In this document: piece by piece, positions 1 through 30,712 of the stretch
Layout: each line of letters starts with the position of its first letter
How positions within the stretch are numbered: the first letter of the stretch is position 1
Virus record (IMG/VR): IMGVR_UViG_3300026534_000006
Location: 1 to 30,712 of that record
Direction: 5' to 3' (one strand)
Length of the DNA: 30,712 nucleotides
From: a virus
Notes under the pieces: generated by a model
What the model was told of the DNA's origin: nothing
Databases searched by the model: none
The model's input: only the letters and a program-made list of their open reading frames with translations
Translations under genes and position numbers: made by a program

Positions 1-40
1 CGAAGCCTCACCCGCCGGGTGAACGCGCAACAGGCCTCCC

Positions 41-127
41 GCCCGGGTGGCGAAACTGGTAGACGCAAGGGACTTAAAATCCCTCGGTGGCAACACCGTG
101 CCGGTTCGATTCCGGCCCCGGGCACCA
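41..127 (+). tRNA. tRNA-Leu (UAA)
   Basis: The sequence folds as a class II tRNA of 87 nt. The acceptor stem is GCCCGGG (41-47) paired with CCCGGGC, followed by discriminator A124 and an encoded CCA (125-127). The anticodon arm is GGGA-CTTAAAA-TCCC with anticodon TAA, which reads UUA leucine codons. A long variable arm (CGGTG-GCAA-CACCG) and the T arm GCCGG-TTCGATT-CCGGC follow. The integrase gene lies 155 bases downstream in the same orientation, as usual when a temperate phage uses the 3' end of a tRNA as attB and restores it on integration. Confidence 0.97.
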
Positions 128-282
128 TTTATGGTGATCATGTTTCTACGCCAGCCTTCAAGTGCTTGATTTTCAATGATTTACAGCGCCGCGTTGTCGC
201 AAGTGATGGTGCTTGCTATTGCATGTTTGCATGAAAGTGTCCCAAAATTGTCCATGTCAGTGTCCAAGAAGAATGAAAACGC
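100..282. other. Putative attL and integrase arm-site region
   Basis: This covers the 3' end of the tRNA-Leu gene and the non-coding gap before the integrase. A perfect inverted repeat CACCAT-TT-ATGGTG (123-136) begins on the tRNA CCA end. Three TGTCC motifs at 238-242, 249-253 and 261-265 are spaced 11-12 bases apart, about one helical turn, as integrase arm or excisionase sites often are. The crossover core cannot be fixed because the matching attR is not in the window. No protein-coding gene is supported here. Confidence 0.4.
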
Positions 283-1317
283 ATGGCAACAATCACGAGG
301 TCAGGTCAAAAGTGGCGTGCGCGCGTCCGCATAAAGGGGATTGACCGTTCCAGGTCGTTCCACACAAAACGAGAGGCCCAGCGGTGGGCTGCCCAGATCG
401 AGGCGGACATCGAGTCTGGGGAGTCAGGGTCAACCCGGCCGTTCGGGGACGCTTTGGCCAGATACCGTGGTGAGGTGTCGCCGGATCGCGACGGTGGACG
501 ATGGGAGTACATGAGGATCGCGGCGTTGCTCGGTGAGCCTACATCGAGGAACCAATACCGGGATCCAGACCCATTAACGCTCATACCCATGTGCGACCTC
601 GGACCCGAGCATATCGCTCAGTGGAGGGACAGGCGGCTGAAACAGGTCAGTGCCGCCACCGTATTGCGTGAATGGAACCTGATATCGTCTGTCTGCACAC
701 ATGCCGTTCGGGAGTGGCGATGGCTCCCGAGGAACCCGATGAGCCAGGTAAAGCGGCCACAGGCACCTGAAGCTCGGACCCGTCGCGTGACTGATGAAGA
801 GATTGAGCGGGTCATTATCGCATCCGGTTATTCTCCATATGATCCGCCTGTCAGCACTGCGGAACGCGTTGCATGCGCCTTCCTGTTTGCCATAGAGACC
901 GCAATGAGAGCAGGCGAGATATGCGCTCTGCGCCACGAGGATGTGGATATCGATGCCAGGGTGGCGCATGTCAGAGCTATTGAGAGAGGAGCGCGGAAGA
1001 CAGGCAGACCGCGGTCAGTACCGCTCACAAAGCGGGCCGTAGAGATCGTTCGCCAGGTTGCCGCTGTCACCGGTGACGGCTACCTGTTTGGGCTGAAGCC
1101 GCGGAATCTGGACGCCACATGGAGGAACATCAGGGGGCGCGCCGGGATTGATGGACTGCACTTCCATGACACGAGAGCGGAGGCATTGACCAGGCTATCC
1201 AGAAAGCTGGATGTCATGCAATTGGCAAAGATCTCTGGCCACAGGGACCTCAGACAGCTGCTCAACACCTATTACCGAGAGGACCCTGCAGACTTCGTGT
1301 CTTTGCTGGATGACTGA
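283..1317 (+). CDS. int: Tyrosine recombinase (phage integrase)
   Basis: Site-specific recombinase of 344 aa that would catalyse integration and excision at the adjacent tRNA-Leu gene. The N-terminus (about residues 1-45, with the stretch SFHTKREAQRWAAQIEADI) resembles the arm-binding domain of phage integrases, and a core-binding SAM-like domain follows. The catalytic domain shows the expected landmarks: an arginine in ETAMRAGEICALRHEDV, HDTR (the H-x-x-R pair), GHRD, and the tyrosine nucleophile in LLNTYY near the C-terminus. Length fits the family. The ATG at 283 is the first good start after the tRNA; the Shine-Dalgarno is weak. Its 3' end overlaps a convergent minus-strand gene by 46 bases. 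Confidence 0.95.
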   Translation: MATITRSGQKWRARVRIKGIDRSRSFHTKREAQRWAAQIEADIESGESGSTRPFGDALARYRGEVSPDRDGGRWEYMRIAALLGEPTSRNQYRDPDPLTLIPMCDLGPEHIAQWRDRRLKQVSAATVLREWNLISSVCTHAVREWRWLPRNPMSQVKRPQAPEARTRRVTDEEIERVIIASGYSPYDPPVSTAERVACAFLFAIETAMRAGEICALRHEDVDIDARVAHVRAIERGARKTGRPRSVPLTKRAVEIVRQVAAVTGDGYLFGLKPRNLDATWRNIRGRAGIDGLHFHDTRAEALTRLSRKLDVMQLAKISGHRDLRQLLNTYYREDPADFVSLLDD

Positions 1318-1715
1318 TTCCTGCAATCTTTCGGTCGCGTGTGGCGCTCTTGGTCAATCCAACCGACCAGACCAGGGTAATGCCTGGATACATAATCACG
1401 GACAGCACCAAGATCGAGCCTGGCCATTCCAAGCTCCCGCTCCTTGTGCATAACTCTGTACTCAGATCTAATCAGTAGGGATTTGACCGCGGCCTCCGGC
1501 GTCTCGTCAACAAACCGATTCCTCGCGGTACCTGTCGTCCAGTGCATCGGTTGGCAGGGGCCGATTGATACCCAGAACCCTTTCGGCGTGTCGCTGATTC
1601 GCCAATACCGGACCAAGCTGATGCGGTTGCCCGCGCCGATGACTGCGCGGTAATATGTTCTGGCCCCATCCGGCACCGGTCCGCGGAGCACCCTTCCTCT
1701 CCATTTCCTTCTCAT
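1272..1715 (-). CDS. Hypothetical early protein, last gene of leftward operon
   Basis: A 147-aa basic protein with no recognised domain. It contains many Arg and Trp residues and a hydrophilic Ser/Lys-rich tail. A strong Shine-Dalgarno (GGAGG, five bases before ATG) and the 15-base gap from the excisionase-like gene upstream support it as the distal gene of the leftward early operon. It is convergent with the integrase and overlaps its last 46 bases, so a transcript from the leftward promoter would be antisense to the integrase 3' end. That could affect integrase expression, as sib does in lambda, but this is inference. Function unknown. Confidence 0.65.
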   Translation of the reverse strand: MRRKWRGRVLRGPVPDGARTYYRAVIGAGNRISLVRYWRISDTPKGFWVSIGPCQPMHWTTGTARNRFVDETPEAAVKSLLIRSEYRVMHKERELGMARLDLGAVRDYVSRHYPGLVGWIDQERHTRPKDCRNQSSSKDTKSAGSSR

Positions 1716-1730
1716 TTTCGCCTCCAGTGA

Positions 1731-2057
1731 CTATGTGTTCCGTTTGCGAAAACCGAGAACCTGCCTGCGGTACTTCTCGTCTTGCTCCTGCTGCCGTATC
1801 CACTGCATGACCGCGCCTCGGCGCCATCTGCGATTGCGGGCACCGCCTATTGATGGCGGTGCGCTTCTCTCCTTTGCTCGTCGATACCAGGCATTGATGG
1901 AGATTCCCATGATCTCTGCACACTGGCGTGCATCGAGCAGATCATCGCTGTTTCCGGATGCGGCATCGCCGGCCAAGGCTTCACGCACGGCTGATGATAC
2001 GGCTGACTTGATCATCTCCTGCAGGTCGTCGAAATCAACGGTCACGATTCTGTTCAT
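1731..2057 (-). CDS. Excisionase-like / AlpA-like helix-turn-helix protein
   Basis: A 108-aa protein with a central winged-helix motif: DLLDARQCAEIMGIS, then WYRRAKERSAPPSIGGAR, then RRWRRGAVMQWIRQQEQ. The layout (choice of helix, conserved P before the wing, terminal W-I) is that of MerR/AlpA-type excisionases and regulators. The N-terminal 40 residues look helical and may form a dimerisation segment. Its place in the early operon near the integrase fits a recombination directionality factor. A transcriptional regulator role for int is the alternative. Confidence 0.7.
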   Translation of the reverse strand: MNRIVTVDFDDLQEMIKSAVSSAVREALAGDAASGNSDDLLDARQCAEIMGISINAWYRRAKERSAPPSIGGARNRRWRRGAVMQWIRQQEQDEKYRRQVLGFRKRNT

Positions 2058-2064
2058 GTCATCA

Positions 2065-2346
2065 TCACCGGGTATGACTGGCCTTGCCAGTGCCTATTGG
2101 TTTCCCCATCAGCCAGAGGTCGATGGGTTGAAGTTCGTACTCGTGCTGCTGTGAATCGGTCTTCTTCTTTGATCGTGTTTCATCGGTGCTGGACAAGCCA
2201 AGATGCTCGATCCGATAGTTGATGGATGCGTGCGTGCGACCCAATGCTGTCGCGATATCTCGCCGCGTCATCTTGCCGTAGTATCGCAACACGAACTCAT
2301 CCTCTTTCTTTGTCCAGGTCTTTGGCTTTCGCTTCCTGTTGCTCAT
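2065..2346 (-). CDS. SANT/Myb-like small DNA-binding protein
   Basis: A 93-aa basic protein beginning MSNRKRKPKTWTKKEDEF. Residues 9-55 form a Myb/SANT-like or GcrA-like helix-turn-helix: W-T-K-K-E-D-E-F, then RRDIATALGRTHASINYRIEHLGL. This is typical of small phage proteins that bind DNA non-enzymatically. The same frame stays open much further upstream, but that part lies opposite the SSB gene in another frame. The ATG at 2346, eight bases after the SSB stop, is the natural start. It is co-transcribed with SSB and the excisionase-like gene. The target is unknown. Confidence 0.75.
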   Translation of the reverse strand: MSNRKRKPKTWTKKEDEFVLRYYGKMTRRDIATALGRTHASINYRIEHLGLSSTDETRSKKKTDSQQHEYELQPIDLWLMGKPIGTGKASHTR

Positions 2347-2353
2347 GATGGCC

Positions 2354-2806
2354 TCAGAACGGAATGTCATCGAAATCATCGGTTTGCGGCGCAGGTGCAG
2401 GCGCCCTTCCGCCACTGGCGGCGCGGTAGGCGGCGGCATCGCCACCGGTGCCGGATTGTGCCTGGTGGTCGCGCCGACCGCCGAGCATCTGCATCTCATT
2501 CGCGACAATCTCAGTGGTATAACGGTCCTGTCCACTCTGGTCCTGCCATTTGCGGGTTTGCATCCGTCCCTCGAAGTAGGCCTGAGATCCTTTCTTGAGG
2601 TATTGCTCCGCGATTTCGGCCAGCCAGCCAAACAGGACGATGCGGTGCCATTCGGTGCGCTCATTCATTTCTCCGGTATTCTTGTCCTTCCATGATTCAT
2701 TGGTAGCCACACTGATGTTGGCGACGGCGCTGCCGCTGGCGGTGTAGCGGATGTCGGGGTCGGAACCCAGGGTGCCGACGATGATCGCTTTGTTGATGCC
2801 TCGCAT
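2354..2806 (-). CDS. ssb: Single-stranded DNA-binding protein
   Basis: A 150-aa OB-fold protein that coats ssDNA during replication and recombination. It begins [21 protein letters not shown] and contains the family hallmarks [64 protein letters not shown] Gly/Ala/Pro-rich linker follows, ending in the acidic tip DDIPF that recruits partner proteins in bacterial SSBs. It sits downstream of recT and the exonuclease, forming a recombination module in which SSB would supply the ssDNA substrate to RecT. Confidence 0.97.
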
Positions 2807-2946
2807 TATGGTCTCCAGTACAGATTCAATAATTGCCCTGGCACGGACGGCCGGGTCCAGCCGTTTGACAGTTCATGCCGTGCCTCACGCCTCTTTTCAC
2901 GCGGGCGGAGAGGGCTCCGCTGGAGAACCGCCGCGTCGGGTTGGAC
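2807..2946 (-). other. Non-coding gap between recT and ssb
   Basis: 140 bases separate the end of recT from the ssb start, the only sizeable gap in the leftward operon. A short hairpin, GCGGAG-AGGG-CTCCGC (2905-2920), lies 27 bases past the recT stop. It has no T-tract, so it is more likely an RNA-processing or stabilising structure than a strong terminator. A second inverted repeat, ACGGC/GCCGT, lies near 2846-2864. No gene is supported. Confidence 0.4.
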
Positions 2947-3924
2947 TCAGCCCTGAGCGATCTCTGTCTTGCGCATCTCCATGGCCTCCATGAGCTCGGC
3001 GCGTTGGTTCTCGTTGCGAACCAGAGCCACCTGCTCGCTCACGGCATCGAGCTCATCTTCTGAGCTGGCGGACATGATCGCGTCCATGACCACCGCATAG
3101 ACCGGCTCAGGGGTGTTGATAACCTCCTGACGCGCCTTGTATGCTTCGCGCGCCTTCTTCTTGTCCGCGTCACTGGAAAGCTGTGCCGCGAGCTCTGCGG
3201 ATGCCTTCAGCGATTCATCGCTGTCCGCGGACGCGATGGCATCGAGGACCTGTTGGAGGCCAACCGGCTGGATATCAGGCTCCGACTTGCGCTTGTCAGC
3301 CAATGCGGCCTTGACGCGGCTCTTGCGGCTTTTTGGCTTTTCCGCTGGTTCTGCAACCACCTCGACATCTCCCATATCGCGCGGCATGTCCTGTGCTTCC
3401 TCAGCCATGTAGACGCCGCGAAGCACATCCGGGAACACATCGCGCAGCGCCCAGGACCTTGCGCGCATCTGCAGCATGCGCTTCGGATACTCCTTCCACG
3501 GACCAGGCTTGCTGCTAAGCCCGGCCAACTTCGCGTCCTCCATCGAGAATGTGCGTGTCACCGGCTCCTCGCCGCGGCGCTGAACGGTGCATGTGGCCTC
3601 CTGGCCGTCGTCGCTGATCGTCTCCTCGATGGACTCGAGCAGCCCTGAGCCGCGCACCAAGGCGATCATTGCATCGCCCCAGATCGACGGTATGCCATTG
3701 ATGACCGCGATGTTTTGTATGGCCTGCAGCGGCGGCAGCCCGATCTCAGCACCCAACTGTACGGCCACCAGGATGTTGCCAGGGCTGCCCTGGTAGTCCT
3801 TCGGCACGATGCTCGATCCGGCGAGGATCTCGGCGAAGCGCAGGGCTTCGTCCATGGTCTGAGGTGTGAGAGTGGTCAGGCCGTTTTCAGGCTTGCTTGC
3901 GGGCATGGGTGAAACAGTGCTCAT
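2947..3924 (-). CDS. recT: RecT-family single-strand annealing recombinase
   Basis: A 325-aa protein that would anneal complementary ssDNA in phage recombination. The core (about residues 15-180) carries RecT landmarks: ALRFAEILAGSSIVPKDYQG, NILVAVQLGAEIGLPPLQAI, QNIAVINGIPSIWGDAM, and PWKEYPKRMLQMRARSWALRD before FPDVLRGVY. After that comes a charged, mostly helical C-terminal extension of about 130 residues (rich in D, E, K, A), longer than in minimal RecT proteins. It perhaps contacts SSB or the nuclease. The ATG overlaps the last codon of the upstream exonuclease gene (ATGA-type), indicating translational coupling of the nuclease/annealase pair. Confidence 0.9.
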   Translation of the reverse strand: MSTVSPMPASKPENGLTTLTPQTMDEALRFAEILAGSSIVPKDYQGSPGNILVAVQLGAEIGLPPLQAIQNIAVINGIPSIWGDAMIALVRGSGLLESIEETISDDGQEATCTVQRRGEEPVTRTFSMEDAKLAGLSSKPGPWKEYPKRMLQMRARSWALRDVFPDVLRGVYMAEEAQDMPRDMGDVEVVAEPAEKPKSRKSRVKAALADKRKSEPDIQPVGLQQVLDAIASADSDESLKASAELAAQLSSDADKKKAREAYKARQEVINTPEPVYAVVMDAIMSASSEDELDAVSEQVALVRNENQRAELMEAMEMRKTEIAQG

Positions 3925-4940
3925 TGGATAATCTCCTTCGTCTTGAGGCGCAACACGCGTGCGCCGGGTTTGGATTGGGTATGGGCTTCGGTGATGCGCT
4001 CGAAGACCTCGTCAGGGACATACTCGGAGAGGTCAGTGACGGCGGCCTTCCAGTCTGTACGCAGGGATGGCTTGTTTTGCTTCCATGTCGCCAGGACGCG
4101 GCCGCCGTGCTCCAGCGCCTCGGCGTCGCCAAACGCCTTGAGCACGGTGGTTTCAAGCCCTGACAGCTCGTCTTGCATCTCCTTTATGGCGGCCTTGATC
4201 TCAGCCATCCGAGACAGGGCTCCGACCACCTGAGCATCCGCGACATTGACCTTGCCGGCGGTGTGGCTCTTCCATACGCGGCGGCATTCGTCGGCGGTTG
4301 ACGGCTCTGGCGGCATGTCTGCCTCGATGTGATCGCGCCACCAGATAGTTGCCGTCTCGAGCAGATCATCGAACAGGCCGCGGTCTGCCTCGATGGTGTA
4401 GATGAGATGCTTCTGCCCGCCGAACAAAACTGCCAGGTCGCCGATATCCGCTCCTGTGATGCCGAGATACCACTGCACCTGCAACCAATAGTGCTCAGGC
4501 ACCTCGTCAGTGCCTGGCACCCCCCACTCGTCAGATCGGTTGCTGGCCATGGCATGGGCCGTCTTGCACTCGAGGATGCGGTCGGTAGTCAGACTGTGGC
4601 CGTCATCGAGCACGCGCACACGCTTGGCTATCTCCGGGTTGATGACCGATCGGTCGATATTGGCAATGGCAGGCGTGTCGTCGATGCGCAGCATTGTATT
4701 GATGCGCTGCACCTGGCGCCCTGTCACCTCGGCATAGCGCCTCGCGACAAGGTCCTCAAGGGCATTGCCCCAATAGGCAGCCTCGGCGGTGATCGTTTCG
4801 CTCGTGTCGCGGCCCGTCTTGTCCCGCCATACATCCAGAGGCGTGCGCCATGGGTTCAGGCCGATGATGGCGCTGATGTCCGTGCCGCCGATACCGGAGC
4901 GGCGCTGGCGCAACCACTCTGATCGGTCATTCGTCATCAT
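3921..4940 (-). CDS. YqaJ-type viral exonuclease
   Basis: A 339-aa nuclease of the lambda-Exo/YqaJ PD-(D/E)XK family, expected to resect dsDNA and hand ssDNA to RecT. The start SEWLRQRRSGIGGTDISAIIGLNPW and the segment AAYWGNALEDLVARRYAEVTGRQV are characteristic. The catalytic core is visible as an aspartate in ANIDRSV, E-C-K in DRILECKTAHA, and the downstream Q in HYWLQVQWYLGI. A coiled C-terminal region (AEIKAAIKEMQDELSGLE) precedes a tail on substrate-free helices. It overlaps the next gene (recT) by four bases and the previous gene by 14 bases, typical of an operon. Confidence 0.92.
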   Translation of the reverse strand: MMTNDRSEWLRQRRSGIGGTDISAIIGLNPWRTPLDVWRDKTGRDTSETITAEAAYWGNALEDLVARRYAEVTGRQVQRINTMLRIDDTPAIANIDRSVINPEIAKRVRVLDDGHSLTTDRILECKTAHAMASNRSDEWGVPGTDEVPEHYWLQVQWYLGITGADIGDLAVLFGGQKHLIYTIEADRGLFDDLLETATIWWRDHIEADMPPEPSTADECRRVWKSHTAGKVNVADAQVVGALSRMAEIKAAIKEMQDELSGLETTVLKAFGDAEALEHGGRVLATWKQNKPSLRTDWKAAVTDLSEYVPDEVFERITEAHTQSKPGARVLRLKTKEIIQ

Positions 4941-5256
4941 TTGTCTGCTCCTCGCTCCATTTCTCGGCGCGCTCCTCGATGTGCTTCATGATGTGCTGGA
5001 TGACCAGGCGGCCGCATTCCTGCTCGTTGCCGTCACGCAGGGCCTGCAGGAACTGCGCCGTGAAGTCGTCGTCGAAACCCTCTCCGAAGGTGTCGATGAC
5101 CCACTCTGCGGCGCTCCCGTCCGGATCTGATGCCGCGTCATCAATCATGTCTTCGATCGCCTCGTCGATATCAGGCTCACAGGGCGCCCTCGGGTCGCCG
5201 GGATGGCCGGAATAGGCCGGCCATGTGGCCTCGTCGCCATAGCCGTATAGGGTCAT
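4927..5256 (-). CDS. Acidic hypothetical early protein
   Basis: A 109-aa strongly acidic protein (many D/E; segments DIDEAIEDMIDDAASDPDG and FGEGFDDDFTAQFLQALRDG) with no recognised domain. Its charge makes a DNA-mimic or SSB/nuclease-partner role possible, but nothing in the sequence proves that. It overlaps both neighbours by a few bases (14 with the exonuclease gene), so it is almost certainly expressed from the leftward operon. Host-takeover or anti-defence proteins are often found in this position between PL and the recombination genes. That is context, not evidence. Confidence 0.75.
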   Translation of the reverse strand: MTLYGYGDEATWPAYSGHPGDPRAPCEPDIDEAIEDMIDDAASDPDGSAAEWVIDTFGEGFDDDFTAQFLQALRDGNEQECGRLVIQHIMKHIEERAEKWSEEQTNDDE

Positions 5257-5375
5257 TCTTCACCCCCAGCTTCGTCTTTGTCTTCATGGCGCGCGCTGAT
5301 TTCGAGCGCTGCAATACCGACCAGCAGTGCGCCAGCCACGAGCAGCAGCGGTAATACATCGATCAGTGCGCTCAT
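5253..5375 (-). CDS. Single-span small membrane protein
   Basis: A 40-aa peptide. Residues 5-26 (IDVLPLLLVAGALLVGIAAL) form one transmembrane helix, followed by a short charged tail (EISARHEDKDEAGGEE). The start ATG at 5375 overlaps the stop of the upstream 66-aa gene, and its own stop overlaps the start of the acidic protein gene, a tight three-gene coupling. Small single-span proteins at the start of PL operons in other phages include host-inhibition and superinfection factors. No homology is claimed. Confidence 0.65.
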   Translation of the reverse strand: MSALIDVLPLLLVAGALLVGIAALEISARHEDKDEAGGEE

Positions 5376-5572
5376 GCCGCACCCCCATGACCGCGCGCAG
5401 CATCGGCTACGAGCTTCAGCTGGTTCTGGCGCTGCTCGTCGCTCATGCGCGGCTCGAATCGGTAAACTCCTTCGCGCGTCAGTGTCAGTCGGCAGTTGAT
5501 CGAGTCGGCCCATGCTCGGAGGCTCTCAAGACGGGTCTCCTCGGGCAGGCTCACGGTGATTTCTATGCTCAT
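5372..5572 (-). CDS. Small hypothetical protein, first gene of leftward operon
   Basis: A 66-aa protein beginning MSIEITVSLPEETRLESLRAW. It is preceded by a good Shine-Dalgarno (AAGGAGATAAC) and lies 26 bases downstream of the predicted start of the leftward transcript. A beta-strand followed by helices is likely; the beginning resembles small ribbon-helix-helix-like or phage-specific proteins, but no family can be assigned. As the first gene from the PL-like promoter it would be the earliest leftward protein, the place of N in lambda, although no arginine-rich motif is seen. Confidence 0.7.
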   Translation of the reverse strand: MSIEITVSLPEETRLESLRAWADSINCRLTLTREGVYRFEPRMSDEQRQNQLKLVADAARGHGGAA

Positions 5573-5604
5573 GCGTTATCTCCTTTTGCTGTGTTCGCGG
5601 AGAG

Positions 5605-5633
5605 AGATTAGCCAAGCTAATTCTGGAAGTCAA
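5605..5633 (-). promoter_or_regulatory. PL-like leftward early promoter
   Basis: On the minus strand TTGACT (5633-5628) and TAATCT (5610-5605) are separated by exactly 17 bases. Transcription would begin near 5598, just before the 66-aa gene, and run through the recombination operon. One operator covers the -10 side and one abuts the -35. Confidence 0.8.
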
Positions 5634-5645
5634 TAGCAAAGCTAA
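5608..5645. promoter_or_regulatory. OL operators (two copies of TTAGC-N3-GCTAA)
   Basis: A perfect operator TTAGC-CAA-GCTAA lies at 5608-5620 and a 12/13 copy ATAGC-AAA-GCTAA at 5633-5645, 25 bases apart. The same palindrome occurs at the repressor/cro-like promoter region (9960-10012), with the same position relative to the -35 and -10 boxes. These are therefore predicted CI/Cro-like binding sites. Confidence 0.8.
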
Positions 5646-5947
5646 ATTTAATTGAGCCCTTGCATGGCCTGGCTTGGATTCGAAGGCCATGCATGTGGAT
5701 AAATCTCGAGCTGAGGGGGAGGAAAATAGGCGACTTGTTTCCCATCGGCGCTTCCGCCTGTGGATAAGTCGCACGATTTTGACGCCGGGGCAGGGGCGTA
5801 CTAGACTTGCGCGGAGGGGAGCGTCAAGCCTCGCGCGGAGAAACCAACCCGAGGGATATGCCATGATCGCCGAGATCGCTTTCGCTCTATAGGCGCTCGA
5901 AGCGGTGACCCCATGCCTGATTGCCGCTGAGCAGAGGAGACAGAATC
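5646..5947. other. Non-coding region with two DnaA boxes and an inverted repeat
   Basis: This 300-base gap has no convincing gene. It holds a perfect 10-bp inverted repeat, TGCATGGCCT (5661-5670) with AGGCCATGCA (5684-5693). Directly after it comes TGTGGATAA (5694-5702), the complement of the consensus DnaA box TTATCCACA. A second identical DnaA box lies at 5759-5767. The rightward promoter for the next operon is at 5779-5807. Confidence 0.6.
5779..5807 (+). promoter_or_regulatory. Rightward promoter for the 5948-6549 operon
   Basis: TTGACG (5779-5784) and TAGACT (5802-5807) are spaced 17 bases apart. A transcript would start near 5814 and have a leader of about 130 bases before the ATG at 5948. 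Confidence 0.5.
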
Positions 5948-6304
5948 ATGAACCCATGCCTCAAGTTTGATCTGCGCAATGCGCATGTCGTCATCGTCAA
6001 GATGAGGGACTATTGGTTTGCCCAGGGTCTGGACATCGACTATGCGGTACAGGGCGGCAGCATCGAGGAGGTGAAAGAGCGCTTCCAGGCCGGCTTGATT
6101 GAGACGGTGAGGGCGCATCTCAACCGCTTTGGAACACTGGAGCACTTCCTCAAGCCTGCGCCACCAGAGGTCAGGGAAGGGCTGACTGATGAGCGGCATC
6201 ATGCCTTCAGCGTCTATGCCGAGTTCAAGCTCGAGGAGGACCTCATACCCGAGTTTTCCAACCTGGTGTTTCTGACGAGAGACGCGAACCACCACGCAGC
6301 GTGA
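5948..6304 (+). CDS. Hypothetical protein, HicB-like fold possible
   Basis: A 118-aa protein, start chosen at 5948 behind the Shine-Dalgarno AGAGGAGA. The first 60 residues (KFDLRNAHVVIVKMRDYWFAQGLDIDYAVQGGSIEEVKERFQAGL) have the strand-strand-helix layout of HicB-type antitoxins: an extended strand, a substrate-like DxDxxxxG turn, then an amphipathic helix. No HicA toxin gene is next to it; instead a small second gene overlaps its stop. Families of this type also act as stand-alone regulators. Confidence that it is a gene is good, confidence in the fold only moderate. Confidence 0.7.
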   Translation: MNPCLKFDLRNAHVVIVKMRDYWFAQGLDIDYAVQGGSIEEVKERFQAGLIETVRAHLNRFGTLEHFLKPAPPEVREGLTDERHHAFSVYAEFKLEEDLIPEFSNLVFLTRDANHHAA

Positions 6305-6549
6305 AGCGTCCCCCCAGTAGAGCGCAGATCGATATCGAGGGCTGTCTGCCGCGATCTGTTGTGCTCAATGCGCTTTACAAGGCAAGGGTGAATGTAACCC
6401 ACCTCATGGACGGCCGCGTCAGCCTGGAAAAGGAACTTGAACTCTTGATCGTGCCTCTTGATGATCCGGTTGGTGGGCTGATGGTAAGGAACCTGATCAG
6501 AAGATTCGATCTGAACCTGGAAGATATCTACGCCAACCGCCTGCATTGA
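6301..6549 (+). CDS. Hypothetical small protein coupled to the HicB-like gene
   Basis: An 82-aa protein from a GTG start that overlaps the preceding stop (GTGA). Sequence such as VVLNALYKARVNVTHLMDGRVSLEKELELLIVPLDDPVGGLMVRNLIRRFDL suggests an alpha/beta fold without known motifs. The tight coupling implies that it works with the upstream protein. It carries none of the HicA hallmarks (no GSHxxF), so a toxin role is not supported. Confidence 0.6.
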   Translation: MKRPPSRAQIDIEGCLPRSVVLNALYKARVNVTHLMDGRVSLEKELELLIVPLDDPVGGLMVRNLIRRFDLNLEDIYANRLH

Positions 6550-6552
6550 ATG

Positions 6553-6580
6553 CGGCGGCCACCGTCAGCGGCCGCCGTTG
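6553..6580. terminator. Bidirectional hairpin terminator candidate
   Basis: A perfect 8-bp GC-rich stem CGGCGGCC (6553-6560) / GGCCGCCG (6570-6577) with a 9-base loop lies between the convergent ends of the 6301-6549 and 6589-7122 genes. T-tracts are short, so termination strength is uncertain. Confidence 0.5.
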
Positions 6581-6588
6581 ATGTGCCT

Positions 6589-7122
6589 TCAGAATCGCCA
6601 GCCAACTCCGAAGGCGGTTTCCCCGGAGAAGGAATGGTACCCGGCATTGAGCGACAGATTCCCGATCAGGAAGATGATGCCGGCATTGAAGTTGAACCCA
6701 TAATCATCGTTATCGGCATAGTCGGTATAGTAGATTCCGTCCGGCGCCAGGATGTGCATTGGGTCATAGTATCGAGCCTGCCCGATGACCCAGGCATAGC
6801 CCACTCCAAGGTAGATCAACCCCATCTCGCCAAGCCCGTTCGTGACCCCAAGGTTTATCATGGCAAGGTTCTTGTAGGTATCTCGCAGTGGATCATCAAA
6901 AGACCATGTGTCCAGTGAACTGTATTCAGGATCTCGCTTCCCGGTGTAGAAGAAGCTGGCATAGGCGCCCGCTTCTTCGGGTTTGAATTCATAGACTCCA
7001 AACCCGAGCGACCGGTCATGGGTGTCGGTATCTGGTAGCGACTGGATATCGACGATGGTGTCTGCATGAGCCAGAAGTGATGCCGCAGAAAGCGCCAGGG
7101 CGCACAAGATCATCCTGACCAT
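6589..7122 (-). CDS. Outer-membrane beta-barrel-like protein
   Basis: A 177-aa exported protein. Residues 1-20 are a typical signal peptide (MVRMILCALALSAASLLAHA, with AHA before cleavage). The mature part alternates hydrophobic and aromatic residues (FNFNAGIIFLIGNLSLNAGYHSF) and ends FGVGWRF, the terminal-phenylalanine beta-signal of outer-membrane proteins. The size fits a small eight-stranded barrel. It lies among lysogenic-conversion-type cargo, in the opposite direction to the neighbouring small operon, and four bases after a lipoprotein gene. It may alter the surface of the lysogen, for example by receptor masking, but this is inference. Confidence 0.75.
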   Translation of the reverse strand: MVRMILCALALSAASLLAHADTIVDIQSLPDTDTHDRSLGFGVYEFKPEEAGAYASFFYTGKRDPEYSSLDTWSFDDPLRDTYKNLAMINLGVTNGLGEMGLIYLGVGYAWVIGQARYYDPMHILAPDGIYYTDYADNDDYGFNFNAGIIFLIGNLSLNAGYHSFSGETAFGVGWRF

Positions 7123-7125
7123 TCC

Positions 7126-7479
7126 TCACCCCCTGCATTTGTAGACCTTGCCCACAGCCGTGGTATTGGTGATCCCTGCGGCGCCCCATCCGACGGTGCT
7201 CTTCATGTCCTGGATGTAGACCACATTGCCGCCGAGCTTGTATGCCTCGTTGCGCAGCTCGTTGCGGGCGCCGATCACCAGGTTCTTGTTGGGCGTCAGG
7301 TCACCGGTGAACCAGTTGCCCTGGGATCCGACAACCTCGCCGATGAATCGGCACCGGGACATATCCGGCGGCTCGTTGACGAGTTCGACGCCGCGCGCCT
7401 CTGGCATGACGCGGGTGGCCGCGCAACCGGACATGACGAGAGCAGCGGCGATGAATGTAAGTGCGTTACGGTGCTTCAT
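7126..7479 (-). CDS. DUF4156-family lipoprotein
   Basis: A 117-aa lipoprotein. The signal peptide ends with the lipobox VMSGC (Cys19), with Ala at +2, which would favour the outer membrane under the Lol rule. The mature part shows DUF4156 features: SRCRFIGEVVGSQGNWFTG, ARNELRNEAYKLGGNVVYIQDM, and a second cysteine in KVYKCRG. Members of this family are small periplasmic-facing lipoproteins of unknown function, common on mobile DNA. It is the first gene of a two-gene unit with the beta-barrel protein, separated by three bases. Confidence 0.85.
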   Translation of the reverse strand: MKHRNALTFIAAALVMSGCAATRVMPEARGVELVNEPPDMSRCRFIGEVVGSQGNWFTGDLTPNKNLVIGARNELRNEAYKLGGNVVYIQDMKSTVGWGAAGITNTTAVGKVYKCRG

Positions 7480-7638
7480 TGATACCCCTCCTGTGGGCTT
7501 TATTGTTGAATCGGATGCTCACTCGGAGCAGGGAAGAGGCCGGGTTCTATCGATCAAAATGAAGGCATCCAGCGCCATCCTGACAACCGTTTTGGCATAG
7601 ACGATGGTGATGATAGCAAACTTCTTGGTGGGTTCCAG

Positions 7639-7668
7639 TTGTCCAGCGTGAACGCATTTGTGTACAAT
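7639..7668 (+). promoter_or_regulatory. Promoter for the DUF5131 gene
   Basis: TTGTCC (7639-7644) and TACAAT (7663-7668) are spaced 18 bases apart. The predicted start near 7675 gives a leader of about 20 bases with a clear GGAAGGGGAG Shine-Dalgarno. This gives the gene its own promoter, independent of the repressor operon. Confidence 0.6.
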
Positions 7669-7693
7669 CGATCCACTGGAAGGGGAGAACAAA

Positions 7694-8443
7694 ATGAGCA
7701 CAAACAGCAAGATCGAGTGGACGGAGCAGACATGGAACCCAACCACCGGATGCACGAAGGTTTCTCCTGGATGCAAGAACTGTTACGCCGAAAAGATGGC
7801 AGCGCGCCTGCAGAAAATGGGTGCATGCGGCTATGAGAACGGGTTCGAGCTCACTCTTCAGCCGGGAAGGCTGGAACAGCCGGTTCGACGCAAGAAGCCC
7901 ACCGTTTACTTCGTCAATTCCATGTCCGACCTGTTTCACGAGGATGTTCCTGATTCCTTTCTCGATCGGGTATTCGATGTCATTCGACGAACGCCAAGGC
8001 ATACCTATCAAATCCTGACCAAGCGGGCCGAGAGGCTGCCCGAGTATTTCGCCAATCGTGGATGCCCAGGGAATGTGTGGCTTGGGGTCTCTGTCGAAGA
8101 CCGCAGGCATGGAGTGCCTCGCATCGATTTTTTGCGGCAGGTTGATGCAACCGTTCGGTTCCTGTCGGTAGAGCCGCTGCTTGAAGATATCGGATGCATC
8201 GACCTTAGCGGAATTCACTGGGTCATCGTTGGCGGTGAGTCGGGACCCAGGGCCAGGCCGATGCGGCATGAATGGGTCGAGAACATCAGAACCCAGACAG
8301 CGTCATCAGGAGCGGCTTTCTTTTTCAAACAGTGGGGCACATGGGGGGGCGATGGCGTCAAACGCGACAAAAAGCGTAATGGGCGCTCTCTCGACGGAAA
8401 AGTCTATGATGACTATCCGGAGATCATTTCTGCTATGTCTTGA
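7694..8443 (+). CDS. DUF5131 / phage Gp37-Gp68 family three-Cys protein
   Basis: A 249-aa protein of the DUF5131 (phage Gp37/Gp68) family. The N-terminus KIEWTEQTWNPTTGCTKVSP is diagnostic, with cysteines 20, 27 and 30 (C-x6-C-x2-C), which probably bind a metal or an iron-sulfur cluster as in radical-SAM-like enzymes. Further family motifs are FVNSMSDLFHEDVP, YQILTKRAERL, NVWLGVSVED, RFLSVEPLLEDIG, IHWVIVGGESG and FFFKQWG. The biochemical role is unknown. Its C-terminus overlaps the end of a convergent TcmP gene by 11 bases. TcmP proteins were named as partners of three-Cys proteins like this one. The start ATG at 7694 follows a strong Shine-Dalgarno. Confidence 0.92.
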   Translation: MSTNSKIEWTEQTWNPTTGCTKVSPGCKNCYAEKMAARLQKMGACGYENGFELTLQPGRLEQPVRRKKPTVYFVNSMSDLFHEDVPDSFLDRVFDVIRRTPRHTYQILTKRAERLPEYFANRGCPGNVWLGVSVEDRRHGVPRIDFLRQVDATVRFLSVEPLLEDIGCIDLSGIHWVIVGGESGPRARPMRHEWVENIRTQTASSGAAFFFKQWGTWGGDGVKRDKKRNGRSLDGKVYDDYPEIISAMS

Positions 8444-9251
8444 GAATGTGGTCTGCGACCTTCTTCGACAGACCGATGGCTTTCGGTGATGGGTTGCTGA
8501 CGGCAAAGAACAAGGCAAAAAGAGGAGCGCCTTGCTGCGGAAGGATCAGTGGCCTGCTGACCATGGGGAAAGTCTTATCGAGCCTGTCGCGCACATACTC
8601 AAGCAGATCTGACCATTCAGCACAACGCATTACTTCCGAGTCACCGAAAAGGTCTTGCTGTGGTGACTCAGAGTAAAACCTGCTCTCCCATTCGTCTGTC
8701 CCCAGGCAGCGGGTCAATGCTGCTCTCTTGGATATATCCATTGCATCAAGACTTCTTGGCGTGTTTCTGTATAGCCCAGCAAGAGGAAAAAGATACCATA
8801 GATCAATAGCTTTTGTGCCTGCTATTGCTTCCAGAGTTTTCCACTCAACCTCCATCCCGTACGGATCAAGAAACAATACCGCTCGGCTATGGTTCCAGCG
8901 GATTGTTTTGATCAAACTGGCGATCTCCGTGTTCGCATCTCCGGTGCGGATCTCGCAATTGTCGTATTTGGCGCAAAGACTTCTTAGTGCCGCGGCATGA
9001 GCGCGAGATGCGTCAATCAGGTGGACAGAGTCGAATGGAGGGTTGGTTTCAAGCGCGATCTTCGCAGAGCCGTCGATAATCCTTTCACCATCTCCGGTTT
9101 TGATCGTGACCCTGCCAATACCCGCAAACCCATCGATATAGTGAAGCCTAAACTTCTGATTTTTCAGTGCAATACTATAGAAATTAAGGTATTTCCTTAG
9201 TGCATCCAGCTTGAGCGATGTCCAGTTGTCGCTGCCGAATTTATGCTCCAT
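8433..9251 (-). CDS. tcmP: Three-Cys-motif partner protein TcmP
   Basis: A 272-aa protein beginning MEHKFGSDNWTSLKLDALRKYL. It has a Rossmann-like methyltransferase appearance: LHYIDGFAGIGRV resembles a SAM-binding loop and AVLFLDPYGMEVEWKTLEAI resembles the DPPY-type motif of DNA methyltransferases. The known family partner, a DUF5131 three-Cys protein, is convergent with it here. Its start lies 41 bases behind the stop of the CI-like repressor, in the same direction and without an obvious terminator, so it should be transcribed with the repressor in the lysogen. That is the position of rexAB in lambda. Enzyme activity is inferred from fold only. Confidence 0.88.
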   Translation of the reverse strand: MEHKFGSDNWTSLKLDALRKYLNFYSIALKNQKFRLHYIDGFAGIGRVTIKTGDGERIIDGSAKIALETNPPFDSVHLIDASRAHAAALRSLCAKYDNCEIRTGDANTEIASLIKTIRWNHSRAVLFLDPYGMEVEWKTLEAIAGTKAIDLWYLFPLAGLYRNTPRSLDAMDISKRAALTRCLGTDEWESRFYSESPQQDLFGDSEVMRCAEWSDLLEYVRDRLDKTFPMVSRPLILPQQGAPLFALFFAVSNPSPKAIGLSKKVADHILKT

Positions 9252-9292
9252 CCATGATTACCTCGCGTTATTTCGATCCATCAGTCACCGAA

Positions 9293-9949
9293 TCACTCCA
9301 GATCCATCACCACCTGACGCACCACGCCAACCACCTTGGCGTCAGGTGACATCTCCATGATGGGGTAGCGTTCGTTGTCCGGGTGCAGGAACCAGCGTGA
9401 ACCCTCCTGCACAAGCCGCTTGCAGGTGGCCTCACTGTCACCGTTTTGACGCACGATCACCACGGATCGGTGCCGGTACTGCGCGTCCGGATCAACGATC
9501 ACGAGCGCGCCGTCCTGGATGGTTGGGGCCATCGAGTCGCCGATGATGCGCAAGGCGAAGGCGTGAGGGCCGACCTTCGATGTAGTGATGACCCAGTCCT
9601 CTGCGTCGCCAGGAGCGAAGTTGTCCACCAGGTCACCCCAGTCTCCGGCCGTCGTCCATGAGATCAGCGGGACGCGGCTATGGATGTCTGGACCTGGTTC
9701 GGTATTGGTTTGAGTAGATTTGTGGTTGTGGTCGAGCCATGATGGCCTGGGCGTCCCATCAAAATAGCCTTGCCACAGCCCAGGCACAGACCGCTCAATA
9801 TGATGGGCTCCGGCATCTCCTAGAGTCCGGTGTCCAGAAAGCCATTGGTGGACCTGTGATGGCGATTTTTTTATTGACCTCGAAAATGCAGCAACATTGC
9901 CGCTGAATTTTTCGTTGATCAGTTGCCGAAGCAGCTCGCGTCTATTCAT
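9293..9949 (-). CDS. CI-like repressor (HTH plus S24 LexA-type peptidase domain)
   Basis: A 218-aa prophage repressor. Residues about 1-60 hold a helix-turn-helix (LINEKFSGNVAAFSRSIKKSPSQVHQWLSGHRTLGDAGA). The C-terminal half is an S24 autoproteolytic and dimerisation domain: the serine region GDSMAPTIQDGALVIVDPDAQ and the lysine region VIVRQNGDSEATCKRLV, with DVHSRVPLISWTTA-like linker sequence upstream. RecA-stimulated self-cleavage on DNA damage is expected. The ATG at 9949 is preferred over upstream starts because TATGAT lies six bases before it, as for the leaderless lambda PRM transcript. It faces three operators at 9960-10012. Confidence 0.93.
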   Translation of the reverse strand: MNRRELLRQLINEKFSGNVAAFSRSIKKSPSQVHQWLSGHRTLGDAGAHHIERSVPGLWQGYFDGTPRPSWLDHNHKSTQTNTEPGPDIHSRVPLISWTTAGDWGDLVDNFAPGDAEDWVITTSKVGPHAFALRIIGDSMAPTIQDGALVIVDPDAQYRHRSVVIVRQNGDSEATCKRLVQEGSRWFLHPDNERYPIMEMSPDAKVVGVVRQVVMDLE

Positions 9950-9955
9950 TGTTCT

Positions 9956-9961
9956 ATCATA
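9956..9961 (-). promoter_or_regulatory. PRM-like -10 for the repressor gene
   Basis: TATGAT on the minus strand (9961-9956) lies six bases from the repressor ATG, so the mRNA would begin at or next to the start codon. The expected -35 (about 9984-9979, GCCCAG) is poor and falls inside the middle operator, consistent with activation by bound repressor. Confidence 0.6.
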
Positions 9962-10012
9962 AGCGACGCTAAGGTTATCTGGGCTATTGCATTTTGAGCT
10001 TAGCCAAGCTAA
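9960..10012. promoter_or_regulatory. OR operators (three copies of TTAGC-N3-GCTAA)
   Basis: A perfect palindrome TTAGC-CAA-GCTAA lies at 10000-10012. A 12/13 copy TAAGC-GAC-GCTAA lies at 9960-9972 and a weaker copy TTATC-TGG-GCTAT at 9975-9987. The first covers the cro-like promoter -10, the third abuts its -35, and the second reaches the repressor -10. The arrangement mirrors lambda OR1-OR3. Confidence 0.8.
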
Positions 10013-10015
10013 CCT
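9987..10015 (+). promoter_or_regulatory. PR-like rightward early promoter
   Basis: TTGCAT (9987-9992) and TAACCT (10010-10015) are spaced 17 bases apart. The start would fall near 10022, directly at the ATG of the cro-like gene (10023), with no Shine-Dalgarno. Operator positions relative to the boxes are identical to those at the leftward promoter. Confidence 0.65.
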
Positions 10016-10022
10016 TTTGCGC

Positions 10023-10283
10023 ATGAACGCCATTCATTCAGTAAAAAAAGCCGTGGATGCGGTCGGCGGCGTCGCTTCTCTAGCCAGACACCTTCATGTC
10101 ACGCCTCCTACCGTACATCAGTGGATCAGCGGTGTAAGACCGATCCCCGCCGAACTCTGTCCACAAATCGAAGCCGCCACCAACGGGGCAGTACGCTGTG
10201 AGGACCTGCGCCCCGATGTGCCCTGGCATGTGCTGCGGCACGGATCTGGAGGCGGCCGGGACCCGGGAAGCGAGGTGGCATGA
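10023..10283 (+). CDS. Cro-like / YdaS-type regulator
   Basis: An 86-aa protein with a helix-turn-helix of the YdaS/Cro type: AVDAVGGVASLARHLHVTPPTVHQWISGVRPIPAELCPQIEAATNGAVRCEDLRPDV. The residues RCEDLRPDV after the HTH are characteristic of YdaS_antitoxin-like Cro proteins. It is divergent from the repressor across three operators and is predicted to repress the repressor gene during lytic growth. The start at 10023 is seven bases after the -10 box and lacks a Shine-Dalgarno, so leaderless translation is likely. The tail (HGSGGGRDPGSEVA) is disordered. Confidence 0.9.
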   Translation: MNAIHSVKKAVDAVGGVASLARHLHVTPPTVHQWISGVRPIPAELCPQIEAATNGAVRCEDLRPDVPWHVLRHGSGGGRDPGSEVA

Positions 10284-10383
10284 TCGGATTCATTGTGTCT
10301 GTGGTTGCTCCTCGATCCGTGCATTTTGACCTCAATGCGCGGTGGTTGGGCTCATTGGCGGTCATCGGCGCCATGAGACCATT

Positions 10384-10410
10384 CGCCGTCGTCAACGACG
10401 GCGCGTTTTA
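10384..10410 (+). terminator. tR1-like intrinsic terminator after the cro-like gene
   Basis: A perfect 8-bp stem CGCCGTCG (10384-10391) / CGACGGCG (10396-10403) with a TCAA loop is followed by CGTTTTATT. It is about 100 bases past the cro-like stop and before the CII-family gene, the place of tR1 in lambda. Antitermination or read-through would be needed to express replication genes. Confidence 0.7.
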
Positions 10411-10442
10411 TTCCTTGAGTAGCTGGCCATGATAACGGCCGG

Positions 10443-10769
10443 CTACCACCCATCATCGATCTCGAACCCGTCGAGATCGGCATCATGCTCACCGGCGAGT
10501 CCCTGCGCGTGCAGGAAGATGTCGTGCGCCAGGCATACATCCGAGTGCTCGCGGGCCCTGGTGCGGTCAACGGCGCGCCGGCCTCTTGCGACGCAGCCAT
10601 CAGAGGACATGCCTGAGCAGAACACGAGCAGTTCATGCCCGGCCGTCACGGCCATGCCTTTGACTTCTTCACCGGCCATCTGGCAGTGCCAGCGCACCAC
10701 AGGGTGGGCCACGGAGACACCAATGCTGACGCCTCCCTGTCGGCGTTCAGAGCGATTTTCTTTTTTCAT
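10443..10769 (-). CDS. Hypothetical opposite-strand protein between cro-like and CII-family genes
   Basis: A possible 108-aa protein on the minus strand in the 570-base gap between the cro-like and CII-family genes. It starts MKKENRSERRQGGVSIGVSV and ends with the acidic DADLDGFEIDDGW. It has several Cys and His residues but no recognised motif. A 13-bp palindrome CGGAAT-T-ATTCCG (10772-10784) lies immediately upstream and might be its operator. The Shine-Dalgarno is weak. No plus-strand frame in this gap looks better. If real, it is cargo inserted against the direction of the rightward early operon. Confidence is limited. Confidence 0.45.
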   Translation of the reverse strand: MKKENRSERRQGGVSIGVSVAHPVVRWHCQMAGEEVKGMAVTAGHELLVFCSGMSSDGCVARGRRAVDRTRAREHSDVCLAHDIFLHAQGLAGEHDADLDGFEIDDGW

Positions 10770-10852
10770 GACGGAATTATTCCGCACCGGCGTCAACAGC
10801 GCAGCCGAAATGCAACACGCTGTCCGCTGGAGGAACACCAGGAGCAACCACA

Positions 10853-11314
10853 ATGAACGACATCGATGACCTGATGCACGCCCTGTCTCGAGCGGTCAAG
10901 AAGCGCGACGGAGGCATCTCTGCGATGGCCACCGAGCTGGGCGTATCCACCAGGAACCTGTACTCGAAGCTGGACCCGAACGATGAGCTGCACCTGCTCA
11001 GTTTGCCGCTATTTGTTGCGATCCTGCATCGATTGAGCAGCGAAAATGCAGGAGAAGTGCTTGATACGCTTTCGTCCATGTTCGGCTATCAGCTGGCCAC
11101 AAGAAGCCGCAGTCGGGCCAGGAATGTGGCCGGCGGGGTGATTCACGCCATGTCGGAGTTCGGCGATGTCGTGCGCGCCGTCGAGTCCGCGCTCGAGGAC
11201 GGGCGCATCAGCGACGAGGAGCGGCGCGCCATCATCCGCGAGAGCGCGGAGGCGAGGAAGTCGCTCATCGCCCTGGAGAACACGCTGTATGCCGGCACGG
11301 AGGATGGACAATGA
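10853..11314 (+). CDS. Phage regulatory CII-family protein
   Basis: A 153-aa protein resembling the CII/CP76 family of phage regulators. Residues 6-60 (DLMHALSRAVKKRDGGISAMATELGVSTRNLYSKLDPNDELHLLSLPLFVAILHRLS) form the HTH with the family-typical LY-K-L-(D/N)P element. A helical C-terminal half (RISDEERRAIIRESAEARKSLIALENTLYAG) probably mediates oligomerisation. The Shine-Dalgarno GGAG lies upstream of the ATG at 10853. Its place after the tR1-like terminator and before replication genes matches lambda cII. It overlaps the next gene by four bases. Confidence 0.85.
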   Translation: MNDIDDLMHALSRAVKKRDGGISAMATELGVSTRNLYSKLDPNDELHLLSLPLFVAILHRLSSENAGEVLDTLSSMFGYQLATRSRSRARNVAGGVIHAMSEFGDVVRAVESALEDGRISDEERRAIIRESAEARKSLIALENTLYAGTEDGQ

Positions 11315-12252
11315 GCCTGCTGATCGACGAGCGCCCACTGATCGTCCAGCCGAGTCTGGTCAAGCTGCTGGGCAGCATTGAACGCGCCGTGGCCCTGCAA
11401 CAGATCCACTGGCTGCTGCAGCAACCGCACACGGGCGAGATCTTCGACGACGGCGAGAAATGGGTCTGGGGAACGCTGGACGAATGGTGCCGTGATTACT
11501 TCCAGATGTGGTCGCCTCATACGCTCAGGAAACACCTGAACTGGCTGCGCGATCACGGGTATTTGATGGTCGCAAAACGCGACGCTCAGGGCTGGTCAAA
11601 AACCAACAGATACAGGATCGACTACGAGAAAATCGCGTCCAGCGACGGTGGTTCAGAAGCCGAAGAGAGCGCATCGATACGGCGACCGGATGCGGTCGCT
11701 ATGAACCGACCGGATGCTATCGCTTCGAAACGACCGGATGTTATCGCCTCGAAGCGACCGGATGCGGTCGCTATGAACCGACCGGATGCTATCGCTTCGA
11801 AGCGACCGGATATGGTCGCTTCTTATAAAGAACAGAGACTTCACAGAGACTTCAACAGAGACTTCGTTACAGAGAGGGACGCGCGTGCGCGCGAATCCTC
11901 CTCGGAATCAACTACCGGCAAGAAGGCCATCTCAGTTGCCGACCAAACGCAGCCCCCGGTCCCCCCTCCAGAAATCAACCTCGATGCCTGGGCTGAATTC
12001 GAACAGCATCGGAAGGAAATCCGAAAGCCACTGACGGACCTGGCCCGCAAGAAGGCGTGGAACCAGCTCAAGCCGCTGACCCACCAGGAGCAGCAAAGCG
12101 TGATCGATTACAGCATCGCTGGCAGGTACACCGGGCTGTTCACCGATCGACTGACGCGCCGCAAGCGAAAACCCGAAACCATCGACGAATTCCGCGCGGA
12201 TGTGGCGGCTCAGGCCGACCGAGTCCGCCAGCTGATCGGAGGGCTGTCATGA
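11311..12252 (+). CDS. Phage replication initiator (O-like) containing iterons
   Basis: A 313-aa protein. The N-terminal 100 residues look like a winged-helix domain (PSLVKLLGSIERAVALQQIHWLL, WGTLDEWCRDYFQMWSPHTLRKHLNWLRDHGYLMVAKRD), as in phage replication proteins of the O type. Residues 125-172 consist of six 8-residue repeats (RPDAVAMN / RPDAIASK type) that are the translation of six 24-bp DNA iterons. A charged, Pro-containing linker and a C-terminal helical domain (WAEFEQHRKEIRKPLTDLARKKAWNQLKPL) follow, perhaps for loader contact. It would bind its own iterons and start theta replication. The ATG overlaps the CII-family stop. Confidence 0.85.
   Translation: MSLLIDERPLIVQPSLVKLLGSIERAVALQQIHWLLQQPHTGEIFDDGEKWVWGTLDEWCRDYFQMWSPHTLRKHLNWLRDHGYLMVAKRDAQGWSKTNRYRIDYEKIASSDGGSEAEESASIRRPDAVAMNRPDAIASKRPDVIASKRPDAVAMNRPDAIASKRPDMVASYKEQRLHRDFNRDFVTERDARARESSSESTTGKKAISVADQTQPPVPPPEINLDAWAEFEQHRKEIRKPLTDLARKKAWNQLKPLTHQEQQSVIDYSIAGRYTGLFTDRLTRRKRKPETIDEFRADVAAQADRVRQLIGGLS
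11683..11826. repeat. Six 24-bp iterons, putative phage replication origin
   Basis: Six tandem units begin at 11683, 11707, 11731, 11755, 11779 and 11803. Each opens with CGACCGGAT, and several carry an internal dyad CGACC-GGATGC-GGTCG. Units 4-5 nearly repeat units 1-2. They lie in frame inside the initiator gene, as in lambda, and an A-rich stretch follows at 11824-11875. Confidence 0.8.
11832..11865. repeat. Three helically phased ACAGAGACTTC repeats
   Basis: ACAGAGACTTC occurs at 11832-11842, 11843-11853 and 11855-11865, one copy per helical turn, directly after the iterons. The stretch is richer in A+T than its surroundings and is a candidate unwinding element. Confidence 0.7.
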
Positions 12253-12923
12253 ACCCTGGCGACATCGACCGCTTCACGGCTGTGTGGAGGGCTGCCGCCG
12301 AGATCGGCGGAAACAGGCTCAGCGACGCGGCCATAGCGATTGCGTTCCGTGTCCTGAGCGAATACTCGATTTCGCAGGTGGAGCGCGCCATCGAGCGGCA
12401 CCTGTCCGACCCTGAGCGCGGGCGTTATGCCATCAAGCCCGCCGATGTCATCGAGCAAATCCGCGGACAATCCTGCGACGACGGCAGACCGACGGCAGAC
12501 GAGGCGTGGGCCCTGGCTGTCAAGTCGTTCGACGAATCCGCATCCGTAGTGCTCAACGACGAGATCGGCGCAGCCCTGAATGTGGCGAGGGTGATCTACC
12601 AGGACGGTGACCGGGTTGGCGCACGGATCGCGTTCCGTGCGGCCTACGAACGCGCGGTATCCGATGCGCGTGCCAATGGCAGGCCGGTCAACTGGTGGCC
12701 GAGTCTTGGGCAGGACCCGTCAGGGCGCAGGCAGGCGGTAGAGGAGGCTGAGCGCATGGGGCGGCTGCCGGCAGGCACCTCGTCTGGGCTGCTACCGGCG
12801 CCGGATGCAGAACACTCTGGCATGAATCGGGTGCATGGTACTGCACGAACCCGTCATGGCTCGCTGGCCAGCCGTTATCTCGACCAGGCCCTGCGCATCC
12901 TGAACGGAGAGAACGCGGCATGA
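12249..12923 (+). CDS. Replication protein, helicase-loader-like (P-like)
   Basis: A 224-aa protein starting MNPGDIDRFTAVWRAAAEIGG. The N-terminal half is helical with a pattern seen in phage replication P-like proteins (AIAIAFRVLSEYSISQVERAIERHLSDPERGRYAIKPADVIEQIRG). The middle (AWALAVKSFDESASVVLNDEIGAALNVARVIY) and the end (RQAVEEAERMGRLP) also fit. No ATPase motif is seen. Its position directly after the initiator, with an ATGA overlap, supports a role in bringing the host helicase to the origin. The assignment rests on order and general pattern, not on a diagnostic motif. Confidence 0.7.
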   Translation: MNPGDIDRFTAVWRAAAEIGGNRLSDAAIAIAFRVLSEYSISQVERAIERHLSDPERGRYAIKPADVIEQIRGQSCDDGRPTADEAWALAVKSFDESASVVLNDEIGAALNVARVIYQDGDRVGARIAFRAAYERAVSDARANGRPVNWWPSLGQDPSGRRQAVEEAERMGRLPAGTSSGLLPAPDAEHSGMNRVHGTARTRHGSLASRYLDQALRILNGENAA

Positions 12924-13279
12924 GCCTGAACATCACGCTGCCATGGCCGCCTTCGGTGAATCGGTACTGGCGCTCTGTGAGCGGCCGCGTGCTGATTTCT
13001 CGCGATGGGCGCGCCTACCGTACCCGTGTCGGAGAGATCGTCTCTTGCGCGAACATACAGGCTGCAACACGGCACCGCTTGTCGGTTACCATCGCAGCGT
13101 TTCCGCCCGACCGGCGAAAAAGGGACCTCGACAACACCCTGAAGGCCACCCTCGACGCAATGGCATCGGCCGGCCTGTTCGTGGACGATGAGCAGATCGA
13201 CGACTTGCGCATCTACCGCTGCCCGCCGGAGAAGCCAGGGCGACTCGAAATCACCATCACGCCAATGGAGGGGGTATGA
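12920..13279 (+). CDS. rusA: RusA-type Holliday junction resolvase
   Basis: A 119-aa endonuclease that would cut four-way junctions arising in phage recombination and replication. Family landmarks are present: ITLPWPPSVNRYWR at the N-terminus, RDGRAYR, the acidic active-site stretch RRKRDLDNTLKATLDAM, and GLFVDDEQIDDLRIYR. The aspartates in RDLDN and VDDEQIDD correspond to the metal-binding residues of RusA. Length matches the E. coli protein. The start overlaps the previous stop and the stop overlaps the next start, so it is part of the rightward early operon. Confidence 0.95.
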   Translation: MSLNITLPWPPSVNRYWRSVSGRVLISRDGRAYRTRVGEIVSCANIQAATRHRLSVTIAAFPPDRRKRDLDNTLKATLDAMASAGLFVDDEQIDDLRIYRCPPEKPGRLEITITPMEGV

Positions 13280-13695
13280 CCCATACGATCAAGACGCTGA
13301 TTTGCGCCGCTATCGCACTGGTGGCCACTATCGCACCGCCCACTGTAGCCGCAGGTGGAGACGGGTTCATGAACGAGCGCTACTACTCAGACCTGCTCTG
13401 CGCGCGCTGGGGCGGCGCACCATCGACGCTGCCATCCGGCATTCGCCCGGATTGCGAGACGGAGTTTGCCGTCATGGAGTTCGACTGGGCCAAGCGCCCC
13501 AAGAATTACGAGTGCATCGGCCAGGCCATCGTCTACGCAGAGGAAATCGGAAAGACGCCAGTCTGCGTGCTGCTGGCGCGTGATGACGAAGAGATGCGTT
13601 TCGGCCGCCGGCAGTTCCGCGCCATCCGTCACGCTGGCGTTGTGCCCAAGTTGGTCGATGTGCGCCATATCGTGATACCGAAGGGGGGCGACTGA
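13276..13695 (+). CDS. Exported protein with nuclease-like (PD-(D/E)XK-type) motifs
   Basis: A 139-aa protein with a clear signal peptide (residues 1-26, ending TVAA before GGDG). The mature part carries an arrangement like the RecB/PD-(D/E)XK fold: Asp59 in IRPDC, Glu68-x-Asp70 at the end of a hydrophobic strand (FAVMEFD), Lys73, and Gln83-x3-Tyr87 in GQAIVYA, the QxxxY motif. Proteins of this layout occur widely in proteobacteria without assigned function. It is translationally coupled to rusA and sits one base from the endolysin gene. An exported nuclease or an inactive nuclease fold is possible. Activity is inference. Confidence 0.75.
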   Translation: MTHTIKTLICAAIALVATIAPPTVAAGGDGFMNERYYSDLLCARWGGAPSTLPSGIRPDCETEFAVMEFDWAKRPKNYECIGQAIVYAEEIGKTPVCVLLARDDEEMRFGRRQFRAIRHAGVVPKLVDVRHIVIPKGGD

Positions 13696-13696
13696 C

Positions 13697-14221
13697 ATGG
13701 CAAGATTCAACCCGGCTTTCGACAGAATGATCGAGAACGAGGGTGGCATGATCCTGCATACGGTGCCTGGTGACCGAGGCGGAATGACCTACGCAGGGAT
13801 CGCGCGTAACCGGTGGCCGGACTGGGTTGGGTGGTCGATCATCGATTCCGGGCGTCGACCGGATGAAGATCAGGTTCGCCGATTCTACCGAGCGCACTTC
13901 TGGAGGCCGCTGCAGGCTGACGGAATACGCCATCAGCCGGTGGCCGAGTCCATTTTCGATTACGCGGTCAACAGCGGCGTCAGAAGTGCAGTGCGCAGCG
14001 CTCAACGGGTGCTCGGGGTCATCGATGACGGGATCGTCGGACCGCAGACACTCAACGCGCTCAACGCGGCCGATCCGGATCATTTCGTGGCCGCCTACAC
14101 CCTCGAGAAAATACGGCGCTACGCGAAACTGGCAGCAATGGACGGCAAACAGCGCAAGTTCCTGCTCGGGTGGATCAACCGATCGCTGCGATCAGCGAAT
14201 CCACAGGAGAGCAGGGCATGA
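13697..14221 (+). CDS. Endolysin, GH108-type N-acetylmuramidase
   Basis: A 174-aa peptidoglycan hydrolase. The GH108 signature is FDRMIENEGG (catalytic Glu15 in ENEGG), followed by PGDRGGMTYAGIAR, where the usual D-x-GG-T-x-x-GI is seen. The C-terminal part (VAESIFDYAVNSGVRSAVRSAQRVLGVIDDGIVGPQTLNALN) matches the peptidoglycan-binding domain 3 of this family. No signal peptide is visible, so a holin is needed; a holin-like gene is 11 kb downstream (25024). Location before the terminase genes, rather than with the holin, is unusual. It overlaps the terS start. Confidence 0.92.
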   Translation: MARFNPAFDRMIENEGGMILHTVPGDRGGMTYAGIARNRWPDWVGWSIIDSGRRPDEDQVRRFYRAHFWRPLQADGIRHQPVAESIFDYAVNSGVRSAVRSAQRVLGVIDDGIVGPQTLNALNAADPDHFVAAYTLEKIRRYAKLAAMDGKQRKFLLGWINRSLRSANPQESRA

Positions 14222-14631
14222 GCCGCCTCACGCCACGGCAGGAGGCCTTCGCCATGGCCTTCGTTGAAACCGGAAACGCCTCTGAGGCATATCGGCAAGC
14301 ATACCCGCGTTCACGAAACTGGAAGCCGGAGACGGTTTACAGCAAGGCCAGCCACATGCTGGCCGATGACAAGGTATCGGCAAGGGTTGCTGAGCTCAAG
14401 GCAGAGCATAGAGAACGCCATCAGATCACCGTCGACACCCTGTCAGAGGAGGCCATGAAGGCGCTGAGGATGGCGGCCGAGCTGCAGAAACCAAACGACA
14501 TGATACGGGCGATCGATCAGCTGGCCAAGCTCCATGGTCTGCACGCGGCTGAGAAGCGAGAGCTGTCGATTCCTGGCGGCATCGGCATCGTCAGGCTGAA
14601 CATCAAACACATTGGTGAGGCGGGACAATGA
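14218..14631 (+). CDS. terS: Terminase small subunit
   Basis: A 137-aa DNA-recognition subunit of the packaging motor. The Terminase_2 pattern is clear: LTPRQEAFAMAFVETGNASEAYRQAYPRS, then WKPETVYSKASHMLADDKVSARVAELKAE, then a helical oligomerisation part (ITVDTLSEEAMKALRMAAELQKPNDMIRAIDQLAKLHGLH). The ATG at 14218 overlaps the endolysin stop, and the gene overlaps the large subunit by four bases. Confidence 0.95.
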   Translation: MSRLTPRQEAFAMAFVETGNASEAYRQAYPRSRNWKPETVYSKASHMLADDKVSARVAELKAEHRERHQITVDTLSEEAMKALRMAAELQKPNDMIRAIDQLAKLHGLHAAEKRELSIPGGIGIVRLNIKHIGEAGQ

Positions 14632-15863
14632 TCGCGGCTGAGGAGCGGGACATCGATATCGAGTTCCCTGGATGGTTCGCGCCTTTCTGGTCGCCGGCGC
14701 GCTACAAGATCGCCTACGGCGGTCGAGGAAGCGGCAAGTCAACGACATTTGCCAGGGCACTCATCTGCAGTGCTGCAGATCGGCCCATTCGCGTGCTCTG
14801 CGCCCGCGAGCTGCAAAACAGCATACAGGACTCTGTCCACCAACTCATTTCGGACCAGATTCATTCAATGGACCTCGATGCCTACTTCACCATCAAGGAA
14901 AAGGGCATCTACAGCCGCTGCGGGGCCGAGTTCCTGTTCAAGGGCGTGCGCGGCACCCGCGGCGACGCCAGCCAGCTCAAGAGCCTGGAGGGCGTCGATA
15001 TTTGCTGGATCGAGGAAGGGCAGACCATTTCCAAGGCCAGCCTGGAGACGCTTGTGCCGACCATCCGCAAGCCAGGGTCGGAGATCTGGATCAGCTATAA
15101 CCCGGATCAGGAAACCGACCCGGTTCATCAACTGGCCATGAACCCGCCGGAGGGGAGCATCGTTCGCAAGGTCAACTATTACGACAATCCATGGTTCCCG
15201 GCTGAACTGGAACTGGAACGCAAATGGATGCAGCGCACCGATCCGGACGCCTACGCCCACATCTGGGAGGGTGAATGCCGGCAGTACACCGATGCCCAGG
15301 TGCTGCGCGGAAAATGGACCGTAGAGCCGTTCGAGCCCGGCGAGGACTGGAACGGACCGTACTACGGCGCGGACTGGGGCTACGCCAAGGACCCGACCAC
15401 GCTGGTGCGCTGCTGGATTCATGATGCGCGGCTCTACATCGAGCACGATGCCTACCAGGTGGGCTGCGAGATCGATTCCACGCCCGATCTGTTCGACACC
15501 GTGCCGGAATCGAGAGAGCACACCATACGCGCCGACTCGGCACGACCGGAAACCATCAGCTACATGCGCCGCCAGGGGTTCAGGATCACAGGAGTCAAGA
15601 AAGGCAAGGGCAGCGTCGAGGACGGGGTGGCCCATCTGCGCGGGTATGAGCAGATCGTCATTCACCCGCGCTGCACCCACACCGCCGACGAGTGCCGCCT
15701 CTGGTCATGGAAGGTGGACAAGCTCTCCGGCGATATCCTTCCGCGCCTGGCCGACGGGCATGATCACACCATCGACGCCATCCGCTATGCGCTCGAGCCG
15801 GTCATTCGGCGCGGCACAGGACAGACCCACTACGCAGCAACACTGACGAGGACCATTGCATGA
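14628..15863 (+). CDS. terL: Terminase large subunit (PBSX/Terminase_3 type)
   Basis: A 411-aa packaging ATPase and nuclease. The Walker A motif is AYGGRGSGKST (about residues 29-39) and Walker B VDICWIEEG (about 123-131) with the catalytic glutamate. ISYNPD is the coupling motif. The C-terminal RNase-H-like nuclease domain begins with YYGADWGYAKDPTTL and includes IRADSARPETISYMR and a late DGHDHTIDAIRYAL, supplying the acidic residues for DNA cutting. Length is full for the family. The Mor-like regulator gene overlaps its stop by four bases. Confidence 0.97.
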   Translation: MIAAEERDIDIEFPGWFAPFWSPARYKIAYGGRGSGKSTTFARALICSAADRPIRVLCARELQNSIQDSVHQLISDQIHSMDLDAYFTIKEKGIYSRCGAEFLFKGVRGTRGDASQLKSLEGVDICWIEEGQTISKASLETLVPTIRKPGSEIWISYNPDQETDPVHQLAMNPPEGSIVRKVNYYDNPWFPAELELERKWMQRTDPDAYAHIWEGECRQYTDAQVLRGKWTVEPFEPGEDWNGPYYGADWGYAKDPTTLVRCWIHDARLYIEHDAYQVGCEIDSTPDLFDTVPESREHTIRADSARPETISYMRRQGFRITGVKKGKGSVEDGVAHLRGYEQIVIHPRCTHTADECRLWSWKVDKLSGDILPRLADGHDHTIDAIRYALEPVIRRGTGQTHYAATLTRTIA

Positions 15864-16204
15864 CCGTGAGCATCAACGAAGCCATGAGCATCATCGGTAA
15901 ACAGGCAGTTGACGAACTGGTCCGCGCCTATCATGGGCGCCGCCTCTATGTGCCTGGAACCATCAGCGAAGACCATCCGCTGGCGCTGCGTCTCGGCCAT
16001 GGTCAGGCCATTCTGCTGGCTCAGGCCTTCGGCGGTGAGTACATCGAAGTGCCCAAACGCCTGGCACCTGACATACAGGAACGCAACCGCGCGATCCGGG
16101 CCGGATATGCCGCGGGCGCCACGCAGACTGCACTGGCAGAGCTCTACGGTCTGAGCCGCCGCCAGATCATCAACATTACCAGAGAGGACACCACCCATGC
16201 CTGA
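15860..16204 (+). CDS. Mor-family transcription activator
   Basis: A 114-aa protein of the Mor/C activator family known from Mu. It shows the Mor layout: a helical dimerisation part (SINEAMSIIGKQAVDELVRAYHGRRLYVPG), a connecting section, and a C-terminal HTH (IQERNRAIRAGYAAGATQTALAELYGLSRRQIINI). Mor activates the Mu middle promoter by binding a dyad upstream of a -10 that lacks a good -35. A promoter of that type, with two palindromes, lies at 21502-21563 before the protease gene and is a candidate target. Its location between terL and the portal gene is unusual; this reading of its target is inference. Confidence 0.85.
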   Translation: MTVSINEAMSIIGKQAVDELVRAYHGRRLYVPGTISEDHPLALRLGHGQAILLAQAFGGEYIEVPKRLAPDIQERNRAIRAGYAAGATQTALAELYGLSRRQIINITREDTTHA

Positions 16205-17654
16205 CCTCAAACCGGCCGCCTCGGCCGCGCACTGGGACGATTACAGCTACAGCCGCGCCATATCCGCGCTGACCGTTGCCGGCGACCCGGACATCGTCCT
16301 CCAGGAACTGGGCAAGACCCGGGCCAGCCTGAGAGTGCTCGAGACCGATGACGAGATCACGGCAGCGCTCGAAACGCGGCGCGAGGCCGTGCTCGCCACA
16401 AGCTGGAATCTGGTCGGAGATGACGGCGAGCGCAAGGAAGCGACCCGTCGGGTTCTGGAACGGTGGATCGATGACATCCTGCGTGGCGCATGGAATGCCG
16501 TGCCCTACGGCTACTCCGTACTGCGCTGCTCCTGGTCACAGGACCGGCGAGGACGCCCAGAGAACCACCCTGAATTCGGGATTGTGGCCCCGCTGTGGAT
16601 CGGGGAATGGCCGATGGAGCGATTCGCCATCAGTAACGGTGGTCAGCTGCGCTACAAGCGCATGGACACCGGCGAGATGATGAACGCCATGCCGCCTGAA
16701 TTCTTCATGACGCGCCGCAATGCCACCTGGCGCAACCCCTACGGCGAGGCCTTGCTGTCAAGGCTCTACTGGCCCTGGTTCTTCCGCTACAACGGGTGGC
16801 GGTTCTGGATGCAGTTCATCGAGCGCTTCGGAGACCCCATCGTCACCGGCAGCGTGATGACACCTGACGAGTTCGTCAAGGTCGCGCAGGCCTCCGGGTT
16901 CGCATCGGTCCTCGCCGTCAACAGCGACGAGTCCATCGATGTGCAGGGCAACACCAGCAGCGGAGAGCACCAGCGCATGATGGGCGAGCTCAACAAGCGC
17001 GTGCAGAAGGTGATCCTCGGACAGACCCTGACCAGCGACACTGACGGCAAGGGGTCCTACGCCGCGGCGCGGGTGCATGACGCCGTGCGTCAGGACAAGC
17101 GCTTGGCCGACCTGCGCCTGCTACGGCCGACGGTGCAGGAGTTCGTCAACCAGCTGTGGGTGCTCAACAGATGGGTTGGCGACCCGCCGCGCTTCGAGTT
17201 CGATGCCGGAGTCAGCATCGACAGCGAGCGCACCGGAGCGCTCAAAGACCTGCGCGACACCGGGTGGGCACCGACGGAGCAACTGCTTGGCCGCCTGTTC
17301 GGCGATGTCAAGCCGGGCGACTTCGAACCTGTGGAACCGGCCGCGAGCGGTCAGGGCGGAGCCAGCCTCAAACTGGCGGCAGATTCTGGGGAGAGCCAGG
17401 CGCATGGCTACACCCCGGCCCAGCAACAGATAGAAGACCTGGTGGACGCCAGCGTGGAAAACGCACCGTCACCGATCAGCGATGGACGCCTGCGCGATCT
17501 GATCGCCATGGCAAAAAGTCCTGAGCACCTCGATGAATTGCTGGCCAAGGAGGCCGCAGATGCCGATCCGGGCGCCTACCGGCAACTGCTCGAACGCGCC
17601 CTGTTCGCCGCCGATGTGGTCGGGTATGTCATGGCTGAAAAAGGCGAGCAATGA
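16197..17654 (+). CDS. Portal protein (DUF935, Mu gp29-like)
   Basis: A 485-aa portal, the ring through which DNA enters the capsid. Family features include DPDIVLQELGKTRASLRVLETDDEITAALETRREAVLATSWNLVG, WNAVPYGYSVLRCSW, and the conserved RNPYGEALLSRLYWPWFFRYNGWRFWMQFIERFGDPIVTGS. The later segments GNTSSGEHQRMMGELNKRVQKVILGQTLTSD and SYAAARVHDAVRQDKRLADL are also typical. A flexible Gly/Ser/Pro region near 400 precedes a helical C-terminus. It overlaps the Mor-like gene by eight bases and the next small gene by four. Confidence 0.96.
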   Translation: MPDLKPAASAAHWDDYSYSRAISALTVAGDPDIVLQELGKTRASLRVLETDDEITAALETRREAVLATSWNLVGDDGERKEATRRVLERWIDDILRGAWNAVPYGYSVLRCSWSQDRRGRPENHPEFGIVAPLWIGEWPMERFAISNGGQLRYKRMDTGEMMNAMPPEFFMTRRNATWRNPYGEALLSRLYWPWFFRYNGWRFWMQFIERFGDPIVTGSVMTPDEFVKVAQASGFASVLAVNSDESIDVQGNTSSGEHQRMMGELNKRVQKVILGQTLTSDTDGKGSYAAARVHDAVRQDKRLADLRLLRPTVQEFVNQLWVLNRWVGDPPRFEFDAGVSIDSERTGALKDLRDTGWAPTEQLLGRLFGDVKPGDFEPVEPAASGQGGASLKLAADSGESQAHGYTPAQQQIEDLVDASVENAPSPISDGRLRDLIAMAKSPEHLDELLAKEAADADPGAYRQLLERALFAADVVGYVMAEKGEQ

Positions 17655-17842
17655 TGGCGGACATCACACTGTGCCTTGATGATGACTGCAGATTCCGCAA
17701 GGAATGCCGGAGACACAAGGACAACGGATCAGGCGTGTTTCACATCTGGCAACCGTATGCGGTATGGCCAAAGAATGGGCCGGAGGACGACCCAAGCAGC
17801 TGCGATGGATGGTGGCCAATCGACAAAGAGAGTCAGGAGTGA
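17651..17842 (+). CDS. Small Cys/Trp-rich hypothetical protein
   Basis: A 63-aa protein with cysteines at the spacing of a small metal-binding fold: C-x4-C-x5-C in LCLDDDCRFRKECRRH, and a later Cys in SSCDGWWPI. Many small phage proteins of this size bind zinc. It starts with an ATGA overlap on the portal gene. A TA-like operon on the other strand follows. Function unknown; a structural role is unlikely given size and charge. Confidence 0.7.
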   Translation: MMADITLCLDDDCRFRKECRRHKDNGSGVFHIWQPYAVWPKNGPEDDPSSCDGWWPIDKESQE

Positions 17843-17912
17843 TGACCGGTGACAGCTTGCGCGGTGTGGAGCGGAGCGGCCTGTGGTCACCGCGCTCAAT
17901 GCGCGTCACCGG

Positions 17913-18197
17913 CTATGCCACCGACAACAGAGCGTCCGGATTATTCAGCGCGATACGGCACAGCACCAGGGCGCTTCCTGGAGGCTTGAATCGCCCCTGC
18001 TCCCAATCGCGCAGCGTGGCCACAGGCGTGTCGATCAACTCCGCGAACCGCGCCTGCGACATGCCCAGCTCCTTGCGCGCCGCGCGCAGCAGCGATTGCT
18101 CAGGCGTCATATCTCCGGCGAACTCGCCGCGCCTCATCTCGCCCGGAGATTCGCGCACCCCATCGATGGGCTGCCCGGCATCAGACTCGATGGCCAT
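17913..18197 (-). CDS. XRE-type HTH antitoxin-like regulator
   Basis: A 94-aa protein (ATG at 18197; an alternative ATG at 18224 overlaps the upstream stop and would add nine residues). The C-terminal two thirds is an XRE helix-turn-helix: LLRAARKELGMSQARFAELIDTPVATLRDWEQGRFKPPGSALVLCRIAL, the type found in MqsA/HigA-like antitoxins. The N-terminal 35 residues look disordered. It is the last of three minus-strand genes with DUF2283 and DUF4258 proteins. The likely job is autoregulation through the palindrome at 18651-18669. Confidence 0.85.
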   Translation of the reverse strand: MAIESDAGQPIDGVRESPGEMRRGEFAGDMTPEQSLLRAARKELGMSQARFAELIDTPVATLRDWEQGRFKPPGSALVLCRIALNNPDALLSVA

Positions 18198-18213
18198 GGA
18201 GCTTTCGCCCGTA

Positions 18214-18420
18214 TCAGGCCGCATCGGCAGGACCCTGCTCAAAGACCATCCGCGCCACATCGGTGCGCGTGCTGGCATGCTGAATGTCGATACCAACCAG
18301 CGCACCATCCTCGGCGAAATCAAGCACCACACCATCGGCCACCTCTTCGGCATCCGCGCCTGGACGCTCGCTCAGGTGAATGTAGAGGGAGTCGGTCTCA
18401 CGGTCATATTGCAGCCTCAT
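18214..18420 (-). CDS. DUF2283-family protein
   Basis: A 68-aa protein with the DUF2283 signature: MRLQYDRETDSLYIHLSERPG, VADGVVLDFAEDGALVGIDIQHAS. It is a short beta-rich fold. The family is frequently encoded next to DUF4258 proteins. Here it lies between the DUF4258 gene (four-base overlap) and the XRE gene, so it probably acts as an antitoxin component or an accessory of this module. Its biochemical role is not established. Confidence 0.9.
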   Translation of the reverse strand: MRLQYDRETDSLYIHLSERPGADAEEVADGVVLDFAEDGALVGIDIQHASTRTDVARMVFEQGPADAA

Positions 18421-18641
18421 GGCTTGAACCTCCGGTCGTAGAAAGCGTTATGCAGGGTTTCGTCGTCCTCCAGCACCACCACACGCAGCCAGCGCTCGCC
18501 CACGCGACCCCAGTAGCGAATCCGTCCATCTTGCTGAACCTCGCGGCGCACCGCGCTGGCGATTGCCTCGCGGCAGAGTGCCACGGTCACATAGGGGCGC
18601 TTGGGCTGAACGGTGTTGCGAAAGTACGGCGTCGTTTTCAT
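18417..18641 (-). CDS. DUF4258-family putative toxin
   Basis: A 74-aa basic protein. The pattern is PYVTVALCREAIASAVRREVQQDGRIRYWGRVGERWLRVVVLEDDETLHNAFYDRRFKP. This is the DUF4258/RelE-like layout: helix, then strands with R-I-R-x-W-G and the conserved W-L-R-V-V, then NAFYDRRF. Such proteins are commonly toxins of type II TA modules. The ATG at 18641 is seven bases from TATAAT with no Shine-Dalgarno, so the mRNA is predicted to be leaderless. It heads a three-gene operon within the phage structural region, on the opposite strand. Confidence 0.85.
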   Translation of the reverse strand: MKTTPYFRNTVQPKRPYVTVALCREAIASAVRREVQQDGRIRYWGRVGERWLRVVVLEDDETLHNAFYDRRFKP

Positions 18642-18648
18642 GGGTCGA

Positions 18649-18676
18649 ATTATACGGAAATCCCGTATATCATCAA
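18649..18676 (-). promoter_or_regulatory. TA-operon promoter with palindromic operator
   Basis: TTGATG (18676-18671) and a consensus TATAAT (18654-18649) are separated by 16 bases. A 7-5-7 palindrome TATACGG-AAATC-CCGTATA (18651-18669) fills the spacer and -10, a classic place for TA autorepression. Confidence 0.75.
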
Positions 18677-18683
18677 CCCAAAC

Positions 18684-18713
18684 TTGACAACCCAAGCCCA
18701 CCAGAACTACGCT
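18684..18713 (+). promoter_or_regulatory. Promoter for C4-like RNA / antirepressor transcript
   Basis: A consensus TTGACA (18684-18689) is followed after 18 bases by TACGCT (18708-18713). It is divergent from the TA promoter, and the transcript would cover the structured leader of the KilA-N gene. Confidence 0.5.
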
Positions 18714-18719
18714 GACCAT

Positions 18720-18846
18720 GTCACCGGCAGGTTTTCGCTCCATGAAAACCTGCACTTCCGCCATCCATGGCGGTCGCACATTCGGTGGCCGGGTTTTGCA
18801 GCCCGAAGTCGGAGCGCACCGGCGCTCATTCACGGCGCTTTTTTTG
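18720..18846 (+). ncRNA. C4-like antisense/attenuator RNA upstream of the KilA-N gene
   Basis: This region has the layout of phage C4-type immunity RNAs. A 5' copy of AAGTCGGAG (18806-18814) matches the sequence at the KilA-N ribosome-binding site (18973-18981). A segment further on, CTCCGAC (18895-18901) followed by CTGCAAACCCG (18907-18917), is complementary both to that 5' copy and to CGGGTTTTGCAG just upstream (about 18790-18801). An AGCGC/GCGCT stem followed by seven T's (18839-18845) would end a short RNA. Family membership (Rfam C4) is inferred from layout. Confidence 0.5.
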
Positions 18847-18988
18847 TGCCCGTGTTATGGCGGGGTGCGTGGGGAGCCGCGAGGCTCGCCGGATCTCCGA
18901 CCCGGTCTGCAAACCCGCGTACTCCGCCACCCTTTCGATTTGCAGCGGAAGCGTGGCGGTTCTCGAACATCAAAGTCGGAGAACTGCT

Positions 18989-19798
18989 ATGAATCAGTCC
19001 ATTTCTGTCCTCAACACATACATCCGTATCCACGACGGCCTCTACTCCCTAAACGACCTGCACCGTGCCGCCGGTGGGGAGAAACGCCATCAGCCGGCCA
19101 ATTGGCTGCGCAACGACCAGGCCCGCGAACTCATCGAGGAGATCGAGCAGTCCTCAGATCTGAGGAACGGGGCCGTCAAGCGCGTGCAAGGCGGCGATCC
19201 GCAACTCCAAGGCACCTACGCCTGCAAAGAGCTCGTCTACGCCTACGCCATGTGGATCTCTGCCCGGTTCCACCTGGCGGTGATCCGCGCCTTCGACGCC
19301 CTGGTCAGCGGCCAGGCGCAGGCATTGCCCGAGCCGCCCACCATCACCAGAACGCAGGCCGGGGAGCTCTCCGCCCTCATCGCCGAACGCGCCGAAGCGG
19401 ACGGGTGCAGCCGCGCCTACTGCTGGAGCCGCTTCAACCGGCACTTCCGCATCGCACGCTACCGTGACCTGCCCGCCGAGCGCTTCGACGAGGCCGTCGA
19501 GTACATCAAGGCCATGCCGGGTGAGCGCAAACGGATGCCAGGGCCAGCGGCGGGTGGGCGCATGACCGTGCTCATGACCATCGAGAACGACCGGATCACT
19601 GGCATGCAGCCCATTGGAGAGCATGAAGTCATCATCGACCCGGCGCGGCTGCCCGACAACATCCAGGCCATATTGCCAGGATGGCGCCTGGTGCCCGTCG
19701 ACGAACTCGACACCCTCACCCGCGCGGCCCTGTCCGCCGCCGAACTGGCCGATGGCATGCGCGAGTATGCGGTAGAGCTCAGGCAATGGGTGATCTGA
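18989..19798 (+). CDS. KilA-N domain antirepressor-like protein
   Basis: A 269-aa DNA-binding protein. Residues 1-105 are a KilA-N domain: VLNTYIRIHDGLYSLNDLHRAAGGEKRHQPANWLRNDQARELIEEI, and YACKELVYAYAMWISARFHLAVIRAFDAL. Residues about 115-175 (QAGELSALIAERAEADGCSRAYCWSRFNRHFRIARYRDLPAERFDEAVEYI) resemble an ORF6C-type C-terminal domain, as found in phage antirepressors. The remainder is specific to this protein. The start follows GGAG at 18978-18981, which is itself complementary to an upstream RNA segment. It lies within the head gene cluster, and is expected to counter repression during induction. Confidence 0.85.
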   Translation: MNQSISVLNTYIRIHDGLYSLNDLHRAAGGEKRHQPANWLRNDQARELIEEIEQSSDLRNGAVKRVQGGDPQLQGTYACKELVYAYAMWISARFHLAVIRAFDALVSGQAQALPEPPTITRTQAGELSALIAERAEADGCSRAYCWSRFNRHFRIARYRDLPAERFDEAVEYIKAMPGERKRMPGPAAGGRMTVLMTIENDRITGMQPIGEHEVIIDPARLPDNIQAILPGWRLVPVDELDTLTRAALSAAELADGMREYAVELRQWVI

Positions 19799-19844
19799 CA
19801 ACCGAATGCCGCCCTCGCGGGCGGCCGCATCAGGAGGCGCGTCC

Positions 19845-21242
19845 ATGAACACGATGAACAGCACAGAAGCCATAGCATGGGCCAGACGGCAGAAGGTGGT
19901 TCTTCCCGTCGAGTATTACGGCCTGCTGCAGGGCAGGGCGCGTGCCGCGGCCTTCACCGTGTCTGGACTGTCAACCCTCGACCAGATCGAGCGGGTGCGC
20001 CAAAGCCTGATCGAGGCCGAGGAACAGGGGCAGAGCTTCGCCAAGTGGAAGAAGGCGGTCGCCGCCGGTGAAGTGCCGCTGAACCTGCCGCGCCACCGCA
20101 TCGAGACCGTGTTCCGCACCAACATCCAGGGCTGGTACGCCGCCGGCCGGTGCCGCGCCCACCGGGACAACCGGGCGGCCCGGCCCTATCTCATGTATTC
20201 CGCCGTCAACGACAGCCGCACACGCCCGGCACACGCCGCCATGCACGGCTTCATCGCACACATCGACGACCCGATCTGGAAGCAATGGACCGCGCCCTGC
20301 GGGTTCAACTGCCGCTGCACCAACATCAGCCTGACCGAGGATCAGGCCAAACGGCGTGGCCTCAAGCCGTTCCCAGGGGTGGCCCCGGACCCTGGATGGG
20401 ACTACTCGCCCTGCCACGACGGACCGGAGGAGGGCGTCAGCCGCGCCATAGATGGCCGCAAGAGCCGCTGCGGCAACTCGCTGTCGGCAGACCCAACCGC
20501 TCATGTCGCCACGGAACTTGCCCAGCGTGAGCCAGGGTGGTGCGTGCATCCGGTGTTGAAGCAGTTCATCGACCGTCTGCACGGCCCGCTGTCAGAATGG
20601 GACGATCCGGAACGGCTGGCTCGCATCGTGTTGGGCGATGACGACTGGCGCAGACGATCCAAGTCTGCCAGCATCAGAAACGCATCCGCCGCTGCCGGCG
20701 TCGATCTGCCACACGGCGTGATCCTGAACGCCTACACCGACCGAGAGCTCGACATCTGGAAAGAGGCCTTGCTGCTCGGTCGCGTCATAGTGCATGACGC
20801 CAGCTTGCGCGGGTGGACAGAAGCGCGCATCCACAATGCCGGCCTGTTCCTGCACCTGCTGAACGAGGCGGTCGGCCAACTCAATCCGGAGCGCGGCACC
20901 TTCTACCGCATCGTCGATACACGGCCACGCGGGTTCGGGCAGCGGTTTCGGGAGCAGCACAGGATGGGGAGAACCATCGAATACACTGTTCCAACCTCTG
21001 TCATGAGGTCGCGCGAAGAACTTGAAAAAGGAGGTTATTCTGGAGATATGGTGATCGAACTGGATGCCATATCAGCTCGCGACATCCAGGCATTCTCCAT
21101 CGGCAACGAGCCCGAACTACTGATTCCAACAGGTACTCAGGCTATAATTGTGGAGCGGGATGCAGAATTGTTATGGCTTGAAGAATCGGAACCGCGTGAT
21201 GTGCCGTCAAACAAGAAATTTGGAGCAAACCATGTACAGTGA
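19845..21242 (+). CDS. MuF-type head protein with C-terminal ADP-ribosyltransferase-like domain
   Basis: A 465-aa head morphogenesis protein. The N-terminal 170 residues are a MuF domain (TVFRTNIQGWYAAGRC, SAVNDSRTRPAHAAMHG, WTAPCGFNCRCTNI with the C-x3-C-x-C type end). The C-terminal third is unlike a capsid part. It fits the R-S-E class of ADP-ribosyltransferase toxins: Arg355 in TFYRIVDTR, Thr384-Ser385 in TVPTSVMRSRE, and Glu422-x-Glu424 in GNEPELLIP. Such MuF-toxin fusions are known and may be injected with phage DNA. The SD CAGGAGG precedes the ATG at 19845. A small gene overlapping its stop could be its immunity partner. Confidence 0.82.
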   Translation: MNTMNSTEAIAWARRQKVVLPVEYYGLLQGRARAAAFTVSGLSTLDQIERVRQSLIEAEEQGQSFAKWKKAVAAGEVPLNLPRHRIETVFRTNIQGWYAAGRCRAHRDNRAARPYLMYSAVNDSRTRPAHAAMHGFIAHIDDPIWKQWTAPCGFNCRCTNISLTEDQAKRRGLKPFPGVAPDPGWDYSPCHDGPEEGVSRAIDGRKSRCGNSLSADPTAHVATELAQREPGWCVHPVLKQFIDRLHGPLSEWDDPERLARIVLGDDDWRRRSKSASIRNASAAAGVDLPHGVILNAYTDRELDIWKEALLLGRVIVHDASLRGWTEARIHNAGLFLHLLNEAVGQLNPERGTFYRIVDTRPRGFGQRFREQHRMGRTIEYTVPTSVMRSREELEKGGYSGDMVIELDAISARDIQAFSIGNEPELLIPTGTQAIIVERDAELLWLEESEPRDVPSNKKFGANHVQ

Positions 21243-21447
21243 CATGACAGAAGAAGAAAGAAAAGCGCGCATCAAGGAAACAAAGGACTGGTTTCGACGC
21301 TATCTTGCTGAGATCAAGGAAGGCAAGCGCCGCGCCGTGGTCAACGCCAGATGGCAGCTCGAAGCCGGCGCGCCCGTCACAGAACAGCAGATGAAGCGCT
21401 GGCGGGAGTGGGACCCGAAAGCCGACCACACCGTGAAGGACAAGTGA
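21232..21447 (+). CDS. Small charged protein after the MuF-toxin gene
   Basis: A 71-aa protein, MYSDMTEEERKARIKETKD at the start, mostly helical and very charged, with WFRRYLAEIKEGKRRAVVNARWQLEAGAPVTEQQMKRWREW. The ATG at 21232 overlaps the MuF stop and is preceded by GGAG. Its position directly after an apparent ADP-ribosyltransferase domain and its small size fit an immunity protein. It could equally be a head-completion or scaffold factor. No family is recognised. Confidence 0.7.
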   Translation: MYSDMTEEERKARIKETKDWFRRYLAEIKEGKRRAVVNARWQLEAGAPVTEQQMKRWREWDPKADHTVKDK

Positions 21448-21496
21448 GCCACCACATAGGCCATATACCTCCACCATTCATATCCGATCATGAGTC

Positions 21497-21563
21497 CATG
21501 GTGTGAACAGTTCACATCGTGAAATTTTCACCATGAAATAGCCACCTGTGGCCGGGGTATAAC
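21497..21563 (+). promoter_or_regulatory. Head-gene promoter with two palindromes
   Basis: Two palindromes, TGTGAAC-A-GTTCACA (21502-21516) and GTGAAA-T-TTTCAC (21519-21531), lie upstream of TATAAC (21558-21563). No good -35 is present. Outer CATGGTG (21497-21503) and CACCATG (21529-21535) are inverted copies. The ATG of the protease gene (21571) is seven bases after the -10. An activator such as the Mor-like protein is a plausible ligand. Confidence 0.5.
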
Positions 21564-21570
21564 CCCCGCC

Positions 21571-22533
21571 ATGAGCGAACCGATCTTTCTCAGCGCGCAG
21601 CTTGAGCTCGCCAAAGACGATTCCGGCGAATCCCGCGGTGACAAGTCGATTACCGGCGTGGCCTATAGCGGCGATGCTGTCGTCCAGTGGGGCGAACGCC
21701 TGGTCATCGATATAGCGTCCATCAACGCAGACACGCCGATTGCCCTGCTGCACCAGCATTCCCACCGGGACAGCATTGGCGTCATCGATGGGCTGAACAA
21801 CGACGGAAAGCAACTGACCATCAGTTCAGGCCGCATCTTCGCCGGAATGGACAGCGATCCGCTGCCCGGTCAAATCGCCGAAAAAGCATCCAGAGGATTT
21901 CCCTACGAACTCTCCGTCGGAATCTACGACGGCAGTGCCGAGCGCGTGCCGTCCGGCAAGAAGGTGTCCGTAAACGGACGCGAGTTCACCGGTCCGATCA
22001 CCATCATCCGTAACGCCAATCTGCGTGAAGTGTCCATCGTGGCTCTTGGCGCTGACGCTTCAACCCAGGCGGATATTGCCGCCTCCCAGAAACCCCATCA
22101 ACCGGAGGAAGCCGATATGGCAAAAGACCCCGAAAAGCACGGCGACGGAGCTGACAGCGCCAGCACAATCGTGGAGCTGACTCAGCGCGTTGCTGAACTC
22201 ACGCAACAGCTCGATGCCGCCAATGAGCGCGCAGAAAGCGCAGAAAAGGCACTCGACGAGCACCGCACCAGTGTGCGCCTGTCCGCCGTCAAGGCGCTGC
22301 TCTCCGACATCGGGATCGAGTTCAGCGAGGAAGCCGCAAAGCCCTACATGGAGCTGTCCGACGAGGCGTTCGACGCCATGGCAGAGCAGGTGCGCGGAAA
22401 ACTGAGCGCCGGCACGGAACATGCCCGCATGTTCAGCGATACCGGCCCCAGCCAAACGCCGTCGAGTCAGTCCCCGGCCACTGCCGCCGCGCTCGACATC
22501 AATGAAATCTACGCCAAGCGGAGGGTCTCGTAA
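21571..22533 (+). CDS. Prohead protease/scaffold (Mu gpI-like)
   Basis: A 320-aa protein with a protease N-terminal half and a scaffold C-terminal half. The protease part shows the His in ALLHQHSHRD and the Ser in SRGFPYELSVGIY, with ELSVG and the closing LREVSIVALGAD typical of prohead serine proteases. Residues about 190-240 (STIVELTQRVAELTQQLDAANERAESAEKALDEHR) form a coiled coil, as expected for an internal scaffold. The C-terminus is low in complexity and ends EIYAKRRVS. No Shine-Dalgarno precedes the ATG, which lies seven bases from TATAAC; leaderless translation is predicted. Confidence 0.9.
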   Translation: MSEPIFLSAQLELAKDDSGESRGDKSITGVAYSGDAVVQWGERLVIDIASINADTPIALLHQHSHRDSIGVIDGLNNDGKQLTISSGRIFAGMDSDPLPGQIAEKASRGFPYELSVGIYDGSAERVPSGKKVSVNGREFTGPITIIRNANLREVSIVALGADASTQADIAASQKPHQPEEADMAKDPEKHGDGADSASTIVELTQRVAELTQQLDAANERAESAEKALDEHRTSVRLSAVKALLSDIGIEFSEEAAKPYMELSDEAFDAMAEQVRGKLSAGTEHARMFSDTGPSQTPSSQSPATAAALDINEIYAKRRVS

Positions 22534-22898
22534 TGCCCGCAGTCAATCAAAGCCCGCGTGATGCCGCCATGCTGCTCTCCGAGAGCAATGGCGCGCTGAG
22601 CCGCGAAGTCGTCACCATCGCATCCGGACAGAACCTGCAAGCCGGAACCGTTCTCGGCAAGGTCACCGCCAGCGGTGAATACGCCCAAGTCAACCCTGCG
22701 GCCAACGATGGCAGCGAGGTGGCTGCTGCTGTTCTCCTGTATGAGGCAGATGCGTCGTCAGGCGCACTTCAGGCAACCGCCCTGGTGCGTCTTGCAGAGG
22801 TGGCAAAAGACAAGCTGATCTGGCCCGCTGGCATCGCCCAGGCCGATCTGGACACCGCGCTCGGGCAGCTGGCCGGCGCCTTCATCATCGCCCGATAA
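22533..22898 (+). CDS. Head decoration protein (lambda gpD-like)
   Basis: A 121-aa protein: LLSESNGALSREVVTIASGQNLQAGTVLGKVTASGEYAQVNPAANDGSEVAAAVLLYEADASSG. The beta-tulip-like decoration fold of gpD-related proteins shows as the G-x-V-x-G-K-V motif and the repeated Ala/Asp-rich strands. Trimers would reinforce the expanded capsid. It is placed between the protease and the major capsid gene, the usual order, with a start overlapping the protease stop (TAATG). Confidence 0.9.
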   Translation: MPAVNQSPRDAAMLLSESNGALSREVVTIASGQNLQAGTVLGKVTASGEYAQVNPAANDGSEVAAAVLLYEADASSGALQATALVRLAEVAKDKLIWPAGIAQADLDTALGQLAGAFIIAR

Positions 22899-22912
22899 GG
22901 AGGATTTCAACC

Positions 22913-23896
22913 ATGCCCATGGTAGACCCGTTCACCCCGGACGCGTTCACGCTGCAAAGCCTGACTGCGGCCATCAACAACCTGCCGTACCAGCCGGGCC
23001 GAATCGGACAACTCGGTCTGTTCAATGAAACCGGCGTGGCCACACGCAATATCAGCATCGAGTCCCGCGATGGTCAGCTGTTGCTGATGCCGGTCAAGCC
23101 GGTTGGCGCTGACGGCACTCCGATCACCGGTAACGACCGCAAAGCGCATCCGTTCGTCATTCCGCACATCCCGGCACGCGCCACCATCACGGCAGACGAA
23201 GTGCAGGGCGTTCGGGTGTTCGGTTCCGAAAACCAGGCAGAAACGGTTCAGATGAAGGTCAACGAGCGCCTGGCCACCATGCGCAATTCCCTGGAATACA
23301 CCGTGGAGTCGCATCGTGTGTCCGCCATCAAGGGACAGGCGATCGACGCCAATGGTGGCACCATCGATCTGTTCGCCGAGTTCGGCGTCACGCAGCAGGT
23401 GGTGACCATGGGCCTGAGCACCACCGGCAACAGCGCCATCCGCCAAAAGATGTTCAATGTCAAGCAGGCCATTCGAGGCGCGCTGGGCGGCACCCCGTTC
23501 GGCGGCATTCGCGTGTTCTGTGGTGACAACTTCTGGGCTGCCCTGCTCGAGGACAAGGACACCAAGGCGACCTACCTGAACCAGGCGCAGGCCGCCGAGC
23601 TGCGCGGCGATCCAAGCGACAGCTTCGCGGCGTTTGGGGCTATCTGGGAGCACTACGAGGGCACCACCGACGCCAACTTCGGCGCGGATGCCTATGCCGT
23701 ACCCGTTGGCGTCCCTGACCTGTTCCTGACGCGCTTCGCGCCCGCCAACTACAACGAGACGGTCAATACCATCGGACTGCCGTACTACGCCAAGGCTGAG
23801 CCGATGAAGTTCAACAAGGGCTTCGAGCTGGAAGGTCAGAGCAACCCGTTCAACATCTGCACCCGACCGGCATCCGTGATCCGCCTGGTCATCTGA
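22913..23896 (+). CDS. Major capsid protein (lambda gpE-like)
   Basis: A 327-aa major capsid protein of the E family (PF03864-like). Landmarks: DPFTPDAFTLQSLTAAINNLPYQPGRIGQLGLFNETGVATRNISIES at the N-terminus, FVIPHIPARATITADEVQGVRVFG, and later IRVFCGDNFWAALLEDKDTKATYLNQAQAAELRGDP. The C-terminus has the RFAPANYNETVNTIGLPYYAKAEPMKFNKGFELEGQSNPFNICTRPASVIRLVI pattern. A strong Shine-Dalgarno (AAGGAGG) precedes the ATG at 22913, fitting high expression. Confidence 0.96.
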   Translation: MPMVDPFTPDAFTLQSLTAAINNLPYQPGRIGQLGLFNETGVATRNISIESRDGQLLLMPVKPVGADGTPITGNDRKAHPFVIPHIPARATITADEVQGVRVFGSENQAETVQMKVNERLATMRNSLEYTVESHRVSAIKGQAIDANGGTIDLFAEFGVTQQVVTMGLSTTGNSAIRQKMFNVKQAIRGALGGTPFGGIRVFCGDNFWAALLEDKDTKATYLNQAQAAELRGDPSDSFAAFGAIWEHYEGTTDANFGADAYAVPVGVPDLFLTRFAPANYNETVNTIGLPYYAKAEPMKFNKGFELEGQSNPFNICTRPASVIRLVI

Positions 23897-23911
23897 TGGA
23901 GGAATGACGAC

Positions 23912-24091
23912 ATGAAAATCAAGCTCAAGGTGGATCTGTGGCATGGCGATGAGCGCCATGGCGCCGGCGATATCGTCGACCTGGACAACAAGACGGCTGA
24001 ACGGCTGATCGATCGTGACCTGGCCGAAGACCCGAAGCGGGGCGGCAAGAGCGGAGGCAAGAAGGCCGAGGACCCGAAGCAGGGCGGTTGA
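23912..24091 (+). CDS. Small Lys-rich head/tail-module protein
   Basis: A 59-aa protein starting MKIKLKVDLWHGDERHGAGDIVDLDNKTAERLIDRDLAE and ending in a Lys/Gly-rich tail. It closely resembles in layout the 56-aa protein at 28068 (beginning MKITLKQRHRHAGEDIEPGQNIDV): a charged N-terminal strand, a G-(E/D)-(D/I)-I-x-(D/V) turn and a basic tail. The two may be distant paralogues of small Mu-like structural proteins. Shine-Dalgarno GGAGG lies before it. It sits between capsid and DUF1320 genes. Confidence 0.75.
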   Translation: MKIKLKVDLWHGDERHGAGDIVDLDNKTAERLIDRDLAEDPKRGGKSGGKKAEDPKQGG

Positions 24092-24101
24092 GGCCTGAGC
24101 C

Positions 24102-24533
24102 GTGCCCTATGTCGACATCGACCAGCTGATCGAGCGTTACGGTGAATCGGAGCTGATCCAGCTCACCGACCGAGAAGCCTCTGGGTTCATTGAGCACGAA
24201 GTGCTGAACCGGGCCATCGCCGATGCCGTTGCCGAGATCGACAGCTACCTGTCTGCACGGTATGTCGTCCCTGTGACCCCTGCGCCTCCTGTGCTGGCCC
24301 TGCACGCGGCCAACATCACGCGCTATCGACTCTATGAGGACGACACCACGGAAGAGGTGGAGCGCCGTTACCGTGATGCGTTGTCATGGCTGCGCGACAT
24401 CAGGGACGGCAGACAGCCTCTGGATGGTGCCGTTCCGCTGTCAAATGGTGCCCATGGAAGGGCCGCTGGAGGCGATCGCGAGATGATATTCACCGACAGC
24501 TTGTGGGCGCAGACGCCAGGCGGATCAACATGA
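24102..24533 (+). CDS. DUF1320 protein (Mu gp36-like head-tail connector)
   Basis: A 143-aa protein from a GTG start: MPYVDIDQLIERYGESELIQLTDREASG, LNRAIADAVAEIDSYLSARYVVPVTPAPPVLALHAANITRYRLYED, EVERRYRDALSWLRDIRDGRQPLDG. This is the DUF1320 family represented by Mu gp36, a connector between head and tail. A GAGG motif about nine bases before GTG supports the start. The stop overlaps the start of the tail completion gene. Confidence 0.92.
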   Translation: MPYVDIDQLIERYGESELIQLTDREASGFIEHEVLNRAIADAVAEIDSYLSARYVVPVTPAPPVLALHAANITRYRLYEDDTTEEVERRYRDALSWLRDIRDGRQPLDGAVPLSNGAHGRAAGGDREMIFTDSLWAQTPGGST

Positions 24534-25027
24534 GCGGCGTGTCCGTAACCATCGACGACCGCAGGGTGCGCGACGCGCTCAACGACATGCGCAGCCGGGT
24601 CCGAAACCTGCGCCCGGCCATGGACCGCATCGGCGCGACACTGGCTGACAGGGTTCGTCTTGGATTCCATGACGGCAAGGATCCATGGGGACAGCGGTGG
24701 CAGCCTCTGCGTCCGGCGACGGTATCCAGACGCCGACAGGGATCAGACAAGCCGCTGCGCGACACAGGACGCCTCATGAACAGCATCAGCCATCGCGCCA
24801 CCAGGCACAGCGTGACGATAGGGACTGATGTCGAGTATGCGGCAACACATCAGTTCGGCGCGCGGAAGGGGCAGTTCGGCAGAACGCGCAAAGGGTCTCC
24901 AATTCCGTGGGGAAACATCCCTGCACGGCGGTTCATGCCTATCGATGATCGAGGAGCTCGGCTTCCCGACGAATGGATCGACGATATCGGCATGACCCTG
25001 CGCCAACACATCGAGGTCGAGTCATGA
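24530..25027 (+). CDS. Phage virion morphogenesis / tail completion protein (Mu gpG-like)
   Basis: A 165-aa protein of the phage virion morphogenesis family: VTIDDRRVRDALNDMRSRVRNLRPAMDRIGATLADRVRLGFHDGKDPWGQRWQPLRPATVSRR, LRDTGRLMNSISHRATRHSVTIGTDVEYAATHQFGA, IPARRFMPID. The D-TGRL-x-x-S-I motif and the H-QFG(A) motif are diagnostic. It would fill the head-tail joint. The start and stop both show ATGA overlaps with neighbours. Confidence 0.93.
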   Translation: MSGVSVTIDDRRVRDALNDMRSRVRNLRPAMDRIGATLADRVRLGFHDGKDPWGQRWQPLRPATVSRRRQGSDKPLRDTGRLMNSISHRATRHSVTIGTDVEYAATHQFGARKGQFGRTRKGSPIPWGNIPARRFMPIDDRGARLPDEWIDDIGMTLRQHIEVES

Positions 25028-25416
25028 TCGCCGGGCTGATTCCGGCCGTTGCATCGATCATCGGAAAGGTGGTCGACCGGGCCATACCGGACAAGAGCGA
25101 GGCCACGCGCCTCAAGATCGCGCTGCAGGAGCAGCTGATGAATCTGCACCAGATTGAGCTCCAATCTGCCGCGCAGATCATCCAGGCAGAAGCCGGCGGA
25201 GAAAGCTGGCTGCAGCGCAACTGGCGGCCCATTGTCATGCTCACCTTTGCTGGCCTGATCGTCGCGCGCTGGCTGGGATGGGCCGCTCCGAACCTGTCCG
25301 AGGACGAATACCTGGCGCTTTGGGAAATCGTCAAAATCGGCCTGGGCGGATATGTGCTCGGGCGCAGCGTCGAGAAAGCAACACGAGAATGGGCGAGAAA
25401 AGATGCCTCACGGTGA
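25024..25416 (+). CDS. 3-TM holin family protein
   Basis: A 130-aa membrane protein of the GTA/3-TM holin type. It starts MIAGLIPAVASIIGKVVDRAIPD, with one hydrophobic N-terminal segment, then a charged helix (KSEATRLKIALQEQLMNLHQIELQSAAQIIQAEAGG), then WLQRNWRPIVMLTFAGLIVARWLGW and WEIVKIGLGGYVLGRSVEKAT, two further membrane spans. The W-x-R-N-W-R-P motif is typical. It would allow the distant endolysin (13697) through the inner membrane. It overlaps both the tail completion and the next gene. Confidence 0.9.
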   Translation: MIAGLIPAVASIIGKVVDRAIPDKSEATRLKIALQEQLMNLHQIELQSAAQIIQAEAGGESWLQRNWRPIVMLTFAGLIVARWLGWAAPNLSEDEYLALWEIVKIGLGGYVLGRSVEKATREWARKDASR

Positions 25417-25723
25417 AATAACACTGGACAACGCCGCGCGCATGGCGCGCATGGAAACCAAGCTCGACAGCATCGAGAGCTCGCTCAGTGAGCTCAGCGC
25501 GCTGATGTCACGCATCGTCCGCATCGAGGAACGCCACGCCAGTGCGGACAAAGCCATCAAGCGCATGGGCGAGGAAATCGACGGACTGCAGGCCCGCATG
25601 CGGGTGATGGAGAGCGGATACGCCGGCACCAGGGTGCAGATTGGGAACTACGAGCGAGGATTCTGGCTGATGGTCACCAGCGGCCTGGGCTATGTCGTCG
25701 CCAAGATCAAGGGGGTGCTGTAA
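25403..25723 (+). CDS. Coiled-coil protein with C-terminal membrane segment
   Basis: A 106-aa protein. Residues 8-75 form a long coiled coil (ARMARMETKLDSIESSLSELSALMSRIVRIEERHASADKAIKRMGEEIDGLQARMRVME) and the end (GFWLMVTSGLGYVVAKIKGVL) is a transmembrane helix. This layout is common for hemolysin-XhlA-like or spanin-like lysis accessory proteins in phages. Start ATG at 25403 overlaps the holin gene by 14 bases. The exact lysis role is inference. Confidence 0.8.
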   Translation: MPHGEITLDNAARMARMETKLDSIESSLSELSALMSRIVRIEERHASADKAIKRMGEEIDGLQARMRVMESGYAGTRVQIGNYERGFWLMVTSGLGYVVAKIKGVL

Positions 25724-25971
25724 TGCTGATCATCCACTACCTGAAAAACCTGGCCATTGCGGTCGACCAGTTCGCCAACGCAGTGCTGCTCGGAGATCCT
25801 GACGAGACGCTGTCCTCGCGCATGGGGAAGGCCATCCGCGAAGGCCGTTGCCGCCTGTGTCAGCCGATATGTCGCCTCCTCGACCGTATTGACCCGCGTC
25901 CAGGTCATCACTGCCTGATGGCCATCGAGGACGATGAAGGGGCTGATGACCTGACGCGGGGAGGAAAATGA
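25723..25971 (+). CDS. Small conserved-type phage protein of the lysis cassette
   Basis: An 82-aa protein: MLIIHYLKNLAIAVDQFANAVLLGDPDETLSSRMGKAIREGRC, then a Cys-containing basic part (RLCQPICRLLDRIDPRPGHHC) and an acidic tail. Proteins with the pattern VDQFANAVLLGDPDET-S-R recur in lysis regions of phages and integrative elements; no function is established. The start overlaps the previous stop (TAATG). The stop overlaps the lipoprotein gene start. Confidence 0.8.
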   Translation: MLIIHYLKNLAIAVDQFANAVLLGDPDETLSSRMGKAIREGRCRLCQPICRLLDRIDPRPGHHCLMAIEDDEGADDLTRGGK

Positions 25972-26333
25972 CCCGCCTATCGATCATTGCCGCGCTAGCG
26001 ATCGTCGTTGCAGGTTGCGACATCAATGCGCAATCGCCCAGCCCGCACCGGATTTACTGGGTCAATGGCGACCCTGGCAATGTGGCTGGGTATCGCGTCT
26101 ATTGCGGCGACACCTCACGCAGCTATACCCAGAACTGGAACATCGGTGGCGAGGAAAACACCGAGATCGTCATCAGTACGATGGGCCTCGCGGATGGAGT
26201 CCACTACTGCGCGGTGACCGCCTACAACTTCGTCGGTGAGTCCGATTACAGCAACGAGGTGTCGTTTGCCACCATGGGTGGAGACCTGCAGCAGCAGAAA
26301 CCGCTGCCACCGAGCAATGTGAGGGCCGAATAA
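25968..26333 (+). CDS. Lipoprotein with fibronectin type III-like domain
   Basis: A 121-aa lipoprotein. The signal peptide (residues 1-16) ends at lipobox VVAGC (Cys17), and Asp18 at +2 predicts retention in the inner membrane under the enterobacterial Lol rule. Residues about 27-105 have the FN3 pattern: IYWVNGDPGNVAGYRVYCGDTSRSYTQ, TEIVISTMGLADGVHYCAVTAYNFVGESDYSNEVSFAT, where the G-Y-x-V-Y and Y-C-A-V-T-A-Y-N elements match strands of the fold. The second gene after the holin, it may be a lysis accessory, or may belong with the following beta-propeller. Confidence 0.8.
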   Translation: MTRLSIIAALAIVVAGCDINAQSPSPHRIYWVNGDPGNVAGYRVYCGDTSRSYTQNWNIGGEENTEIVISTMGLADGVHYCAVTAYNFVGESDYSNEVSFATMGGDLQQQKPLPPSNVRAE

Positions 26334-27613
26334 TGAGCGAGACCATCAAGGCATTCGTGGCAGATTTCGCCGCCAATGAGCGCGCCAAGCGGGCCATGGG
26401 CTACAGCGACACCAGCCAGCGCCTGCAGCGCATACTCGCGGATTCACAGGTTGACGACTCGGTCATCTCCGTCAAATACACCCGGCAATCCGCCCAGATC
26501 ACCGAGAGCGATATTGGCGTGAAGGTCAGTTCGTACCGTGATGGACTGGTGAATCGGCCGCGAGCGCTGCGCCAGGTCGGGAACGAGATATGGGTAGGAA
26601 ATTACTCAACGGCGATCGCACGATTCGACGAGAACTGGTCATTCCTCGGCTATTGGGGGCGCTACGCGAACCCAAACAACACGCCGGACGGGCAAGCAGG
26701 TCTTGGTGACTTCGTTGTGGATCCAGCCAACGACCTGGTCGTCATTGCATGCCAGTCGTACCACCGGGTGCGGGCATTCAGCATGACCACCATGCAGCCA
26801 CTGTGGGACTTCGGCGACGGTATCGCCGGAAATTATGGCCAGGGGCGTCTGTACAACCCCTATTCGGTCGAGCTTTTGCCGAACGGCAATATCCTGGTCG
26901 CATCCTATAACGGCCGCGGCGTTGTTGGCGGCACAACAGGGTCAAATGACGGCTTCCTTGCGGAGATCGATGCCGCAACTGGCAATGCGGTTGCGTGCAT
27001 CAAGAAATCGAACACGGTCAAGGCACCATGGGACGGCGATGTCAGAAACCCGGTTCGTGTTCGCATGCTCGGCGGCAAGGCCTATGTCAGCAATTACGCG
27101 GCCGATGTCGTCAGCGTTTATGACCCGGCAACATGGAATCTCGAGACGACTTATTCCAAGCCCGCAGGATTTGATATCCAGAGCGTTGGCCCGCGTGGCC
27201 TGTGCCTGAACGACGCCGGGGACCAGGTGATCGTCGTTGCGCGCGAACCCAGCATCATCGTTGCCATTGGTGTCGCTGATCATGATTACAAATGGCATGC
27301 AGGAGAACAGGCGTTCGATGACCGGTCTTCAGCACGAAACCTGGCTGGCGAGATGCAGGGGCCCTGGGATGTGCTTCCGCTCGGAAACGGCCTGTACGCA
27401 GTTGCAGACTACGGCAACAACAGGGTCACCGTATTGCCTGAATTCAACTATGCCCCCGTCCAGTACCAGGGAGCTCTTCCTGCAGGATACCGCTTGATCG
27501 ATGAAGGGCTGCCTCAAGGCTTTGATCCGTCAACGATGACGCGTCTGGTTCGGCTCAGTGAGATCGACGACGCCGCTGACCTCTATCTGCCGGCGGAGAG
27601 GATCCCGCAATGA
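26333..27613 (+). CDS. NHL-type beta-propeller protein
   Basis: A 426-aa protein without signal peptide. After a 90-residue N-terminal part come repeats typical of NHL/YncE-like propellers: RPRALRQVGNEIWVGNYST-IARFDENW, DFVVDPANDLVVIACQSYHRVRAF, LYNPYSVELLPNGNILVASYNGRG, NPVRVRMLGGKAYVSNYAADVVSVYDPATW, GPRGLCLNDAGDQVIVVAREPS and GPWDVLPLGNGLYAVADYGNNRVTVLPEF. About five or six blades are visible. In phages such proteins may be virion-bound adhesins or cargo; nothing shows which. It sits between the lysis cassette and the tail terminator gene, overlapping the lipoprotein stop. Confidence 0.85.
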   Translation: MSETIKAFVADFAANERAKRAMGYSDTSQRLQRILADSQVDDSVISVKYTRQSAQITESDIGVKVSSYRDGLVNRPRALRQVGNEIWVGNYSTAIARFDENWSFLGYWGRYANPNNTPDGQAGLGDFVVDPANDLVVIACQSYHRVRAFSMTTMQPLWDFGDGIAGNYGQGRLYNPYSVELLPNGNILVASYNGRGVVGGTTGSNDGFLAEIDAATGNAVACIKKSNTVKAPWDGDVRNPVRVRMLGGKAYVSNYAADVVSVYDPATWNLETTYSKPAGFDIQSVGPRGLCLNDAGDQVIVVAREPSIIVAIGVADHDYKWHAGEQAFDDRSSARNLAGEMQGPWDVLPLGNGLYAVADYGNNRVTVLPEFNYAPVQYQGALPAGYRLIDEGLPQGFDPSTMTRLVRLSEIDDAADLYLPAERIPQ

Positions 27614-27644
27614 GTCGCGTGCGGCACAGCCATGGTGGCCGGTA

Positions 27645-28067
27645 ATGTTCGGCGACGAGGCGGCAATCAGGCAGCGCCTCGAAGGGATCACAGGCTGCCG
27701 GGGAGTCCACGGCATGACCGACTACCAGAGGAAGATACAGGCCGGAAAACAGCTTCCCGCCATTTTTGTCGGCTGCGAAGGGTACACAGTGGACCAGATC
27801 AGCGGGCAAAACAAGTCTGCGCTGCTCTCGGTGCGCTGGTTGATTGTGGTGGCCGGTCGCGATGTGTCGTCCATCATTGATGGCAAGCCGGCGCGAGACA
27901 GCGTTGCCGAGATTTCGAGGCGTGCCTTCGCGCGCCTGATCGGATGGTATCCACCAAGTGGCAGCCCAATGACTGCGCTGAATGGATATCTGCCGATGTA
28001 CGAGAGCGGGCTCGTGAAGTTCCCGCTCGTTTTTGAAAGCAAGCTCCATATCGAGCAGGAGGCATGA
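27645..28067 (+). CDS. Tail terminator-like protein (Mu gp37 / DUF1834-type)
   Basis: A 140-aa protein starting MFGDEAAIRQRLEGITGCRGVHGM. Patterns such as QLPAIFVGCEGYTV, LLSVRWLIVVAGRD, EISRRAFARLIGWYPP and the C-terminal LVKFPLVFESKLHIE fit the tail terminator fold of Mu gp37-like and lambda gpU-like proteins. An upstream in-frame ATG at 27558 lies inside the propeller gene; 27645 is preferred because the previous gene stops at 27613. The next small gene follows at once (ATGAATG). Confidence 0.8.
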   Translation: MFGDEAAIRQRLEGITGCRGVHGMTDYQRKIQAGKQLPAIFVGCEGYTVDQISGQNKSALLSVRWLIVVAGRDVSSIIDGKPARDSVAEISRRAFARLIGWYPPSGSPMTALNGYLPMYESGLVKFPLVFESKLHIEQEA

Positions 28068-28238
28068 ATGAAAATCACGCTGAAACAGCGGCACCGCCAC
28101 GCCGGCGAAGACATTGAACCAGGGCAGAACATCGATGTGCCCGACACGGTAGGCGACACCCTCATCAAACTGGGCGTAGCCGAGGCTGCAACCGGATCAA
28201 CCAAGAAACGCAACACGACTGACGGAGACGACAAATGA
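28068..28238 (+). CDS. Small Mu-like structural accessory protein
   Basis: A 56-aa protein beginning MKITLKQRHRHAGEDIEPGQNIDVPDTVGDTLIKLGVAE, with a basic/acidic tail. It is related in layout to the 59-aa protein at 23912. The last four bases overlap the start of the tail tube gene. Such small proteins accompany tail tube genes in Mu-like cassettes. Function unknown. Confidence 0.7.
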   Translation: MKITLKQRHRHAGEDIEPGQNIDVPDTVGDTLIKLGVAEAATGSTKKRNTTDGDDK

Positions 28239-28978
28239 GCAACTACTTCTCATTCCAGGGCCAGGTACTGCTGGCCGACAATGGCCTGCCGAACAAGGAT
28301 CCGCGCCTGCTCGGCAATGTGGCCACCCTCGAGCTGTCGCTGAACACCGAGGCCATGGAGCACTACGAGAGCCAGACCGGCAAGCGATCCCTGGACCTCA
28401 AGGCGATCAAGAAGCTTGGTGCCGAGATCAAGCTCACCCTGGAGGAGTGGACCAAGGAAAATATGGCTTTCGCCCTGTGGGGAAGCACCATCGAGACCAC
28501 TGCCGGCACCGCCTCTGGCGAAGTCGTCGGAGGCGCGGCTCCCAGCGTCGGCGTGCCGTATCTGCTCGAAGGCATGAACATCAGCTCTCTGGTGCTGACA
28601 GACTCTGCCGGCACCCCGACCACCCTGGTCCAGGGCACGCACTACGATGTGGATGAGCGATTCGGTCGGGTGACCTTCATCGACCTGACCGGTCTCACGC
28701 TGCCGATCCAGGCCGCCTACAGCTTCACCGCGCGCACCGATGTCGCCATCTTCACCCAGCCGCTCAAGGAATACACCATGTATTTCAACGGCGTGGACAC
28801 CCTGCAGGGCGACCGACCGGTTCGCGTCGAGCTGTTCCGCACCAGCTTCGACCCGATCTCCACCTTGCCGCTGATCAATGACGACATCGGCCAGATGGAG
28901 ATGTCCGGAGCGCTGCTTGCAGACCTGAGCAAGCCGGCCACCGGCACCATCGGTCAGTATGGGGTCATCCAGTGGTGA
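28235..28978 (+). CDS. Major tail tube protein
   Basis: A 247-aa tail tube protein of the siphophage type: MSNYFSFQGQVLLADNGLPNKDPRLLGNVATLELSLNTEAMEHYESQTGKRS, LDLKAIKKLGAEIKLTLEEWTKENMAFALWG, then a beta-rich core including GTHYDVDERFGRVTFIDL and VAIFTQPLKEYTMYFNGVDT. A C-terminal domain (RPVRVELFRTSFDPISTLPLINDDIGQMEMSGALLADLS) follows. It polymerises around the tape measure. The long non-contractile tail implied by this gene, the G/GT chaperones and the tape measure makes the phage a siphovirus. Confidence 0.92.
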   Translation: MSNYFSFQGQVLLADNGLPNKDPRLLGNVATLELSLNTEAMEHYESQTGKRSLDLKAIKKLGAEIKLTLEEWTKENMAFALWGSTIETTAGTASGEVVGGAAPSVGVPYLLEGMNISSLVLTDSAGTPTTLVQGTHYDVDERFGRVTFIDLTGLTLPIQAAYSFTARTDVAIFTQPLKEYTMYFNGVDTLQGDRPVRVELFRTSFDPISTLPLINDDIGQMEMSGALLADLSKPATGTIGQYGVIQW

Positions 28979-29334
28979 TGCCTCGCTCCATGGTCGATGT
29001 CGGTGACCGCGTGATTGAGGTCACGCCGGTCACCGTCCGCGACCTGCCTGATTTCCTGGCGGCCATCGATCCGGTCGCCAGGCATCTTGCCGACGGCGAC
29101 ATCATGGGCGCGATGGCACGCAACGCAGACAGCGTGATCGAGGCCGTCAGAATAGGTTCCCGCGTCGAGCGGGACTGGCTCGACGATCAGCCGCTCGATG
29201 TACTCGCCCGACTGGCCGTCGGGGTGATCGAGGTGAACGCGGATTTTTTCAACCGCCACCTGCTGCCGATCATCGAGCAAGCGGCAGACAGGATCGAGGC
29301 AGTGACTCAGCAGACTGGTGGCGAGAACTTGTAG
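28978..29334 (+). CDS. Tail assembly chaperone (G-like)
   Basis: A 118-aa protein: MVDVGDRVIEVTPVTVRDLPDFLAAIDPVARHLADGD, VRIGSRVERDWLDDQPLDVLARLAVGVIEVNADFFNRHLLPIIEQ. It matches the size and place of lambda G, between tail tube and tape measure. The ATG at 28978 overlaps the tube stop (TGATG); a GTG at 28972 is less likely. It ends after ENL at 29334, but the T TTT TTC at 29244-29250 predicts a longer frameshift product as well. Confidence 0.85.
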   Translation: MPRSMVDVGDRVIEVTPVTVRDLPDFLAAIDPVARHLADGDIMGAMARNADSVIEAVRIGSRVERDWLDDQPLDVLARLAVGVIEVNADFFNRHLLPIIEQAADRIEAVTQQTGGENL

Positions 29335-29525
29335 TCGAGCTCGTTGCGTCTGGGTTCGGGTTTGAGTCGGTCATGGATATGCCATGGACCGAGGCCAGGG
29401 AATACAGCGAGGCGGCCGCCAGGAGGCGGCGATCGGTCATTCTCGAGCACGCCGTCGCGTCAAGGGCAGCGCAGGCCGGCAAGAACGACTGGATGAGATG
29501 GGTCAGGGAGATGACAAAATCATGA
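28978..29525 (+). CDS. Tail assembly chaperone frameshift product (GT-like)
   Basis: A -1 frameshift at 29244-29250 would join the first 91 codons to a second open frame, giving a protein of about 182 aa. The extension reads Q-P-P-P-A-A-D-H, then SADWWRELVVELVASGFGFESV, and MDMPWTEAREYSEAAARRRR, ending WMRWVREMTKS. The W-W-R-E and the M-P-W-T-E-A-x-x-Y elements are typical of the T-like part of such chaperones. This frame has no start of its own before the MDM methionine. The mechanism is known for lambda G/GT; its operation here is predicted from sequence. Confidence 0.7.
29244..29250 (+). promoter_or_regulatory. -1 ribosomal frameshift site T TTT TTC
   Basis: In the G-like frame the codons are GCG GAT TTT TTC AAC. 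The heptamer T TTT TTC is a canonical X XXY YYZ slippery site, and the -1 frame is open from here to 29525. Confidence 0.75.
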
Positions 29526-29708
29526 CCGGCCGGTGACAGAAGACACAACCCGGTCAGCGATAACGGCAAGGATCAAGATTGCCACCGCGGACAGAGGAGT
29601 GGCAATCAACCAGGTCGGCAAGTGACCGGAAAGCCACAGAAGGAATGCGGCCACCAGGATCAGGAAGAAAAACAGAGCACCGAAAAACGAACCAACAACG
29701 CCCATCAT
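29520..29708 (-). CDS. Two-span small membrane protein on the opposite strand
   Basis: A 62-aa protein from ATG at 29708 (a second ATG follows directly). Two hydrophobic segments are visible: GSFFGALFFFLILVAAFLLWL and LIATPLSAVAILILAVIADRV, joined by SGHLPTW. It fills the only gap (29526-29706) between the tail chaperone and tape measure genes, and no plus-strand frame is plausible there. Small membrane proteins against the late operon's direction are often morons, for example superinfection exclusion. Start and stop each overlap a late gene by a few bases. Confidence 0.6.
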   Translation of the reverse strand: MMGVVGSFFGALFFFLILVAAFLLWLSGHLPTWLIATPLSAVAILILAVIADRVVSSVTGRS

Positions 29709-30237
29709 GCCAAGCCCATCGCTGAAAATCAGAATCACCGTCGACAAGGATAGGGCAGAGCGCGCGCTGTCGCAAATCCGTGGGTCAACGGACAGACTGA
29801 GCGAAGGACTGCGCCGGATTGGGCATTATGGCGCGGCAGCATTCGCCGGATGGAAGATCACCGGCCTGGTGCAGGATTTGGCCAGGATGTCGCAAGGCGT
29901 CACGCTGGTCGAAGCAAGGATGCGCCTGGTCACCAACAGCATCGACGAGTTCAACGCTGCGCAGCGCGAGGCGCGCCGGATTGCCAGAGAGACGGGGCAG
30001 GAATACGCAGAGATCGCTCAGCTCTATGCCCGGACCTCTCTTGCCCTTGGCGATGTCGCCAACAAGCGGTTCATCCCCACGGGTGTGGGGAACGCGGCAA
30101 AATGCGATTGGCAAATTGGCAAATTGGCGGTTCATCCCCACGGGTGTGGGGAACGCGGAAGGATCACCAAGGAAATGAAACAACAATTCGGTTCATCCCC
30201 ACGGGTGTGGGGAACGCCACCCACACCCACACCCTAG
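29707..30237 (+). pseudogene. Tail tape measure protein, 5' part only, fused to CRISPR array
   Basis: Only residues 1-120 (29707-30066) are phage-derived. They show the start of a siphophage tape measure: SLKIRITVDKDRAERALSQIRGSTDRLSEGLRRIGHYGAAAFAGW, then SQGVTLVEARMRLVTNSIDEFNAAQREARRIARETGQEYAEIAQLYARTSLALGDVANK. A normal member has many hundreds of residues. At 30067 the frame enters a CRISPR repeat (R-F-I-P-T-G-V-G-N), and a stop follows in a spacer at 30235-30237. The gene is therefore broken or joined artificially. Confidence 0.85.
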
Positions 30238-30712
30238 CCGCAGATTGGCCGGTTCATCCCCACGGGTGTGGGGAACGCCCTGACCAGCCGCGATCTTGCC
30301 CGCCCTGTACCGGTTCATCCCCACGGGTGTGGGGAACGCACTTCAATTCCGTATTCGGCGAAAAGGGATTACGGTTCATCCCCACGGGTGTGGGGAACGC
30401 CTACATAACCGCACTATATCGTCGCCCGTCAGCGGTTCATCCCCACGGGTGTGGGGAACGCCACCGATACTGAGGGCGTTGTAGCGCCCGACACGGTTCA
30501 TCCCCACGGGTGTGGGGAACGCTTGCCGGGATTGTTATTTCGAATGCCTCTGGGCGGTTCATCCCCACGGGTGTGGGGAACGCGCCGATTTCGTCTGCCA
30601 GCGCCCGCCTTTATCCGGTTCATCCCCACGGGTGTGGGGAACGCTATAGGTCGATCAACGAGACTGGAAAAACTCCCGGTTCATCCCCACGGGTGTGGGG
30701 AACGCCGGATCA
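30067..30712 (-). CRISPR. Type I-E CRISPR array, 11 repeats, continues past the window
   Basis: Eleven identical 29-bp repeats start at 30067, 30128, 30189, 30250, 30311, 30372, 30433, 30494, 30555, 30616 and 30677, each 61 bases apart, with ten complete 32-bp spacers. On the minus strand the repeat begins GCGTTCCCCAC and ends GGGATGAACCG with a 7-bp stem (TCCCCAC/GTGGGGA), the I-E form, so crRNAs run right to left and the leader lies beyond 30712. An eleventh spacer is cut at 30706-30712. No degenerate terminal repeat is seen at the left end. No cas gene is in the window. None of the spacers matched the prophage sequence by eye. Confidence 0.98.

Follow-up and report, generated by a model that had tools for sequence, protein, structure and literature searches.

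The closest described counterparts of the CRISPR array analysed here are the type I-E arrays of Methylococcales such as Methylobacter sp. KS41 and Methylotuvimicrobium buryatense. These arrays are built from the same 29-bp repeat and from spacers of the same length, 32 nt, and no spacer is common to them and the array described below. The PAMs reported for type I-E systems are AAG, AWG, AG and similar motifs (PMC8482600). In the assembly of short reads, CRISPR repeats have also been named as a source of chimeric contigs (PMC6617893).

The window, that is the whole stretch of DNA under analysis, is a complete IMG/VR record of 30,712 bases. It holds the left portion of a temperate siphophage, followed by a CRISPR array. 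The phage part carries a tRNA-Leu(TAA), an integrase, RecE/RecT-like genes, a CI-like repressor and a replication initiator; after these come the structural genes for terminase, portal, head, connector and tail tube, and finally the tape-measure gene, which starts at 29707. The features needed for the argument are the following.

41..127, + strand: tRNA-Leu (TAA), probable attL (ARAGORN, Rfam)
283..1317, + strand: tyrosine integrase of a temperate phage (PHROG 1, E 6.6e-56; PF00589)
14628..15863, + strand: terminase large subunit (PHROG 3717, E 1.5e-61)
22913..23896, + strand: major head protein (PHROG 29, E 2.2e-50)
29707..30066, + strand: 5' part of the tape-measure gene, ending at the join (open frame; PHROG 339, E 8e-13)
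30035..30066, - strand: probable type I-E spacer / phage protospacer (similarity to a related phage, L029, ends at 30067; with C30067, 33 nt are common)
30067..30712, crRNA strand -: type I-E CRISPR array with 11 repeats, 10 complete spacers and 7 nt of an eleventh (repeat search; type and orientation from the genome locus L012)

Two other IMG/VR records, 3300026534_000116 (L029) and 3300026534_000004 (L041), represent temperate siphophages of the same kind. The second is a related prophage record whose terminase protein is 76% identical to that of the window phage. In both of them the tape-measure gene runs on, whereas in the window it stops at the array. No match to the tape-measure region was obtained among GenBank phages, at the DNA or at the protein level. 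The tRNA-Leu of the window is up to 95% identical to the tRNA-Leu of many Methylococcales genomes, and the host of the phage was probably a methanotroph-like gammaproteobacterium.

The repeat, CGGTTCATCCCCACGGGTGTGGGGAACGC, occurs in 11 perfect 29-bp copies that start from 30067 to 30677 with a period of 61. The ten complete spacers are each 32 nt long, and the array reaches the end of the record. These dimensions are those of type I-E arrays, which have about 29 bp per repeat and about 32 bp per spacer. Within the window no cas genes and no leader were found, the contig ending inside the array. In L012, an identical repeat adjoins a cas8e-cas11e-cas7e-cas5e-cas6e-cas1e-cas2e operon, and the window array was therefore typed by analogy as I-E with its crRNA on the minus strand; by the same comparison, the leader side would lie beyond the right end. 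The same repeat was found in 27 genome loci, mostly from Methylococcales, and in 14 of the 311 genomes of this order. Apart from the window, none of the virus contigs carried it. One of the window spacers, at 30096-30127, is a short tandem repeat of CCAATTTG units, which is unusual for a phage-derived spacer.

The initial annotation described an abrupt passage from phage to array, and this description was borne out. The tape-measure frame is open from 29707 to 30066 and matches a tape-measure profile (PHROG 339), the first repeat at 30067 is a perfect 29-bp copy, and at 30006-30034, where a preceding repeat would be expected, 10 of the 29 bases match, which is near chance. The 32 bases at 30035-30066 do have the length of a spacer, but so would any other 32 bases, and the length by itself is no proof. 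The perfection of the first repeat was also tried, and rejected, as a sign of a truncated array. In many genome loci carrying this repeat, some of which are contig edges, the last repeat seen is perfect as well, so that a perfect first repeat is weak evidence of a cut array.

A more direct indication is provided by L029. An uninterrupted tape-measure gene, a search for which had been proposed in the initial annotation, was found in this contig: a frame of 1,073 aa that continues past the join point, is truncated nowhere but at the left end of the contig and is followed by further downstream genes. Over the window positions 29830-30067 the two sequences are identical at 230 of 238 bases (97% DNA identity), and 30067, the first base of the first repeat, is exactly where the similarity ends. 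The bases that follow are AGGAACGG in L029 and GGTTCATC in the array. The L029 protospacer differs from 30035-30066 at two positions (30/32 identical). Given a repeat-spacer unit of 61 bases, a random break would fall on this repeat edge with a chance of about 1/61 to 2/61 (about 2-3%). This low chance, together with the end of similarity at the repeat edge, indicates that 30035-30066, which reads CTTGTTGGCGACATCGCC... on the crRNA strand, is probably a spacer with a protospacer in this phage.

One prediction attached to the spacer reading failed. An intact tape-measure gene was expected to carry CTT directly after 30066, corresponding to an AAG PAM, but the codon that follows the protospacer is CAG in L029, in L063 and in the more distant L041. 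The PAM would accordingly be CTG; a CAA codon would give TTG. CTG is not among the A-containing I-E PAMs of PMC8482600, although the comparison uses the relatives' flank and that of the window phage itself may differ. Judged on this flank, the protospacer lacks the AAG or AWG of a functional I-E target. Only the last G of the PAM fits, and the same G, which adjoins the spacer, is the last base of the repeat. This outcome slightly weakens both the spacer reading and the claim of active interference; it does not refute the former. The PAM of the repeat family could not be set from other targets. A spacer of KS41 has one protospacer, located in its own genome with the flank CTGG, but no PAM can be derived from one match of this kind. 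The window array, two Methylobacter arrays and one Acidithiobacillus array gave weak chance-level matches or none against GenBank phages, and these four arrays thus leave the PAM unset. Matches of the arrays to plasmids were rejected as targets: they looked like other arrays, as identity was low and the matches extended along the entire query.

Wider searches returned little beyond the junction. An exact search of IMG/VR with the 32-nt sequence and two window spacers found nothing, and a degenerate-pattern search of the same catalogue recovered only the L029 contig. Apart from the junction itself, none of 575 spacers from 27 loci matched any of 171 virus sequences with up to 7 mismatches. None of the ten other window spacers matches the window phage or its relatives. 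Among the genomes and virus contigs searched, none contained a copy of the array in which a repeat precedes the putative spacer 30035-30066.

Two explanations had been put forward for the join, a short-overlap assembly and a real deletion. Both are possible, and the evidence leans to the former: we consider it likely that the contig is an assembly chimera joined through the overlap between spacer and protospacer. One sample would have contained two DNA molecules, a temperate siphophage and a host type I-E array, and the array spacer 30035-30066 would be identical or nearly so to the phage tape-measure gene. Around this spacer the array would read repeat-CTTGTTGGCGACATCGCCAAGGGCAAGAGAGG-repeat, and a copy with both repeats would read GAACGC-CCTCTCTTGCCCTTGGCGATGTCGCCAACAAG-CGGTTC. 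A de Bruijn assembler working at its smallest k could then have passed from the phage to the array via the shared 33-nt word, and the join could have persisted if, at that point, the true continuation of the phage and the repeat before the spacer in the array had been absent or collapsed. For this account we infer a repeat before the spacer in the array, a metaSPAdes assembly at k=33-127 and an origin of the spacer in this phage lineage. A comparable situation is found in the chimeras of PMC6617893, in which array sequence likewise takes part; there the shared word is the repeat, here it would be the spacer.

The overlap has the length that such a join would need. When an intact phage and an intact array were modelled, their longest common word was 33 nt, C30067 included, and in a de Bruijn graph built from both modelled parents the join was a valid path at k=21 and k=33 but at none of the values tested from 55 to 127. 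The shared word is thus long enough for an assembler whose smallest k is 33, which presumably was the case here. A soil metagenome study based on the JGI workflow used metaSPAdes with -k 33,55,77,99,127 (PMC10434106), and the 33-nt overlap equals the smallest k of that series, which is why the evidence leans to assembly. Counted from the first base of the record, the 3' end of the window tRNA-Leu lies at exactly 127 nt, and in 3300026534_000004 the tRNA edge is at base 126. The lysogen and the empty chromosome should part at this edge, so that both values fit contigs starting at a 127-mer branch; these two record ends suggest a k=127 step in the assembly. In the window (1-127) and in L215 (1-126), a related prophage record, the tRNA/phage edge is thus reached 126-127 nt after the record start. 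The absence of the repeat from other virus contigs was also counted in favor of a chimera. Against it, a join arising at k=33 would have had to persist through the steps with larger k. This could plausibly have happened if the continuation of the phage strain had been collapsed into that of an L029-like strain and the repeat before the spacer had dropped out of the array. The CTG PAM in the closest relatives, the lack of a phage match for the ten other spacers and the failure to find an array copy with a repeat before the spacer were counted against a chimera formed through the spacer overlap.

Part of this counter-evidence fits a chimera of another kind, produced by library ligation, amplification or mis-scaffolding, in which no spacer is involved and the break landed on the repeat edge by chance. 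It would agree with a relatives' PAM position that reads CTG instead of AAG, with the single base (C30067) shared beyond the claimed spacer and with the fact that no other spacer targets the phage. It requires the coincidence of about 1/61 to 2/61 calculated above, and we hold it to be unlikely. The same 2-3% chance, and a CTG PAM that may not support interference, make it an overstatement that both of the initially proposed explanations imply CRISPR targeting of this phage.

Biological explanations of the join appear less probable again. In the deletion scenario, a prophage in the chromosome of the array would have been cleaved by the CRISPR system of the same cell, and repair or recombination via the 32-bp spacer/protospacer match would have removed the rest of the prophage. 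The left end of the window does resemble an integrated prophage (tRNA-Leu and integrase), both the tRNA and the repeat are found in Methylococcales, and self-targeting in Pectobacterium yields deletions, some of them with microhomology (PMC3630108). In the portions of self-targeting accounts at hand, however, the island or prophage region of the survivors was gone or remodelled, or their array or cas genes carried mutations, and recombination between spacer and protospacer is not described there; a literature phrase search found no published example of it either. CTG is, moreover, absent from the I-E PAMs of PMC8482600, and a simpler artefact gives an identical sequence. A real CRISPR-driven deletion, for which there is no positive evidence and whose facts the artefact covers with less, is accordingly judged quite improbable. 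In I-E adaptation, the second attack of Cas1-Cas2 occurs at the spacer side of the repeat. The join lies at this very site, as would be expected if Cas1-Cas2 had inserted long phage DNA at the repeat edge. Such an insertion, or an array borne by the phage, would nevertheless destroy the phage tape-measure gene, no related virus contig has the repeat, and in L029 the tape-measure gene is uninterrupted and followed by its downstream genes. We regard this last possibility as highly improbable.

The junction is therefore most likely an ordinary artefact rather than a new biological feature. If so, spacer-protospacer overlaps of 32-33 nt suffice for an assembly at k=33 to merge phage contigs with host contigs, and such fusions can bring host CRISPR arrays into virus catalogues, where they falsely suggest phage-encoded arrays or integration sites. 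Even then, the fusion itself is still a valid clue to a host-phage pair. This link is the usable part of the finding, and it hints that the owner of the array was once immunised against this phage. A real join would represent a scar left in nature by CRISPR self-targeting and mended via the very spacer that guided it, a situation of which we found no published example. The likely k=127 footprint before the tRNA edge could help to recognise attL ends in virus catalogues.

Several minor observations were made in the course of this analysis. One KS41 spacer (L014 3616; L204) is self-targeting: a different contig of the KS41 genome carries a perfect match (flank GACTGG), and a site in another Methylococcales genome matches with 4 mismatches. 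Two spacers of one KS41 array (L014 7643 and 4226) differ at 4 of 32 bases, which suggests repeated sampling of a diverging target. In the window, a 426-aa protein encoded at 26333-27613 (+), between the connector and tail-tube genes, has a weak NHL-repeat match and no PHROG match. A C4 antisense RNA (Rfam RF01695, 63.9 bits) is located at 18853-18934 (+), close to where a KilA-N/ORF6C antirepressor-like gene (18767-19798) begins; this gene lies between the portal and head genes. Together they form a P1/P7-like immunity module within the structural block.
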